Shown: piece after piece, positions 1-64,000 of the stretch
Layout: every line of letters starts with the position of its first letter
Numbering within the stretch: the stretch's first letter is position 1
From: SAR86 cluster bacterium
GTDB lineage: Bacteria > Pseudomonadota > Gammaproteobacteria > Magnimaribacterales > Magnimaribacteraceae
Assembly: GCA_023703575.1 (NCBI GenBank)
Contig: CP097969.1
Span: 715,517-779,516, forward strand
Direction: 5' to 3'
DNA: 64,000 nt
Notes under the pieces: model-generated
What the model was told of the DNA's origin: nothing
Databases searched by the model: none
The model's input: only the letters and a program-made list of their open reading frames with translations
Translations under genes and position numbers: made by a program

Positions 1-626
1 ATATCGATATTTCTTTTGAATACTATATTGATGAGAATACTTTCTTAGGAATGGGTGCTTTCTATAAAAATATAGAGGATGCGATTGTAGAGGTTGAATC
101 TCGTAGTTTTGCAATGCGAGGATCAATATGGGATAAAGCGGAAACTTATATCAATGCCGATGATAGCAGCATCAATGGCTTAGAGTTTTCATATCAAACA
201 GCTTTTGATAATGGCTTCATTTTAGTTGCAAATTATACATATGCAGACGGTGAAACTGACTTACCTGCTGATGCTGCCGCAGGACAAAGGACTATTCCAT
301 ATTTTAAACAAGTAGAAAATACATGGAATCTTTCTCTAGGCTACGACGATGGTCCATGGGATATTAGATTGGCCGCAACATACAGAGACAATTACCTTGA
401 TGAAGTAGGATCTAAGCCTCTTAATGATCGTTATACAGATGATCATATGCAAGTTGATTTAACTGCAAAATATAAAGTTAATGATTCTTTAAGAATAACG
501 TTTGAAGCTATTAATTTAAATGATGAACCTGAGTATTATTACTTTGGTAATCCTTCAAGACTCTCGCAATATGACGAGTATGGAGCTACTTATGGAGTTG
601 GATTTAGGTATATCTTGAATCAATAG
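1..626 (+). CDS. TonB-dependent receptor, C-terminal part (cut by window edge)
   Basis: The reading frame is already open at base 3 and runs to a TAG at 624-626, so only about the last 208 residues of an outer-membrane receptor are present. The product has alternating polar/aromatic beta-strand segments, the EYYID..TFLGMGAFYKNI pattern common in barrels of this family, and a final strand ending GFRYILNQ. Such receptors import substrates across the outer membrane using TonB energy. The substrate cannot be read from this fragment, but the next gene is a secreted phytase, and receptors next to beta-propeller phytases are common in aquatic bacteria, so phytate or its breakdown products are plausible. 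The family is sure; the substrate is inference. Confidence 0.88.
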   Translation, partial: IDISFEYYIDENTFLGMGAFYKNIEDAIVEVESRSFAMRGSIWDKAETYINADDSSINGLEFSYQTAFDNGFILVANYTYADGETDLPADAAAGQRTIPYFKQVENTWNLSLGYDDGPWDIRLAATYRDNYLDEVGSKPLNDRYTDDHMQVDLTAKYKVNDSLRITFEAINLNDEPEYYYFGNPSRLSQYDEYGATYGVGFRYILNQ

Positions 627-644
627 GCAACTTTCTTTAACATG

Positions 645-674
645 AAACTCCTCTCTTTGAGGAGTTTCTTTTTT
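645..674 (+). terminator. Rho-independent terminator after the partial receptor
   Basis: A perfect 9-bp stem (AAACTCCTC, 645-653, with GAGGAGTTT, 659-667) closes a 5-base loop and is followed by C and six T. It lies 18 bases after the receptor stop and 22 bases before the phytase start, so the phytase needs read-through or its own promoter. Confidence 0.85.
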
Positions 675-696
675 AAAGCTCAAAAAAAACCTTAAT

Positions 697-1734
697 ATGA
701 AAAATATAATTTTTTTCCTTTTCTTCGTATCATTTACTATGAGTGCTGCCATAGAAGATCATAAAATTTATCCTATTTATGAAACTGAAGCAGTAAAAAC
801 ATCGGGTGATGCTGCCGATGACCCGGCATTTTGGTTTAACAAAACAAATCCTGAAAAAAGTATTGTTTTTGGAACAGATAAGAAATCAGGTATTTACACT
901 TACGACTTGTCCGGTAAAACATTAAATTATTTTCCCATGGGAAGGATAAATAATATTGATTTAAGATCTGATTATATAATTCAAGACAGAACAGTCTCGT
1001 TATTGGCCGGTACAAATCGAGATCTTAATAGAGTTGATTTTCTGTTGATTGGATCAAATGGCAGTGTTGTTGAGTATTATGATAACTCTTATCAGACTGA
1101 ACTAACCTCTGTTTATGGTCTCTGTATGTTTAAAGATACAGATAACTCTAAAACTTTCATATTTGTTACTGATGAGAAAAGTCTTGCAATATACCAGTAT
1201 GAGATTCAATCCTATGCTCCTATGTCTGCAAAATTAGTCAGAACAATACCTACTCAATCTGTATCTGAGGGTTGTGTAGTAGATGATGAGTTAAAAATTC
1301 TTTATTTTTCCCAAGAAGACGAAAAATCTGGAATCTTCAAGACAACAGCAATGTCAGAAGGTGGAAATATTGAAACAGTAGATTTAATTAAACCATCTGG
1401 GAATATAACCGGTGATTCCGAAGGGTTAGCTTTAGTTAAATTACCTGATCAAACATTATTAATTTCATCATCTCAAGATTCTAATGAGTATCTAATTTAT
1501 ACAACCGGCATGGAAAATCAGTACCTTGGTAAATTTACTATTGCAACTTCAACTATAGATGGAACAAGCGAAACAGATGGTATAGAGGCCTTTTACGGGC
1601 CATTAAGTCCTCAATTTCCTTTAGGAATTTTTATTGCTCAAGATGATGTAAACCTTGATCAATACGGTGAACCAATAAATCAAAATTTCAAATTTTCTTC
1701 TCTGAAAGATGCTATAGATCCTTTTATTAAATAG
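697..1734 (+). CDS. Beta-propeller phytase (3-phytase family), secreted
   Basis: This enzyme family removes phosphate from phytate (inositol hexakisphosphate) in a calcium-dependent way. Residues 1-17 form a signal peptide (hydrophobic core IIFFLFFVSF, cut near SA). Family motifs are clear: DDPAFW at 41-46, GRINNIDLR at 82-90, an EGL segment in the second half and ETDGIE at 292-297. At 345 residues it is a normal single-domain six-blade propeller. No Shine-Dalgarno sequence is obvious before the ATG. It follows a TonB-dependent receptor, an arrangement known for marine phytases, so the pair probably releases phosphate from organic phosphorus outside or in the periplasm and takes up a product. 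Confidence 0.9.
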   Translation: MKNIIFFLFFVSFTMSAAIEDHKIYPIYETEAVKTSGDAADDPAFWFNKTNPEKSIVFGTDKKSGIYTYDLSGKTLNYFPMGRINNIDLRSDYIIQDRTVSLLAGTNRDLNRVDFLLIGSNGSVVEYYDNSYQTELTSVYGLCMFKDTDNSKTFIFVTDEKSLAIYQYEIQSYAPMSAKLVRTIPTQSVSEGCVVDDELKILYFSQEDEKSGIFKTTAMSEGGNIETVDLIKPSGNITGDSEGLALVKLPDQTLLISSSQDSNEYLIYTTGMENQYLGKFTIATSTIDGTSETDGIEAFYGPLSPQFPLGIFIAQDDVNLDQYGEPINQNFKFSSLKDAIDPFIK

Positions 1735-1800
1735 ATAATAAAAGTCATGATATTAACTCAAAGATAAGGCTAAAAATAGTGTAAAATTTGAACAGGAAAA

Positions 1801-2385
1801 ATGTGCGGAAGATTCACACTTAGAAACTTAGATGATCTCAAGACCAGGTATGGAGAAACGGATTTTAGACCTAGTTATAATGTTGCTCCTGGTCAAAAAA
1901 TATTAGCTCTTACCGATAAATTCCAAACAATGGAATGGGGCTTCTCGCCTTATTGGGCTGAAAAGCCATTCAATTTGATAAATGCAAGAATAGAAACTCT
2001 ATTTGAGAAACCATCTTTTACTAATTCCAATAGATGTCTTATCCCCTCAGATGGTTGGTATGAGTGGAAGCTAGAAGACGAAGTCAAAACACCATATTTT
2101 CATCATCTAAATGGAGATATCTTTTTCTTTGGTGGAGTCTTTGGAGGATACAGAGGGAAGGTGGGATGCGCTATAGTCACTAAAGATGCAGTTGAGTCTT
2201 TAAAAAATATTCATCAGAGAATGCCTTTGATTATTTCAAGACAACACTTTCAAGATTGGTTAAACGGAGACAATATTGACTGTTCAGATATTTTTTCTTC
2301 AAAAGCAATCAAAACTCATCCTGTTTCGACACATGTAAATAATCCATTCAGTGATGATCCCAAGTGTGTATTTCCCGTAAGCTAG
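1801..2385 (+). CDS. SRAP family abasic-site DNA-crosslink protein (YedK/HMCES type)
   Basis: Members cap abasic sites in single-stranded DNA through a thiazolidine bond formed by Cys2 after removal of Met1. The N-terminus MCGRF supplies Cys2. The other active-site residues are visible: Asn61 in NARIET, Glu88 in GWYEW and His138 in IHQRMP. At 194 residues the domain is slightly short of the E. coli protein (about 220) but complete. The gene stands alone between the phytase and a receptor gene, with no sign of co-regulation by an SOS box that I can recognise. The role is DNA protection rather than nutrient uptake. Confidence 0.93.
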   Translation: MCGRFTLRNLDDLKTRYGETDFRPSYNVAPGQKILALTDKFQTMEWGFSPYWAEKPFNLINARIETLFEKPSFTNSNRCLIPSDGWYEWKLEDEVKTPYFHHLNGDIFFFGGVFGGYRGKVGCAIVTKDAVESLKNIHQRMPLIISRQHFQDWLNGDNIDCSDIFSSKAIKTHPVSTHVNNPFSDDPKCVFPVS

Positions 2386-2531
2386 TTATATTTAATATTT
2401 TGCCTTATTGAATTTTCATAAATTTTAAATAAAAGTTTCTTAATATTTATATTTTAGAAACCTGTTTGTAACTTAATACACAGAACCGACAATAAAAATA
2501 TTTAACATCGTTTTCTTTTAAAGGAGACGTA

Positions 2532-5045
2532 ATGAAAAGGAATTCACTATTAGTTTTTTTAACATCCTTCCAACTTATTTTTTTTAATTACCTCAATGCA
2601 GAGGATTCAGAAGAGATACTAGAAGAAATTGTAATTGTTGGAAAGCCAATAAAAACCAGTCAGATGGAGTCAATACAAGCTAAAAAAATCTCAGATAATA
2701 TAGTGGAAGTAATCTCCTCAGATGATATCGGTCGTTTTCCAGATCAAAACATCGCAGATGCTCTTGGGCGAGTACCTGGAGTCTCTATTGAGCGAGATCA
2801 AGGCAGATCAAGATTTCTTAATTTTAGAGGAGCACCTCCTCGTTATACAGCCATAGCTTTTGATGGTATTGACATTCCAGGTACAGAAAATGGAAGAATT
2901 CCTAGATTTGATGCTTATCCTGCAGTTGTAACATCGCAAATTTTTGCTAACAAAGCAATTACTCCGGATATGACTGGAGAAGCTGTCTCTGGTTATATTG
3001 ATATTAAAACTTTTTCACCTTCTGACATAGAAGGTTTTTCAGCTGCATTCGATTATGGTCGGGGAGAACAAGATTTAGGAGATGGAGATACTGAAAGAGA
3101 AAATTTACGTATTTCTTTCTCCAATGAAAAGTTTGGAATATTGCTATACAACTCTAGTGCCTATAACGAGCAAATCACAACGAACCTTGACGATATGGAT
3201 TTTACGCTTACTGATTCTGGATACATTCCTACATCAAGCGGTAGTCTTGGAATTAGATTTAATAACTATTTGGTAGATTATGAAAATAAGGCAAATGGCG
3301 GCTCACTTGAGTATTATTTCGATGATGGAAACAAACTATTCCTTAGATCAATCAGAACAGAATTCGAGGAAAGCCAACAGAGAAATTCTTGGTATTTAAA
3401 TTTCGGAAGAGGCGCTGATGCAGCTGGTACAGAGCTTACGCCAGGTACAGGCACTAGTTTAGCTTTAGTGTTTCGATTAGTAGAGGATGGTACTTATGAT
3501 AATTCTACTGAGATTGACACTTTAGGATTGGACTGGTCTATAGGGGATTGGATGTTGGACGCAAGATATAGCCAAATTTCAATGCAATCAAAATACTGGC
3601 TACCAATCCCTTACGGAGCTGGATCAACAGTTGCATCTTACGATGTTACTAATCCTTTTGACCCTAGATTTACCTTGACTGAACCATTGAGTTCACTTGA
3701 GATTGATGCAATTTTCATTTTCAACATCTATGGTGAAAGAGAGACTGACAATGATCAATTTAAATTTGATTTAGAGAGAGTCAATAATGCGGGGGTATTT
3801 AAAACAGGTTATAAATATGATGTTAGAGATGCTTTGGGAGGGAATGCAAATGATTTAGATTTCGCATCTGCAGCAGCAGTAGATACATCTTCATATGACC
3901 AACCTACAAATCTCTGGATGCATGGTGATCAAAGAAATGATATCGGAGGTTTTTATACAGACAATAAAGGGCTAAAAAAAGCTCTGATTGATGCAGGCCT
4001 CAAACGACCTGGCATAGCTGATTTACCTTCCAATCTTCTAGAAACCATAGAGGAAACCATGCACAGTGTTTATGCAATGCAAACCATAGATACAGATTAT
4101 GGAAATATTATTTTTGGCGCTAGATATGAAGATACTGAGTTTGAAACTTCTGGATCAAGATTAGATGCTGAAGGGAATATGGTCCCTCAAATTCTTACTA
4201 AATCTTATTCAAATTTTTTACCTAGTTTTCATTTAAACTACAACTTAGATGACGACAGAAAATTACGCCTTTCGGCTACTACTGGTGTCAGCAGACCAAC
4301 TTATACGGAAGCAAGGGCTTCAGCTACTATTGATCCAACAACTAGATCTATAAGTGGAGGTAATCCTGGTTTAGATCCTGAAGAGTCTTGGGGGCTTGAT
4401 ACTGCTTATGAGTGGTATTTCTCAGAAGCAAGTATTTTTGCAGTAAACGTTTTTTATAGAGAAATAGATAATGTCATCGTAGATTCTAATTCAACCGTTG
4501 ATGGCTCATTGTATTCCGATGTGGCTCCACAAGGAGAATCATGGACTTTGAGCGGAAGCGATAACGGAAGCGATGGAGAATTGAAGGGATTTGAAATAAA
4601 TCTCATTGATCGTTTTGATAGATTCTTAGAAGGTTTTTTCTCAGGTTTTGGTTATGAATTGAATTTAGCCTCTGTCGATTCAAGTTTTACTGCTCCAAAT
4701 GGTGTGAGTTACGATTTACCGGGTACATCAGATTTTACTTACAACGCATCTTTTTTCTATGAAGATTATGGTTTATCTGCAAGATTAGCTTTCAGATATC
4801 GAGATGGGTGGTTAGATTCCACAGAGTCTGATGTTATTGGTAGTGCTTATTATTGGGAAGAGCAAGAAAGACTGGAATTATCATTGAGGTATGACCTTGA
4901 AGAAATTTTAGGTTACAAGGCAATTGTCTATGCTGACTTTAATAATTTAACTGACTTTGTTGATATTAGAAATTTAGGCGATCTGCCAAATCAAGTTGAA
5001 AGTTATGGCTCAAGATATGTCCTAGGCTTTAAGGTAAACCTCTAA
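2532..5045 (+). CDS. TonB-dependent receptor
   Basis: This is an 837-residue outer-membrane active transporter. A signal peptide (about 1-23, ending LNA) is followed by a TonB-box-like EEIVIVG (about 31-37) and a plug domain with the motifs DQNIADALGRVPGVSI and GYIDIKT. The rest is a 22-strand barrel rich in aromatic and acidic residues, ending in VLGFKVNL. A strong ribosome site (AAGGAG, 9 bases upstream) fixes the ATG. The plug motifs are those of the large receptor group often linked to carbohydrate or organic-polymer uptake in marine proteobacteria and Xanthomonas relatives, but I cannot assign a substrate. No obvious co-transcribed enzyme follows; an aquaporin starts 61 bases downstream. 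Confidence 0.93.
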   Translation: MKRNSLLVFLTSFQLIFFNYLNAEDSEEILEEIVIVGKPIKTSQMESIQAKKISDNIVEVISSDDIGRFPDQNIADALGRVPGVSIERDQGRSRFLNFRGAPPRYTAIAFDGIDIPGTENGRIPRFDAYPAVVTSQIFANKAITPDMTGEAVSGYIDIKTFSPSDIEGFSAAFDYGRGEQDLGDGDTERENLRISFSNEKFGILLYNSSAYNEQITTNLDDMDFTLTDSGYIPTSSGSLGIRFNNYLVDYENKANGGSLEYYFDDGNKLFLRSIRTEFEESQQRNSWYLNFGRGADAAGTELTPGTGTSLALVFRLVEDGTYDNSTEIDTLGLDWSIGDWMLDARYSQISMQSKYWLPIPYGAGSTVASYDVTNPFDPRFTLTEPLSSLEIDAIFIFNIYGERETDNDQFKFDLERVNNAGVFKTGYKYDVRDALGGNANDLDFASAAAVDTSSYDQPTNLWMHGDQRNDIGGFYTDNKGLKKALIDAGLKRPGIADLPSNLLETIEETMHSVYAMQTIDTDYGNIIFGARYEDTEFETSGSRLDAEGNMVPQILTKSYSNFLPSFHLNYNLDDDRKLRLSATTGVSRPTYTEARASATIDPTTRSISGGNPGLDPEESWGLDTAYEWYFSEASIFAVNVFYREIDNVIVDSNSTVDGSLYSDVAPQGESWTLSGSDNGSDGELKGFEINLIDRFDRFLEGFFSGFGYELNLASVDSSFTAPNGVSYDLPGTSDFTYNASFFYEDYGLSARLAFRYRDGWLDSTESDVIGSAYYWEEQERLELSLRYDLEEILGYKAIVYADFNNLTDFVDIRNLGDLPNQVESYGSRYVLGFKVNL

Positions 5046-5106
5046 TCAAATAACCTTTACTAATGTTATAAATCAAGTAACTATATAGCCTGCGTAAAGT
5101 GCGGGA

Positions 5107-5772
5107 ATGAATAAAACATTAATCAAGAAACTTTTGGCCGAATTTGTAGGAACATGCTTCCTAGTAATGATTGTCGTTGGTTCTGGGATAATGGCTCAGG
5201 GCTTATCAACTGATCAGTTAAGTATTCTTCTGGCAAATACCATAGCAACTGGAGCAGGATTGACTGCATTAATTTGGATATTCATCTCAATTTCAGGAGC
5301 TCACTTCAATCCTGCGGTTAGTTTAATAATGCTTTTAAACAAAGAGTTAACATTAAAGGAGTTTTCTTGTTTCAGTTGCGCCCAGTTTGTCGGAGGATTT
5401 TTAGGTGTAATTTTAAGCAATATTATGTTCGGAATGGATCCATTGCAGATTTCAGAAAACTCAAGAAGTGGATTAAATATATATTTTAGTGAATTGGTAG
5501 CTACATTTGGCCTCATCATTACTATTCTCGGTGTAAGAAAATTAAGTACTCTTGCTATTGCACCAGCAGTAGGATTATATATCTCAGCAGGTTATTGGTT
5601 TACATCTTCAACTTCTTTTGCAAATCCTGCAGTAACCTTTGCCAGAGGATTCAGCGATACCTTTACTGGTATCCATCCAGAGTTTATTTTATTTTTCATA
5701 ATCTTTCAGATTATTGGTGCTTGTTTAGCAATGCTTTTTATGAGTTTTGTACATCATGACGAAGTTAAATAA
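5107..5772 (+). CDS. Aquaporin / MIP family channel (AqpS-like)
   Basis: This 221-residue inner-membrane channel has six predicted membrane helices and both half-helix motifs intact: NPA at 68-70 (in SGAHFNPAV) and NPA at 173-175 (in FANPAVTFAR). The N-terminal half (AEFVGTCFLV, GSGIMA, LLANTIATGAG) resembles the AqpS type, which in other bacteria passes arsenite or other small neutral solutes; no arsenic gene adjoins it, although an ArsB-like permease occurs at 51443-52813. It lies between a receptor gene and the repeat lipoprotein without a visible terminator on either side. Water, glycerol, methylated arsenicals or other uncharged solutes are all possible. Confidence 0.9.
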   Translation: MNKTLIKKLLAEFVGTCFLVMIVVGSGIMAQGLSTDQLSILLANTIATGAGLTALIWIFISISGAHFNPAVSLIMLLNKELTLKEFSCFSCAQFVGGFLGVILSNIMFGMDPLQISENSRSGLNIYFSELVATFGLIITILGVRKLSTLAIAPAVGLYISAGYWFTSSTSFANPAVTFARGFSDTFTGIHPEFILFFIIFQIIGACLAMLFMSFVHHDEVK

Positions 5773-5978
5773 ACCTAGTAAAGCACTTTAAAACACTGAA
5801 TAGAATTGAATTTGGGAATCTAAATTTAGATACCTTAAAGAAAAGGATCTAGCTTCATGATACGTTGTCCTGTAATTAAAAAATTTTTTTTCATAAGACA
5901 CATTTATTTCACACTCTAGAAAAGTGATTGTCAAATCGCTCAGGCCTAATATCCGGACTTATTTAGGAGGAGTTCATA

Positions 5979-8846
5979 ATGCTATTACGCTTTTTATCTA
6001 TATTTGGTTTGTTTTTAATTGTTTCTTGTGGAGGAGGTGGTGATACCTCAATAGATTCTCCAGGAGAACTTGGTCAGGTTTCAGCACCAACAGCTGCTGA
6101 CCAACAAGTTGTAGTTGGTGGTTCTGTACTGACAGGAACTTGTCCTAGCTCATCAAACATAGATGTTGACGACAGTATTGGTGGTAACACAGTCTGTGCA
6201 ATATCAGGGACCATAACAGGTGATCTTACGTTAACTGATGATGTAATTTATAGATTAAGCGGCACAGTTAATGTAGGTGCTGATATGGGAGGAGATGGAA
6301 CAAAAGCTGGGGGTTCAGCTGGTGTTTTAAACATTCCTGCAGGAGTAACCATTGTTTCAAAAACTTCTGCTGATTATCTTGTTGTTCAGAGAGGTTCAAA
6401 GATTGAAGCTAAAGGAACAGCATCAAAACCAATTGTCTTCACTCACTCTTCTGTTTTAGATGGTTCACTTTCAAATCCAGATACAGCTAGTGGTCTCTGG
6501 GGTGGATTGGTTATCTTAGGTAAAGCACCTATTAATAAATGTTCTAATGATGTTCGAGGTACAGCAAGCTGTGAAAAACTCGTCGAAGGAGCAACAGATG
6601 CTCTCATGGGTGGAGCAACTCCAAATGATAATTCAGGAACATTAAGATTTGTTAGAGTCGAATATGCAGGTTATGAAATATTTCCAGGTAACGAATTAAA
6701 TGGAATCACTTTTGGTGGTGTAGGTTCAGGGACTACTGTTGATTATGTTCAAGTTCATAATAATCAGGATGATTGTGTAGAGTTTTTTGGCGGCACTGTA
6801 AACGTTACTCATTTGGTTTGTACAGGAGCTGGAGATGATAACCTTGATATTGATTGGGGTTATACAGGCAAGATGCAGTACGTTGTAGTTAAACAATCTA
6901 GAGGAGCTGGAGACCACATTGTTGAATCAGATAATACGAATGCTGATGCATCAGTCGGATATTTAACTACTCCAAGATCTCAACCAAAAATTGCAAACTT
7001 TACTTTCCTTTCAACTGGTAGAGACGAAGCTCTTAAATATAAAGAAGGTGTATCCGGTATGTATATGAATGGTGTGGTTGTCAGTTCTGGAGATAAAGGT
7101 TGTATTGAACATACCAAGGCAGAAACACTCCAAGACGCACCTGGTTATGACAAAATTGCTCATCATTCTGTCTTCATGGATTGTGGAACTGGTGGTGTTT
7201 ATAATGCTGGAGACGATTCTGCTACAGTTGCAGAATTACAAGCTTCCATTGAATCTAGAGCTACTAACCTAGTTACTGATCAAACTAATACATTAGTTGG
7301 TCAAATGTTCCTAGGCACTAATGAATCTGGTGTTGTTTCGGCATTTACCAATCAAACAGCTGTTTGTGCAGTTGGATCTCATGCAAGTGGAACTTCTACC
7401 TTGTGTCCAAGTGATGCAACTCAAATTGATGGTTTCTTCGCTAAAACAAACTATATTGGTGCTTTCGCTCCAGGATCTGATGAAGACAACAACTGGGCAG
7501 CAGGATGGACTAAAGGTCTTTTTACTGCACCAGAATGTCCAGCCGGAACTTTTGAATCCGAGCAGCTAGAAGGTAAAAAAGTCTGCAGTGTTCAGGGAAC
7601 CATAACAAGTGATGTCACCTTAACAAGAGGCAACTTTTACAAGCTTGTAGGAAAAGTACAAGTTGGTGAAGACATGGGTGGTGATGGAACAAAAGATGGT
7701 GGAGTCAGTGCTACTTTAACTATAGAGCCGGGAGTTACTGTTTTTGGTGAATCAGGATCTGATTACTTAATCGTAATGAGAGGTTCTCAATTAATGGCTA
7801 ACGGTACAAAATCTGCACCAATTATCATGACTGGTAGAGATGATGTTACAGGCCAAGCTACTCAGTTTTCAAGAGGTTTATGGGGTGGGTTAGTTTTACT
7901 TGGCCAAGCTCCAATAAACAAATGCTCTAATGATGTCCGAGGAACCGCTGCTTGTGAAAAAGTAGTTGAAGGTTCATCCGATGCACTTATGGGCGGAAAT
8001 ACTTCTGACGACTCAAGTGGATCACTAAAATACTTAAGAGTTCAGTATGCTGGATATGAAATATTTCCAGGTAACGAATTAAATGGAATCACTTTTGGTG
8101 GTGTAGGTTCAGGAACTACTGTTGAATACGTCCAGGTTCATAATAATCAAGATGATTGTGTAGAATTCTTCGGAGGTACGGTTAATGTCAAATACTTGAT
8201 TTGCACAGGTGCTGGAGACGATAACCTTGATATTGATTGGGGTTACCAAGGGAAGCTACAATTTGTAATTGTTAAACAATCATCTGATGCGGGTGATCAC
8301 ATTGTAGAATCTGATAACACCAATGCCGATGCATCTGTTGGTTATTTAACAGAGCCTAGATCTCAACCAATTATTTCAAACTTTACTTTTATCAGTAATG
8401 GTAAAGATGATGTTATCAAGCTCAAAGAAGGTGTTTCAGGGATTTATACAAATGGTATTGTAATAGATGCATCTAATAGTAAGGCTTGTATAGAAACCAC
8501 TAAAGCTGAAACTTTCCAAGATGCCGCAACAACGCCAAAGGTTACATTTAACTCTGTAGCGTTTGATTGTAAGGCGCTTGCAGCACTGGGTGATGACGCA
8601 GGAACACTTGCTCAGGCTGAAGCTTTAATAACCGTAGGAAGCAATAACCTTTACTCTGCAGATTCTGGTGGGGGCTCATATGTCCCAACAGTTTCAGGGG
8701 TAATTAATGGTACAGCTGAAAATGCAATGACGGTTGCTGATAAATCAGCCGATTCATTCTTTACAACTACTGATTACGTAGGGGCTGTTAAAGACTCTAC
8801 TGATACTTGGTATAAAGATTGGACTGTTGCTGGAAGCTTAAATTAA
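5979..8846 (+). CDS. Surface lipoprotein made of two tandem ~460-residue repeats
   Basis: A 955-residue lipoprotein: residues 1-16 are the signal peptide, and I-V-S-Cys17 is the lipobox, followed by GGGG and a flexible linker. The body is two homologous halves (about 55-517 and 520-955) sharing blocks such as DMGGDGTK, GLWGGL, APINKCSNDVRGTA, GNELNGITFGGVGSGTTV, NNQDDCVEFFGGTVNV, AGDDNLDIDWGY and AGDHIVESDNTNADASVGYL. The pattern looks like a right-handed beta-helix. No catalytic motif is recognised. A strong ribosome site (AGGAGG) precedes the ATG. The receptor starts 25 bases downstream, giving a lipoprotein-receptor pair beside a T2SS, as with Caulobacter ElpS; homology to ElpS is suspected from memory, not tested. 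Confidence 0.8.
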   Translation: MLLRFLSIFGLFLIVSCGGGGDTSIDSPGELGQVSAPTAADQQVVVGGSVLTGTCPSSSNIDVDDSIGGNTVCAISGTITGDLTLTDDVIYRLSGTVNVGADMGGDGTKAGGSAGVLNIPAGVTIVSKTSADYLVVQRGSKIEAKGTASKPIVFTHSSVLDGSLSNPDTASGLWGGLVILGKAPINKCSNDVRGTASCEKLVEGATDALMGGATPNDNSGTLRFVRVEYAGYEIFPGNELNGITFGGVGSGTTVDYVQVHNNQDDCVEFFGGTVNVTHLVCTGAGDDNLDIDWGYTGKMQYVVVKQSRGAGDHIVESDNTNADASVGYLTTPRSQPKIANFTFLSTGRDEALKYKEGVSGMYMNGVVVSSGDKGCIEHTKAETLQDAPGYDKIAHHSVFMDCGTGGVYNAGDDSATVAELQASIESRATNLVTDQTNTLVGQMFLGTNESGVVSAFTNQTAVCAVGSHASGTSTLCPSDATQIDGFFAKTNYIGAFAPGSDEDNNWAAGWTKGLFTAPECPAGTFESEQLEGKKVCSVQGTITSDVTLTRGNFYKLVGKVQVGEDMGGDGTKDGGVSATLTIEPGVTVFGESGSDYLIVMRGSQLMANGTKSAPIIMTGRDDVTGQATQFSRGLWGGLVLLGQAPINKCSNDVRGTAACEKVVEGSSDALMGGNTSDDSSGSLKYLRVQYAGYEIFPGNELNGITFGGVGSGTTVEYVQVHNNQDDCVEFFGGTVNVKYLICTGAGDDNLDIDWGYQGKLQFVIVKQSSDAGDHIVESDNTNADASVGYLTEPRSQPIISNFTFISNGKDDVIKLKEGVSGIYTNGIVIDASNSKACIETTKAETFQDAATTPKVTFNSVAFDCKALAALGDDAGTLAQAEALITVGSNNLYSADSGGGSYVPTVSGVINGTAENAMTVADKSADSFFTTTDYVGAVKDSTDTWYKDWTVAGSLN
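6141..7530 (+). repeat. First copy of the internal lipoprotein duplication
   Basis: This copy aligns with 7536-8846 at a typical offset of 1383 bases (461 codons). Most synonymous positions have diverged, but bases 6672-6730 are identical to 8055-8113 over 59 bases. Confidence 0.85.
7536..8846 (+). repeat. Second copy of the internal lipoprotein duplication
   Basis: This is the partner of the first copy. It retains the same ordered blocks (DMGGDGTK, GLWGGL, GNELNGITFGG, DDNLDIDWGY, AGDHIVESDN) and ends at the stop codon. Cysteine pairs are kept in both copies, which suggests two domains of the same fold. Confidence 0.85.
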
Positions 8847-8871
8847 TCAAGGGTAAAAATAGGAGTTACTA

Positions 8872-11475
8872 ATGAAAATATTTTCAAGTAAAAAGTTTGG
8901 CTTAACGACTCTATTGCCCTTGTTACTACTAACCTCTTCAATTTCTTCAGATGAAGTTGATGAGGTGGTAGTCAGCGGATACTTCATTCCAGACGAAAAA
9001 AGAGATACTTCAGAAATAAATGTAGTTTTAGATAGTACTGCAATAGAAAGGACTGGCGATGACAATATAGCTGTTGCATTAACTAGACTCACTGGTTTGA
9101 GCTTAGTAAGAGGTAAATATGTCTACGTTAGAGGTCTAGGGGAAAGATATTCTGCTGCTACACTCAATGGCGGTATTCTACCAAGTCCTGAACCCCTTAA
9201 AAGGGTTGTTCCATTAGATCTTTTTCCAACTGAGGCAATTGAATCCGCTATTGTTCAAAAAACATACTCTGCAGAATTGAATGGTGAATTTGGTGGCGGT
9301 ATGATTGCAATTAAAACAAAAGCAGTTCCTAACGAAAGAATTGCATCTCTATCTTTATCCACAGGTTACAACACAAATCATAGAGAAGATGGTCTTCTTT
9401 ATGATGGAGGTGGAGATGATGACTGGGGCTATGATGATGGTATCAGAGATTATCCAGCTTCAGTTGCAAGTGCAATTGCTGCTGGTACCAAAATTGACCG
9501 ATCTAACTTTGAACCATACCAACTAGCTAATATAGCTAGAGAATTTGAAAACTCTAAACTATGGGTGATTCAAAAGGGCAATGTTCCTGCCAATGGTTCA
9601 TTCAATGTTACCTATGGCAATGAACTTGATTGGGATCTCGGTAATGATCTATCATCTGGATTTCTATTAACAGCTGGAGTTAAATCTTCTTGGCAAACTC
9701 AAGAAGGTCTGAGGCAAACTGGAGACTTGCAAGCTAATTCAGACGGAACCGTATCTGTAATCAAGGCCGAAGATAAGACATTTATGTCTACGTCTAATGA
9801 TGCTACTACTTATGGAATGGGTGTTTTTGGAGTTGAATCGGATTCTACAGAGGTAAAATTGACCTCCTTATACATTCATAAAGGTACTAAAGAAGCAAGA
9901 TCCATAACTGGATATGATCCAAGTGATGCTGCTGATGTACGAGAAGATTACACTGAATTTTTTGAAAGAACTTTACGTAATAATCAACTAAGTTTTGATA
10001 AGATTTTTCAAAATGAAATTACTTTGAACGGAAGAGTATCTTTCGGAACGGCAACTCGTAATGCACCTTATGAAAGATCAGTTTTTTATGAAGATAGTGA
10101 TAATGACGGTATATTTTTATACGATGTTAATACAGGAAGAAACCAAACTCAGTTCAGTACCGTAGATGATGATGTTTTTAATATAGGATTAGATCTTACG
10201 TTTCCCATCGAAACTGATACCGCTGATTTAATCTTTAAAATTGGATTAGATCAGAAAGTCAATGATAGGGAAGCCGAAGTTAGAAGCTACAGATTTTTAG
10301 CTGCTGGTGGACCTCTCCCCGATGATTTACTTGGAAAAAGAGTTGATTATATATTTGCTGACCAGAACCTTGATCCAAACAGACTTTATGTGATTGAAAA
10401 TACTGGTTCTTCATCACCTGCTGGATACGAGGGTGAGCTTGAAATTGATGCCTATTATGCATCCGTGGAAGCGTTGATCTCTGATCAATTTAGGATTTCT
10501 GCTGGTGCTAGATACGAAGACGGAACACAGGAAATTAATACCTATGATCTTTTTACTGGTAAAGATAACTCAATTGATAAAACAATTGATGAGGATTATA
10601 TTCTTCCTAGCCTTACACTTACATATCTACCAGAGAGTTACGAAAATCTTCAAATCAGATTTGGTTACTCTGAAACTATTGCTAGGCCAACATTCAGGGA
10701 ATTGTCACCTACATTATTTGTCGATGTAGATACTGATAGGGTGATAGCTGGATCTTTATATCTTGAAAATTCAGAGATAGAAAATTTTGACCTCAGATTT
10801 GAATATTATTTTGATCAAAATCAATTTTTAACGCTTGGTGCTTTTTATAAAGAGATTGACAAACCAATTGAAGAATCAGTTACAGAGATTGGAGACCTGG
10901 TAATTACTTCATACCAAAACGTACCGTTAGCTGAAATAAGCGGTTTCGAATTTGAATTTGAGAGAATTTTTGACGGTTTTGAATCATCCTGGCTTGCAAG
11001 TAAAGAACTCTTAATGAAAGTAAACTACACTTTCACTGACTCTGAAATTGTTATCGGAGAAGGTGATACGTTTGTTAATTTGGTAGGTGTGACCGAATTA
11101 GCTTCAAGCTTGTTAGCCAACGGCAGGGACTCTAGATTACAGGGTCAATCTGATAATATTCTTAACTTTCAAATTGGTTTCAATGATTTCATTGCAAATT
11201 CTCAAGGTACCCTAATTTTTAATTATGTTGATGATAGGGTTAGGGCAAGAGGAATTGATGTTTTACCAGATATCATAGAGGAAGTACCAACAACTCTTGA
11301 TTTTGTTTACTCACGAAATTTTGACCGTGATGACTTAGAGAACCCTTTAAAACTATCATTGGAGATTCGAAATATTTTAGATGAGTCCTATGAGGCTACT
11401 GTTGCTGATAATATTTTCTATGATCAGTATGATTTAGGTAGATCCTTCTCATTGGGATTAAAATATCAGTTCTAA
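8872..11475 (+). CDS. TonB-dependent receptor paired with the repeat lipoprotein
   Basis: This 867-residue outer-membrane receptor has a signal peptide (about 1-26), a TonB-box-like segment VDEVVVSG (about 29-36), then a plug with YVRGLGERYS, LNGGILPSPEP, RVVPLDLFP and FGGGMIAIKTK. This plug type (RGLGERYS / VPLDLFP) is a distinct receptor subfamily. The barrel runs to a final FSLGLKYQF with the terminal aromatic residue needed for outer-membrane assembly. AGGAG precedes the ATG. It is almost certainly co-transcribed with the upstream lipoprotein (25-base gap), like TbpB/TbpA-style partners, and a terminator follows. The substrate is unknown; phosphate-linked uptake is suggested only by context. 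Confidence 0.92.
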   Translation: MKIFSSKKFGLTTLLPLLLLTSSISSDEVDEVVVSGYFIPDEKRDTSEINVVLDSTAIERTGDDNIAVALTRLTGLSLVRGKYVYVRGLGERYSAATLNGGILPSPEPLKRVVPLDLFPTEAIESAIVQKTYSAELNGEFGGGMIAIKTKAVPNERIASLSLSTGYNTNHREDGLLYDGGGDDDWGYDDGIRDYPASVASAIAAGTKIDRSNFEPYQLANIAREFENSKLWVIQKGNVPANGSFNVTYGNELDWDLGNDLSSGFLLTAGVKSSWQTQEGLRQTGDLQANSDGTVSVIKAEDKTFMSTSNDATTYGMGVFGVESDSTEVKLTSLYIHKGTKEARSITGYDPSDAADVREDYTEFFERTLRNNQLSFDKIFQNEITLNGRVSFGTATRNAPYERSVFYEDSDNDGIFLYDVNTGRNQTQFSTVDDDVFNIGLDLTFPIETDTADLIFKIGLDQKVNDREAEVRSYRFLAAGGPLPDDLLGKRVDYIFADQNLDPNRLYVIENTGSSSPAGYEGELEIDAYYASVEALISDQFRISAGARYEDGTQEINTYDLFTGKDNSIDKTIDEDYILPSLTLTYLPESYENLQIRFGYSETIARPTFRELSPTLFVDVDTDRVIAGSLYLENSEIENFDLRFEYYFDQNQFLTLGAFYKEIDKPIEESVTEIGDLVITSYQNVPLAEISGFEFEFERIFDGFESSWLASKELLMKVNYTFTDSEIVIGEGDTFVNLVGVTELASSLLANGRDSRLQGQSDNILNFQIGFNDFIANSQGTLIFNYVDDRVRARGIDVLPDIIEEVPTTLDFVYSRNFDRDDLENPLKLSLEIRNILDESYEATVADNIFYDQYDLGRSFSLGLKYQF

Positions 11476-11493
11476 TTCTATTTTTACTTTAGA

Positions 11494-11520
11494 ATGGGCT
11501 CTACGGAGCTCATTTTATTA
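11494..11520 (+). terminator. Terminator between receptor and type II secretion operon
   Basis: An 8-bp stem (ATGGGCTC at 11494-11501 with GAGCTCAT at 11506-11513, one G-T pair) closes a TACG loop and is followed by TTTATTA. It separates the receptor from gspC, which starts 3 bases later, so gspC probably depends partly on read-through. Confidence 0.75.
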
Positions 11521-11522
11521 TT

Positions 11523-11915
11523 ATGGAAAATTTAAACATAGCTAAGAAAATAATTTTTTATGGTTTAATTTGCTCTGTTTTAGTTGCATTGATTTATCAA
11601 CTTTTTTTAATATTTAATGCACCAAACTTTAAAGAAACATCTCCCATAAATATTTCAGCTACAGTTAATACTAATTTAACCTCAAATTATAGTAATCAAA
11701 CTGCAACTCAGCTAACCAATGATGAATTTTCCTATAAAGTAGTTGGTTATAGGGCGGGAGAGAAAAATAGTTCAGTTGTACTTAGAAAAGCTGATGTCGA
11801 TTATGTTGTTCAACAAGGTGACTTGATTGATAACACCTACAGACTAATTTCTGTTAGTAAAGAAGAGATAGTATTTGATAGAGCAGGAAAACAGTTGTAT
11901 ATCAAAATAGATTAA
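11523..11915 (+). CDS. gspC: Type II secretion protein GspC (short form, HR domain only)
   Basis: GspC links the inner-membrane assembly platform to the GspD secretin. The 130-residue product has one N-terminal membrane helix (about 10-30), a linker, and an HR domain (about 66-130) with the pattern YKVVGYRAGE, DYVVQQGD and a hydrophobic end (FDRAGKQLYIKI). E. coli-type GspC is about twice as long because of a C-terminal PDZ or coiled-coil domain, which is absent here; the stop follows the HR domain cleanly. The gene starts the T2SS run, with a 126-base gap to gspD. The identification rests on HR-domain pattern plus position. Confidence 0.78.
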   Translation: MENLNIAKKIIFYGLICSVLVALIYQLFLIFNAPNFKETSPINISATVNTNLTSNYSNQTATQLTNDEFSYKVVGYRAGEKNSSVVLRKADVDYVVQQGDLIDNTYRLISVSKEEIVFDRAGKQLYIKID

Positions 11916-11991
11916 GAATACCCTTTTTTATTTTCCAGCTATTTACTCCTGATATAGTAAAAACACAAATTTGTAACATAAATTTCACAAA

Positions 11992-12010
11992 GTGACAGCA
12001 CGATTGTCAC
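11992..12010. promoter_or_regulatory. Inverted repeat upstream of gspD (possible operator)
   Basis: GTGACA (11992-11997) and TGTCAC (12005-12010) form a perfect 6-bp inverted repeat with a 7-base spacer, 31 bases before the gspD start in the only sizeable gap of the T2SS operon. It could be a regulator site or a leader hairpin; no T-run follows, so it is not a normal terminator. Confidence 0.35.
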
Positions 12011-12041
12011 TAGTTCATCTCAGAATGTCGTTTATTCAAAA

Positions 12042-13883
12042 ATGACTAAAAAATTAATAATCTTTATTTTACTGATCCCATTTTTTATTGGTGCAGAAGA
12101 CACTTATATTCTTAATTATGATGACGTTGATATAAAAAAAGTTACACAAGATGTAGCAAGTTTTTCAAATAAGACATTAATTCTTGATCCAAAAGTGAAG
12201 GGGAGAGTTTCTATCTTTTCAGATACTATTCTTACATCTCAACAAGTTTGGGAGGTGTATTTAAGAACTATTCAGGTTAGTGGTTTTTCTGCAGTCTCCG
12301 ACGGTAATATTGTCCGAATTGTGTCTGAAAATGACGCTACTCGTGATGAAACTGATATATCTAACGATGGCGACTTTTCTACAAAAATTATTCCATTAGT
12401 TAATCGATCTGCAGGGGGTATTTTGCCAATGCTCAAACCAATTACTGGTAGGCAATCATATTTATCCAGTATTCCCTCTGTCAATTCCATATTGATTGTT
12501 GATAAATTATCGAATGTGCAGAGAATTGAAACCTTGGTAAATCAATTAGATAAAGATAATTCTGCTCAAATCTCTATTATTAAACTTGATAATTTATCTT
12601 CAATTGAAGCAGTAAGAATTTTAGAGCGCCTAAAATTACAAGAAAATCCAACCATTAATAATTTTATCGCTGTGCCATTTCCGACTTCCAATTCAGTGAT
12701 TCTTTCAGCAAATAACTTTGTAACAACTAATATAACTAAAACTTTACAGGCACTAGATAAAGATGCTTTGAACGATAGTTCTGTTGCAGTTATCTATTTA
12801 AAATTTGCTAAAGCTGACGAAGTTTCTGCAATACTAAATACTGTTTCATCACGTTTTACTAACTCAGAATCTTCTGAAAAACCTGTAGTTACTTTCCACG
12901 AGAAAACTAATTCCATTATTGTATCAACCGAGCAAGCTAATTTAGATGTAATACGTAATCTCATATCTAAACTTGATATTAGAAGAGCACAGGTATTGGT
13001 TGAGGCGATTATTGTAGAATTATCTGAGACCGCTGCAAAATCATTAGGAGTAGAAACTGTTTTTGCAGGAGGTGAGGACGGTGATGTACCCTTGGGCATC
13101 ACTCGGTTTCAAGATTCAAATTCACCTGACTTATTAGCTTTAGCTGGTTCAGCTGCTGAGTCGGGAGATGATGTAACTCTTAGAAATATTGGTGCTTCAT
13201 CGTTACTTAATACCCAAGGACTCATTGCAGGCTTAGGAAGCATTGAATCAAATGGTGATAGCTTTGCAGCAATTATCAGTGCAATTGTAAGCGATCAAGA
13301 TTCGAACATATTATCTACACCATCGGTCATTGCAATGGACAATGAGGAAGCCAATCTTGTAATAGGTCAAGAAATACCCATCACCACAGGCGAAAGTCTC
13401 GGAGCAAATAATGCTAATCCATTCAGAACAACCTCAAGGCAAGAAGTAGGCATCAAGCTCTCTATCGTTCCCCAGATCAATGAAGGAAACAGTGTAATTC
13501 TAAATATCAATCAAGAAGTTTCTGGAGTTGTAGGCCCATTAACGGGAACCGCCGATCTTATTACAAATAAAAGAAGTATTGAAACAACAGTGTTAGTTGA
13601 TAATAACCAAGTAATAGTACTTGGTGGATTAATTGATGATGATGTTCAAAGTTCTGAATCAAGAGTTCCTATCTTAGGAGCCATACCTGTTGTTGGTAAT
13701 CTCTTTAAGTCATCATCTCAATCAAGAGTTAAGCGAAATTTATTAGTTTTCATTAGGCCAACAATTCTTTTTGATCCCAATGACGTAATGGAGCTTTCAA
13801 ATGAGAAATATAATTATATAGAGGCGCTAAGAATGCTGGATGGTGAAAAGTCTGACATTATTGATTTAACTAGAAAACCATAA
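12042..13883 (+). CDS. gspD: Type II secretion secretin GspD
   Basis: GspD forms the outer-membrane pore of the T2SS. The product has 613 residues: a signal peptide (1-18, ending IGA), an N0 domain (about 20-95, YILNYDDVDIKKV), N1-N3 ring domains (about 105-320), then the secretin domain with the signature VPILGAIPVVGNLF at 542-555 and a short tail. It keeps the family order and a near-normal length (about 650). No pilotin gene is adjacent. Its stop overlaps the gspE start by one base (TAATG), which implies translational coupling. Confidence 0.96.
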   Translation: MTKKLIIFILLIPFFIGAEDTYILNYDDVDIKKVTQDVASFSNKTLILDPKVKGRVSIFSDTILTSQQVWEVYLRTIQVSGFSAVSDGNIVRIVSENDATRDETDISNDGDFSTKIIPLVNRSAGGILPMLKPITGRQSYLSSIPSVNSILIVDKLSNVQRIETLVNQLDKDNSAQISIIKLDNLSSIEAVRILERLKLQENPTINNFIAVPFPTSNSVILSANNFVTTNITKTLQALDKDALNDSSVAVIYLKFAKADEVSAILNTVSSRFTNSESSEKPVVTFHEKTNSIIVSTEQANLDVIRNLISKLDIRRAQVLVEAIIVELSETAAKSLGVETVFAGGEDGDVPLGITRFQDSNSPDLLALAGSAAESGDDVTLRNIGASSLLNTQGLIAGLGSIESNGDSFAAIISAIVSDQDSNILSTPSVIAMDNEEANLVIGQEIPITTGESLGANNANPFRTTSRQEVGIKLSIVPQINEGNSVILNINQEVSGVVGPLTGTADLITNKRSIETTVLVDNNQVIVLGGLIDDDVQSSESRVPILGAIPVVGNLFKSSSQSRVKRNLLVFIRPTILFDPNDVMELSNEKYNYIEALRMLDGEKSDIIDLTRKP

Positions 13884-15373
13884 TGGAACAGATAATAACA
13901 AAAGAGCATAAACCATTATTTCCTTACGAATATTCTAAATCTCAAAGAATTTTAGGAGTTGAAATTAATGGTGAAATATTTATTTTTTCTGAAAATGCAC
14001 TGAGCTCATTGTCCATACAGGAATTATACTCAACATATCCAACAAAGAAATTTATCACCACATTATGCAGTCCTAATGAATTTGAAAAGGGATTAACTAA
14101 ACTTTATTCTCAAGATAAGTTTCAAGAAACAATAGGAGATGAGCTATCGGAATCATTTGATCTTGAATCCTATGCAAAGACCATAACTCCTTCGGAGGAT
14201 CTATTGCAGGGCAACAATGATGCTCCTATTATCAAGCTGATTAATGGCATTCTAAGTCAAGCTATTAAAGCTAAAGCATCAGATATTCACTTTGAACCTT
14301 TTGAGGATACTTTTATTGTAAGACTACGAATAGATGGAGTAATGCGAGAACTCATTTCACAAGATTCAAGACTATCACCTCCAATTGTTTCAAGATTAAA
14401 GATAATGTCCAAGTTAGACATCGCAGAAAGAAGAAAACCTCAAGATGGAAGGGTGTCGCTCTCACTTGGACCTCAATCCATTGATGTAAGAGTATCAACT
14501 TTACCGTCCTCATATGGTGAAAGAGTAGTTCTTAGGTTACTTGATAAAGATTCTGCAGAGATAGATCTAAATTATCTTGGATTTTCTGACTACGTTAACT
14601 CTAAATATCAAAAGGCACTGAAATCTAATGAAGGAATTATTCTTGTTACTGGTCCTACTGGATCTGGAAAAACTACAACTCTATATGCAGGCTTACGAGA
14701 GATTAATGATAATTCGCAAAACATTTTAACTGTAGAAGATCCCATTGAATATACACTCCCGGGAATTGGGCAGACCCAAGTGAATTCAAAGGCAGGCTAC
14801 ACTTTTGCAAGTGGACTAAGATCAATTCTTCGACAAGATCCCGACATTGTAATGGTTGGTGAAATACGAGATTCTGAAACTGCCAGTATTGCCATTCAAG
14901 CTAGCTTAACCGGGCATTTAGTTTTATCTACAATTCATACTAACAGCGCAATAGGAGCAATAGCCAGACTAAGAGATATGGGGGTTGAGTCCTACTTATT
15001 AGCTTCTAGTATTAAGATAGTGTTAGCACAAAGACTTGTAAGAAGGCTCTGTAATCACTGTAAAAAACCTTCTAGTGAAAATGTAAATTTATTAAAGAAA
15101 TTTAATTTATGTTCTGAAAGCATATATTACGAACCAAGCGGATGTCAGCACTGTTCATTTACAGGCTACTCTGGAAGACTTGCGATTGCTGAGTTAGTCG
15201 AGATAGATGAAAATCTCAAGCAAATGATCCATGACGAAGCATCAGAAAAAGTGATGAATGATTATGCTTTCCAAAATAATCAATCCATACAAGAATCAAT
15301 TAAATTAAATCTAGAAAACGGAATAACTAGCATTAGTGAAATAGTGAGATTGCAAAACATATCAGATGCCTAA
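13883..15373 (+). CDS. gspE: Type II secretion ATPase GspE
   Basis: This cytoplasmic hexameric ATPase drives pseudopilus assembly. Of its 496 residues, the N-terminal GspL-binding region is short, Walker A GPTGSGKT lies at 257-264, the Walker B/Asp-box region is DPDIVMVGEIRD, and a C-terminal zinc-binding element has cysteines 390, 393, 421 and 424 (two CxxC pairs). All catalytic elements are intact. It overlaps gspD by one base and gspF by eight. Confidence 0.97.
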   Translation: MEQIITKEHKPLFPYEYSKSQRILGVEINGEIFIFSENALSSLSIQELYSTYPTKKFITTLCSPNEFEKGLTKLYSQDKFQETIGDELSESFDLESYAKTITPSEDLLQGNNDAPIIKLINGILSQAIKAKASDIHFEPFEDTFIVRLRIDGVMRELISQDSRLSPPIVSRLKIMSKLDIAERRKPQDGRVSLSLGPQSIDVRVSTLPSSYGERVVLRLLDKDSAEIDLNYLGFSDYVNSKYQKALKSNEGIILVTGPTGSGKTTTLYAGLREINDNSQNILTVEDPIEYTLPGIGQTQVNSKAGYTFASGLRSILRQDPDIVMVGEIRDSETASIAIQASLTGHLVLSTIHTNSAIGAIARLRDMGVESYLLASSIKIVLAQRLVRRLCNHCKKPSSENVNLLKKFNLCSESIYYEPSGCQHCSFTGYSGRLAIAELVEIDENLKQMIHDEASEKVMNDYAFQNNQSIQESIKLNLENGITSISEIVRLQNISDA

Positions 15374-16556
15374 CTTTCAATATATTGCTCAAAATGAAGA
15401 AGGTAAATCCTTAAAGGGAATTTTGCTCTCTGATAGCGAGAGATCTGCTAGGCAAGAAATAAAATCAAAAAACTTACTTCTTCTTAGTATCAAAGAAACA
15501 TCAAAACAAACTAAAGGTAAAAAAATAGCACGTAGAGACATAGCTGTTGCGACCAGACAAATATCTTCATTAATAAGCTCAGGTATACCGCTTGACAGGG
15601 CCTTGCAGTCAATTGGAAAAAACTCTAACTCAAAAGTTGGCGATTTATTTAATGACATAGGTAACGAGCTACAACAAGGTAGGCAGCTACATTTAATTTT
15701 GTCTGATTACCCTGGCAGCTTCGATCAGACTTATATTTCGCTTGTATCTGCTGGAGAAATTTCAGGTAACTTGATTGAAGCCTATAAAAATCTATCTGAA
15801 TATTTAGAAGATGAAATTTCAATAAAACAAAAAATTTTTTCGGCTCTTGCTTACCCGGTACTTGTCATTAGTTTTTCTATATTAGTAGTAATTGCTCTTC
15901 TAATCTTTGTTTTACCCCAAGTAACAGAACAGTTTGTTAAGTCAAACATTGAACTCCCTTTTTTAACTTCTTTGATGATTTTTATCTCAAATAATATTTT
16001 GGTATTCATTGGGATAAATCTTCTAACAATCACAGCGTTTTACGTTCATTACAAGAAAAATATTTTGGGAACTTCTAGTGAATCAAATATCCATAGACTA
16101 TTATTAAAAATCCCTTTTGTTGGAAGGTTTCTGTTAACTAGGGACTTAGAAAAGTTCAGTCGAATTATGTTTTTAATGCTTAAATCAGGTATCAACCTTG
16201 ATCAATCTTTAAATCATGCAAATAAATTAATTGGTAATAGATATATAAGAAAAATCGTTGAAGATGCTACAGAAGATATTATCGAAGGCAAAGATTTTCT
16301 ATATGAAATTAAGCAATCAAAAATTTTTCCGGAAATATTTATACAATTACTTTCAAGTGGTTTCCAATCTGGATCATTATCAGAAATGTTTGAAAAGTTA
16401 GCATTTTATTTTAAAGACGAAATAGATAACTCTAGATCATCATTACTATCCATTATTGAGCCATTAATATTAATAGTCATGGGCGGTATAATTACATTGA
16501 TAATTCTGGCTATCCTCTTACCAATCATGCAAATGAATAACTCTATTTTATCCTAA
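15366..16556 (+). CDS. gspF: Type II secretion inner-membrane platform protein GspF
   Basis: GspF is the polytopic inner-membrane platform that works with GspE and GspL. The 396-residue product holds two GspF repeats (about 65-190 and 265-390) and three hydrophobic membrane segments (about 165-190, 210-230 and 360-390). The first part, PNFQYIAQNEEGKSLKG, is the typical family N-terminus. The start ATG lies inside the end of gspE and the stop overlaps the gspG ATG (TAATG). Confidence 0.95.
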   Translation: MPNFQYIAQNEEGKSLKGILLSDSERSARQEIKSKNLLLLSIKETSKQTKGKKIARRDIAVATRQISSLISSGIPLDRALQSIGKNSNSKVGDLFNDIGNELQQGRQLHLILSDYPGSFDQTYISLVSAGEISGNLIEAYKNLSEYLEDEISIKQKIFSALAYPVLVISFSILVVIALLIFVLPQVTEQFVKSNIELPFLTSLMIFISNNILVFIGINLLTITAFYVHYKKNILGTSSESNIHRLLLKIPFVGRFLLTRDLEKFSRIMFLMLKSGINLDQSLNHANKLIGNRYIRKIVEDATEDIIEGKDFLYEIKQSKIFPEIFIQLLSSGFQSGSLSEMFEKLAFYFKDEIDNSRSSLLSIIEPLILIVMGGIITLIILAILLPIMQMNNSILS

Positions 16557-16984
16557 TGAAAAAAGGCTTTACTTTAATTGAACTCTTAGCAGTAATTGTC
16601 ATCCTGGGTATTCTTGCAACCGTTGTAGCTATAAATGTATCTCCGATTCTTCAAAGAGCAAACTTTGAAAAAATTAGAGCTGATATTTCTCAAATAGAGA
16701 AAGGTCTCGAGTTGTACAAATTTAATGAACTTAGATACCCGTCTACTGATCAGGGTCTCGTTTCTTTAAAACAACCTCCTAAAGACCTTAATCGACCTTT
16801 TTTATACCCTGCAGAAGGATATATAAGTGATATTCCCAAAGACCCTTGGGGGAATGATTATTTATATATGTCTCCCGGCATCAATAAAATTTATTATGAT
16901 ATTTACACTCTAGGTGCTGATGGACTTGAAGGTGGCGTGGGTGAAGATGCTGACATTGGCAACTGGAATGTCAACTCGAAATAA
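16556..16984 (+). CDS. gspG: Major pseudopilin GspG
   Basis: GspG is the main subunit of the periplasmic pseudopilus. It has a short class III leader, MKKG, with cleavage expected between Gly4 and Phe5, followed by FTLIELLAVIVILGILAT with the conserved Glu at +5. The globular domain has the family motifs YPSTDQGL, DPWGNDY and LGADGLEGG (calcium-loop region). The length (142) matches E. coli-type GspG (about 145). It overlaps gspF by one base and gspH by 17. Confidence 0.97.
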   Translation: MKKGFTLIELLAVIVILGILATVVAINVSPILQRANFEKIRADISQIEKGLELYKFNELRYPSTDQGLVSLKQPPKDLNRPFLYPAEGYISDIPKDPWGNDYLYMSPGINKIYYDIYTLGADGLEGGVGEDADIGNWNVNSK

Positions 16985-17423
16985 CGGTTTTACATTGATG
17001 GAGCTTCTGTTAGTTCTGCTAATAATAGGAATTATTTCTCTGATCCCTATTATCAATTCATCTTTCTTGAGCTCATACCAAGAAGGAGAAGTAACTCAAA
17101 TCAACCAGCTCTTAAATTCTTTAAAGAAAGAAAGTCAGCTTATAAGAAAGCCTATAGCAATTAAAAAAAATAATGAGAATTACTATTTAGTGTCCTATGA
17201 AGACAACTCATGGAAAAATTATGATATTTTAGATTTTGATTTAAATCTGATCTTAAAAAATTATATTTTCAATGATCTAAACAATGAGTTTTTAGAAAAT
17301 AGAGATAGGTCATTTTTAATCATTTTTTATCCCAACGGAAGAAACTCTGGTCTTGAGTTTAGAGTTTTAGATCAAAATCAAAAAATTTATTACGATATAT
17401 TTGGTGAATTAAATGCGACTTGA
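16968..17423 (+). CDS. gspH: Minor pseudopilin GspH
   Basis: The prepilin leader MSTRNNG (cleavage after Gly7) and FTLMELLLVLLIIGII identify a pseudopilin with Glu at +5. I chose the ATG at 16968 rather than an upstream in-frame one at 16914, because only this start gives a normal short prepilin leader. The product is 151 residues. Its place between gspG and gspI and its size indicate GspH, a minor pseudopilin near the pseudopilus tip. The C-terminal domain is poorly conserved, so the assignment is partly positional. Confidence 0.88.
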   Translation: MSTRNNGFTLMELLLVLLIIGIISLIPIINSSFLSSYQEGEVTQINQLLNSLKKESQLIRKPIAIKKNNENYYLVSYEDNSWKNYDILDFDLNLILKNYIFNDLNNEFLENRDRSFLIIFYPNGRNSGLEFRVLDQNQKIYYDIFGELNAT

Positions 17424-17766
17424 TAAAGGCTTTAGTCTTTTAGAAGTAGGTGTATCAATTTTAATCTTAAGTATTGCGCTGCTTACCATCTTTCAATCAA
17501 TTTCATTTAATAACTCCAATCTTGACTCAATTAAAAAAAAGGCTTTTGCAAGACAAATAATTATCAATCGAATTTCTTCGTATGAATTTATAGATCCAAT
17601 ACGAATTAATTCATCTCGATCTTTTGATTATGTATTTGGTCCTTACAATTTTTTAGTTTTTGAAGAAATGAGTGTCACTGGAATAAATAAAAAGCAATTC
17701 TCTATTCGTGTCAGTCTTGATGATGAGGTAATCTCCGAATATATAACTCTTGCTGGAAATGAATAA
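17413..17766 (+). CDS. gspI: Minor pseudopilin GspI
   Basis: This small (117-residue) pseudopilin has leader MRLDKG, cleavage expected after Gly6, then FSLLEVGVSILILSIALL with Glu at +5. The length and the order H-I-J identify GspI, which nucleates the tip complex with GspJ and GspK. It starts 11 bases inside the end of gspH and overlaps gspJ by 8 bases. Confidence 0.9.
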   Translation: MRLDKGFSLLEVGVSILILSIALLTIFQSISFNNSNLDSIKKKAFARQIIINRISSYEFIDPIRINSSRSFDYVFGPYNFLVFEEMSVTGINKKQFSIRVSLDDEVISEYITLAGNE

Positions 17767-18358
17767 ACTTCAAAAAGGATTTACTTTAATTGAACTGGTA
17801 ATTTCAATAACGCTGTTATCTTTTATAACCATCATAACAACTTCTATTTTACAAAATTCAATTATCCAGAGAAATCTCTACATAGAAAATTCAAACAATT
17901 TGGAAAACTATAATAGTTTTTTTGGAATTTTTAGGGATGATTTTAGATTTATCCAAAACGTCGACATGTTAAATGCTGATGGTGCAAGTTCATTCAAAAC
18001 ACTTCTTCTGAATGATGATGAGAAACAACTTAGCTTCATTACTAAAAGTTTTTCAAACACTGATCTTGAGTTAAAAAATATAAGAGTCTTGTATTTTATT
18101 GAAAATGGGCAACTCTATCGTAGGCAATATAAAAGCATAAATCCTGCAGATTTTAGTGATTATCTTGATACGTTAATCCTTGAGGAGGTTACTGATATTC
18201 AACTTAAAGCACATAATAAGCAGCGCTGGCTAAATATATGGCCTTACGACGAAGTTTCTAAAAGAAGATTGCCACACGCAGTTTCTTTAAGCATTTCTCA
18301 GCGTCAAAAGGATGTCTTTGAAATAATCTTAGCAACTGATAATGATAATGTTTTTTAG
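17759..18358 (+). CDS. gspJ: Minor pseudopilin GspJ
   Basis: GspJ is a tip pseudopilin, with leader MNKLQKG cut after Gly7 and then FTLIELVISITLLSFI with Glu at +5. I start it at the ATG at 17759; an in-frame TTG at 17750 would only add three residues and is less likely. The 199-residue length fits GspJ. The second half (LEEVTDIQLKAHN, RLPHAVSLSI) follows the family pattern. The stop lies within the gspK start region. Confidence 0.9.
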   Translation: MNKLQKGFTLIELVISITLLSFITIITTSILQNSIIQRNLYIENSNNLENYNSFFGIFRDDFRFIQNVDMLNADGASSFKTLLLNDDEKQLSFITKSFSNTDLELKNIRVLYFIENGQLYRRQYKSINPADFSDYLDTLILEEVTDIQLKAHNKQRWLNIWPYDEVSKRRLPHAVSLSISQRQKDVFEIILATDNDNVF

Positions 18359-19301
18359 AAAAAGAAAAGGATTTGTTCTCATATCTACAATGCTTATTGT
18401 TTTGATGCTTTCTATAATTGCATCTGAAATGAGTAAAGCTTTCTTTTTAGATTTACGAAAGGAAGGATATCTCTCATTTGATGCAATTGCTTTTAGCAAA
18501 AGAATAGAATCTGAAAAGTTTTTATTAAATTTTATTAAGCGCGAATTAAATAAAAATCCAAACGTTAATAAACAAAATCCAATTTTCAATGAGAGTCTAG
18601 TTTTCCAATTTGATGATTTCTCACTTGAGGGCTCACTATCTGACCATTCAAATTGCTTCAATATTAATCATCTAATTACATTCAAGGGAGGGCAATCAAA
18701 AGATAACTTAAAAGCTATAAAATATTTTGAAGATTTGCTTTCACAATATGAAGTCAGTTATGTAGATGCTGACCAAATTATAGACCAAATTCTTGATTGG
18801 ATGGATGATGATGATATTCCTAGGAACAACGGGGCAGAAAACTATTATTATTCAAGCCCATTGCACTATCCCAGAGAATATACCTCTAAAAGGTTATTTA
18901 TTAATAAGTCTGAATTGCTGGCTATACCAAGTATCAATAAGATAAAAAATACAGCTATATGGCGAGACCTTTGCATCATCCCCATGAGTTCTATTTTCTA
19001 TATCAATATCAATAGCCTACAAGACGAGGATAAACATTTACTTTCTAGCGCAATTAGTCAACCTAATTTGAATGAAATAGCTTTGATAATTAAAGAAACA
19101 CCTTCTGAAGGCTTTTCTACCATTGAAGAATTCTTACAGAAATTTAATTTACAAGAAACAGATTTGATAATTCCTCTTGATACTTCTTCAGATATGTTTC
19201 TCTTTAATGGCACATTAAAATACCAAGGTTTTTCGTATAATTTTAAAACTCTTATTAAACAAGAAAACGAATTTAATTATAGAATTCTTGATAGGTTATA
19301 A
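18342..19301 (+). CDS. gspK: Minor pseudopilin GspK
   Basis: GspK caps the pseudopilus tip and is the largest pseudopilin; 319 residues fits. The leader is MIMFFRKRKG with cleavage after Gly10, then FVLISTMLIVLML. As is usual for GspK, the +5 Glu is absent (Ser). The body has the saposin-like family pattern, with DQIIDQILDWMDDDDIPRNNGAE and Y(S)PLHYPREY. A second ATG six bases downstream is an equally possible start. It overlaps gspJ by 17 bases, and gspL begins directly after its stop. Confidence 0.93.
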   Translation: MIMFFRKRKGFVLISTMLIVLMLSIIASEMSKAFFLDLRKEGYLSFDAIAFSKRIESEKFLLNFIKRELNKNPNVNKQNPIFNESLVFQFDDFSLEGSLSDHSNCFNINHLITFKGGQSKDNLKAIKYFEDLLSQYEVSYVDADQIIDQILDWMDDDDIPRNNGAENYYYSSPLHYPREYTSKRLFINKSELLAIPSINKIKNTAIWRDLCIIPMSSIFYININSLQDEDKHLLSSAISQPNLNEIALIIKETPSEGFSTIEEFLQKFNLQETDLIIPLDTSSDMFLFNGTLKYQGFSYNFKTLIKQENEFNYRILDRL

Positions 19302-20456
19302 ATGAAAACAAGATATATATTTACTGATTCCAATCTTGAGACAATTTATGACTCTTTTGTAGTGGAAGGTGATCAAGTACATCAAACAATGATTTCTGAT
19401 CTTCAAGAGATAAACACAGACAAATCCATAAGAAAGAATATTATTTTTTTTAATTCAGAGTTTTTAAATTCATGTTCACTGAATGAATTTGATAAATCTG
19501 ATGACGACAAATTATTAAAAGCAAAGTTTTTTTCGTCTAATGTTGATCAATTACTTCTAAATCCATCTGAACTAACTTTTTTTCCTTCATCCATTGATAA
19601 CATTGGAATTTGGGGAGAATCTTGCTACCTAGATAAGCTTAAAAGTAAAACTTTTAACTTAAGAAAAAGTTTTTTTATACCCGATTACTTACTATTCTTT
19701 GAACAAAAAAATGTTGTAGCAAACCTAGGATCTCATTATCTCTTAAGGCTAGAAGATGGTAGGGGATACAGCGGCCACCAACAAAAGATTAATGCACTCT
19801 TAGAATCAAATATTCAAATTTTAAATGATTTAGATGTTTTGGATGTATCGCCTAAGGAATTGGAGTGCCTGCAAAATTTAGAGCATTCGTTAAATAAGTT
19901 TGATTTAAGTTCCCAAGTTTATAACTTTCATACAAATCATTCATCACAGTTAAATATTCTTAAAACCCCTTTAAATATCAACAGATTATTATATTTAGAT
20001 GTAATTGGTGTGGGTGAATTCAGAAATTTTGCCATCCCTCTTTTAATTGCCCTTTTTTTATCCATTTCTATAAACGTCACAATTGAATCTCAAAATGAAT
20101 TAGTTTCCAAAGAAACTAAACAGCTCTTTTCAAACCTAGGAAATCAATCGGTAAGATTAATTAATCCAAAAGCACAAATAGATAAACTAGTTAGCGAATT
20201 ACAAATAACAGACAACAAAAGTCAATTTGATATTAAATTTTTAGATTTTCTATATAACTATCCAGTAGATGAACTAGAAAGTATTGAAGTAAATCTTGAT
20301 GAGCAATTTACTACTCTATACCTAGATGGACTTAGCTCAGAAAAATTGTTAATCCTCGTAAATCTACTCAATTCTTCTGGCCTGTCAACTGAAGAAAATT
20401 TTGTGGAGGCTCAAAATAAGTTAAAAGGTTCAATTAAGGTTTTTTTATATGAATAG
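19302..20456 (+). CDS. gspL: Type II secretion protein GspL
   Basis: GspL is a bitopic inner-membrane protein that recruits GspE. The 384-residue product has a large cytoplasmic part (1-242), one membrane helix (about 243-262, IPLLIALFLSISINV), and a periplasmic ferredoxin-like domain (about 300-384). The sequence is divergent, and the identification relies on topology, length and position between gspK and gspM. It begins directly after the gspK stop and overlaps gspM by 8 bases. Confidence 0.85.
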   Translation: MKTRYIFTDSNLETIYDSFVVEGDQVHQTMISDLQEINTDKSIRKNIIFFNSEFLNSCSLNEFDKSDDDKLLKAKFFSSNVDQLLLNPSELTFFPSSIDNIGIWGESCYLDKLKSKTFNLRKSFFIPDYLLFFEQKNVVANLGSHYLLRLEDGRGYSGHQQKINALLESNIQILNDLDVLDVSPKELECLQNLEHSLNKFDLSSQVYNFHTNHSSQLNILKTPLNINRLLYLDVIGVGEFRNFAIPLLIALFLSISINVTIESQNELVSKETKQLFSNLGNQSVRLINPKAQIDKLVSELQITDNKSQFDIKFLDFLYNYPVDELESIEVNLDEQFTTLYLDGLSSEKLLILVNLLNSSGLSTEENFVEAQNKLKGSIKVFLYE

Positions 20457-20940
20457 TTACATTAATGGTATTCTGAAGTTTATTAGGAATAATGATAAAT
20501 ATCATCAGATAGCTATGATTTTATCTTTACTAATTTTACTTATTCTCTTGCTATTTCAACTTTCTAAAATTCAAGACAATAGAAAGCTTCTAATAAATGC
20601 AAAAAGCGACTTTGCTTATGTAGAAGAAAGATTCAACCTTATTGCAAATAAGATTAGTCTTAATCAGCTTATCAATAATTCAGAAAATACAAATTCTTTG
20701 TTGACTAATATCGCAAAGAAGTACGATTTATTAAATTTTCAAATCTATGAAGAGAATATGCAAAATGTAATACAGTTTGATATTGATGATCTGCAAAAGC
20801 TTGAAATCCTAATTAATATTTTTTCCAATGAAAGTTTTATTCAAGTCAAAAATATTTATATCAATCCCGATAGTAAGGATTATCAAATTAAAATTAATTA
20901 TGTGTACGGTGATGCACAGAGACTTGATTTAAAAGAATAA
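20449..20940 (+). CDS. gspM: Type II secretion protein GspM
   Basis: GspM stabilises GspL. The 163-residue product has a short cytoplasmic N-terminus, one membrane helix (about 20-40, AMILSLLILLILLLFQL), then a periplasmic region with a predicted coiled stretch and a small alpha/beta domain. The sequence is weakly conserved; size, topology and position after gspL support the call. No gspN follows: the next gene, immediately adjacent, is the prepilin peptidase. Confidence 0.82.
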   Translation: MNSYINGILKFIRNNDKYHQIAMILSLLILLILLLFQLSKIQDNRKLLINAKSDFAYVEERFNLIANKISLNQLINNSENTNSLLTNIAKKYDLLNFQIYEENMQNVIQFDIDDLQKLEILINIFSNESFIQVKNIYINPDSKDYQIKINYVYGDAQRLDLKE

Positions 20941-21678
20941 TTGATTATTACTGAGTTAATTGTTTGTATTTCCATTGGAATGTGCCTTGGAAGCTTCGCT
21001 TCAGTTCTGATCTACAGAATTCCTAGAAATATAAATTTGCTACTACCTAGATCCCATTGTCCCTATTGCAATAACACGCTCAAAACTATGCATCTAGTAC
21101 CAATTTTTAGCTATGTCCTCTTAAGAGGAAAATGTGCTTTTTGCAGTTCAAAAATTAGTAGACTCTATCCTGTAAATGAAATTTTTATTACCGCAATGGT
21201 CGTAATAACTACATATCATGCTGGACCATATTCTATAGATGGATGGTTAACAATTACATTAATTTTGTGTCTATACGTTCAAGCAGTAATTGACTTTAAA
21301 ATATTATCTTTATCAACTTATCTTAGCGTAATTATTGGTTTATTAGGATTTGCCTTTAATTATTTACACTTCTTCACATCAATTATTGATAGTTTGGCTG
21401 GATTGATTTTAGGTTATTGTAGCTTGTGGTTAATAAATTATATTTATAAAAAAATAAAAGGTACTGATGGAATCGGTTCGGGTGATTATTTATTACTTGG
21501 AGCAGTAGGAGGTGTTTTCGGTTCAAGTTCTTTAGGAATTATCTTATTATCAAGTTCAATCATTTCTATAGGATTACATTTCTTTACCAGAACAATTCAC
21601 GGTGAGAGGATACCTCTTGGTACAGGTATTGCTTTATCAAGCATTATTTTCTTAGTTCTAATAATTTTGAACAAATAA
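20941..21678 (+). CDS. gspO: Prepilin peptidase (GspO/PilD type)
   Basis: This polytopic inner-membrane aspartyl protease cleaves and N-methylates the pseudopilins encoded upstream. Two CxxC pairs (Cys40/43 and Cys65/68) form the cytoplasmic zinc element of the methylating type. The catalytic aspartates are probably Asp118 (in VIDFK) and Asp182 (in GIGSGDYLL). The start is TTG at 20941, directly after the gspM stop; the next ATG (20980) would remove most of the first membrane helix. The length of 245 is slightly short of PilD (about 290). It completes a 12-gene T2SS set. Confidence 0.93.
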   Translation: MIITELIVCISIGMCLGSFASVLIYRIPRNINLLLPRSHCPYCNNTLKTMHLVPIFSYVLLRGKCAFCSSKISRLYPVNEIFITAMVVITTYHAGPYSIDGWLTITLILCLYVQAVIDFKILSLSTYLSVIIGLLGFAFNYLHFFTSIIDSLAGLILGYCSLWLINYIYKKIKGTDGIGSGDYLLLGAVGGVFGSSSLGIILLSSSIISIGLHFFTRTIHGERIPLGTGIALSSIIFLVLIILNK

Positions 21679-21691
21679 AGACAAAATCTAT

Positions 21692-21714
21692 ATGTTTATA
21701 TAAAAAGTAAACAT
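21692..21714 (+). terminator. Possible hairpin terminator after the T2SS operon
   Basis: ATGTTTA (21692-21698) and TAAACAT (21708-21714) pair perfectly around a 9-base AT-rich loop, 14 bases after the prepilin peptidase stop. No clean T-run follows, so termination is uncertain. Confidence 0.35.
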
Positions 21715-21900
21715 GATACTTTCTTGGGGAAGCGGCATCATAAGACTAAGTTTTATTTCTATTTAGATTTAAATCAATATCATTTAACACAATAGATACG
21801 TCATAGAAGTACAAAAGTCACAATATTTTTTTAATATTCTGACCCGTTAGTTCTCCCCAAATTAACAATAAGATATTTTTCCCAAATATCCTTGAGTCTA

Positions 21901-21925
21901 GAAACCTAGTTTTTAATTAGGTTTC
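21901..21925. terminator. Hairpin between the converging prepilin peptidase and TetR genes
   Basis: GAAACCTA (21901-21908) pairs with TAGGTTTC (21918-21925) around a 9-base loop, 10 bases beyond the TetR stop. It may end transcription from either side, but neither flank has a strong T-run. The rest of 21679-21935 holds no gene I can recognise. Confidence 0.5.
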
Positions 21926-21935
21926 TTACTCATCT

Positions 21936-22493
21936 TTAATTAACCAAATAATGCAGACAAGCTTTTTTTGTTTCTGCAATTTGTTGTGGAGAAAGATTTC
22001 CGCCTTCCATGAAAGCGTCCTCCAAACAAGATATTAATATACTTAAACTATATGTGATCTTGAGTTCATTGTAGTTTGACACAGAATTCAACTGTTCAAA
22101 GAGCTCATCTTTTATAAGCTTTTTTGAATGATCAGTAAAAATTAAATTTGATAAAGGGGAGTTATTGGTGAGATATATGGCTATAACATCTATTAATATT
22201 TTTATGAGCTCAGAGGTATTTTTATAGTTTACTGATTTGAAGTTTTTTTTAATTAAAAGCAATAATTTATTTGTGTGCTTCACTGAAATAGCTTCCAGAA
22301 GGGATTCATTGCTAGGAAAGAATTTATAGATCGAAGGTCTCTTTAATCCAGATATTTTAGCTACAGCTTGAACTGTTAGATCGTAATCATCGCTCATATA
22401 GATAAATTCAGCAGTTTTGATAACCTCATCGAACCTCTTCTGACTGCGCTCTTGTTTTGGCTTAATGAAACTTGGATTTTTGGTAATTGGCAC
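21936..22493 (-). CDS. TetR family transcriptional regulator
   Basis: A 185-residue one-component repressor-type regulator. The N-terminal helix-turn-helix occupies about residues 20-66, with LTVQAVAKISGLKRPSIYKFFPSNESLLEAI matching the TetR recognition pattern (turn GLKRPSIYKFF). The C-terminal helical ligand-binding domain has no recognisable ligand signature. It is transcribed divergently from an MFS transporter across a 60-base gap that contains a palindrome, the usual arrangement for local control of an exporter or uptake gene. Confidence 0.92.
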   Translation of the reverse strand: MPITKNPSFIKPKQERSQKRFDEVIKTAEFIYMSDDYDLTVQAVAKISGLKRPSIYKFFPSNESLLEAISVKHTNKLLLLIKKNFKSVNYKNTSELIKILIDVIAIYLTNNSPLSNLIFTDHSKKLIKDELFEQLNSVSNYNELKITYSLSILISCLEDAFMEGGNLSPQQIAETKKACLHYLVN

Positions 22494-22519
22494 AATTAGT
22501 TTTCTTTATGTATACACTG

Positions 22520-22536
22520 AGCTTATATATTAAGCT
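22520..22536. promoter_or_regulatory. Candidate TetR operator between tetR-like and MFS genes
   Basis: AGCTTA (22520-22525), TATAT, TAAGCT (22531-22536) is a perfect 17-base palindrome with 6-bp arms in the 60-base divergent gap, 17 bases before the transporter ATG. Its size and position suit a TetR dimer site that blocks both promoters. This is inference. Confidence 0.5.
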
Positions 22537-22553
22537 TTATATAAAAAAGATAA

Positions 22554-23687
22554 ATGCAATACAGAACTTATTTTCACCTATTGGCCGGCATGGCTATGTT
22601 GGAACTGGGAAATCTTGCTTCTTCTTTGGCACCATTTAACGTTAGTGCTGTCTCTGTAGGTCTGAATGCTAATTCACAAGAAGCTGGATTGGTTGTTACG
22701 CTTGAACTTTTCTTTGCTGCCATTAGCTCCTTATATTTTGGTAACGTAGCTTATAAGGGAAGGGTGCTTGGCTTAACTGGCAGTCTTATCGTTATGGTTT
22801 GTTATTACTTATGCTCTGTATCCAGTGATGTTAATCAAATTACTTTAATAAAAGCTTTTTCGGGAATTGGTTGCGGCATGCTTATTGCCTCAGGTCATTC
22901 AATATTGGCCTCATCACAAGATCCCAATAGATCCTATGCACTGTTTACTCTTTTCGCATCACTAACTGCTGCTTTTCTTATATACATCTCTAGTACATGG
23001 ATAGAGGACGGAGGACATAGTTATTATTTCTTTAATTTTATTTATGTCTACATAGCGTTAACCTTGCTCTTTTTCTTTGCTAAAACATCCAACACAAATG
23101 ATACTAATTTAGTTAGAGAACCCATTGCCCAGAAGTGGCTTTATTTCTTACTTATTACAGCTGTGCTGTTTTATGAAATTCCTTCCAGCGGTATGTGGGC
23201 GTTTATGGAAAGATTTGGAGTGGAATATATAGATATGGGAGTCTCTGAAGTTGGGAGTGTTATATCTCTAGCCATTATTCTGAGTCTTCTTGGACCGGTA
23301 TTTATAGGTATATTTGGAAATAAAATAAGAAGAAAAGAAACAATTTTATTGTGTCTATTGGTTTCCTCAATTTGCGTTTATGCAATCTTTGGAATCCCTT
23401 CTTATGACACTTTTTATTATGGCAACATCACTTGGAATATAGTCTTTGTCATTATGGTCATTCTCATCTTGGCGGCTGCAGCTGATATTGATCCTACAGG
23501 TAGACTTGGAGCTTGGTTAAATGCTTGCATTCTACTTAGCGCATCTTTAGCACCCGCAGTTTTTGGTTGGATCATGCTGGAGAATGAAATGACTGTTATA
23601 TATCCTTACTTAATCTTATTCCTTATTGTTGCAATGACCTGTATATTCAGTACAAAAGAAGACCTCGAACCCATTGATAAAGTATAA
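22554..23687 (+). CDS. MFS transporter
   Basis: This 377-residue inner-membrane protein has 11-12 hydrophobic helices and major-facilitator layout: the first half includes FGNVAYKGRVLG (the loop 2-3 region, a degenerate form of the GxxxDRxGRR motif), and the second half repeats the pattern with GPVFIGIFGNKIRRKE. The substrate cannot be read. It diverges from a TetR gene and lies 8 bases upstream of an omega-aminotransferase, so uptake or export of an amine or amino acid used by that enzyme is reasonable but unproven. Confidence 0.85.
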   Translation: MQYRTYFHLLAGMAMLELGNLASSLAPFNVSAVSVGLNANSQEAGLVVTLELFFAAISSLYFGNVAYKGRVLGLTGSLIVMVCYYLCSVSSDVNQITLIKAFSGIGCGMLIASGHSILASSQDPNRSYALFTLFASLTAAFLIYISSTWIEDGGHSYYFFNFIYVYIALTLLFFFAKTSNTNDTNLVREPIAQKWLYFLLITAVLFYEIPSSGMWAFMERFGVEYIDMGVSEVGSVISLAIILSLLGPVFIGIFGNKIRRKETILLCLLVSSICVYAIFGIPSYDTFYYGNITWNIVFVIMVILILAAAADIDPTGRLGAWLNACILLSASLAPAVFGWIMLENEMTVIYPYLILFLIVAMTCIFSTKEDLEPIDKV

Positions 23688-23695
23688 TTATAGAC

Positions 23696-25015
23696 ATGAG
23701 ATCACAAGAGAATCTAAATTTAGATAATTATTGGCTTCCTTTTACGCCCAATAAAAAGTTTAAGGCTAATCCTCGACTTTTAACCTCTGCTAAAGGGATG
23801 TTTTATAAGAGTGATGATGGTAGGGAAGTTTTAGATGGCATAGCAGGCTTGTGGTGCACAAATGCTGGCCATTGCCATCCAAAGATAGTCGCAGCTGTAC
23901 AAAATCAAGCAGCTGAACTGGATTATGCGACAGCTTTTAATATGTCTCATCCAAAAGCATTTGAATTAGCTGAGAAAGTTTCTTCTCTAACTCCTAAAGG
24001 TCTCGATAGAATTTTTTATGGAAATTCTGGATCTGAAGCGGTTGAAACAGCTATGAAAGTTGCTCTTGCTTATCATGCATCAAAAGGCGATGGTCAAAAA
24101 ACTAAGTTCGTTGGAAGAGAAAAAGGTTACCACGGTGTAAATTTTGGAGGAGTTTCAGTTGGTGGACTCACTCCAAACAGAAAATCTTTCGGACCTTTAT
24201 TGCCTGGTATTGATCATATGCCTCATACGTGGGATACAGAACATATGGCCTTCTCTAAAGGCCAGCCGGAATGGGGACTTCATTTAGCTGATGAACTTGA
24301 AAAAATTCTTATTCTTCAAGATCCCTCTACAGTAGCCGCGGTAATTATTGAGCCAGTCACAGGATCAGGTGGCGTTATAGTCCCACCAGTTGGTTACTTG
24401 GAACGAATTAGAGAAATATGCACAAAACATAACGTGCTTTTAATTTTCGATGAAGTGATAACTGGTTTTGGAAGATTAGGCTGTTGTTTTGCTGCTAATA
24501 GATTCGACGTCAGGCCTGACATGATTACTATGGCAAAAGGTTTAACTAGCGCAATGATACCTATGAGTGCTGTTGCTTTCGATAATTCCATCTATGACCA
24601 ACTTATGGAAGGTCCAGAAGCAATGATTGAACTATTTCACGGCTATACATATTCAGGTCATCCAGTAGCATGTGCAGCAGGTATAGCTGCCTTGGATGTA
24701 TACGAAGAAGAAGGTTTGTTTAATAGAGCAAAAGAAATGGAACCTCACTTTCAAGAAGCCATTCACTCTCTTAAGGGTTTGAATCAAGTCATTGATATTA
24801 GAAATATTGGTTTAATGGGTGCAATTCATTTTGGTTCTGATGGACTTCCAGCAACAGAATTTGCAGCAAAAGTTTTTCAACATTGCTATGACAACAATGT
24901 TTTAGTTAGGTATTCAGGTGAATTCTTGGTGTTATCCCCATCACTCATAGTTGAGAAGGAACACTTAGATACGATTGCTGATGCTCTTAAAGCTGCTATA
25001 ACCTCAGTCAGCTAG
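23696..25015 (+). CDS. Class III omega-aminotransferase (beta-alanine:pyruvate type)
   Basis: This PLP-dependent cytoplasmic transaminase moves an omega-amino group (beta-alanine, other omega-amino acids or amines) to pyruvate. The 439-residue product begins with LDNYWLPFTPN..FKANPRLL and has DGIAGLWCTNAGHCHP, both typical of the beta-alanine-pyruvate subgroup. The PLP-binding Lys281 lies in MAKGLTS, the cofactor-phosphate motif is GNSGSEAVE, and the PLP-ring Asp is in IFDEVITGFGR. It sits in an apparent operon between an MFS transporter and an alpha/beta hydrolase (4-base gap). The exact amine is not determined. Confidence 0.92.
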   Translation: MRSQENLNLDNYWLPFTPNKKFKANPRLLTSAKGMFYKSDDGREVLDGIAGLWCTNAGHCHPKIVAAVQNQAAELDYATAFNMSHPKAFELAEKVSSLTPKGLDRIFYGNSGSEAVETAMKVALAYHASKGDGQKTKFVGREKGYHGVNFGGVSVGGLTPNRKSFGPLLPGIDHMPHTWDTEHMAFSKGQPEWGLHLADELEKILILQDPSTVAAVIIEPVTGSGGVIVPPVGYLERIREICTKHNVLLIFDEVITGFGRLGCCFAANRFDVRPDMITMAKGLTSAMIPMSAVAFDNSIYDQLMEGPEAMIELFHGYTYSGHPVACAAGIAALDVYEEEGLFNRAKEMEPHFQEAIHSLKGLNQVIDIRNIGLMGAIHFGSDGLPATEFAAKVFQHCYDNNVLVRYSGEFLVLSPSLIVEKEHLDTIADALKAAITSVS

Positions 25016-25019
25016 ATCC

Positions 25020-25883
25020 ATGTCTAATTTAGACTGGTTCAATGAATCACTTCTAGTTGAACCTGTTTCTAAATACGTTCAAGTTGAAGATAAGAATATT
25101 CATTACTTGGTATGGGGTGATGAAAATAAGCCAGGGATATTTTTCATCCATGGTTATAGCGCTCATGCCCACTGGTGGGATTTCGTAGCTCCTGCATTTT
25201 TAGATAATTTTTGTGCAGTTGCAATTGATCTATCAGGATCCGGAGATAGCGATCATCGAGAATTGTATAGCCAAGAAATTTTTGCAGATGAAATAAAAGC
25301 TGTATGCGATGATATGAACTGGAGTGAGGCAGACTTCATAGCACATAGCATGGGTGGCTCCATTTCTCTTAATGCAACATCTATCTATCCTGAAATATTC
25401 AAATCATTAACGCTATTAGATTCAATAGTTGTACTTCCACCAGATAAAGCTAGAGGATTTTCTTCCAGCAAATCCATGATTAGGGCTGATTTTATTTATG
25501 ATGATAAAGAAGCTGCAATGGATAGTTTTAGATTAATCCCACCTCAGCCATGCAGAAATGATTATCTGCTCAATCACATCGCTTCCAATTCCTTCAAGGA
25601 AAGAGATGATGGATGGGTCTTAAAATCTGACGGAAAGATCATGAAAACCTATAAATCAAAAGATCTAACCGATATTCTTATGGCCATAAAATGCCCAATT
25701 AATATTGTTTATGGTTTAATGAGCCAAATTTTTACACAAGATATATTGGATTACACCCTTTATGTAGGGAATATTCCAAATGAGAGAGTAATAGGAGTTC
25801 CAGGGACTATGCACCACCTATTCGTCGATGATCCACTGAGTGTTATCGATGCTCTAAAAAAAGTGATAGGAGAAGATCGATGA
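25020..25883 (+). CDS. Alpha/beta hydrolase
   Basis: This 287-residue serine hydrolase fold has oxyanion-loop motif FIHGYSAHAHWW (42-53), nucleophile Ser110 in AHSMGGS, and a C-terminal His in TMHHLFVDDP. The substrate is unknown; the family includes esterases, C-C hydrolases and haloperoxidase-like enzymes. It follows the aminotransferase by 4 bases, and its TGA overlaps the ATG of the MoxR gene (ATGA), so the three are probably translated from one message. Confidence 0.88.
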   Translation: MSNLDWFNESLLVEPVSKYVQVEDKNIHYLVWGDENKPGIFFIHGYSAHAHWWDFVAPAFLDNFCAVAIDLSGSGDSDHRELYSQEIFADEIKAVCDDMNWSEADFIAHSMGGSISLNATSIYPEIFKSLTLLDSIVVLPPDKARGFSSSKSMIRADFIYDDKEAAMDSFRLIPPQPCRNDYLLNHIASNSFKERDDGWVLKSDGKIMKTYKSKDLTDILMAIKCPINIVYGLMSQIFTQDILDYTLYVGNIPNERVIGVPGTMHHLFVDDPLSVIDALKKVIGEDR

Positions 25884-26833
25884 CAGATGGACCTAAAAAA
25901 ATCATAAAAGATATTACCAAGGGATTTGCGAAGCATGGATATATTTGTAGCGAGCAAATTGCTACTGCTGTATATCTAGCATCTGAATTAGAAAAACCTA
26001 TTCTCATCGAAGGGCCTCCAGGAGTTGGAAAGACTGAACTAGCTAACACTGCCGCTTTGTATTTTAAGAAAGAAATGATCAGATTGCAGTGCTATGAAGG
26101 TTTGGATGAATCAAAAGCGCTTTATGAGTGGAGATATGGAAAACAGCTTCTATATACCCAAATTTTAAAAGAACAGATGCAAGAAGTTTTAGAAGGTGCT
26201 AAAGGCTTAAAAGAATCGCTTGATAGGTTAATGAAGTTTGAGGATATTTTCTTCTCAGAGGATTTTTTGGAAACACGTCCTCTATTAGAAGCTCTAACTT
26301 CTGAAAAGGGCTCTGTATTACTTATTGATGAGGTAGATAAATCCGATGAGGAATTCGAAGCTTTACTCTTAGAGATCCTATCGGAGTTTCAAATTTCTAT
26401 ACCAGAATTGGGTGTCAGGAAAGCAGATGTTAAACCACTTGTAGTTTTAACAAGTAATAATAGTAGAGAAATAGGTGATGCCCTTAAAAGAAGATGCCTT
26501 CATTTATACATTCCTTTTCCTGATGCCAAACTGGAAAGACAAATTGTTCAAGCAAGAGTTCCTGAAATATCAGAGTCTATGCAAATACAGTTAGTAAACT
26601 TTGTGCAGGGAATACGAGAATTAGACTTAAAGAAATTACCAGCAATTAGCGAAACAATAGACTGGGCGAAGACAGTCATTCTTCTTAACTCTGAAGAATT
26701 AGATGCCAAATTAGCAGAAGACACACTCAATGTGCTTCTCAAACATCAACAAGATATAGAAGTGGTGAAAAAAGAGATTCCTGCTTTGGTGTCATCAGCT
26801 ACTGAAACATCAGATGGAAAAAGTCTTAACTGA
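25880..26833 (+). CDS. MoxR family AAA+ ATPase
   Basis: A 317-residue cytoplasmic AAA+ chaperone-like ATPase. Walker A is EGPPGVGKTE (44-53), Walker B is LLIDEVDKSDEEF, sensor 1 is VLTSNNSREIGDALKRR (which includes the arginine finger region), and a helical lid follows. MoxR proteins typically work with a VWA-domain partner to mature or insert cofactors into enzymes; the next gene, overlapping by 20 bases, is such a partner. This CoxD/CoxE-like pair is usually linked to carbon monoxide dehydrogenase clusters, but no molybdenum hydroxylase is present in this window. Confidence 0.93.
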   Translation: MTDGPKKIIKDITKGFAKHGYICSEQIATAVYLASELEKPILIEGPPGVGKTELANTAALYFKKEMIRLQCYEGLDESKALYEWRYGKQLLYTQILKEQMQEVLEGAKGLKESLDRLMKFEDIFFSEDFLETRPLLEALTSEKGSVLLIDEVDKSDEEFEALLLEILSEFQISIPELGVRKADVKPLVVLTSNNSREIGDALKRRCLHLYIPFPDAKLERQIVQARVPEISESMQIQLVNFVQGIRELDLKKLPAISETIDWAKTVILLNSEELDAKLAEDTLNVLLKHQQDIEVVKKEIPALVSSATETSDGKSLN

Positions 26834-28145
26834 TTTTGTAAAAGCACTTAGAAACTCTAATGTTAGAGTATCTCCAGCTGAGACCATAGATGCTGTATCA
26901 GTAATTGATTCTGTAGGTTACGAAGATAAAGAGTTGCTTAAAAGAACCTTATCAATAGTTCTATCTAAAACACCGGACGAAAAAGATAAGTTCAATGCTT
27001 GTTTCGATGATTTCTTTTCCGATGAAATAAAACAACAAGCTTCTGTTGATATGGATCAATTATCCGATATAAAAGATATAGATTCAGATTTGGCAAAAAA
27101 ACTCTTAGAGGGATCTCAAGGAGAATTGATGTTGTCCATTGCTGATGCTGCTGAGGAAGCAGAAATTAGAGAGATAAGATATTTCACTCAAAGGTCTGTC
27201 TTTACCAGACGTATCTTAGAGAAAATGGGGGTAGGGAAGCTAGAAGATGAATTGATGCAATTAGGTTCGTCTAGAGAAGATGAATTACCTTCAGATCTTG
27301 AGCAAGAACTCAGAAATCAACTTACGAATTTACGAGAAAGAGTATCTGATTATGTTCAACAGCAATTTCTTCTACATGGAGATGTATCGGGGGAACAGTT
27401 GAGAGAGCAAATATTTAAATCCATGAATATGGCTCAAATAGATAGATCTTATTTAAATGAAGTTCATTCGTTGGTCAGAAAGATGGCAAAAAAATTAGCT
27501 AACCTTCATTCTCGAAGAAAGAAAAACTTTAAAAAAGGTAAGTTGGATATCAGAAAGACAATTAGAGATAACTGGGTCAATCAAGGAATACTATTCAATC
27601 TAATCTGGGCTTATAAAAAAGTTGATAGACCTAAGATCTATGTAATTTGCGATGTAAGCGGATCTGTAGGTGCTTACGCAAGATTTATGTTGATGTTCCT
27701 TTTTAGTCTTACAGAAGTTGTATCAAAGCTAAGAGCATTCGTTTTCTCATCTAATCTTGGAGAAGTTACTAACGACTTTAAAGACGCAAAACTAGATGAG
27801 GCTATCGAAAAAGCATTGCAAAAGCATGGTGGGGGCTCAACTGATTATGGGCAAGCTTTGACTGATTTTGTGAGTTTATGTGTGGACGAAATTGATAATA
27901 AAACAACGGTCGTAATACTAGGTGATGCAAGAAATAATTTTGGTCCAGAAAAAGCCCATCTATTGAAAACTATTAAAGAGAGATCAAAACAAGTTTTCTG
28001 GTTAAATCCCGAAGGTAAATATAGATGGGATACAGGAGACTCAGTGATGACAAAATATTCAGCATATTGCACAAAAGTCTTTCAATGCGGGAACATAGAT
28101 CAACTTGAAAGAGTAGTATCAACACTTCTCAAAACCGCCATTTAG
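26814..28145 (+). CDS. VWA domain protein, CoxE-like partner of MoxR
   Basis: This 443-residue protein has a helical, charged N-terminal region (1-265) and a C-terminal von Willebrand A domain (about 270-443). The metal-binding MIDAS motif is intact: Asp280, Ser282 and Ser284 in CDVSGSVG, with a later TDYGQAL threonine loop and VVILGDARNN. No signal peptide or membrane helix is seen, so it is cytoplasmic. Together with MoxR it should form a chaperone that remodels a client enzyme. The client is not identified; the upstream aminotransferase and hydrolase are candidates only by proximity. Confidence 0.9.
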   Translation: MEKVLTDFVKALRNSNVRVSPAETIDAVSVIDSVGYEDKELLKRTLSIVLSKTPDEKDKFNACFDDFFSDEIKQQASVDMDQLSDIKDIDSDLAKKLLEGSQGELMLSIADAAEEAEIREIRYFTQRSVFTRRILEKMGVGKLEDELMQLGSSREDELPSDLEQELRNQLTNLRERVSDYVQQQFLLHGDVSGEQLREQIFKSMNMAQIDRSYLNEVHSLVRKMAKKLANLHSRRKKNFKKGKLDIRKTIRDNWVNQGILFNLIWAYKKVDRPKIYVICDVSGSVGAYARFMLMFLFSLTEVVSKLRAFVFSSNLGEVTNDFKDAKLDEAIEKALQKHGGGSTDYGQALTDFVSLCVDEIDNKTTVVILGDARNNFGPEKAHLLKTIKERSKQVFWLNPEGKYRWDTGDSVMTKYSAYCTKVFQCGNIDQLERVVSTLLKTAI

Positions 28146-28160
28146 ATATATTATTTTTTT

Positions 28161-28952
28161 ATGAAATACATTAATAAAATCTCCTTAATTCTAGTTCTAA
28201 CCCTATCTCTTATTCCTTTATCTGCTCATGATTTGAAGGGAGCAGTTGCGAGTGATGATCGTACCCCAAAAAATATGCTTCGAGATAAGTTTAGAAATCC
28301 TGTTGAGACTCTATCTTTTTTTGGTATTGAATCCGATATGACTGTTGTCGAATTGTCACCCGGAGGAGGCTGGTATACAGAAATATTAGCAAATTATATT
28401 CATTACCCTGGTACTTTGATTGCAGCACATTGGAGCAAAGATTCAGAAGTTGCGTATTTCAGAAGAGGGAGAGCAAATTTTGAAAAGAAAATCTCTGAGA
28501 ACCCGATGTATGGCAGAGTAGAGATAGTAGATTTATATTCTCCTTTAGCTGATGAAAATTCTGTAGATGCTGTGCTCACATTCAGGAATTTACATAATTG
28601 GTTAGGACCAAACATGGATAGAATTTTCGAAAACACTTTCAAAGCTTTAAAACCAGGTGGAATTTTTGGCATTGTTGAACATAGAGCTAAGCCCGGCACA
28701 CCAATGGACATGATGAAAAAGAGCGGTTATGTAACTGAAGAACATGCCTTAGAAGTAGCAAAAAAACATGGTTTTGAGTTGGTTGCGACATCAGAAGTCA
28801 ATGCAAACCCAAAAGATACTGCCAATCATCCAAAGGGCGTCTGGACTCTTCCTCCTAATTACAGATTAAAAGATCAAGATAGAGACAAATATACTGAAAT
28901 AGGGGAGAGTGACCGTATGACACTCTTACTTAAAAAGCCTACTCAATCTTAA
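28161..28952 (+). CDS. Exported class I methyltransferase-like protein
   Basis: A 263-residue protein with a Rossmann methyltransferase fold: motif I VVELSPGGGWYT (62-73), an acidic motif II region (IVDLYSPL), motif IV LTFRNLHNWLG and LKPGGIFGIVEHR. Residues 1-22 look like a cleavable signal peptide (SLILVLTLSLIPLSA), which would send it to the periplasm, where S-adenosylmethionine is not expected. This group of predicted methyltransferases often has such leaders. The substrate is unknown. It follows the VWA gene by 15 bases and converges on a small hypothetical gene, with a 14-base overlap. Confidence 0.83.
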   Translation: MKYINKISLILVLTLSLIPLSAHDLKGAVASDDRTPKNMLRDKFRNPVETLSFFGIESDMTVVELSPGGGWYTEILANYIHYPGTLIAAHWSKDSEVAYFRRGRANFEKKISENPMYGRVEIVDLYSPLADENSVDAVLTFRNLHNWLGPNMDRIFENTFKALKPGGIFGIVEHRAKPGTPMDMMKKSGYVTEEHALEVAKKHGFELVATSEVNANPKDTANHPKGVWTLPPNYRLKDQDRDKYTEIGESDRMTLLLKKPTQS

Positions 28953-29277
28953 AAAAATTGACTATGTTGTTCTTATGTTCGCTGGTGCCGAGTATTTTAA
29001 ATTTGTGATCAAGACCAAATAATTCTACATCCTGAAAAGACATTTCTTTGGAGGTGAGAATTTCTGGGATGGTTAATAGAACTATATAGTCATTTTTTAA
29101 GATACTTTTATCTTTAAGAAATAAGAGATCCTTTTCAAGGATATCGCAAATTTCCAATGAATCCTCTTTAAGCAGTTGTTTATGTACTTCAAAACCATTA
29201 AGGCTTTGAATAACAAAGTGTACTCTTTTATGAACAGATAATTTTTTTAATTGATCAACGATGGAGTTTAGGCTCAT
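28939..29277 (-). CDS. Hypothetical 112-residue protein
   Basis: I do not recognise this family. The product is charged and helix-rich (MSLNSIVDQLKKLSVHKRVHF), has no signal peptide, no membrane segment and no cysteine motif, and ends with a beta-like stretch. Its 3' end overlaps the methyltransferase gene by 14 bases. Codon use resembles its neighbours and no alternative long frame exists on the other strand, which supports a real gene. Confidence 0.6.
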   Translation of the reverse strand: MSLNSIVDQLKKLSVHKRVHFVIQSLNGFEVHKQLLKEDSLEICDILEKDLLFLKDKSILKNDYIVLLTIPEILTSKEMSFQDVELFGLDHKFKILGTSEHKNNIVNFFKIE

Positions 29278-29331
29278 GATGGATAAGTATAATGTTTTTA
29301 TAAATGACTTATTAAAAATTACCGCACAAAA

Positions 29332-29356
29332 AAAAGGAGGGTTAAACCCTCCTTTT
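29332..29356 (-). terminator. Strong terminator after the small heat-shock gene
   Basis: On the minus strand a perfect 10-bp stem (AAAAGGAGGG with CCCTCCTTTT) closes a 5-base loop and is followed by a run of at least eight T in total, 6 bases after the hsp20 stop. It is a textbook intrinsic terminator, and the A-tract may let it work on the other strand as well. Confidence 0.9.
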
Positions 29357-29361
29357 CTCTA

Positions 29362-29811
29362 TTAACCTAAAAGTTTACTTTTGGAAGTAAAATCAATTTT
29401 TCTTGGTTTCTTTTCATCAGGTATGACTCTTTCAATTCCTATGTAGAGCATACCATTACTCAAAGCTGCTCCTTTGATGATCATATCATCAGAGAGTACA
29501 AAGGTTTTTGTAAAATCCCTGGCTGCTAGCCCTTGATGAACTAGTCCTTCAGAAGCATCTTTCGCTTTAGATCCTTTGATTGTTAGATTTTCACCTGCTG
29601 CCTCTATATCGATTTCTTTTTCTTCGAAACCGGCAAGAGCAAGTTCAATGGTGTATTTATCTTCGCTCACCTTCCTTATGTTGTAGGGTGGATAGTTTGA
29701 AGATTGTTGTTTGGAATTTGCTAGAAGCGATAAAGTATCGAAAGTTCTATCAAATCCTATTGTGAATGGAGATATATCTCTCCATAGTAGGTCAAATGTA
29801 TTATTTATCAT
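29362..29811 (-). CDS. ibpA: Small heat-shock protein, Hsp20/IbpA family
   Basis: This ATP-independent chaperone holds unfolded proteins for later refolding by DnaK/ClpB. The 149-residue product has an N-terminal arm, an alpha-crystallin domain (about 40-130; YNIRKVSEDKYTIELALAGF and LAARDFTKTFVLSDDM are typical of the IbpA group) and a C-terminal tail. The usual IxI tail motif appears as I-D-F (RKIDF). The ribosome site AAAGGAG lies 6 bases before the start. The gene has a near-consensus sigma-32 promoter, a structured leader and its own terminator, so it is a single-gene heat-shock unit. Confidence 0.95.
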   Translation of the reverse strand: MINNTFDLLWRDISPFTIGFDRTFDTLSLLANSKQQSSNYPPYNIRKVSEDKYTIELALAGFEEKEIDIEAAGENLTIKGSKAKDASEGLVHQGLAARDFTKTFVLSDDMIIKGAALSNGMLYIGIERVIPDEKKPRKIDFTSKSKLLG

Positions 29812-29829
29812 TTTTTTCTCCTTTATTAA

Positions 29830-29871
29830 GCAAGTTATTAAATAATTTACGTAAGCCCCTAAGGCACTTAC
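29830..29871 (-). promoter_or_regulatory. Structured 5' leader of hsp20 (possible RNA thermometer)
   Basis: The minus-strand leader of about 60 bases holds two adjacent stem-loops, each 21 bases with one mismatch: 29851-29871 (GTAAG outer stem with CTTAC) and 29830-29850 (TTAT with ATAA around a TTA loop, plus an outer stem ending CTTGC). The CTTGCT element lies just upstream of the AAAGGAG ribosome site at 29818-29824, like the UYGCU anti-Shine-Dalgarno element of ROSE thermometers that control hsp20/ibpA genes. The structure is by eye only. Confidence 0.45.
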
Positions 29872-29877
29872 ACTACT

Positions 29878-29906
29878 TATATGGGGTTTATTTTTAATTA
29901 ATCAAG
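29878..29906 (-). promoter_or_regulatory. Sigma-32 heat-shock promoter for hsp20
   Basis: On the minus strand CTTGAT (+ strand 29901-29906) and CCCCATATA (29878-29886) are separated by 14 bases. The sigma-32 consensus is CTTGAA, 13-14 bases, CCCCATNTA, so only one base differs. The start of transcription would be near 29871. The -35 element overlaps the ribosome site of the divergent reductase gene. Confidence 0.8.
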
Positions 29907-29913
29907 GAGAAGT

Positions 29914-30705
29914 ATGAAAAATTTATTTTCTATAGAAGGCAAAGTAGCTCTTGTAACTGGTGGCTCAAGAGGAATAGGTGAAATGATAGCAGCTGGTTTT
30001 TTGGCTAATGGAGCTAAAGTCTATATCAGCTCTAGAAAAGCGGAAGTGTGTGACGCTACAGCTAAAAGGCTTCAAGATGAATATGGCGGAGAATGTATTT
30101 CTCTCCCGGGAGATTTATCAAATTTAGAAGGGATCAGTGCACTTAGAGATATGCTACCAACAGATGAGGCACTAGATATTTTAGTTAATAATGCTGGTGC
30201 ATCATGGGGAGAACCGATTGATGAATATTCTGAAAAGGGATGGGATAAAGTGATGGATACTAATGTGAAAGGTGTTTTCTTCTTAACTCAACAATTATTG
30301 CCTAAGCTAAGAGAATCAGGCAACGCAGAAGATCCTGCCAGAGTTATAAATATTGGAAGTATAGATGGAATCAAAACAGGTACTTTTGATGCATTCTCTT
30401 ATGGACCCTCCAAAGCAGCATTGCACCATTTAACACGAGTTTTAGCAGCATCTCTTATTAAAGAAAATATTATTGTAAATGCTATTGCACCAGGACCTTT
30501 CCCGACATGGATGTTGAGTACTGGAGTTGGTGGAGGTGGTGACCTTGATATTAATTGGTCTGAAGTTGGAAATGCCAATCCTAGAGGTAGAGTTGGAACC
30601 CCAGAAGACATTGCAGGTTTAGCTATATTTCTATGTTCAAGAGCAGGTGCATATACAGTAGGCGAAACAATTACTTGTGATGGAGGTGCTGTAGCTAGTT
30701 CTTAA
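29914..30705 (+). CDS. Short-chain dehydrogenase/reductase, RhlG/FabG-like
   Basis: This 263-residue NAD(P)H-dependent oxidoreductase has the nucleotide motif TGGSRGIG (15-22), an NNAG motif, and the catalytic Tyr163/Lys167 pair in YGPSK with a Ser in NIGSIDG. NAIAPGPFPT and the C-terminal GETITCDGG are typical. The substrate is probably a 3-oxoacyl or related ketone, but this cannot be fixed from sequence. AAGGAG at 29904-29909 sets the start and overlaps the hsp20 -35 element on the opposite strand. It is a second FabG-like protein, alongside the genuine fabG at 58735. Confidence 0.9.
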   Translation: MKNLFSIEGKVALVTGGSRGIGEMIAAGFLANGAKVYISSRKAEVCDATAKRLQDEYGGECISLPGDLSNLEGISALRDMLPTDEALDILVNNAGASWGEPIDEYSEKGWDKVMDTNVKGVFFLTQQLLPKLRESGNAEDPARVINIGSIDGIKTGTFDAFSYGPSKAALHHLTRVLAASLIKENIIVNAIAPGPFPTWMLSTGVGGGGDLDINWSEVGNANPRGRVGTPEDIAGLAIFLCSRAGAYTVGETITCDGGAVASS

Positions 30706-30729
30706 AGTTCTACCACACAATTTAAACTA

Positions 30730-31473
30730 GTGTTGATTTATGACCCTGTATTTTATGCAGTTTCAATACCTGCGGTTCTTTTATATGGAATTGCCAAAGG
30801 TGGCTTCGCAGGTCCATTGGCTATTTTGGGCGTACCCTTAATGTCATTAGTTATTTCGCCTTTACAAGCAGCTGCAATATTACTACCAATACTATGTGTT
30901 CAAGATATGATCAGCATTTATAGTTATCGTAAAAGTTTTCATTTAAAGAACTTATTTATTTTATTACCAGCAGCTATTGTAGGGATAGTGTTTGGTTATT
31001 TATGGTTCAGCTTACTATCAGAAGACAATATCAGAATATTTTTAGGTCTTCTCGCAATTATTTTTTCGCTTAATTATTTCTTTTTTTCTAAAGATTCAAA
31101 AATGACTAACGTGTCAGTCACAAAAGGATCTTTTTGGGGAACAATTTCTGGATTTACGAGCTTTGGTATTCATGCTGGAGGATTGCCATTTAACATTTAT
31201 ATGCTTCCGCAGAAACTAGATCATAGAGTTTATGTAGGTACTGCGGCTATTTTTTTCGGCTTAGTCAATTTGATAAAACTTTATCCATACTATTTGTTAG
31301 ACCAATTAAGGATTGAAAATATAACGACTGCATTATTTTTATTACCTTTTGCTCCCATAGGGTTCTATATAGGCTTCAAATTAACTCATAAATTGGATGG
31401 AGATAAATTTTATGGAATTACTTATTTTTGTTTATTGATAATAGGCTTAAAATTATTGAGTGACGGAATATAA
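30730..31473 (+). CDS. TSUP family permease (TauE/SafE-like)
   Basis: A 247-residue inner-membrane protein with about eight hydrophobic helices in two repeated halves, and family motifs GIAKGGFAGP and PLMSLVISPLQAAAILLPIL in the first half. Members move sulfite, sulfonates or other small anions. The start is GTG at 30730 (TTG at 30733 is possible). It leads directly into the oxidoreductase gene, whose ATG begins at the base after its stop. The substrate is not determined. Confidence 0.87.
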   Translation: MLIYDPVFYAVSIPAVLLYGIAKGGFAGPLAILGVPLMSLVISPLQAAAILLPILCVQDMISIYSYRKSFHLKNLFILLPAAIVGIVFGYLWFSLLSEDNIRIFLGLLAIIFSLNYFFFSKDSKMTNVSVTKGSFWGTISGFTSFGIHAGGLPFNIYMLPQKLDHRVYVGTAAIFFGLVNLIKLYPYYLLDQLRIENITTALFLLPFAPIGFYIGFKLTHKLDGDKFYGITYFCLLIIGLKLLSDGI

Positions 31474-32511
31474 ATGTACGCAATAACTTTACGAGAATAT
31501 GGAGATGAAACTAAGTTAAAGTTAGAAGATGACTTAACAGTGTCTGAACCAAAACCAAACCAGATCTTAGTTAAAGTTTCTGCGTCTTCTGTTAATCCCC
31601 TAGATCTAATGAAGAGAGAAGGTTATGGAAGATCTATATTTGAGAAGCAAAGAAAACATATTTTTCCTTGGATAATAGGATCAGATTTCTCAGGCATAGT
31701 TGCTGAAATTGGATCAAATATTTCTCAATTTAAAATAGGAGATGAGGTTTGGGGTTGCAGCTCTAATGCAAACTCTGGCACTCATGCTGAATTTGTGTGT
31801 ATTGATGTAGATGAAATAACTCATAAACCAAGCAGTTTAGACCACTTGCAAGCAGCATCTTTACCTTATGTAGCACAAACTACTTGGTCGGCAATTATTA
31901 GATGGGCAGGACTTCGACCTCAGGATTTAGCAGGAAAGAAAGTCTTCATACAAGGTGGTGCAGGGGGTGTGGGGTGTTTCTCCATACAGTTATTTAAAAG
32001 TATGGGTTGCGAGATAGCTACAACCTGTAGTGAAAAAAATGTGGAACTGGTGAAATCTTTAGGTGCAGATCATGTGGTTGATTACAACACATCAGATTTT
32101 GAAGAGATGTTGAATGATTATGATATTGCCTATGATCTTCTGGGAGATCATGTATCAGATCATGCAGTAGAAAAATGCTGTTCTATCCTAAAGAAAACTT
32201 CAGACTCACATTACATAACACTAACCCATCCATTGGTAAGTACTATGGATGCTAAAGGCATTCTTCTCGGTGCTCCTCATGCTTTGTATTTAAGACAAAT
32301 GCAGAAAAGAAAATTTCGCCCAATTAATATTCATTGGTCTATATATAGACCAAGTTTATCTGGTTTAGAGCAACTGACAGAATTAGTTCAGGATGGAACA
32401 ATAAAGCCCATTATAGATTCAGTTTTTAGAATAGAGGATATAGGACAAGCCCATAGAAAAGCAGCAACTGGACACGTTAGCGGCAAAATAATTATTGAAC
32501 ATAAAAGATGA
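31474..32511 (+). CDS. Zinc-independent quinone oxidoreductase / medium-chain dehydrogenase
   Basis: A 345-residue MDR-superfamily enzyme of the RTN4IP1/quinone-reductase type. The N-terminal GroES-like domain has SSVNPLDLMKREG, GSDFSGIVAEIG and GDEVWG; the Rossmann domain has IQGGAGGVGCFSIQL with the NADPH loop. The zinc-binding residues of classical alcohol dehydrogenases are absent. It probably reduces quinones or enones with NADPH. It follows the permease with no gap, and its TGA overlaps the pdxJ ATG (ATGA). Confidence 0.9.
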   Translation: MYAITLREYGDETKLKLEDDLTVSEPKPNQILVKVSASSVNPLDLMKREGYGRSIFEKQRKHIFPWIIGSDFSGIVAEIGSNISQFKIGDEVWGCSSNANSGTHAEFVCIDVDEITHKPSSLDHLQAASLPYVAQTTWSAIIRWAGLRPQDLAGKKVFIQGGAGGVGCFSIQLFKSMGCEIATTCSEKNVELVKSLGADHVVDYNTSDFEEMLNDYDIAYDLLGDHVSDHAVEKCCSILKKTSDSHYITLTHPLVSTMDAKGILLGAPHALYLRQMQKRKFRPINIHWSIYRPSLSGLEQLTELVQDGTIKPIIDSVFRIEDIGQAHRKAATGHVSGKIIIEHKR

Positions 32512-33242
32512 CAAATTTAAGTGTTAATGTAAATAAAATTGCATGGTTAAGAAATGCTAGAGGCGAAGGCAGACCTGATATCATTGAATTATCAAAAATC
32601 TTAATTAATTGCGGAATTCAAGGGTTAACTGTTCATCCAAGACCTGATTTGAGGCATATAACTCCAGATGATGTTTATGATATTTCTTCACTTTGTAAAG
32701 AATCAAATGTTGAATTTAACATTGAGGGAAATCCATATTCAGAGCCTACAGAAATTTATCCTGGTTTTGTTAATTTAGTCAAAGAAATTGAACCTGATCA
32801 ATGTACATTAGTGCCAGATTCTCCTGAACAGATTACTTCTGATCATGGATGGCAAATTAAAGATAATGATCTTGAAAATATTAAAGAAATAGTCAATACA
32901 CTTAAAACTACTAAAACTAGAATAAGTTTCTTTGTTGACCCAGATACATTTCACATAGATCAGATAAAATTAACTGGCGCTGATAGGATTGAGCTTTATA
33001 CCGGTCCATATGCTGTTAACCCAACTCTCGAGGTAGTCTCTCAATATGAAGAGGCCTTTAATCATGCTAAGGATATTGGGTTAGGCGTAAATGCAGGTCA
33101 TGATCTAGACCTAAATAACTTACAATTATTTTTATCAAAAGTACCTGCTGACGAAGTATCGATAGGCCATGCATTGATTTCAGATGCTCTTATCAATGGG
33201 CTAGAAGTTGTAACTAAGCAATACCTTGATTTATGTAAATAA
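32508..33242 (+). CDS. pdxJ: Pyridoxine 5'-phosphate synthase
   Basis: PdxJ condenses 1-deoxyxylulose 5-phosphate with 3-amino-2-oxopropyl phosphate, the last ring-forming step of the DXP-dependent vitamin B6 route. The 244-residue TIM barrel shows SVNVNKIAWLRNARG, GLTVHPRPDLRHI, NIEGNPY, CTLVPD, DRIELYTGPYA and GHDLDLNN, matching the conserved phosphate- and substrate-binding loops. E. coli PdxJ is 243 residues. It overlaps the oxidoreductase gene by 4 bases. PLP made by this route would serve the aminotransferase and MetY enzymes nearby. Confidence 0.96.
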   Translation: MTNLSVNVNKIAWLRNARGEGRPDIIELSKILINCGIQGLTVHPRPDLRHITPDDVYDISSLCKESNVEFNIEGNPYSEPTEIYPGFVNLVKEIEPDQCTLVPDSPEQITSDHGWQIKDNDLENIKEIVNTLKTTKTRISFFVDPDTFHIDQIKLTGADRIELYTGPYAVNPTLEVVSQYEEAFNHAKDIGLGVNAGHDLDLNNLQLFLSKVPADEVSIGHALISDALINGLEVVTKQYLDLCK

Positions 33243-33256
33243 TGTAAAATAGGTTA

Positions 33257-33577
33257 ATGACTATAATTGAAGAATTAGAAAACCAAGTTAAGGAGAACCC
33301 GATACTCTTATACATGAAAGGTTCACCAGAAGCTCCTCAATGTGGGTTTTCATCAAAAGCTTCGCAGATTTTAATATCATGTGGAAAACCTTTTTCATTT
33401 GTGGATATTCTTTCAAATCCAGAAATACGAGCAAATTTACCGCAATTTTCAAACTGGCCGACATTTCCTCAACTCTTTGTGAATGGAGAGTTAATTGGAG
33501 GCTGTGATATTATTTCTGAGTTGCATGAAGCAGGTGAGCTCCAAGCAATAATTGATTCTGTTGAACAACAGGATTAA
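33257..33577 (+). CDS. grxD: Monothiol CGFS glutaredoxin (Grx4 type)
   Basis: A 106-residue monothiol glutaredoxin involved in iron-sulfur cluster transfer. The active site CGFS starts at Cys29, and the glutathione-binding WPTFPQLFVNGELIGGCDI is intact. The single-domain length is the same as E. coli GrxD (115). It lies 14 bases after pdxJ and converges with the homocysteine methyltransferase gene across a 4-base gap. Confidence 0.96.
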   Translation: MTIIEELENQVKENPILLYMKGSPEAPQCGFSSKASQILISCGKPFSFVDILSNPEIRANLPQFSNWPTFPQLFVNGELIGGCDIISELHEAGELQAIIDSVEQQD

Positions 33578-33581
33578 TTTT

Positions 33582-34484
33582 TTACTTCTGTTTTAACCTT
33601 TCTGTCATCTCCTCTATATGAGATGGTCTGGTGCGACAGCACCCGGCAAGTATTGTGGCACCTTCATCTATCCATTTGGAAACTTCGTCAGTATAAGTTT
33701 TCTCATCAATAACCGATGCTGAGGACCAATGATCATTTTCAGCACTTATGTTTGACGAATCATTTTGAATTGCCTCTATCATCTCTGAATTAGCAAATCC
33801 TCCAATAGGTTTGTCAGTGAGTTTCTTCAGTTCTTTTAATGATTCAGTGACGAGATTAGCACCACAACAATTAATCAAATAAGCATCGCAAGCTAAATCT
33901 GGAACTGCTTCAAAGGCTTCAACTATTGTTTCGCCACTAGGCAACATATTTAGTCTGTTACCATGTAAAGTCCAACTTAACCATTTTTTAGCTTTAGAAT
34001 TTTGAATTGACGAGAGCGCAACTCTACCTTCATCACTATTAGCCATTGTTTCGCATAGCATTATATCTACTTGTCCTTCTAAGATCTCAGCCAGCTCTCC
34101 ATATTGATCAGCCATTTTCGACGTCTCTTGAATAAGGTCAGCTCTATAACTAGTCTCCAGAGGAGGCAATGAAGCGGCAACCATTATATTCTTACCCGAC
34201 TCTTTGATGGCATCTTTAGCAAGAGAAATTGAAAGTAGTGTTAATTCCTCAAGTTGATCTGACATTCCTGCACGTTCTAAGATTGGTTGAGTCACTGCAT
34301 AATTATTAACAGTGATATATTCAGCTCCTGCTTCAATATAATCTAAATGTATTTGTTTTATAACTTCTGGGTTATCAATAAGAGCTAAAGCAGACCAGAT
34401 TGACTCAACATGAGAAGGTACTTCGACTCCTCTGAATCTTAATTCAGAGCCCATTCCTCCATCACCTATGATTAGATTCTTCAA
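33582..34484 (-). CDS. Homocysteine S-methyltransferase family protein
   Basis: A 300-residue zinc-dependent methyltransferase that makes methionine from homocysteine using a methyl donor such as S-methylmethionine, betaine or dimethylsulfoniopropionate-derived compounds. The zinc ligands are visible: NCCG at 205-208 and the C-terminal GCC (Cys282/283). The N-terminal GDGGMGSELRFRG matches the family. It is downstream of an alpha/beta hydrolase (17-base gap) and a MetY-like enzyme on the same strand, giving a methionine-synthesis set. The donor is not determined. Confidence 0.92.
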   Translation of the reverse strand: MKNLIIGDGGMGSELRFRGVEVPSHVESIWSALALIDNPEVIKQIHLDYIEAGAEYITVNNYAVTQPILERAGMSDQLEELTLLSISLAKDAIKESGKNIMVAASLPPLETSYRADLIQETSKMADQYGELAEILEGQVDIMLCETMANSDEGRVALSSIQNSKAKKWLSWTLHGNRLNMLPSGETIVEAFEAVPDLACDAYLINCCGANLVTESLKELKKLTDKPIGGFANSEMIEAIQNDSSNISAENDHWSSASVIDEKTYTDEVSKWIDEGATILAGCCRTRPSHIEEMTERLKQK

Positions 34485-34501
34485 GTAGTTCCCCTAAAGT
34501 G

Positions 34502-35266
34502 TTAATTTTTAAGTAATTTAATTAAATAGTCGAGCACTTTGTTTGGCTCTTCCATCATCAAGGAATGTCCAGAGCCAAGTATTTCCTCTACGAGAGGTTG
34601 ATTGAAATTATCAATTAAATCTTGTGCTTTAATCCTTGGTGTTAAGAAATCATTAGAACCTAAAATTAATTGTACTTTAGCCTCAACTTTTTTTGCCTTA
34701 TCAAGACCATCAGTAAATTCAGAGCATGCCTTCAAGTCCTTATAAATAATTCCTTTTTTACTTTTCTGCATCAGTCTTTTAGTTGATTCTGTCATCCACA
34801 TCCCGGGTGTTTTATTGCCACCTAATCGTGAAGAAAAACTATATCCCATAAATGTGAGTATATTTATAGCAACTTGAGGATTACTTTTTGCAGATTCCAA
34901 TAATGCTTCATTTACCTGCATTGGAAAAGCTGTTCCTATCATAGATATTGCTTTGACTCTTTCAGGTCGAGAAGATGCCATTTCTAATGCTATTAGAGAA
35001 CCCATACTATGTCCCACTAAGGAGCATCTTTGAATTTTATATCTATCTAGAAAATTATAAATATAGGTTGAAATCTTAGATATTGAGTCCAGTGGTTTAT
35101 CTTTATTTTGTCCGTGACCAGGCAAATCTATTGCCAGTACATCTGTTTTTTTTCTAGAAAAGTATCTCACTGGTAAGGTCCATACCGTATGATCCATGCC
35201 AGTACCGTGAATAAAAATAATAGGTTCACTTTTATTAATTTTTTGTTGGATAGGATGATAATACAT
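34502..35266 (-). CDS. Alpha/beta hydrolase
   Basis: A 254-residue hydrolase with oxyanion motif IFIHGTGMDHTVW, nucleophile Ser87 in VGHSMGS, an Asp in the LILGSND strand, and a catalytic His near GSGHSLMMEEP. No signal peptide. It lies one base after MetY and just upstream of the homocysteine methyltransferase, so it may act in the same pathway, but it is much shorter than MetX acyltransferases (about 350-380) and lacks their motifs. The substrate is unknown. Confidence 0.88.
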   Translation of the reverse strand: MYYHPIQQKINKSEPIIFIHGTGMDHTVWTLPVRYFSRKKTDVLAIDLPGHGQNKDKPLDSISKISTYIYNFLDRYKIQRCSLVGHSMGSLIALEMASSRPERVKAISMIGTAFPMQVNEALLESAKSNPQVAINILTFMGYSFSSRLGGNKTPGMWMTESTKRLMQKSKKGIIYKDLKACSEFTDGLDKAKKVEAKVQLILGSNDFLTPRIKAQDLIDNFNQPLVEEILGSGHSLMMEEPNKVLDYLIKLLKN

Positions 35267-35267
35267 T

Positions 35268-36560
35268 TTATCGATTCGCTTGTTTTAATGCTTCATCAAG
35301 ATCTTCTTTTAAATCATTTATATCTTCGATACCTATTGAAAGTCTTACTGTAGATTCACTAATTCCAGCATTTTTTAACGCTAGAGTATCCATTCTATGG
35401 TGAGTCGTGCTAGCAGGATGAATTACTAATGATTTTGCATCACCTACGTTTGCTAAATGAGAGAAGATGTTTAATGATTCAATAAATTTCTTACCAGATT
35501 CAAGTCCACCCTCAATTTCGAATGTAAAAACTGCTCCACAACCTCTTGGTAGAATTTCTTGAGCTAGTTTATTGTCCGGATGATTCTCTAGTTCAGGATA
35601 AGAAACACTTTTAACTTCTTTGTGTTCATTGAGAAATGAAACAATTTCACGAGTATTTGAAATATGTTTTTCCATTCTTAAACTAAGTGTCTCTAATCCT
35701 TGCAGAATCAAAAAGGCGGTGTGAGGACTCATGCAAGCACCAAAGTCTCTTGCTCCCTCTTTTCTGGCTCTATTAATAAAGGCGGCAGGTCCAAACTCTT
35801 CTACAAATTTCATATTATGAAATCCGTTATAAGGTTCATTTAGTGTTTTAAATTTTTTATTTGAACTCCATTCAAATTTACCACTATCCACCAGCAGTCC
35901 ACCTATAACAACTCCATGTCCTGAGAGGAATTTGGTAGCTGAGTGAAAAATCAGGTCAGCTCCATAGTCGAAAGGTTTCATTAAATAGGGCGTGGTAAAA
36001 GTAGAGTCTACCAAAAGTGGTAATTTATTTTGATGTGCGATATTTGAAACCATTTCAATGTTCATAACATCAAGACCAGGATTACCTAGAGTTTCACCAA
36101 ATATCAAACCTGTATTTTTTTGTATAGCCGACTTTATATTTTTAGGTTTCCTAAAGTCCACAAAAGAAGAGGTAATTCCAAATCTTGGTAATGTATATTC
36201 AAGTAAATTATGACTTCCTCCATAGAGACTCTTAGAAGCTACTATGTGTGAACTTTTACCTAATATTGTTGTAATTGCTAAGAAGAGTGCAGCTTGTCCG
36301 CTAGCTGTTGAAATTGCACCTATTCCACCTTCCAATGAGCTGATTCTCTCTTCCAGAACTGCATTAGTAGGGTTTGTTATCCTAGAATAGGTATGACCAG
36401 CTCTTTCATTATTGAAAATTCCTGCTGCTGTTTCTGAGTCTGGAAAGACAAAAGATGAGGTTTGATAGATTGGTGTAGCTCTTGAGCCAAAGTCTGAATC
36501 AGGTTTATTTCCTGCATGTAAAGATAATGTTTCTAGATTTAAATCTTTAGGTTTTTTCAT
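35268..36560 (-). CDS. metY: O-acetylhomoserine sulfhydrylase-like PLP enzyme (MetY family)
   Basis: A 430-residue gamma-replacement enzyme of the Cys/Met metabolism family. It would form homocysteine (or methionine) from O-acyl-homoserine and sulfide (or methanethiol). Family motifs: TLSLHAGN, YSRITNPT, LEGG, GNPGLDV, the PLP-binding Lys210 in SATKFLSGHG, and the Y/R-rich C-terminal VRLSIGIED. The length of about 430 and long insertion (FKTLNEPYNGFH) favour MetY over MetB/MetC. Homocysteine made here would be methylated by the enzyme at 33582-34484. No S-adenosylmethionine riboswitch was recognised upstream. Confidence 0.92.
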   Translation of the reverse strand: MKKPKDLNLETLSLHAGNKPDSDFGSRATPIYQTSSFVFPDSETAAGIFNNERAGHTYSRITNPTNAVLEERISSLEGGIGAISTASGQAALFLAITTILGKSSHIVASKSLYGGSHNLLEYTLPRFGITSSFVDFRKPKNIKSAIQKNTGLIFGETLGNPGLDVMNIEMVSNIAHQNKLPLLVDSTFTTPYLMKPFDYGADLIFHSATKFLSGHGVVIGGLLVDSGKFEWSSNKKFKTLNEPYNGFHNMKFVEEFGPAAFINRARKEGARDFGACMSPHTAFLILQGLETLSLRMEKHISNTREIVSFLNEHKEVKSVSYPELENHPDNKLAQEILPRGCGAVFTFEIEGGLESGKKFIESLNIFSHLANVGDAKSLVIHPASTTHHRMDTLALKNAGISESTVRLSIGIEDINDLKEDLDEALKQANR

Positions 36561-36648
36561 AATTATTAAAAACTTTGATATAAGTTATGACATTAGAATT
36601 CATAGCAGCACATATAGCAATAAAGTCAACGAAATAAAGTTTACTAGG

Positions 36649-36658
36649 TACAATTGTA
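36649..36658. promoter_or_regulatory. Palindrome in the metY / carboxylesterase divergent gap
   Basis: TACAATTGTA is a perfect 10-bp palindrome in the 119-base gap between the divergent metY-like and esterase genes, 21 bases before the esterase start. It does not resemble the MetJ box. A regulator site is possible, but short AT-rich palindromes also arise by chance. Confidence 0.2.
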
Positions 36659-36679
36659 AGAAATTGAGAAGTACAAAAT

Positions 36680-38206
36680 ATGAGTAAAATCTTATTATTA
36701 ATTTTTTTTCTTTCAAGCTGGATGATCGCAGCTATAGAGTTAGATAAACAATTAATCATTGGGGATGTTGAATATCTAGCTAAATATCAAACAGATAGCA
36801 ATACTTTCATTTTCAGAGGAATACCTTATGCAGAACCTCCTATTAATAACCTTAGATGGAAGTCTCCAATACCTGCAAAGAAAAACTTAAAGATTGATGC
36901 AAGACAATTTAAACCCGCATGCATGCAAGATAGATACAATACGGATTGGTATCATAATGTCATAAAGGCTTTTGGAAGCGATCCATCTCTTTTTGAGCAC
37001 GTCAATTCAATATCAGAAGATTGTCTCTATCTGAATATTTGGACCAAATCATTAGAAACTTCTGCTAGAAAACCTGTAATGGTATGGATCCATGGTGGAA
37101 ATGATACCGCTGGTTGGAGTTATGAGCCTGACTACATTGGTCATAATTTGTCCAATAAAGATGTTGTAGTTGTATCAATTGGCTATAGGTTAAATATATT
37201 TGGTTTTTTTAAACATCCAAATATGAGCAAACAAACAGGTAATTTTGGCCTAGAAGATCAAATTCTTTCTTTGCAATGGTTAAAGGAAAACATTAAATAT
37301 TTTGGAGGCGATCCTAACAACATAACTATCTTTGGAGAATCCGCAGGAGGTGCTCATATTTCATACCATCTAGTTTCGCCAGCTTCTGAAGGGCTATTTG
37401 AAAAAGCTATTATACAAAGCGGTGGTTATAACCTTGTTAGCCCATATAGCTTATTAGACATTCAAGAAGCTTATAATTTCGCAAAAGAGGCCACAGATAT
37501 TATTAGTCCAAACAATTTTGAAGCTTTAAGAAACATAGACTCAAAGAGATTATTAGATGTATCTAAGGCCATGGGTTATCCATTTCATCCAATTATCGAC
37601 GGGAATTTGATAGAAAAACAAATCTTAAATATTTACTCAAGAGGAAATTTAAATAAAGTTGATCTTATTATTGGAAGTAATAAAAATGAAGAATACCTTT
37701 ATATAGACAAAGAGATGTCTCTTGAAGACTTGATCAAACAAATTAAAGAAAGAAATCCTGATAAAGCCGATAAAATAATATCTCTACTGGATTTATCTGA
37801 TATACCTTTAGCATCTGATAGAGTTGGGACAAACCAATTGACAGCTTGTCCTTCAATTTTTATTGCAAGACAAATGACTAAATCTGGCAACAAGGTTTAT
37901 CAATATTTATTTAGTAAACAAAGAATTAAAAGTGAAAATATTCTCTCTTATCATGGAGCTGAGATTCCATATGTTTTCAGTACTCATGATGCATATCTCC
38001 CTACAACAAATAATGACCTAAAGCTTACTGACAGCATAATGAATTATTGGACCCAATTTGCTAAAAAAGGAAATCCAAACTCCGATAATACTGATGTTTA
38101 TTGGGACGAATTTGGTGATGAAGAGAACTACATAATTCTTGATACTACAATTAAGACTGATCAGAAACTTGAAAAAGAGCTTTGTGACTTAATATTCACA
38201 AATTAG
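36680..38206 (+). CDS. Type B carboxylesterase, secreted
   Basis: A 508-residue serine esterase of the carboxylesterase/para-nitrobenzyl esterase family. It has a signal peptide (about 1-18, ending IAA), FRGIPYAEPP, the EDCLYLN signature (113-119), nucleophile Ser221 in FGESAGG, likely acid Glu337/338 in GSNKNEE, and His425 in SYHGAEIPY. The triad is complete. Export to the periplasm or beyond and the receptor gene 52 bases downstream suggest it cleaves an ester whose products or precursor enter via that receptor. Confidence 0.93.
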   Translation: MSKILLLIFFLSSWMIAAIELDKQLIIGDVEYLAKYQTDSNTFIFRGIPYAEPPINNLRWKSPIPAKKNLKIDARQFKPACMQDRYNTDWYHNVIKAFGSDPSLFEHVNSISEDCLYLNIWTKSLETSARKPVMVWIHGGNDTAGWSYEPDYIGHNLSNKDVVVVSIGYRLNIFGFFKHPNMSKQTGNFGLEDQILSLQWLKENIKYFGGDPNNITIFGESAGGAHISYHLVSPASEGLFEKAIIQSGGYNLVSPYSLLDIQEAYNFAKEATDIISPNNFEALRNIDSKRLLDVSKAMGYPFHPIIDGNLIEKQILNIYSRGNLNKVDLIIGSNKNEEYLYIDKEMSLEDLIKQIKERNPDKADKIISLLDLSDIPLASDRVGTNQLTACPSIFIARQMTKSGNKVYQYLFSKQRIKSENILSYHGAEIPYVFSTHDAYLPTTNNDLKLTDSIMNYWTQFAKKGNPNSDNTDVYWDEFGDEENYIILDTTIKTDQKLEKELCDLIFTN

Positions 38207-38235
38207 TTAAAATCTTGAAATTAATTTGCTATATT
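38207..38235 (+). promoter_or_regulatory. Candidate sigma-70 promoter for the fourth receptor
   Basis: TTAAAA (38207-38212), a 17-base spacer and TATATT (38230-38235) lie directly after the esterase stop. The -10 matches five of six consensus bases and the -35 four of six. Confidence 0.45.
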
Positions 38236-38248
38236 GAAAAGTGCAACT

Positions 38249-38254
38249 GGGGAG
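38249..38254 (+). promoter_or_regulatory. Ribosome binding site that decides the receptor start
   Basis: GGGGAG lies 4 bases before the ATG at 38259. It makes this ATG the likely start rather than the in-frame GTG at 38241, which would place the Shine-Dalgarno sequence inside the coding region. Confidence 0.7.
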
Positions 38255-38258
38255 AATT

Positions 38259-40610
38259 ATGCGCAAATATATACCAGCCTTTGAATTAAAAGATTCAGTT
38301 CTAAAAAAAGCTTTATCTTTCGGAAGTATAGCTACTTTAGGAACAATGCATTCCGGTGATTTACTTAGTGATGAAACAGAAGAACTTAACGATGTAGAAG
38401 AAATTATCGTTACTGCTAGTAAGAGAGAATCTAAAATAGAGGACCTCCCAATGAGCGTACAAGCTATAGCTGGGTCAAGATTAGAGAGTGCTAATGTTAA
38501 TGACTTTATGGATTATGCTGAGCTAATTCCTTCTCTTTCTTACATCCAGTATGGACCTGGAAGATCCGCTTTTTATATCAGAGGCACCTCAGATGGAAAC
38601 TTTGGGAATCTGGCTGGTCCCAATACAACTGTTGCAATGTACATAGACGAATCTCCTATTAATACAGTTGGCTTAAATCCTGATTTACATATCTATGATA
38701 TGGAAAGAATTGAGGTACTTAATGGACCTCAGGGGACCTTGTACGGATCTAGTGCTCAAGGAGGAACTGTCAGACTCATAACTAAAAAACCTCAATTAGA
38801 TGAATTTGATCTGGGTGCAGAATTAGACTTATCTTCTGGATCAGATGCCGATAATTCTGAGAGTCTAGAGGCTTACATAAATTTACCTATATCAGATAAT
38901 GTTGCAGCAAGAGTCTCTGCCTATAATGTGACAGAAGGTGGCTTTATAGACCTTGTAGGCGGTACTAGAACTTTTTCAGGTAGCGGCTACGAAGTTCCAC
39001 TATTAAGTGAAGATGATCACAACGAAAGTGAGGTTGAAGGTTTTAGAGCTTCAGTGAGAGCATGGATTAATGAAAATTTAATGGCGACTCTTACTCATAT
39101 AAGTCAAGAATCTTATACCTCTGGAAGTTGGGATCACCAACCAGATACCTTGGGAGATCTAAAGACCAGTCGGATTAAGGACGAATTTACCGATGATCAA
39201 TGGGATCAAACTAGCCTTACTCTAGAGGGCAATATTGGTGAATCTTCTTTTACCTATGCAGGTACTTTCTTTGATAGAGATGTTCGTTATCTTTGGGATT
39301 ACAACGATTATGTTGAGTACTATAGTCTCGATGCAGTAGGTGTAAATGGTTTCGGTTATGCAAGCTATTACACTTGTGATTACTATTCCTATTATTATTA
39401 CGGTACATACGATTGTAATAATCCAACAATGTGGGCCGATTACTCTCTCAGTATGGAAAGAGATACTCATGAATTAAGATTTTCTGGTGGTGAGGAAGGA
39501 GATAAAGTCCAATGGTTAATTGGCGTATTTTATGACAAATTGGAAAACCCTTATCAATACACTTATAAATGGCCTGGTTTACAAGACGAATGGTCAAATG
39601 GTTCTTTTGGAGGCACAGGCATAGCTGGAAGAGAAGGAATCTGGTGGGATGCAGATAATCTTAGGAAAGATGAGACTAAAGCAGTTTATGGTGAAGCTAT
39701 TATTTCTCTAAATGAAAATACTGATCTAACCGTTGGCTTAAGAGCGTTTGACTCAAAATTAACTTTTGATGCAAAGGATGGTTATTTTGGTGGGTACGGA
39801 ATAGATTATTATGGACATGAAGCCAATAGAACGGAAAAAGATTCTGGCATTTCTCCAAAATTAGCTATATCTAGAACATTAGAAAATAATGCTCTTTTAT
39901 ATTTTAATTTTTCTCAAGGTTATAGGCCCGCGGGAACAAATAGAACTAACAAAAATAGTGACTCAGCTCCTTTATATTACGACTCTGATGAACTAAACAA
40001 TTACGAGGTTGGTTATAAATATTCGAATTCTGATGGTACTCAGAGATTTAATATTGCAGGATATATGATGGATTGGAAGGATATGCAAACTGCTGTATAT
40101 GACCGTGATTTAGCAACTATACAATTTAATACAAACATTGGTGATGCAAGGATCACTGGTGTCGAGCTAGATTGGACAATCATTACAGATAATGGATTCT
40201 TAATAGTTTTAGGAGCATCTCTTATTGATCCAAAGCTTGAGGAAGACTTTGTGCTTAACGGTGTAGTTCAAGCAACTTCAGGTACTCAATTAGCAAATGT
40301 TGCTAAGCAGAAAGCTTCGATTGCGATTAATAAAGAATTTAGTTTTGCTGGAAGAAATGCGTATTGGGATTTAAATTTATCCCGTACAGGAAAAAGAGAG
40401 TCTTCTATAACAAACCCTGTAAATCAACCTGCATATACTTTAGGAAGTTTTTCTTCGACTCTAGAAGGGGAGAATTGGGATGGCACTTTGTATGTAGACA
40501 ATATTTCTGATGAAAGAGCAGTTATATGGGAATATCAAGGCTTTAGACCAGAAACGAAATTTACTAATAGACCAAGAGAAATTGGTATTAGACTTAAATA
40601 TAAACTGTAA
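38259..40610 (+). CDS. TonB-dependent receptor paired with a carboxylesterase
   Basis: A 783-residue outer-membrane receptor. EEIIVTASKRESKIEDLPMSV is a typical TonB-box/plug entry; the plug holds YIRGTSDGN, RIEVLNGPQGTLYGSSAQGGTVRLIT, the FecA/FyuA-like pattern seen in receptors of sphingomonads and marine gammaproteobacteria. The barrel ends in IGIRLKYKL. The signal sequence is unusual: a long polar stretch (1-18) precedes a weak hydrophobic core (about 19-33). An extracellular loop near 368-386 is tyrosine-rich with two cysteines (373, 386). It lies 52 bases after the esterase. The substrate is unknown. Confidence 0.92.
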   Translation: MRKYIPAFELKDSVLKKALSFGSIATLGTMHSGDLLSDETEELNDVEEIIVTASKRESKIEDLPMSVQAIAGSRLESANVNDFMDYAELIPSLSYIQYGPGRSAFYIRGTSDGNFGNLAGPNTTVAMYIDESPINTVGLNPDLHIYDMERIEVLNGPQGTLYGSSAQGGTVRLITKKPQLDEFDLGAELDLSSGSDADNSESLEAYINLPISDNVAARVSAYNVTEGGFIDLVGGTRTFSGSGYEVPLLSEDDHNESEVEGFRASVRAWINENLMATLTHISQESYTSGSWDHQPDTLGDLKTSRIKDEFTDDQWDQTSLTLEGNIGESSFTYAGTFFDRDVRYLWDYNDYVEYYSLDAVGVNGFGYASYYTCDYYSYYYYGTYDCNNPTMWADYSLSMERDTHELRFSGGEEGDKVQWLIGVFYDKLENPYQYTYKWPGLQDEWSNGSFGGTGIAGREGIWWDADNLRKDETKAVYGEAIISLNENTDLTVGLRAFDSKLTFDAKDGYFGGYGIDYYGHEANRTEKDSGISPKLAISRTLENNALLYFNFSQGYRPAGTNRTNKNSDSAPLYYDSDELNNYEVGYKYSNSDGTQRFNIAGYMMDWKDMQTAVYDRDLATIQFNTNIGDARITGVELDWTIITDNGFLIVLGASLIDPKLEEDFVLNGVVQATSGTQLANVAKQKASIAINKEFSFAGRNAYWDLNLSRTGKRESSITNPVNQPAYTLGSFSSTLEGENWDGTLYVDNISDERAVIWEYQGFRPETKFTNRPREIGIRLKYKL

Positions 40611-40613
40611 AGA

Positions 40614-42131
40614 TTATTTTTTTATTAGCTCCATTATTATTGATACTGCCATTAAGGGGTAAATAAATAGTAACGGCAATGATGTAATTAGTATTAAGTC
40701 TAAAGCCACACTGTGATCTGAATATAAGACAAGTACGGCAGGCAAGATACCTAAAACAACAGCCCAAGCCAATCTTAAATTTTTATGAGGCTCTTTTATT
40801 TTTCCTTTTATATTCAGAACATGAGACGAGATTACATAAGACATCGAATCGTAAGAAGTAGTTATAAATACAATTGTAATAATGCAAAAGATACAAAGCA
40901 TTATTGAACTAGCGGGCAGGGAGGTAATTACAGATATTGCTGTCTCTGCATGACCTATATCTTTCATATTTTGTACTACATTTATTTCATTATTAAGTTC
41001 ACCATTCATTGAATAGCCTCCCAGCACAAGGTAAAAGAGCCAAGTACCAAGTGTGCCGAAAAACAACATTCCTATAATTACTTGCCTCAGCGATCTACCT
41101 TTAGAAATTCTTGCTATGAATAATCCTACTAAAGGTCCAAATGCTACCCACCAAGCCCAGTAAAATATTGTCCATTCTTTTGCAAAATCTGACGGTTCAC
41201 TAATACCAAGCGTGCTCATGCTCCAGAAGTAGCTAAATGAATAATGAATGCCAGATACTGATAACTTGAGTAATTCTTTAAAGTCTGAAGAAAATACTAT
41301 CAAACAAAGAAAAACTAAAGCCAATATAAGATTAAAGTTACTGAGGATCTTTATGCCATTTTCTAAACCTTTATAAACACTATAACCATACAAGGCCACA
41401 CATAAAAGTATTACTCCAATATTTATATGTATACCATTGTTTATATTTAATAAACTTGTAAATCCGCTTGATAACATTGGTATATAAGAACCAATAGTGC
41501 CACCAGCCGCTCCGACTGTAGCTAGGATAAAAATAAGATCTATAAATCTACCAAAATAAGAGGATTCAATATCAGGTATTCCTAGACCCTTTAAACTAGA
41601 GCTCAATCGTAGTGAATTAAGGTTATATTTATAAAATGCTATTGATAGTGCGATAGCAGGTATACCGTATATTGACCATGCACTTAACCCCCAATGAAAT
41701 AATCCATATGCAGTTGCAAGAGAGTAAGCTTCAGATGAATATGCCTCAATACTAAATTGCGGTATTCCGACGTAATACGCCCATTCTACTCCTGACCAGT
41801 AAATGATACCTCCACCTATTCCGGAACAAAATAGCATTCCTATCCAGCTGAAATATGAGAACTCAGGAGAAGTATTTTTGCCTCCTAAGGTATATTTTCC
41901 ATAGTTAGTAGTTGCAAGAATGATTAGAAAGAGAAAGCTCACGATTGTTAGAATGAGATAAGAAGATCCAAAATATGAAACTACTAATGAATAAATATTA
42001 TCGATTATCTTTTTAGCCAAATTTGCATCCCATAAGATGAATGAAGCAGTTGCAATAACGGAGATAAAACTAATAAAAAGCGAAATGGCATCTATGCCAT
42101 ATGACTTTATTGCTTTATAAATATCTTCCAT
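40614..42131 (-). CDS. BCCT family transporter
   Basis: A 505-residue sodium- or proton-coupled symporter for quaternary ammonium compounds (betaine, carnitine, choline, DMSP). It has 12 predicted helices. The glycine-rich stretch GIGGGIIYWSGVEW and the conserved segment FYWAWWVAFGPLVGLFIARIS are hallmark sequences, and the tryptophan-rich substrate site is present. No long regulatory C-terminal tail is seen. It diverges from the TPR gene across 38 bases. Uptake of betaine or DMSP could feed the homocysteine methyltransferase, but this is only inference. Confidence 0.94.
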   Translation of the reverse strand: MEDIYKAIKSYGIDAISLFISFISVIATASFILWDANLAKKIIDNIYSLVVSYFGSSYLILTIVSFLFLIILATTNYGKYTLGGKNTSPEFSYFSWIGMLFCSGIGGGIIYWSGVEWAYYVGIPQFSIEAYSSEAYSLATAYGLFHWGLSAWSIYGIPAIALSIAFYKYNLNSLRLSSSLKGLGIPDIESSYFGRFIDLIFILATVGAAGGTIGSYIPMLSSGFTSLLNINNGIHINIGVILLCVALYGYSVYKGLENGIKILSNFNLILALVFLCLIVFSSDFKELLKLSVSGIHYSFSYFWSMSTLGISEPSDFAKEWTIFYWAWWVAFGPLVGLFIARISKGRSLRQVIIGMLFFGTLGTWLFYLVLGGYSMNGELNNEINVVQNMKDIGHAETAISVITSLPASSIMLCIFCIITIVFITTSYDSMSYVISSHVLNIKGKIKEPHKNLRLAWAVVLGILPAVLVLYSDHSVALDLILITSLPLLFIYPLMAVSIIMELIKK

Positions 42132-42169
42132 CTAGTGAAGCATAACTCCGTCTAAGATAGAATGAAACT

Positions 42170-44164
42170 ATGTCTAATAAATCCTATACAGAGGTAAGTA
42201 TTAAAGAAGCATATGAAAATGCTGCATCTTTACTTGAATCTGGTGAAATAGACTTAGCGGAATACCAGCTGACTGAAATTCTAAATAAATTTCCTGATGA
42301 GCCCAATGCCCTTCGTTTAAGTGGGCTATCTAGTCTTCAAAAAGGAAAGCCAGAGATTGCTCTTATTCCATTAAAAAAGGCTTTGAAAGTTGCGCCTGAT
42401 TTTTATCAAGTATATGAAAATCTATCACAAGCATGGGTTTTATTGGGTAATCTTGAAGAGGCGGAGATTTGCTTAAAAAAATATTTAGAACATAATCAGT
42501 CGAGTTTTTCAGCCTGGAAAGCGCTAGGTGATATTCTTTTTGATCAGGGAAAAGAAGAAGAATCCGAGAAGGCATATAAGAATGCCATATCTACAGATCC
42601 TAAATATCTAAAACTTCAGGAAGCAATGGTATTGATACAAAAGGGAAATCTTGGAGAGGCAGAAAAAATATATAGAGAAATATTAGCTGAGGATCCTGAA
42701 AATGTAGATGCAATAAGACTCTTAGCACTGCTAGCATCAAGAGCTGGATCTAATGACCATGCAATAAGAATGTTAGAAAGTTGTGTAAGAATTGCCCCAG
42801 ATTACGCGTTGGCATGGGAAAACCTGGCAAAACTTTACAGGCAAAAGGATGATCAGGAAAGCCTTATTAAAGCATCTAAATGTTTTTTAAAAGCTACTGA
42901 ATTAAGACCTGACTGGGCAGAAGGTTGGGCAGGATTAGGAACTATGCAGACAAGAAGTTCACAACATAACGATGGCATTGAATCGTATCAAAAATCTTTA
43001 TCTCTAAAAGAGAACCAGCCAAGAGTGCATTTGAGTCTAGGGCATGTTTATAAAACGACAGGTTCACAAGATAAATCTATAGCCGCTTATAAAGATGCAA
43101 TTAAATTTGACGAAAAATTTGGAGAAGCCTATTGGAGTCTGGCAAATTTAAAAACATACAGATTCGATGAAAAAGAACTGAATAATATGGAAGTGCAAAT
43201 AGATAATCAGGATCTATCAGAAAGAGAAAAAATACATTTTTTATTTGCATTAGGTAAAGCTTATGAAGATATTGGTGATTACGAAAAATCCTTCAAATAT
43301 TATGATCTTGGAAATCATTTAAATAGAGGAAGGACTTCATATGACCCAAAAGCAATAGAAGCTCTAACAGATCGGTTGATATCTTTTTTTAATCTAGATC
43401 TATTTCATCAATTTGAAGATTCTGGTTATCACACAAACGAACCTATCTTTATAGTCGGCCTTCCTAGATCAGGATCAACTCTTGTTGAACAAATTCTCGC
43501 ATCTCATTCTTTGGTAGAAGGAACTATGGAACTTCCTAATATTATGAATATTGCAAGAAAATTAGGAAATTCATCAAAAGAGAATACCGCATACCCAGAG
43601 ATAATAGGCAGTCTTAATAGAACTGATTTGATTAATCTAGGCAAGACTTTCATAGAAGAAACTAAATTTATAAGAACTGATAAGCCAATTTTTATAGATA
43701 AGATGCCTAATAACTTCAGTCATATTGGATTAATAAAATTGATATTACCAAAAGCTAAGATTATAGATGCCAGAAGAAATCCAATGGATACATGCTTTAG
43801 CTGCTACAAACAATTATTTGCCAGAGGGCAGGCTTTTACTTATGACCAAACTGAAATAGCTAGATATTATTTAAATTATATTAGGTTAATGGATCATTGG
43901 GATGAAGTCCTTCCAGGACACGTTTTTAGGGTTCAACATGAGCAATTATTAGAAGATCAAGAAAAGGTTACAAGAGATTTATTGAACTTTTGTGATTTAG
44001 ATTTTGAACATGCAACTCTAGAATTTTATAAGAATTCTCGGGCGGTAAAGACAGCTAGTTCCGAACAAGTTAGAGAACCCATTAATAATAAAGGGCTCCA
44101 TCAATGGAAAAAATATGAGTCTTATCTTGGTGATCTAAAATATCACCTTAAGAACTTAATCTAA
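42170..44164 (+). CDS. TPR-repeat sulfotransferase
   Basis: A 664-residue protein with tandem tetratricopeptide repeats (about 10-400; for example LRLSGLSSLQKGKPEIALIP and VHLSLGHVYKTTGSQDKSI) fused to a sulfotransferase domain. The PAPS 5'-phosphosulfate motif is PIFIVGLPRSGSTLVEQ, with Arg433-Ser434-Gly435-Ser436-Thr437. The 3'-phosphate loop is DARRNPMDTCFSCYKQ. No signal peptide. This architecture is common in marine bacteria; the acceptor is unknown (lipid, glycan or small molecule). It stands alone before argG. Confidence 0.9.
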   Translation: MSNKSYTEVSIKEAYENAASLLESGEIDLAEYQLTEILNKFPDEPNALRLSGLSSLQKGKPEIALIPLKKALKVAPDFYQVYENLSQAWVLLGNLEEAEICLKKYLEHNQSSFSAWKALGDILFDQGKEEESEKAYKNAISTDPKYLKLQEAMVLIQKGNLGEAEKIYREILAEDPENVDAIRLLALLASRAGSNDHAIRMLESCVRIAPDYALAWENLAKLYRQKDDQESLIKASKCFLKATELRPDWAEGWAGLGTMQTRSSQHNDGIESYQKSLSLKENQPRVHLSLGHVYKTTGSQDKSIAAYKDAIKFDEKFGEAYWSLANLKTYRFDEKELNNMEVQIDNQDLSEREKIHFLFALGKAYEDIGDYEKSFKYYDLGNHLNRGRTSYDPKAIEALTDRLISFFNLDLFHQFEDSGYHTNEPIFIVGLPRSGSTLVEQILASHSLVEGTMELPNIMNIARKLGNSSKENTAYPEIIGSLNRTDLINLGKTFIEETKFIRTDKPIFIDKMPNNFSHIGLIKLILPKAKIIDARRNPMDTCFSCYKQLFARGQAFTYDQTEIARYYLNYIRLMDHWDEVLPGHVFRVQHEQLLEDQEKVTRDLLNFCDLDFEHATLEFYKNSRAVKTASSEQVREPINNKGLHQWKKYESYLGDLKYHLKNLI

Positions 44165-44213
44165 AGGTCTTTAGTGAAATTACAATTTCTATGTATACAA
44201 TACGCACCCTGTT

Positions 44214-45437
44214 ATGACGGATAAGAAATTTAATAAAATAGTTTTAGCATATTCAGGCGGTTTAGATACTACTGTCATACTGCACTGGTTAAAAAATACC
44301 TATGATGCTGAGGTCATAGCTTTTACAGCAGATATCGGACAAGATCATGACCCTGAACAAGTCAAGGAAAGAGCAAATGCTATTGGAGCTTCAAAGATTC
44401 TTATAGAGGATTTGAAGGAAGAATTTACAAAGAATTATATTTTTCCAATGATCAAGGCAAATACATTGTACGAAGGTGAGTATCTTTTAGGAACATCAAT
44501 TGCAAGGCCATTAATTAGTAAAAGGTTGATTGAAATTGCAGAAGAAGAGGGTGCAGACGCAATAGCTCATGGTGCAACTGGTAAAGGAAATGATCAAATT
44601 AGATTTGAAATTGGATCTTACTCATTAAATCCAGATATTCAAGTCATAGCTCCCTGGAGAACCTGGGACTATTCTTCAAGAGCTGACTTAGTAGATTATT
44701 GCAAAGAACATCAAATAGAAATTGATGCAAGCCCAGATGATCCTTTATATTCAACTGATGAGAATTTACTTCATACGTCTTATGAAGGAGAGATACTAGA
44801 AGACCCATCTATAAAAGCACCGGAAGAGATTTGGCAAAGAACATCCTCATTAAAAGATGCTCCAGATGAAGAAGAGACAATTTCGATAGAGTTTAGATCT
44901 GGTGAACCAATTTCAATCAATAATGTTATTAGTTCTTCTTCGGAAATCCTGTCAGAATTAAATCATCTAGCCGGAAAACATGGAATTGGTAGACTTGATC
45001 TTGTTGAAAACAGATATACGGGCATGAAGTCAAGAGGATGTTATGAAACTCCTGGAGGAACTATTCTTTTGAAAGCTCATCGTGCAATAGAATCTATAAC
45101 ACTAGATGCTGAAGCTGGACATTTAAAGGATGGATTAATGCCAAAATACGCTCAACTTATCTATGATGGATATTGGTGGAGTCCAGAAAGAGAAGCTCTT
45201 CAAGCCTTGATTGATAAGACTCAAGAATTCGTTTCAGGTAGTGTCAAAATGTCATTGTATAAAGGCAATATAACTATTTTAGGTAGATCTTCAGATCTAA
45301 GCCTTTATGATTCAAAAATTGTCACTTTTGAAGACGACGAAAATACTTATAATCAAGAAGATGCAACTGGGTTCATCAAGATCAATTCTCTTAGATTGAA
45401 ACAGATAGCAAGAAGGAAGAAGAAAGAAGAAAGTTAA
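44214..45437 (+). CDS. argG: Argininosuccinate synthase
   Basis: ArgG joins citrulline and aspartate using ATP in arginine synthesis. The 407-residue product starts with the PP-loop ATP motif AYSGGLDTT (12-20), followed by [47 protein letters not shown] and [17 protein letters not shown]. The length is standard. Its TAA is shared with the opposite-strand TAA of the reductase gene in TTAA (45434-45437). Confidence 0.98.
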
Positions 45438-46474
45438 TCTGCAACGCCTAGTTTCTTTTGTAACTTAGTATTGGAAGTCGTATAACCGAAAGGAACTCTT
45501 TCGCCAGGATTCGATCTTCTGAAAGCTTCTTGGACCGCTAAGGTTGTTTCATGAAATCCACAAAGAATAAGATCTAGCTTGCCAGGGTAATCATTTATAT
45601 CTCCAACTGCAAAGATTCCTTTCGTTGTTGTTTCATATTTTTCTGTATCTACGGAGATTTTTTTGTTATTCATATCTATACCCCAATCAGCAATAGGGCC
45701 TAATTTTTTATTAAGACCAAATAAGAATAGAACTTCATCACATTCGATCTCTTCTATTTTCTTTGACTCAAAGTTTTTAACTAAAACCCCCTCAATTTTT
45801 TCTGTACCAACTAGATCTTCTATGACGTATGGAGTTTTCAAATCGACATTACCTGTTTCTACTAATTCTCTCATTTGAGCTTCAGTATTAGGTGCACCTC
45901 TGAACTCATCTCTTCGATGAATTAATTTTATCGATTTTGCTATATCAGCTAATTCAACTGTCCAATCTAATGCACTATCCCCACCTCCAAAAATTAGCAG
46001 ATCTTTGTCTTTAAATTTCTCTTTAGATTTAACAGAGTAGGAAACACCTTTATCAAGAAAGCGGTCAGGATTATGAATATTTGGAGGCCGTCTGGGCTCA
46101 AAAGATCCGGCGCCTGCAGCTATAAAGATACTTTTAGCTTTAAATTCGTTTCCTTCAGATGTAGTTATCTTCCAAGAAGAGATATCCTCGTCTTTAATTT
46201 CTTCTAAACTCTCGACTCTTTCATTTAAGAATACATCATATTTAAAAGGTTTTATCTGTTTCAGTAATGCATCAACATGTTCTTGTGCTGTTTGATTGGG
46301 GACACCAGGTATATCATAAATTGGCTTTTCAGGATAAAGCTCACTACATTGGCCTCCTATTTTATCAAGATTGTCTATAAGGATGCATTCAAGTCCTAAG
46401 AGTCCTGCTTCGAAGACAGTAAAAAGACCAACTGGTCCTGCACCGATGATTATAATATCTGTCTCTTTAGTCAT
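45434..46474 (-). CDS. Ferredoxin/flavodoxin-NADP+ reductase, thioredoxin-reductase-like type
   Basis: A 346-residue FAD protein of the FNR2 type. The FAD-binding GAGPVG lies at 11-16, [20 protein letters not shown] follows, the NADPH domain has [10 protein letters not shown], and the C-terminal [19 protein letters not shown] closes the FAD site. The redox-active CxxC of thioredoxin reductase is absent, which separates it from TrxB. It supplies reducing power to ferredoxins. It overlaps the small tRNA-binding gene by one base (TAATG). Confidence 0.93.
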
Positions 46475-46806
46475 TACCTTACTTGCATACCAGGTATTGC
46501 ACCTTCATCCGGTGATAAAATGAAAATTCCTTTGTCATCATCACCTGCAGCTAATATCATTCCTTCTGAAGTACCAAATCTCATTTTTCTATGTTTCAGG
46601 TTATTTACACAAACCACTAATTTATTGACCAAAACTTCTGCATCATAAGATTTTTTCATTCCAGCAAATACCGTTTTATTTCCGTAATCTCCTACATCAA
46701 GTTCTAATTTTAATAATTTATCAGCTTCTTCTACAGGTTCGGCATTGATAATTTTGGCTATTCTTAAGTCCAATTTCATAAAGTCTTCGATACTAATTTC
46801 ATCCAT
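46474..46806 (-). CDS. Stand-alone tRNA-binding (MetG-beta) domain
   Basis: A 110-residue OB-fold tRNA-binding protein. [59 protein letters not shown] and a C-terminal PGMQVR match the C-terminal domain of E. coli-type methionyl-tRNA synthetase, which helps dimerise the enzyme and hold tRNA. Here it starts its own gene one base after the metG stop. Separate subunits occur in Aquifex and some others, but gammaproteobacteria normally have the fused form. It presumably works with MetG in trans. Confidence 0.9.
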
Positions 46807-46807
46807 T

Positions 46808-48457
46808 TTAATTTCCCATTAATTTAGCCAAATGATTGTCATCTATTCTTGTGACTATGGCTTCAAAATTATCTATTTTACAATTTAAAATAGTCTTATT
46901 TATTGAATTCCATTCTATTTTATCTTCTTTTAAGAATTTTGAACTCTTATCAACAAAACCAGGTATAACAGGTTGTAACATTATAGTTAGTATTCGAAAT
47001 AAGTTTAATGAGGTAGTGCAAATCGAGTGTACCAATTGCTCATTTCCTTCTTCTTTCATAAGGACCCACGGTTGCTTTGAATCCACATATTGATTCGCTT
47101 TATCAGCCAATAACATTATTTCTTTAAGTGCTTTACTAAATTCAAGTTTTTCATAATGATCAGCTATTTTCTCTGAAGCAACTTTAAATTCTTCGATCAA
47201 CTCTGGAGAATCTAATGTTTTTGAAAGATTATTATCAAAATTCTTATTTATAAATTTTGCTGATCTGCTGGCAATATTTGCATACTTATTTACTAAATCT
47301 GAGTTACATTTTTGTTTGAATTCATCCAAATTTAGATCAATATCATCGACGCCAGTACTTAGTTTGGATGCAAAGAAATATCTAAGATAGTCTGAATCTA
47401 AATTTTCGATGTAGTTTTCTGCAGATATAAAGTTACCTCTTGATTTAGACATTTTTTCGCCATTGAGTGTAAGAAAACCATGAACAAAAACTCCATTTGG
47501 AGTCTTTAGATCTGCATTTGCTAACATTGCAGGAAAAAATAACGTATGAAAGTACATTATATCTTTACCTATAAAATGGAAAACTTCCGAGACTGAATCC
47601 TTGCTCCAGAAACTTTCGAAGTCTTTTTCGCAATCTTGTTTTATTAAGTAATTTAAATGACTGGCTAAATAACCAATTGGTGCATCGAGCCAAACATAAA
47701 AATACTTATCATCGTATCCTGGTATTTTGAAACCAAAGTAGGGCCCATCCCTGCTAATGTCCCAGTCTTTTAAATCAGCATCTAACCACTCATTAAGCTT
47801 ATTTCTTACTGGTTCTTGTATTTTAGATGAGTCTAGCCATTCATTAATCTCATCTTTTAATAGACTAAGTTTGAAGAACAGATGTTCTGATTCTTTAATT
47901 ATTGGTTCTGTACCTGTTAGAACAGATATAGGATCTTTTAAATCTATTGCATTATATGTAGCACTGCATATCTCACAATTATCTCCATATTGACCTTCTG
48001 CTCCACAATTGGGACATGTTCCTTTGACATATCTGTCAGATAAAAACATGTTTCTTGAAGTATCAAACAGTTGGTTTATAACTTTCTTTTCTATAAGGCC
48101 CTTTGCATGCAAAGCTTTATATATTCTTTCAGAAAGAATTTTGTTTTCACTACTATGTGTTGAATGATAATTATCATGTGAAATTTTAAAATCTTCAAAA
48201 GTACTTTTATGTTCTTTATAGATCTTTTCAATTAATTCTTCAGGGCTAATAGAAAGCTCTTCTGCTTTTAACATTATAGGAGTACCGTGCGCGTCATCTG
48301 CACATACGTAAGTACATTCATTTCCATATAGTTTTTGGAATCTAACCCAAATATCAGTTTGTGTATGTTCTAATATATGGCCAAGATGTAATGGTGCATT
48401 TGCGTAAGGTAAAGCGCTCGTAACTAAAATTGATCTTTTTTCAGAATCTTGTGCCAT
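46808..48457 (-). CDS. metG: Methionyl-tRNA synthetase, catalytic part
   Basis: The 549-residue class I synthetase charges tRNA with methionine. HLGH at 24-27 is the HIGH motif; KMSKS at 335-339 is intact. The zinc knuckle has four cysteines (148, 151, 161, 164) in CPNCG and CEIC. The anticodon-binding helical domain follows, ending at LAKLMGN. It lacks the C-terminal OB domain, which is the next gene. Fused E. coli MetG is about 677 residues. It is transcribed divergently from mrp. Confidence 0.97.
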
Positions 48458-48486
48458 TGTAGGGTTAGAATATTAGATAAATGTTA

Positions 48487-48492
48487 ATTATA
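48487..48492 (-). promoter_or_regulatory. Candidate -10 element for metG
   Basis: TATAAT on the minus strand lies 30 bases upstream of the metG start in the 67-base divergent gap with mrp. No good -35 at 16-18 bases is visible. Confidence 0.35.
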
Positions 48493-48524
48493 ACCTACTT
48501 GCACGAGATCTTTTTTAACAAAAT

Positions 48525-49349
48525 ATGGCGCAATCAGATAATAAACTAAGGATTCCTGAAACTCTCAGAAAGGTTAAGAATATCGTAGGTATTTTTTCAG
48601 CTAAAGGAGGAGTTGGTAAGTCGGCTATTTCTCTCCAAATCGCTCTAGCTTTAAGGGATAAAGGATTTTCTGTAGGATTAGTTGATGCAGATATTTATGG
48701 TCCATCACAACCTATAATGCTTGGTTCATCTGCAGGTGAATTGAAGTTATCAAAAGCACAGGTTATCGAACCACTAACCAAAGAGGGTATTAAATTCATT
48801 TCGATGGGCTTAATTTCTGGTGAAAATATGCCTGTGATTTGGAGAGGTCCAATGGTAAGTGGAGCCGTTATGCAGTTACTATCTCAGACTGATTGGGGAG
48901 AATTAGATTATCTTATTGTAGATACTCCTCCTGGAACGGGAGATGTTCAATTAACCTTACTCCAAAGAATACCTTTAACTTCCTCAATAGTTGTTACAAC
49001 TCCACAGAAAGTTTCAATTTCTGACTGCAAAAAAGGTATAGAAATGATTAAAAAATTAGATAAACCAATAACAGGACTTATTGAGAATATGAGTTGGTTT
49101 AAGCCTGATGATCAAGATAAAAAATATTTTTTATTTGGAAAGGGCGGTGGTAAAAAACTTTCTGAGGAATATTCTATAGATTTATTGGCTCAACTCCCTT
49201 TGGTGGAAATCTCTGAAGATTCCAATATTCAAAATCATCCACTTTTAAAAATGGAATTTGATAACATAGCAGATAAATTAGTAAATTCATTAAAAGCTCT
49301 TAAGGAAAAGAAATCATCTGGAATACCACAGATCAACATAATCAAATGA
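48525..49349 (+). CDS. Mrp/ApbC/NBP35-like P-loop ATPase
   Basis: A 274-residue MinD-superfamily ATPase linked to iron-sulfur cluster delivery. The deviant Walker A SAKGGVGKS lies at 25-33, DADIYGPSQP at 54-62, and DTPPGTGD at 133-140. It lacks the N-terminal MIP18-like domain of longer Mrp proteins. Oddly, the CxxC that normally follows ENMS and holds the bridging cluster is missing: here ENMS is followed by WFKPDDQDKKYFLFG (191-205), and Cys168 is the only cysteine. It overlaps mlaA by 4 bases (ATGA). Confidence 0.93.
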   Translation: MAQSDNKLRIPETLRKVKNIVGIFSAKGGVGKSAISLQIALALRDKGFSVGLVDADIYGPSQPIMLGSSAGELKLSKAQVIEPLTKEGIKFISMGLISGENMPVIWRGPMVSGAVMQLLSQTDWGELDYLIVDTPPGTGDVQLTLLQRIPLTSSIVVTTPQKVSISDCKKGIEMIKKLDKPITGLIENMSWFKPDDQDKKYFLFGKGGGKKLSEEYSIDLLAQLPLVEISEDSNIQNHPLLKMEFDNIADKLVNSLKALKEKKSSGIPQINIIK

Positions 49350-50038
49350 ATATAATAAAGATTTGTTTTATTGGAATGATATTAATTTTAAGTGCTACTG
49401 CTGCGTCTGAAATTGATCCATTAAAGAATATTAATGAGAGAACACATGTTTTGAATCAAACTTTAGATCTTCAACTTGCTTCTCCGATCGCTAGGTTTTA
49501 TAAAAGAGTAACCCCTGACTTTATAGAAATATCAATTACAAATTTCACAAGTAATATAGAAGATCTCAGCATAGCAATTAATAACATTTTACAAGGTAAG
49601 CTCACTGATGGAATTTCTGACATTACAAGATTTACAATAAATTCAACTCTTGGAATTGGTGGATTTATTGATGTTGCATCTGGACTCGGTCTTGACAAAA
49701 ATGATGAAGATTTTGGTCAGACATTAGCAGTTTGGGGTATACCCGATGGTCCTTATCTAGTTCTACCAGGTTTAGGACCGAGTACAATGAGGGATACACT
49801 GGCCATGATTCCAGACGCATTTTTGACTCCTCTGTGGTTGATAGATCATGATCGTACAGCTTATTCTCTTACTGCAATTGATTTAGTTGACACTCGGGCG
49901 AGATATCTTGGTTTGGAAAGTGTTGTAATAGGTGATGAGTACCTTTTCTTTCGTGATGCTTACTTACAAAGTAGAGAATTTGAAATTCTTGATGGACAAG
50001 TCAATGATGATTTTGACGAATTTGATGATTTTAATTAA
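49346..50038 (+). CDS. mlaA: MlaA (VacJ) family phospholipid-transport protein
   Basis: MlaA is the outer-membrane part of the Mla system that removes misplaced phospholipids. The 230-residue product shows the family motifs NERTHVLNQTLD, NNILQGKLTDG, RFTINSTLGIGGFID, DFGQTLAVWGIPDGPYLVLPGLGPST and the C-terminal YDxxRDAY-like FFRDAY. Residues 1-20 look like a plain signal peptide (ILILSATAA), with no lipobox cysteine, whereas E. coli MlaA is a lipoprotein. No mlaFEDCB genes are next to it. Its stop is shared with the opposite gene (TTAA). Confidence 0.93.
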   Translation: MNIIKICFIGMILILSATAASEIDPLKNINERTHVLNQTLDLQLASPIARFYKRVTPDFIEISITNFTSNIEDLSIAINNILQGKLTDGISDITRFTINSTLGIGGFIDVASGLGLDKNDEDFGQTLAVWGIPDGPYLVLPGLGPSTMRDTLAMIPDAFLTPLWLIDHDRTAYSLTAIDLVDTRARYLGLESVVIGDEYLFFRDAYLQSREFEILDGQVNDDFDEFDDFN

Positions 50039-50487
50039 TCACCCCTGACTTCTAGCTTTATATTTATGTAGTCATTGTGACTTATGTGAATTAAATCAGA
50101 AATTTTTCTTAAAAGGTGCTCCTCGTATTTGTCAAGATTTCCATCCGCATAGGCGACTTTCCAAAGATTCTTTAAAAGACTTAATTTATCATCATACTCA
50201 AATTCATCATTTACAATTCTGGTGTACCCATAAAGTGAAGTGCTTTCAGCAACAGTATTTTCTGCATCTTTTATAATTTCATCGATATCAGCTTCTTCAA
50301 TAGCATAAGTCTCCATCAGTGTTATCTTCAAAGAAGTTTTTTCAGTTTCATCGAATTCTTTGTCCGCGAAGGCAATTTCAACTAATAATGCTGCACAGGC
50401 ATTATTGAGTTGTGACAAATCAGATTCTTCCTCAATTTCTTCTTTATTACCAAATTTTTTTATTAATTCTTTAATTTTGTTAATCAT
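50035..50487 (-). CDS. TerB-like (tellurite resistance TerB family) protein
   Basis: A 150-residue helical protein of the TerB/DjlA-N superfamily. LLVEIAFADKEFDETEKTSL and LWKVAYADGNLDKYEEHLLRKI hold the two conserved acidic metal-binding helices (AD..FD..E and ADG..D..E). No signal peptide. The function is unclear; the family occurs in stress and membrane contexts well beyond tellurite. It overlaps the dusA gene by 4 bases (ATGA), so the two are probably co-translated. Confidence 0.85.
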   Translation of the reverse strand: MINKIKELIKKFGNKEEIEEESDLSQLNNACAALLVEIAFADKEFDETEKTSLKITLMETYAIEEADIDEIIKDAENTVAESTSLYGYTRIVNDEFEYDDKLSLLKNLWKVAYADGNLDKYEEHLLRKISDLIHISHNDYINIKLEVRGD

Positions 50488-51446
50488 ATGGCTATTTCTG
50501 ATAGAAAATTCTTATATTTGTCTATTGGATGTACTTCATTGCTTAAAGATACTAAGTACTTTCTTATATTTTTTGCACCATCAAATCCTTTAAACAATCC
50601 CATTAAATGCTTTGTTATGTGAGATATTTTAGTTCCTTTATCTACTTCAGATTTAATATACGGAAGAAGTCTATAGAGAATGTCACTACTTCGAATAGGA
50701 TTCTCAGCATCGGAAAAGATCTCACTATCAACTTTGGTCAAAATAAATGGATTATCGTATGCTTCTCTACCCAACATAACACCATCCACATGTTCTAAGT
50801 GTTTTATAGATTCACTTATTGTCTTGATTCCTCCATTAATTATGATGTTGAGATCAGGAAAAGTTTCTTTGAGTTTATAGACTCTTGGGTAATTAAGAGG
50901 TGGTATTTCTCTATTATCCTTGGGACTCAATCCATTAAGCCATGCTTTTCTTGCATGAATTATGAAGGTCTCACATCCTGATGAACTGACTTCTTTTATA
51001 AATTTATCTAGGTAAACGTTTTCGTCCATATCATCGACTCCTATCCTGCACTTAACAGTAATAGGTATATTTACCGACTTTTTCATAGCATCAATACATC
51101 TAGATACTAATTTTGGTTCTTTCATCAGTACAGCACCAAATCTTCCTTTTTGTACTTTGTTGCTAGGACATCCAACATTCAGATTTACTTCTCTAAAACC
51201 AAATTCCTCAGATATCATAGATGCCTCGGCTAATGAGCTTGGATCAGATCCTCCTAATTGAATAGCTAAAGGGTGTTCTTCAGTTTTAAACTCAAGTAAT
51301 TTTTTTACATCACCATTTAGAATAGCGTTCGAATGTAACATTTCAGTGTATAACAAACTTCTCTTGGTTAACAATCTGTGAAAGTATCTACAATGACGGT
51401 CTGTACGATCCATCATTGGAGCTACGCAAAATCTATGATCCATCAA
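50484..51446 (-). CDS. dusA: tRNA-dihydrouridine synthase A
   Basis: This FMN enzyme reduces uridine 20/20a in tRNA D-loops. The 320-residue product begins FCVAPMMDRTDRHCRYFHR, the DusA hallmark; VNLNVGCPSNKVQKG holds catalytic Cys93, and GRFGAVLM, KCRIGVDD, IIHARKAWL and INGGI follow. DusB and DusC differ at the N-terminus. It overlaps both neighbours by 4 bases, lying between the permease and the TerB-like gene. Confidence 0.96.
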   Translation of the reverse strand: MMDHRFCVAPMMDRTDRHCRYFHRLLTKRSLLYTEMLHSNAILNGDVKKLLEFKTEEHPLAIQLGGSDPSSLAEASMISEEFGFREVNLNVGCPSNKVQKGRFGAVLMKEPKLVSRCIDAMKKSVNIPITVKCRIGVDDMDENVYLDKFIKEVSSSGCETFIIHARKAWLNGLSPKDNREIPPLNYPRVYKLKETFPDLNIIINGGIKTISESIKHLEHVDGVMLGREAYDNPFILTKVDSEIFSDAENPIRSSDILYRLLPYIKSEVDKGTKISHITKHLMGLFKGFDGAKNIRKYLVSLSNEVHPIDKYKNFLSEIAI

Positions 51447-52813
51447 GGATGGAGCGGTAGAGCATAATAATCAAAGAACAAGTACATGATTATCGTGCAA
51501 ATTACCAGCGTCAATAGCATTACTGGTAAACCTTTTTTCGCCCACTTAAGAGGCGTAATTGCTAGATCAGGATTACCTGTTGTCTTCGCAAGTTTTTCCG
51601 AAACCGTAACAATGTATACATTAGCTGTAGAGCCAATGTGTGTACCATTACCGCCCATTCCAACACCTATCGCTAGACACCAGCATAAAGCAGCAATATT
51701 TACCCCAACCGATTCCAACGAAGCAATGATTGGTATCATGGCCGCAGTAAATGGAATATTGTCTATGGCTGCTGACATAACAGCTGCAACCCACATTAAA
51801 GCGATACAAGTCAACATAAAGTTCTCTTGTATAACTTCTCCACTCACAGGATCAACGATGAATGGGACAATATATTGACCTAAATATTCAAGAAATTTAC
51901 TTCCCTCAACACCACCAACAAGCATGAAGAGTGCAACAAAAAACATTAGCAATGGGATTTCATGTGTCATATTTTTCATAACATCTTCAAATTCAATTTC
52001 TTTTGCAAGAATGGTTAAAAGAATCAAACCTGTTCCAGCTACCATCCACGGCTCCCAATGGATTGTGTTATGAATTATGAAAAGAACAACCATCAATCCA
52101 AGTATTGAGAGAGATTTATTCCAAAGACTCTTATCTTTATATGGAATGGTTTCTTCAAATTTCCCTTCAGGTACTATTGCTAATTCTTCTTTAAATAGGA
52201 ATTTCATAAAGTACAAAGTTGCTAACCAGGCGACTAAGACAATAGGGAACATCTTATAAGCGAAGGGCATAAATGCTATGTCGAATGCAGAACCAATCAT
52301 TAAATTTGGTGGATCTCCAACAAGTGTCGCTACACCTCCTGTATCTGAGAGTAAAGCTGCTGCCATCAGATATGGAATAGCACTGACTCTCATTTTTTGA
52401 CATATCAATACTATCAAAGGCCCAAATATTACGACTGTAGTAACGTTATCTAATAACAGAGATATAACAGTTACTGCAGTTCCAAGTAGAGCAAGAAGCA
52501 AATACTGTCTTCCTTTTGCAATTTTTCCAATATTCCCAGCGAGAACTTCAAAGCCTCCTGTATTAATCATAATAGACACAACAGCCATCATGGCACCTAA
52601 TAGAAATACAACGTTCCAATCTACTGCTTCAAATGCCGCTTCAGGTGAATAAAAACCATAGGATTGACCAACAACAAGCATGACTGCAGCTCCTGCCATC
52701 GCCACTTTAACCCTATGAAATCCATGAAGTGTTTCTGTAAAAATAAGAATAAAACTAGCTGCCAGAATTATTCCAGAAACTAGCATTCCTTGATTCATCA
52801 CTATTTCGTGCAT
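51443..52813 (-). CDS. ArsB/NhaD/P-protein family permease (ion transporter superfamily)
   Basis: A 456-residue inner-membrane transporter with about 11-12 helices. The repeated-half architecture and the motifs LLDNVTTVVIFGPL, SDTGGVATLVGDPPNLMIGSAF and, in the second half, AAIDNIPFTAAMIPI and GMGGNGTHIGSTANV are those of the ArsB/NhaD/pink-eyed-dilution group. Substrates include arsenite and Na+/H+; sequence alone does not choose. No arsR or arsC gene lies beside it. It is probably the first gene of a unit with dusA and the TerB-like gene. Confidence 0.88.
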   Translation of the reverse strand: MHEIVMNQGMLVSGIILAASFILIFTETLHGFHRVKVAMAGAAVMLVVGQSYGFYSPEAAFEAVDWNVVFLLGAMMAVVSIMINTGGFEVLAGNIGKIAKGRQYLLLALLGTAVTVISLLLDNVTTVVIFGPLIVLICQKMRVSAIPYLMAAALLSDTGGVATLVGDPPNLMIGSAFDIAFMPFAYKMFPIVLVAWLATLYFMKFLFKEELAIVPEGKFEETIPYKDKSLWNKSLSILGLMVVLFIIHNTIHWEPWMVAGTGLILLTILAKEIEFEDVMKNMTHEIPLLMFFVALFMLVGGVEGSKFLEYLGQYIVPFIVDPVSGEVIQENFMLTCIALMWVAAVMSAAIDNIPFTAAMIPIIASLESVGVNIAALCWCLAIGVGMGGNGTHIGSTANVYIVTVSEKLAKTTGNPDLAITPLKWAKKGLPVMLLTLVICTIIMYLFFDYYALPLHP

Positions 52814-52877
52814 ACTTTATTCTCTTTTAATTTATTTATATATTTTAAACTATTCTCTAATAGCTTAAACTTAAAAT

Positions 52878-53711
52878 ATGATTCCCGCAGATAATAATTT
52901 AGTGTTTAGACCAGAAAATATCAACACTTCGTCTGAATCGTGTATATCAATTATCTTGAGAAATCAAGAATTCTTAACATCTAAGGCATCAGAAGTCTTG
53001 TTATTTGAAGATGATGATCTTAAGTGGTCTGAAATGGAATTTTCACATCGACATTTCTTAGGTTATCTCAACAACAGACCTTGCTTTGTTAGGTGTTTAA
53101 AAGACTCTTCACCAACAGCACAAGACACTATACTAAGTCCTTTAAGAAGTCTCCTTGGAAGAATACCTGATACATTGTTCACAATTTTCTCCAGATCACT
53201 CCAGATAGACAACTGGTATATCTCTAATCAATTTTGTGGAAGTTGTGGTAAGGCTGTAAAGCCTCATGAAACTGAGCGGGCTATGATATGTGAATGTATG
53301 AATAAGCTTATATATCCAACTATTTCACCATGTATCATTGTACTAGTAACAAATGGTGAGGAACTCTTATTAGCTCATAATAAGAATTTTCCTGGTGAGT
53401 TTTACAGTACTCTAGCAGGCTTTATTGAACCTGGTGAATCCGCGGAATCAGCGATTGAGAGGGAAGTGTTTGAAGAGGTGAGTGTAAGAGTTAAAAATAT
53501 TACTTATTATGGAAGTCAATCTTGGCCTTTTCCGAGTCAACTTATGCTCGGATATCATGCAGAATATGATGAAGGAATTATTAGTCCCGATGGAGTAGAA
53601 ATTGATAAAGCAGGTTGGTTTAACTTTAAAGATTTACCCCAAGTTCCAACAGGAAATATTTCTATTTCAGGAAAGTTAATTGAAAGTTATATTGAAAAAT
53701 TAAATGGTTAA
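52878..53711 (+). CDS. nudC: NADH pyrophosphatase / RNA-decapping Nudix hydrolase
   Basis: NudC hydrolyses NADH and removes NAD caps from RNA. The 277-residue product has an N-terminal domain, a zinc ribbon (Cys120, Cys123, Cys138, Cys140), a Nudix box from Gly181 to Val203 (GFIEPGE..REVFEE) and the NADH signature SQSWPFPSQLM. The second zinc pair is CxC rather than the usual CxxC, and the Nudix-box glycine after EE is Ser202. Both changes look mild. The stop is shared with rne in TTAA (53708-53711). Confidence 0.94.
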   Translation: MIPADNNLVFRPENINTSSESCISIILRNQEFLTSKASEVLLFEDDDLKWSEMEFSHRHFLGYLNNRPCFVRCLKDSSPTAQDTILSPLRSLLGRIPDTLFTIFSRSLQIDNWYISNQFCGSCGKAVKPHETERAMICECMNKLIYPTISPCIIVLVTNGEELLLAHNKNFPGEFYSTLAGFIEPGESAESAIEREVFEEVSVRVKNITYYGSQSWPFPSQLMLGYHAEYDEGIISPDGVEIDKAGWFNFKDLPQVPTGNISISGKLIESYIEKLNG

Positions 53712-55972
53712 GATTTATTTCTGGGATCATTTGAAGCTCTTCCCCAATCTTTTGCACTTTTAACCTTTTCTTTAACCTCAGTTTCTTTAACTATATCTGG
53801 TTTAGACTCCTCAGAAACTCCTGTATTCGTTTTATCCTTTTGTAAAGACTCAACTTCAACAGATTTTTCAATCCGTTTATTCTCTACCCTATGACTTTTC
53901 TTTGCTTCTTCCTTCGAAGGTTTTTGTTTGCTATCGACCTGGATATTATCAATATCTTTATCAGCAATATTTTTCTTAACATCATCCTCTTTTGGCTTCC
54001 TTGATTCTTTATTAACTAATTTACTTTGAAATTTTTCCGCATCTTGTTTATTTTGTTTGTGAGAAACTTTCTTTCCAGTCTGTGATTTTGGTTTAGAGTC
54101 TTTAGTTTGAAAATCTTTTTTATTTTCTCTAGATTTTTCTCTATTTAAATTTTTATTTTGAGGTTTTTGGATATCTTTATTTCCAAGATTAGGTTTAGAT
54201 CTTCTTTTATTCTGATTATTGTTATCAGAGTTAATTTTATCTAGACGAGTGTCATTGGATCGCGAATTATTTCTATTTTGTTGTTTCCTATTTCTGTTAT
54301 CTGGTCGCCTCTTATTCCTTTGATTTCTCTTACTTGATTTTGAATTTGATTTCTTATCATCTTTTGACTCAAATAAATTCAATAATTTTTTAAATAAACT
54401 TTCGCCTTTTTTTTTGGGTTTTTTTGGTGGAGTAAGATTTACTGCAGGTTTTTCAAATTTAGGTTTTTTATAAGTTTCTTTATTTGCACCATTAGCTCCA
54501 ATCTCGCTTTGAATATCATAGCTTGTATTATCTTTGGTTTTCTTTCCACCGGTTTTAAGCCTACTAACTTCAAACCTATTATCAGAACGGGTAGGATCAG
54601 AGACAACTATTACTCTAGCATTAGTCCTTTCTTCAATTTCGTTTACTCTGCCTCTTCTCTCATTTAGTAAAAATGTAGACATATCAGATGAAACCACAGC
54701 TCTGACTTCTCCACTTTTCTTTTTACTTGCCTCTTCTTCGATAAGCCTAAGGACTGCTGTAGATAAACTAGCAACATCCTGTGTCCATCTCTCTTGCAGG
54801 GAAGGCCTTAGCCTTTGTCTGGACATTTCCATCAAGCCAAATCTAGATATTCTACCTACTTGAACTTTTGCTCTATCTATTGAAAGAGCTGACCATAATT
54901 TGTCTTCAACTGCACGCTTATTTTTTAGAGAAAGCATATCTATAAAGTCTATTACTACGAGACCTCCGATATCCCTCAGTCTTAGTTGCTTGCCTATCTC
55001 AACAGCAGATTCTATGTTTGTATTTAATGCTGTTTCTTCTATATCACTACCACCGGTAGCCTTTGCTGAGTTAACGTCAATTGCAACTAAGGCTTCTGTT
55101 TGGTCTATTACTATAGATCCTCCGCTTGGAAGAGAAACTTCCCTTTGATAGGCGGTTTCTATCTGACTTTCAATCTGATATCTGGTAAACAGGGGAATGG
55201 TCTCATCATATTTCTTAATCTTTTCTTCGAAGTCTGGCATTAATTTAGAAGTAAAATCGTGAGCCTTTTCAAATTCTTCATCAGTATCAATTAAAACTTC
55301 CGTAATATCATCTCGCAGAAAATCTCTTAATGAACGTGATACGAGGTCATTTTCACGAAAGATTAGGAAGGGAGCCTTTCTTTGCTGATTAGCTTCTGTA
55401 ATTGCATCCCATAGATTCACTAAATAGTCTAAATCCCATCTTAATTCTTCCAAAGAAACGCCATCACCTGCAGTTCTTACTATTAAACCCATATCTTTTG
55501 GAATATTGAGTTGTTTAAGCTTATCTCTTACTTCATCTCTAGCCTTTCCTTCAATGCTTTTAGAAATTCCGCCTGCTTCAGGACTATTTGGCATTAAAAC
55601 TAAATAATGACCGGGTAGAGATATAAATGTACTTATTGCAGCTCCTTTTGTTCCTCTCTCTTCTTTTTCGACTTGGATGATAATTTCATCACCTTGTGTC
55701 AAAATTTCATTAATAGGAGCTTTTTGACTTTTGCCTTTGTAAAATCCTGGATGTAGTTCTTTGATGGGTAAAAATCCATGTTTTTCTGAACCAAAATCAA
55801 CAAATGCTGCACCCAAACTTTGTTCTACGCGAGATACACGTGCCTTATAGATATTTGATTTTTTTCTTTCTTGACCAACTTGTTCTATGTCGAAGTCATA
55901 TATACTTTGACCATCAACAAGTGCTACGCGCAACTCTTCTGGCTGAGTTGCATTAATAAGCATTCTTTTCAT
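53708..55972 (-). CDS. rne: Ribonuclease E (lacking the zinc-link)
   Basis: The main mRNA-decay and rRNA-processing endonuclease. Of 754 residues, the S1 domain lies at about 35-120, a 5'-sensor/RNase H-like region at 120-280, and the DNase I-like catalytic part has Asp299 (VAIDVNS) and Asp342 (VIDFIDM). The CPxC zinc-link that joins subunits is replaced: PSLQERWTQDVASLS (390-404) runs straight into LRLIEEE. The small domain ends near 490. A membrane-binding amphipathic helix (GESLFKKLLNLF, about 520-535) and an Arg/Lys/Asn-rich RNA-binding scaffold end in GRASNDPRNKS. The ribosome site lies in a palindrome. Confidence 0.96.
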   Translation of the reverse strand: MKRMLINATQPEELRVALVDGQSIYDFDIEQVGQERKKSNIYKARVSRVEQSLGAAFVDFGSEKHGFLPIKELHPGFYKGKSQKAPINEILTQGDEIIIQVEKEERGTKGAAISTFISLPGHYLVLMPNSPEAGGISKSIEGKARDEVRDKLKQLNIPKDMGLIVRTAGDGVSLEELRWDLDYLVNLWDAITEANQQRKAPFLIFRENDLVSRSLRDFLRDDITEVLIDTDEEFEKAHDFTSKLMPDFEEKIKKYDETIPLFTRYQIESQIETAYQREVSLPSGGSIVIDQTEALVAIDVNSAKATGGSDIEETALNTNIESAVEIGKQLRLRDIGGLVVIDFIDMLSLKNKRAVEDKLWSALSIDRAKVQVGRISRFGLMEMSRQRLRPSLQERWTQDVASLSTAVLRLIEEEASKKKSGEVRAVVSSDMSTFLLNERRGRVNEIEERTNARVIVVSDPTRSDNRFEVSRLKTGGKKTKDNTSYDIQSEIGANGANKETYKKPKFEKPAVNLTPPKKPKKKGESLFKKLLNLFESKDDKKSNSKSSKRNQRNKRRPDNRNRKQQNRNNSRSNDTRLDKINSDNNNQNKRRSKPNLGNKDIQKPQNKNLNREKSRENKKDFQTKDSKPKSQTGKKVSHKQNKQDAEKFQSKLVNKESRKPKEDDVKKNIADKDIDNIQVDSKQKPSKEEAKKSHRVENKRIEKSVEVESLQKDKTNTGVSEESKPDIVKETEVKEKVKSAKDWGRASNDPRNKS

Positions 55973-55978
55973 TTTTTA

Positions 55979-55990
55979 CCCTATATAGGG
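55979..55990 (-). promoter_or_regulatory. Palindrome holding the rne ribosome site
   Basis: CCCTATATAGGG is a perfect 12-bp palindrome. On the minus strand its last four bases, AGGG, are the only Shine-Dalgarno-like sequence and sit 6 bases before the rne ATG. The RNA could fold into a 4-bp hairpin over this site. Confidence 0.45.
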
Positions 55991-56030
55991 AAGCAGAAAG
56001 CAAAAGCCAATTATTATGGTTGTTTTGATA

Positions 56031-56055
56031 GGCGAATTACTTAATTTGCCACGCC
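56031..56055 (-). other. Bulged stem-loop in the rne leader
   Basis: GGCG and AATTA (56031-56039) pair with TAATT (56042-56046) and CGCC (56052-56055), leaving a 5-base bulge on one side. It lies about 60 bases upstream of rne in the leader region; E. coli rne leaders hold hairpins used for autoregulation. Confidence 0.3.
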
Positions 56056-56141
56056 TACGTAGCGATCGTTCTTGTGAGCTTTTTAGCTAATCTGCTTCTT
56101 AAATTAAACTCTAATTCTTTATGCGCCTTACAATTAACTCA

Positions 56142-56169
56142 TTAAAATGCGCAATCTGGCGAGTATAAT
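56142..56169 (+). promoter_or_regulatory. Sigma-70 promoter for the rluC operon
   Basis: TTAAAA (56142-56147), a 16-base spacer and a perfect TATAAT (56164-56169) precede the rluC ATG by 36 bases. The rest of 55973-56205 shows only the two rne-leader structures. Confidence 0.65.
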
Positions 56170-56205
56170 AGCTCATAAACCATCTATTACAAAGCTAAGT
56201 TAAAT

Positions 56206-57123
56206 ATGGAAGAAATTTTTCATCAAGTATCATCATATAAAGTAACTTCTGATTTCGAAGGGGTAAGGCTTGATAATTGTTTAATTTCAAAGCTAAAAGG
56301 GCTTCCAAGAACAAAAATTTACTCCATTATCAGAAAAGGTGAAGTAAGAGTAAATAAATCGAGAGCCAAACCAAGTCAAAAGCTTAAATTAGGAGATTTA
56401 ATTAGAATTCCACCCTACAAACAGTCTATTAAGGTGTCGGGCATAGCATCAAGGAAAGATAAGGACAAAATTTTTGAATCTATAATAAAAGAGGAGAAGG
56501 AATTTTTAATATTAGACAAACCTGAAGGTATAGCATGTCATGGAGGGAGTGGAATTTCTTTTGGAGTTATTGAAGTAATAAGAAAGATAGATAATAAATA
56601 TAAAGATGCTCATCTAGTTCACAGAATTGATAGAGATACTTCTGGCTGTCTTGTAATTGCACTAAAAAAATCTTTTTTGAGAAAATTGCATGAAGAGATA
56701 AGAAATAAGCATGTAGATAAAATCTATGATCTCATTGTTTTCGGAGAGTGGCCAAAGAGCTTAAAAAGTATAGAAGCTCCATTATCTAAAGAAAAAATAG
56801 GTTCAGGAGAGAAAGAAGCCGTTATTCACTCAGATGGAAAACCATCTATAACTCAATTTCAGGTTATCAAATCAACACAAAAATTTTCACAGTTAAAAGC
56901 AAAAATCTTAACGGGTAGGATGCATCAAATAAGAGCTCACACTAAATTCCAGGGATATCCAATTGTAGGAGACAAAAAATATGGTGACGAGAATCTTAAT
57001 AAAAGTGAGAGAAAAAACGGTTTAAATAGAATGTTACTTCATGCCTTTTCAATCAATTTTAAAAACCTTGGTATAGAGTGTACTGCGGATACACCAAAAC
57101 TATTCTCTGAGATAATGTCATGA
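56206..57123 (+). CDS. rluC: 23S rRNA pseudouridine synthase, RluC family
   Basis: RluC makes pseudouridines 955, 2504 and 2580 in E. coli 23S rRNA. The 305-residue product has an N-terminal S4 RNA-binding domain (about 15-75), then the synthase domain with catalytic Asp144 in HRIDRDTSG, KIYDLIVFG and GRMHQIRAH. It is divergent from rne, as in E. coli, where rluC also faces rne. It overlaps yceD by 4 bases. Confidence 0.94.
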   Translation: MEEIFHQVSSYKVTSDFEGVRLDNCLISKLKGLPRTKIYSIIRKGEVRVNKSRAKPSQKLKLGDLIRIPPYKQSIKVSGIASRKDKDKIFESIIKEEKEFLILDKPEGIACHGGSGISFGVIEVIRKIDNKYKDAHLVHRIDRDTSGCLVIALKKSFLRKLHEEIRNKHVDKIYDLIVFGEWPKSLKSIEAPLSKEKIGSGEKEAVIHSDGKPSITQFQVIKSTQKFSQLKAKILTGRMHQIRAHTKFQGYPIVGDKKYGDENLNKSERKNGLNRMLLHAFSINFKNLGIECTADTPKLFSEIMS

Positions 57124-57578
57124 AAATATTAAATTTAAATGAAGGCTCATTTCCTATAGTAATGGATTTAAACTTAAATTCCATCGATGTACCTGGTATA
57201 GGAATCTTAAAAGATACTCTTGTCGTAGAGTTAAAAATATCGAAATTATCATTAAACCTTCTTAAATGTGATGGCTATATCGGTGCTCAATTTATTGATA
57301 CCTGTCAAAACTGTCTTGAAAATACAGCGGTTCTGGTTGAAGGATATATTGATACAACAATAAAAGACATAAAAGAAATCCATGCAGATTCCTCAGAACA
57401 AGATCAAACACATTATCAGGATTTAGAGTACTTCAATATTGATAATCTCATAGAAGAAGAATTAGCCTTAATTTATCCGGATATCGTAAAATGTGATCGG
57501 AAATGTCTCAAAAAAGAAGATACTTTGATTGAAGAAAAGAACTTACCATTTAAAAAAATTAGAGACTTGATCGATTAG
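57120..57578 (+). CDS. yceD: YceD (DUF177), 23S rRNA accumulation protein
   Basis: A 152-residue member of the DUF177 family, found next to rpmF across bacteria and needed for normal 23S rRNA levels in E. coli and plants. Core patterns: LLKCDGYIGAQFIDTCQNCLEN and YFNIDNLIEEELALIYPD, with a C-terminal CDRKC. The four conserved cysteines may bind metal. It starts inside the rluC stop. The Maf-type gene (yceF) found here in E. coli is absent. Confidence 0.9.
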   Translation: MKILNLNEGSFPIVMDLNLNSIDVPGIGILKDTLVVELKISKLSLNLLKCDGYIGAQFIDTCQNCLENTAVLVEGYIDTTIKDIKEIHADSSEQDQTHYQDLEYFNIDNLIEEELALIYPDIVKCDRKCLKKEDTLIEEKNLPFKKIRDLID

Positions 57579-57607
57579 TTAATTTAAAATCCGCGCCGGA
57601 GCGTATT

Positions 57608-57805
57608 ATGGCAGTACAAAAAAGTAAAAAGTCTAAATCAAAAAAGTTACAAAAGAGAGCTCATCAATCTCTTTCTAATCCAACTTTATCCAATGATCCG
57701 GTTACTGGTGAAAGGCATCTCAGACACCAAATGACAGCAGACGGATTTTATAGAGGGAAAAAAGTTGTCGAAATTAAACAAAAAGAAGAGGAAATAGAGG
57801 AATAG
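57608..57805 (+). CDS. rpmF: 50S ribosomal protein L32
   Basis: The 65-residue basic protein begins MAVQKSKKSKSKK and contains GERHLRHQMTADGFYRGKKV, matching the proteobacterial L32 core. It has no cysteines, so it is the zinc-free form, as in E. coli. It has an acidic C-terminal extension (KQKEEEIEE) absent from the 57-residue E. coli protein. It sits 29 bases after yceD and 4 bases before fabD; plsX and fabH, which normally follow rpmF, are missing. Confidence 0.96.
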   Translation: MAVQKSKKSKSKKLQKRAHQSLSNPTLSNDPVTGERHLRHQMTADGFYRGKKVVEIKQKEEEIEE

Positions 57806-57809
57806 TAAC

Positions 57810-58742
57810 TTGTCGAGAAAACTTGGTTTTGTTTTCCCTGGACAAGGTTCACAGTCTATTGGCATGCTCTCAGAGCATTTCGCTGGCTCAAAAATTTTTA
57901 ATAATATCTTCGATACTGCAAGAGAAGTTCTCGGAGTCGATTTCAAAAAACTAATTTTTGAAGGAACTTCCGATGATTTATCTGCAACAGAAGTTACTCA
58001 GCCTTTACTATTAACTGCTAATCAGGCTATTTGGAAAACTACCAATTTGAGTCCATCAAAAGTCGAGCTTATGGCTGGACATTCTCTTGGAGAATATTCT
58101 GCATATGTTGCAGCTGAATCCTTGAGTTTTGAAGAAGCTTTAATCTTAGTTTCTTTAAGAGCTAAATTCATGCAAGAAGCTGTCAAAGAAGGAGAAGGTG
58201 GAATAGCAGCAATCATAGGTTTAAATTATTTCGAGCTCTTGACTATTTGTAATGAAATTACCGAAGATGGAGATTTAGTCAGCATGGCAAATATCAATTC
58301 TGATAATCAGATCGTTATATCGGGGACAAAAATTGCTATAGATAAAGCCATAGAGATATGTAAGGCTAAAGGAGCTAAAAGGGCTATACCTTTAGCAATG
58401 AGTGTGCCATCTCATTGTAAATTGATGACACCCGCATCAGTAAAATTTTCAGAAGAATTAAACAAAATAGATTTTCTTCCTCCAAAAACTCAAATATTGC
58501 AAAACTTTTCCGTATCACACACTAATGACTTAAATGTCATTAAAGAGAATTTAGTATCGCAGCTGTATAGTCCTGTTAGGTGGTCAGAAACAATGGATTT
58601 TTTTGAAAAAACAAAAATTACAAATCTTTATGAATGTGGACCAGCAAAAGTTCTAACCGGTCTTGTCAAAAAAAGATTTAGAGATATTGAGATATCTTCC
58701 TTAAGTGATTACGATGAATTAAATTCCTTAAGAAATGTCTGA
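57810..58742 (+). CDS. fabD: Malonyl-CoA:ACP transacylase
   Basis: FabD loads malonyl groups onto ACP. The 310-residue product starts at TTG 57810 (SRKLGFVFPGQGSQS), has the nucleophile Ser92 in GHSLGE, Arg117 in RAKFMQEAV, and His202 in VPSHCKLM, all intact. No ATG gives a better start. It overlaps fabG by 8 bases. Confidence 0.97.
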   Translation: MSRKLGFVFPGQGSQSIGMLSEHFAGSKIFNNIFDTAREVLGVDFKKLIFEGTSDDLSATEVTQPLLLTANQAIWKTTNLSPSKVELMAGHSLGEYSAYVAAESLSFEEALILVSLRAKFMQEAVKEGEGGIAAIIGLNYFELLTICNEITEDGDLVSMANINSDNQIVISGTKIAIDKAIEICKAKGAKRAIPLAMSVPSHCKLMTPASVKFSEELNKIDFLPPKTQILQNFSVSHTNDLNVIKENLVSQLYSPVRWSETMDFFEKTKITNLYECGPAKVLTGLVKKRFRDIEISSLSDYDELNSLRNV

Positions 58743-59454
58743 GATTAAAACTGCATTAGTAACCGGAGCCAGCAGAGGTATAGGTAAAGCTATAGCTGTG
58801 AAACTAAAAGCAGATAACTATAAGGTTCTTGGAACAGCTACGAGTGATCATGGGGTTGATACACTTAATAGTAATGGTATTGAAGGTTATTTATTAGATC
58901 TCAATTCAAAAGATTCAATTGATAGCTTTTGGAGTCAATTAGAAAGTGATAACAAAATAATATCTGTATTGGTGAATAATGCCGGCATTACAAGAGATAA
59001 TATTGTTCTAAGAATGTCTGACGAGGAATGGTCAGATATTATGAATGTCCATCTTTATGGAACAATGCAATTAAGTAAAAGAGCATTGAAAATGATGCTA
59101 AAAAATAAATGGGGCCGCATAATAAATCTTTCGTCTGCTTCAGCCTCAATTGGCAATAGAGGTCAGTCTAATTATGCTGCTGCTAAAGCTGGCGTTGAAG
59201 CATTTACAAAATCCCTTGCAAAAGAGGTAGGGAAAAGGGATATAACTATAAATGCAATTGCTCCAGGATTTATTTCAACTGACATGACTGAAAATAACAA
59301 AGGAGTAAATGCAGATTATCTTGTAAAGGAAATACCACTAGGAAGATTTGGTGAACCTGAAGAAGTAGCATCTTTGATCAGTTTCATATGCTCTGATGGA
59401 GCTTCTTATATAACTGGACAAACCATACACATTAATGGTGGTCTTTACATGTAG
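58735..59454 (+). CDS. fabG: 3-oxoacyl-ACP reductase
   Basis: FabG reduces 3-oxoacyl-ACP with NADPH in each elongation cycle. The 239-residue SDR has TGASRGIG at 10-17, NNAG at 81-84, a catalytic Ser in NLSS, and Tyr147/Lys151 in NYAAAK. The C-terminal GQTIHINGGLYM is the FabG signature. It lies in the fab operon, which distinguishes it from the reductase at 29914. Confidence 0.97.
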   Translation: MSEIKTALVTGASRGIGKAIAVKLKADNYKVLGTATSDHGVDTLNSNGIEGYLLDLNSKDSIDSFWSQLESDNKIISVLVNNAGITRDNIVLRMSDEEWSDIMNVHLYGTMQLSKRALKMMLKNKWGRIINLSSASASIGNRGQSNYAAAKAGVEAFTKSLAKEVGKRDITINAIAPGFISTDMTENNKGVNADYLVKEIPLGRFGEPEEVASLISFICSDGASYITGQTIHINGGLYM

Positions 59455-59512
59455 GTATTTGACATTTTATTTATTTATAAAACTCAACAGAAGAATATTT
59501 TTTTAAAATTAG

Positions 59513-59518
59513 TATAAT
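59513..59518 (+). promoter_or_regulatory. Candidate -10 element for acpP
   Basis: A perfect TATAAT lies 48 bases upstream of acpP in the 111-base fabG-acpP gap. No convincing -35 is seen at 16-18 bases. A dedicated acpP promoter would fit its high demand. Confidence 0.5.
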
Positions 59519-59527
59519 GCAGAGTTT

Positions 59528-59551
59528 CTAAAACCCACATCCTTGTTTTAG
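59528..59551 (+). other. Stem-loop in the acpP leader
   Basis: CTAAAAC (59528-59534) pairs perfectly with GTTTTAG (59545-59551) around a 10-base loop, ending 4 bases before the AGGAG ribosome site. No T-run follows, so it is a leader or processing structure rather than a terminator. Confidence 0.45.
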
Positions 59552-59565
59552 ATAGGAGAGATAAT

Positions 59566-59796
59566 ATGAGTGTTGAAGATAGAGTTCAAAAAATCGTTTG
59601 CGAACAGCTTGGTGTCTCAGCAGAAGAAGTAAAATTAGAAGCTTCTTTTATAGATGATCTAGGGGCAGATTCACTTGATACTGTTGAATTGGTTATGGCT
59701 TTTGAAGAAGAATTTGAAATAGAAATTCCTGATGAAGAAGCAGAAGCAATTCAAACAGTAAAAAACGCTGTTGACTATATAAATAGTAATTCGTAA
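59566..59796 (+). CDS. acpP: Acyl carrier protein
   Basis: The 76-residue acidic carrier holds growing acyl chains on a 4'-phosphopantetheine arm attached to Ser36 ([18 protein letters not shown]). The helix II recognition sequence is canonical. The ribosome site AGGAG lies 7 bases upstream. It sits between fabG and fabF, as in most gammaproteobacteria. Confidence 0.98.
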
Positions 59797-59816
59797 GTTC
59801 CAGCCTTAAGGCTTCT

Positions 59817-61055
59817 ATGGCACGAAAAAGAGTAGTAGTTACTGGTCTTGGTATGTTGTCGCCAGTCGGTAACAACGTCACTTCTTCATGGAAGAAAATA
59901 ATTGAAGGTTACAGTGGTGTTAAAGTAATAGACAGATTTGATACTTCAGATTTTGAGACTAAATTTGCTGCTACCGTAGATATTAATTCTGAAGATTATC
60001 TAGACAAAAAAGAAATAAGAAGAACAGATCCATTTATTCAATATGGTTTGATCGCATCTAATGAATGCTTGGATGATTCAGAAATAGATCTGGAAAATAT
60101 AGATCTAAATAGATTTGGTGTTTCTATAGGTTCAGGTATTGGTGGTCTTGGGACCATTGAAGAAAATAAAACTTTACTTTTTGAAAGAGGTCCAAAAAAG
60201 ATTTCTCCTTTTTTTGTGCCAGGAGCTATATCCAATATGGTATCCGGATATGCTTCTTTAAAATTTGGGTTAAAAGGTCCAAATATATCTATTGCCAGTG
60301 CTTGCTCTAGTGCAAGTCATTCAATCGGTTATTCGTTTCGTAGTATTGTTCATGGAGATGCAGACCTCATGCTTACAGGTGGCTCTGAAATGGCTACTAC
60401 ACCTCTTGGAATAGCAGGTTTTAATGCAGCCAAAGCTTTATCTACCAATAATGAAAATCCAACAGAAGCTAGTCGCCCTTGGGATCAAGACAGAGATGGA
60501 TTTGTTTTGGGAGAAGGAGCAGGTTGTTTACTTCTTGAGGAATATGAACATGCTATTGCACGAGGAGCAAAAATCTATGCAGAGATTATTGGTTTTGGAA
60601 TGAGTGCAGATGCCCACCACATTACCTCACCACCAAATGAAGGAGAAGGAGCTGCATTATCAATGCAAAACGCAATTTCTGATGCCGGCATAGAAGTTTC
60701 CTCGATTGACTACATAAACGCTCATGGAACATCTACTCCTGCTGGAGATATCGCAGAAACTAAAGCAATTAAGTCAATTTTTGAGAATGAAGTAGACGAC
60801 CTGATTGTAAGTTCAACTAAATCTATGACAGGACATCTTTTGGGAGCGGCTGGTGCAATTGAAGCTATATTTTCAATATTAAGCATTAAAGATAATATCT
60901 GTCCGCCCACCATAAATCTGGATAATCCTGATCCAGATTGTGATCTTAATTACTCTGCGCACACCGCAACAAAAAAGAAAATAACCCAGTCTCTTTCTAA
61001 CTCATTTGGATTTGGAGGCACAAATGCTACTCTAATTTTTAAAGAATTAGATTAA
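59817..61055 (+). CDS. fabF: 3-oxoacyl-ACP synthase II
   Basis: FabF elongates acyl-ACP by condensation with malonyl-ACP. The 412-residue product keeps the Cys-His-His triad: Cys163 (SACSSASHS), His303 ([11 protein letters not shown]) and His340 ([10 protein letters not shown]). The length equals E. coli FabF (413). It is 20 bases after acpP. The pabC gene that usually follows is absent; mltG begins at the base after the stop. Confidence 0.97.
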
Positions 61056-61991
61056 GTGAAAAATTTCAAATTTATCTCCATATCATTAGTATTTTTTGCA
61101 GTATTCTCTCTAACATTAGTCCATTTCAAAATTTACAAAGAGTCTTCAGTGATAGTAGATATCCCTGAAGGATCAAGTATCTCTTCGATATCAAATATAT
61201 TATTTGAAGAAGGTTTAATTCTTAATCCAGTTCTTTTTAAAACTTACGCGAGATTTACTTTATCAGATAAAAAATTACAAGCAGGAGAATACTTCATTGA
61301 TTCATCTCAATCTGTATACACTTTGAATAAAAAACTTGTAGAAGGAGATTTTTACTACAGAAAATTGACACTTTTACCAGGTTCCACTTTGAAGACTATA
61401 TTAAATCTTGCTAATTCATCGAGTTTAGTGAATGACTTAGATAGTATTGATATTATTCTTGAAGAGGGAATATTTTATCCCGACACTTATTATTACTTGA
61501 AGGGAGAGACTTTCTCTTCTATTCTTGTTCAGTCCCATATGAGATGGAAAGAAATCTCCAATAAGCTATGGGAAAGCCGGGATGATGACCTTCCGTATGC
61601 CAACATAATGGAAGCAACAACAATGGCATCAATTATTGAAAAGGAAGGTGTTGAAAAAGAGACTATAGCAGGTGTATTTGTTAATAGATTGAAACTGAAT
61701 ATGAAATTACAATCTGATCCAACAGTGATTTACGCATTAGGTGATAATTTTGACGGTGATATTAAAAGAAAAGATCTGAGTATAAACAGTCCTTATAATA
61801 CTTATCGATATAGGGGCTTACCGCCTGGACCAATATCTATTGTGAGTGAGGATTCATTGCGTGCAGCACTTAGACCTAAAAAAACTGATTATTTATATTT
61901 CGTATCTATGGGCAATGGATTTCATAAGTTTTCAAAAAATCTGATAGATCATAATAAAGCTGTTTTAGAGTATCAAATAAATGAAAGGTAA
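61056..61991 (+). CDS. mltG: Endolytic murein transglycosylase MltG
   Basis: MltG cuts nascent peptidoglycan in the inner membrane. The 311-residue product starts with GTG (61056), has one N-terminal helix (about 5-24), a LysM-like region, and the YceG domain with catalytic Glu195 in ASIIEKEG, plus LQSDPTVIYALG and SPYNTYRYRGLPPGPI. It overlaps tmk by 11 bases. Confidence 0.96.
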   Translation: MKNFKFISISLVFFAVFSLTLVHFKIYKESSVIVDIPEGSSISSISNILFEEGLILNPVLFKTYARFTLSDKKLQAGEYFIDSSQSVYTLNKKLVEGDFYYRKLTLLPGSTLKTILNLANSSSLVNDLDSIDIILEEGIFYPDTYYYLKGETFSSILVQSHMRWKEISNKLWESRDDDLPYANIMEATTMASIIEKEGVEKETIAGVFVNRLKLNMKLQSDPTVIYALGDNFDGDIKRKDLSINSPYNTYRYRGLPPGPISIVSEDSLRAALRPKKTDYLYFVSMGNGFHKFSKNLIDHNKAVLEYQINER

Positions 61992-62598
61992 ATTTATTAC
62001 GTTAGAAGGGATTGAAGGATCCGGAAAATCTACAAGCCTAGAACATATCGCTAATACACTCGACAAAAAATCAATTGACTATATCTTAACTAAAGAACCA
62101 GGAAGCGGTTCTTTAGGGAACGAGTTAAGATCACTATTATTGAGCAGTGACAATAAAATTTCAGGCGAAGTAGAGCTTTTGTTAATGATGGCCGATAGAA
62201 AGAATCACCTTGATAGTTTGGTAATTCCTAATCTTAAGAATGGAATTTGGGTCATATCGGATAGATATTTAGACTCTACATATGCTTACCAAGGTGGAGG
62301 TAGGAAGATGGACGTTGCTCTAATTGATGAATTATCAAGTAGCTTAAATTTACTAGCTCCTGATTTGACTATATTATTTGATTTACCTGTAGAAATAGCT
62401 TTGGATAGAGCTAAACGAAGAGCTAGTTTAGATAGATTTGAAAAAGAACCAATAGACTTCCACAATAGAATAAGAGATATATATAAATCTAGAGCTGAGG
62501 AAGACTCAAATAGAATAAAAATAGTTGATTCTTCAGTTAGTTTTAAAGAAGTAAAAGCTCAAGTTGAATATATTATTTCTCAATTCCTAAATGAATAG
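61981..62598 (+). CDS. tmk: Thymidylate kinase
   Basis: Tmk phosphorylates dTMP to dTDP. The 205-residue product has a P-loop GIEGSGKST (10-18), the substrate motif ISDRYLDSTYAYQGGG, and a lid with arginines (DRAKRRASLDRFE). Standard length. It overlaps mltG and holB, consistent with one operon. Confidence 0.97.
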   Translation: MKGKFITLEGIEGSGKSTSLEHIANTLDKKSIDYILTKEPGSGSLGNELRSLLLSSDNKISGEVELLLMMADRKNHLDSLVIPNLKNGIWVISDRYLDSTYAYQGGGRKMDVALIDELSSSLNLLAPDLTILFDLPVEIALDRAKRRASLDRFEKEPIDFHNRIRDIYKSRAEEDSNRIKIVDSSVSFKEVKAQVEYIISQFLNE

Positions 62599-63532
62599 CA
62601 ATTTACCCAGTTGGTTGCAAAGACATATTAATATTTTTGATATTGAGCAGATTCACCATGCATTTATTATTTCTGGTTCAAAGGGTATAGGAAAAAGTCT
62701 TCTTATTGAGAGTCTATCTGAAAAGCTCTTGAATAATAAAATATCATTAGAGAACAATCCGGATTTCCATAATCTAAAAATACTTGATGAAAAAAAATTA
62801 ATAGGGATAGACCAAATTCATGAATTAAGAGATAAGTTATATGAATCCTCTTTTTTAGGAAAAAATAAAGTTGCGGTCATAAATGAGATAGAAAAAATCT
62901 CTATAGATGGTTTAAATGCTATCCTAAAAATTCTAGAAGAACCTCCAAAAAATACTTACTTTTTACTTTCTACTAACTTTTTAAATCAAATTCCTTTAAC
63001 TATTCAAAGTCGATGTTTGGATTTACGAATTTCCTCACCAGATATTGAGCAAAGCTTAGAATGGCTTTCTCATTATCAAACAAAGGATGCATTAAAGGCT
63101 TTAGAAATAACTAACAATTTACCTATTAAAGCTAAATATTTTTTAGATAATAATTTACTTGATACTAGGGATAATTTTGTAAAAGATGTTTCGGGTATCA
63201 TTAAAGAAGGTAAAGACATTATTTCCATCTCCGAAAAATGGATCAAAGATAATGATACCCTTAATTTAAAATTAGAATGGATGTCACAAATTCTTTCTGA
63301 CTCTATAAAATTTCATGCGGATAAATCTATTGAGAGTCTTACCAGCGATACTGATGCTATCAGCAAGTACTTAAGTGGTGTAGCTTCTCCAGAAAAAATA
63401 CATAAGCTGATATCTAAAACTAATTATTTATGGAATTTATTTTCCAGAGAAACAAATCTTAGAAAAGATTATCAACTAGGTGCTTTGTTTATAGATTGGG
63501 AAAAATATTTAGGAGTCAGCAAAAAAGTTTAA
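62591..63532 (+). CDS. holB: DNA polymerase III delta-prime subunit, no zinc module
   Basis: HolB is the delta-prime subunit of the clamp loader. The 313-residue product has a P-loop-like GSKGIGKS (29-36), NPDFHNLKIL, KVAVINEIEKIS, LKILEEPPKNTYFLLST and the SRC sensor/arginine-finger motif (QSRCLDL). The four-cysteine zinc module that normally lies between the P-loop and the HPD(Y/F) segment is missing; only about seven residues join the two. The call is supported by place after tmk. It converges with the hydrolase gene, overlapping by 24 bases. Confidence 0.92.
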   Translation: MNSNLPSWLQRHINIFDIEQIHHAFIISGSKGIGKSLLIESLSEKLLNNKISLENNPDFHNLKILDEKKLIGIDQIHELRDKLYESSFLGKNKVAVINEIEKISIDGLNAILKILEEPPKNTYFLLSTNFLNQIPLTIQSRCLDLRISSPDIEQSLEWLSHYQTKDALKALEITNNLPIKAKYFLDNNLLDTRDNFVKDVSGIIKEGKDIISISEKWIKDNDTLNLKLEWMSQILSDSIKFHADKSIESLTSDTDAISKYLSGVASPEKIHKLISKTNYLWNLFSRETNLRKDYQLGALFIDWEKYLGVSKKV

Positions 63533-64000
63533 TAATTTCTTATTAAATTCATCAGCTTTTTCTAAATGTAGAAAATGGCCACAATCATCTAGAATTTCCA
63601 TTTCTAAGTTTTGGTAGAAGTCTTGCATTCCATCAGCTAGTTTGTAATCAATACATCCATCATTCTTGCCATGAAAGTAAAGACAGGGGGGCTTAATTTT
63701 AGTTCCAAGAAGTTCAGATGACTTAGTATTAATTCTCTCTAATTGAAGTGATGCTTGAAAACTACACCTATAATAAGCTAAGGCCTTGGATAGTACATTT
63801 GATTTACTCAGCACGTTCACAACATTATTAGAATATTTTTTATAATCATTTAAGTCAGGAGACCATTCCCTCCATAATCTATGAATAAACTCATACTCAT
63901 TCATTGGAACTGAAATTTCAGCTAATGGGAGTTGAAAAAAGAACATATACCAAGATTTTCTTTGTTGGTCACCATCAGTTAGCAGTGCAGTTTGGAAACT
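63509..64000 (-). CDS. Alpha/beta hydrolase, C-terminal part (cut by window edge)
   Basis: The frame stays open to the right edge, adding 18 codons (including DGDQQRKSWY) above the internal ATG at 63946. The visible 163 residues have SWYMFFFQLPLAE, typical of the epoxide-hydrolase-like lid region, then a catalytic Asp segment (YFHGKNDGCID) and the His in DDCGHFLHLEKADEF. The nucleophile lies off the edge. The substrate is unknown. Its 3' end overlaps holB by 24 bases. Confidence 0.85.
   Translation of the reverse strand, partial: SFQTALLTDGDQQRKSWYMFFFQLPLAEISVPMNEYEFIHRLWREWSPDLNDYKKYSNNVVNVLSKSNVLSKALAYYRCSFQASLQLERINTKSSELLGTKIKPPCLYFHGKNDGCIDYKLADGMQDFYQNLEMEILDDCGHFLHLEKADEFNKKLLNFFADS

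Follow-up and report, generated by a model that had tools for sequence, protein, structure and literature searches.

The window, the whole stretch of 64,000 nucleotides analysed here, comes from a bacterium of the SAR86 cluster, which NCBI places in Gammaproteobacteria. As shown in Table 1, it carries an intact rne gene, and the encoded RNase E scored above the cut-offs of the Rne/Rng models PF10150 (25.5 bits) and TIGR00757 (471.8 against 325.95), as well as those of the S1 domain (22) and the small domain (26.8). The catalytic residues D303, N305 and D346 of E. coli RNase E have their equivalents in D299, N301 and D342, the two aspartates being intact as an earlier note on this DNA had stated, and those of the 5' sensor (R169/T170) in R166 and T167, which were invariant in alignment A2. 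Residues 1-476 aligned with E. coli RNase E by phmmer (2bx2 and others, E ~1e-163), and PRK10811, the full-length NCBIfam equivalog 'ribonuclease E', matched residues 1-511 with 655.8 bits, below its threshold of 908. The PF10150 search of the genome (1.59 Mb, 95% complete) returned one Rne/Rng match, and at that completeness a second RNase E/G was rejected. The amphipathic stretch behind the small domain may resemble a membrane-targeting helix.

The open reading frame beside rne (56206-57123, + strand) encodes what we take to be an RluC-type pseudouridine synthase, presumably the usual divergent neighbour of rne. No rne 5' UTR element turned up close to the gene in the Rfam search, whose single match was a sub-threshold snoRNA. 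Convergent with rne lies a gene that reads as a NudC-like Nudix protein (52878-53711, + strand); the zinc-ribbon motif of this protein has CxC (CEC) as its latter half in the window and among near relatives, and CxxC in some other SAR86 loci.

Table 1 Features of the rne gene and of related loci (window coordinates unless a contig is given).
Feature	Position	Strand	Remark
rne, RNase E, 754 aa, intact ORF	53708..55972	-	
S1 RNA-binding domain, PF00575, residues 37-115	55628..55864	-	31.2 bits
RNase_E_G catalytic domain, PF10150, residues 118-387	54812..55621	-	323.7 bits
Asp299	55076..55078	-	E. coli D303
Asp342	54947..54949	-	E. coli D346
PSLQERWTQDVASLS, residues 390-404	54761..54805	-	where E. 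coli has the Zn-link
Trp396	54785..54787	-	found in 40/40 f1/f3 rows
Small domain, PF20833, residues 398-471	54560..54781	-	58.9 bits; match from profile position 12
Amphipathic stretch, residues 521-538	54359..54412	-	hydrophobic-moment scan
Ribosomal L31/L36 loci (L271, L272)	G000:C1:89522-89755 and 1224172-1224285		

The original paper on the Zn-link is Callaghan 2005. In RNase E of the E. coli type this link is a CPxCxGxG motif with two cysteines, and the enzyme is a zinc-dependent homotetramer. The window's protein has neither the motif nor any cysteine in its 754 residues, confirming what the earlier note had claimed for positions 54740-54850, and the place of the E. coli CPRC motif (404-407) is taken by PSLQERWTQDVASLS. 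Since the protein lacks cysteine altogether, an alternative cysteine pair serving as the link was rejected. In the phmmer alignment 12 residues of the E. coli protein around its Zn-link had no counterpart, and the linker was 12 residues shorter than that of E. coli. The catalytic half has otherwise the same parts as in E. coli (2bx2, 2vmk, 8b0j), namely S1, 5' sensor, DNase I-like part and small domain, with four small-domain sites that are conserved elsewhere (421, 444, 455 and 482) changed.

Both cysteine columns were gaps in 71/71 aligned rows of the window's order (SAR86-like, families f1-f4), so the loss held in the comparison of related genomes that had been proposed as a check. Among the 61 genomes searched in this order, 50 matched, one in the C-terminal tail alone, and the other 49 were read; the order-level search matched 152 of 199, and 20 more were read (69/152). 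The rows are these 69 genomes together with L120 and L121. L120, 'uncultured SAR86 cluster bacterium AG-319-O13', was the best named relative (catalytic half 86% identical) and probably duplicates the record L012, so that the 71 rows stand for about 70 genomes; in the whole set of rows, including those outside the order, genomes that probably entered twice under two loci were L012/L120, L083/L135 and L190/L236 (identical rows). L121, titled Rhodospirillaceae bacterium NAT66, has an SAR86-type rne (85% identical) and is probably mislabelled. One unread match of the order, G103, had two stops inside.

The linker took the form 'SLxxRWxQDvxsLS' in f1/f3, 'SLxEtYDIxHvxVRGxrS' in f2 and 'ALNDLMGKTvWVRSvaS' in f4. 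The same type (RWxQD) was present in 40/40 f1/f3 rows, which rules out a frameshift, chance and the sequencing deletion that the earlier note had considered; with an open 754-aa frame, a conserved core and conservation across the order, the chance that a sequencing error or a decayed gene lies behind the result is negligible. In alignment A1 all 13 f1/f3 rows had R395, W396, Q398 and D399 without exception, and by this conservation the f1/f3 replacement linker is under constraint. In the careful tree f1/f3 stood apart from f2/f4: only 2% of the 200 bootstrap replicates joined them in one clade, and the starred branches forced two changes. The AU test did not reject a single clade (p 0.43), and SAR86 may have lost the Zn-link once or twice. 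The f4 rows (L043-L049, L266-L269) also had an invariant cysteine at offset 25 past the SRQR serine (11/11); one cysteine per chain makes no CxxC.

In other gammaproteobacteria, with the families that contain losers set apart, both cysteines were found in 141/141 aligned rows outside the window's order. The class search matched 182/185 genomes, and 70 were read, the choice being non-random and guided in part by low score and small genome size. Two of these rows were moved to their families and four were dropped before counting (L076-L078, RNase G-like with CPxC, and L079, with an unreadable linker); the rows left had both cysteines in 64/64. The named loci had them in 77/80, the exceptions being two SAR86 loci and L190; L237 was dropped as the same gene as L100. 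The phylum search (146/150 genomes matched) showed CxxC by pattern in all of its best 30 loci, which were mostly RNase G-like by length.

Loss of the Zn-link recurred in parts of two gammaproteobacterial families with small genomes, f42 and f133. In f42, 11/12 genomes matched and L190, the single cell AG-447-N20, made 12 rows; both cysteines were kept in 8, and the pair was G/Y in 3 and G/D in 1, CHLC being substituted by GHLY or GHLD. In NCBI the AG-447 series of L190 also has a cell listed as SAR86. These losses probably represent three genomes, not four, because the L190 and L236 rows are identical. The four loser rows (L190, L230, L236, L239) also had Arg/Lys in the LRLIEEE small-domain helix where the keepers have Leu. 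In f133, 11/14 genomes matched, L246 was dropped as truncated, and the 10 rows were divided into five with both cysteines and five without. A quick tree of 88 rows, many of its branches weak, needed 6 changes of state. The observation on the window's enzyme is thus a general one, and these repeated losses, which the earlier note could not show from one sequence, are the more interesting part of the result.

One explanation of such recurrence is relaxed constraint, in which the tetramer is dispensable in reduced genomes, the Zn-link erodes, a plain dimer works and the linker Trp has no clasp role. The loss indeed takes different forms, deletion or the substitutions of f42; the losers are listed with genome sizes of about 0.9-1.8 Mb (several incomplete); and Caruthers 2006 reportedly describes a peptide without the tetramer domain that retains core catalytic functions. 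Erosion does not predict the nearly invariant f1/f3 linker, however, and 19 of 20 small-genome alphaproteobacteria read keep CxxC, so we regard this explanation as rather doubtful.

The exception among those 20 genomes (≤1.4 Mb), G633, was found in the class of G409, taken as Alphaproteobacteria, where the sample search matched 140/142 genomes. In the order of G633, 72/78 genomes matched, and CxxC was absent in 48/48 read. The SAR11 16S probe SAR11-441R matched with at most 2 mismatches in 13/16 tested genomes of family f295 (9 exact; G633 with 2 mismatches), compared with 0/7 of family f335 and 0/15 others, and the one site checked falls within a 16S rRNA match. On these probe matches f295 is most likely SAR11; f335 belongs to the same order by the tool's grouping only. 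RNase E of this probable SAR11 order is like the window's in lacking CxxC and in a linker about 11 residues shorter than that of E. coli, and like the f1/f3 lineage in an invariant linker Trp; it differs in belonging to another class, in its other linker letters and in a more diverged small domain. A short RNase E has been noted in Pelagibacterales (PMC5436854), in a paper that uses neither the word zinc nor Zn-link.

If the SRQR serine is given offset 0, the linker Trp was at offset 12 in 40/40 f1/f3 rows and at offset 11 in 48/48 of the SAR11-like order, an invariant Trp at offset 11-12 in 88/88. Among 139 Zn-link rows, any Trp within offsets 4-29 occurred in 2 and an aromatic residue at 11 or 12 in 6; across ten of these proteins the share of Trp among all residues was 0.5%. 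The f2 rows had Tyr at offset 12 (20/20) and the f4 rows Trp at offset 17 (11/11), and no Trp was found at the corresponding linker place of the f42 losers; a Trp clasp is therefore not a general feature. To judge from the linker letters, this pattern is suggestive of convergence on a linker Trp in f1/f3 and the SAR11-like order, the independent lineages being few and the f42 losers lacking Trp. As a tentative extension, the unrelated SAR86 and SAR11 may each independently have swapped the zinc clasp of their mRNA-decay enzyme for a short linker that carries an invariant Trp, leading to a metal-free assembly insensitive to zinc and thiol oxidation; we hold this possible but short of probable.

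We then compared change between domains, using the limits given for E. coli in the passages of PMC2631609 available, at the sites where 140 Zn-link rows show at least 90% conservation (162 core, 7 Zn-link and 15 small-domain sites). In f1/f3 a single core site of the 162 had changed, as against all 7 Zn-link sites and 6 of the 15 in the small domain; the difference between small domain and core was strong by Fisher test (8.5e-7; 1.8e-5 at an 80% threshold and 1.3e-5 at 93%), sites in one lineage not being independent trials. In f4 the counts were 26/162 against 7/15 (p 0.009). The small-domain excess was absent in f2 (9/162 against 2/15, p 0.24), and the f42 losers showed no significant one (7/162 against 2/15, p 0.17); the f42 keepers had 5/162 against 1/15 (p 0.42). 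Counted per sequence, mean change at conserved sites in core and small domain was 3.5% and 5.1% in Zn-link rows, 6.5% and 43% in f1/f3, 8.7% and 14% in f2, and 17% and 50% in f4.

The PF20833 score was also lower for the window's protein than for the Citrobacter one (109.7 bits), part of the drop being the deletion itself, since the profile includes about 12 Zn-link positions. Other losers scored 39.7 to 80.2 bits, the good score of 80.2 belonging to the f42 loser L190, and two f133 keepers 74.6 and 75.4. The cut-off was passed by 3/9 tested SAR11-like proteins versus 10/10 tested (of 19) Zn-link small-genome alphaproteobacteria, whereas PF10150 scores of the two groups overlapped (318-332 versus 291-345).

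A monomer model of the window's RNase E had a mean pLDDT of 76.2, with residues 387-398 below 50. VIA aligned 456 residues of this model to 2bx2 (Z 33.5, rmsd 16.4), the high rmsd probably coming from different domain placement in the model. A control model of the Zn-link-bearing Citrobacter enzyme (pLDDT 78.7) was also below 50 at 392-401 and 409-411, so the low confidence in the linker is no evidence.

According to the available passages of PMC2631609, each monomer supplies one CPxCxGxG motif and the two motifs together bind a single zinc; the DNase I subdomain provides most of the dimer interface, and the small domains join one dimer to the other; and mutation or deletion of the E. coli motif prevents tetramers and substantially reduces activity. 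The passages seen of PMC12510024 call the motif well conserved in alpha- and gammaproteobacteria and report that Caulobacter C461A/C464A slows ctrA mRNA decay (half-life 3.14 vs 0.67 min). That mutant, like the window's enzyme, is without both Zn-link cysteines, but it is engineered, whereas the SAR86 state is natural and fixed. The earlier claim that assembly must differ stands with respect to zinc, but 'must' is too strong, as both interface domains are present. Assembly is very probably altered, since the Zn-link is gone and, in the window's lineage, the conserved sites that changed lie mostly in the Zn-link and small domain; with the DNase I subdomain and the small domain both present, an enzyme without zinc could still form a dimer or tetramer similar in shape.

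Our main reading, to which we assign a probability of roughly 0.6, is that the window's RNase E is active and zinc-independent, and the sole Rne/Rng enzyme detected in the genome. The zinc clasp being absent in the window, in those relatives of its order that were read and most likely in SAR11, RNase E of these bacteria probably assembles and works without zinc. The catalytic dimer would be held by the self-complementary DNase I interface; the shorter linker with its invariant Trp (ERWTQD) might pack near the dyad and replace the shared zinc, perhaps as a Trp clasp; the small domains would still be in mutual contact in a changed manner; and the oligomeric state of RNase E would in that case cease to depend on zinc.

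Zinc sparing, in which surface-ocean lineages shed a zinc site under zinc scarcity, could also account for the losses seen both in SAR86 and in the order that is probably SAR11, and the available text of PMC4771312 describes zinc as extremely scarce in pelagic surface waters. The signs in the genome were mixed overall: the sole L31 matched is without the CxxC zinc cysteines (one Cys), but L36 keeps its own, and zinc-knuckle-like motifs occur elsewhere in the window. Half of the SAR11 genomes in PMC4771312, as far as its passages show, have high-affinity zinc uptake genes, so zinc is still needed there, and habitat and genome reduction are confounded. We therefore consider zinc sparing improbable as the cause.

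The natural, repeated Zn-link loss with a preserved catalytic core stands against the damaging cysteine changes in E. coli and Caulobacter. Among the literature matches listed (titles, abstract starts and passages), no natural Zn-link loss was found, and mention elsewhere is possible. The natural losers are ready-made clasp-free homologues, and with them the extent to which catalysis needs the tetramer can be tested directly. SAR11 bacteria are very abundant in the ocean; if the SAR11 assignment holds, they would run mRNA decay without the zinc clasp. In one SAR11-like genome the 16S rRNA match (L344:1-1916) spanned 1916 bases for 1314 model positions, which suggests an insertion of roughly 600 bases.
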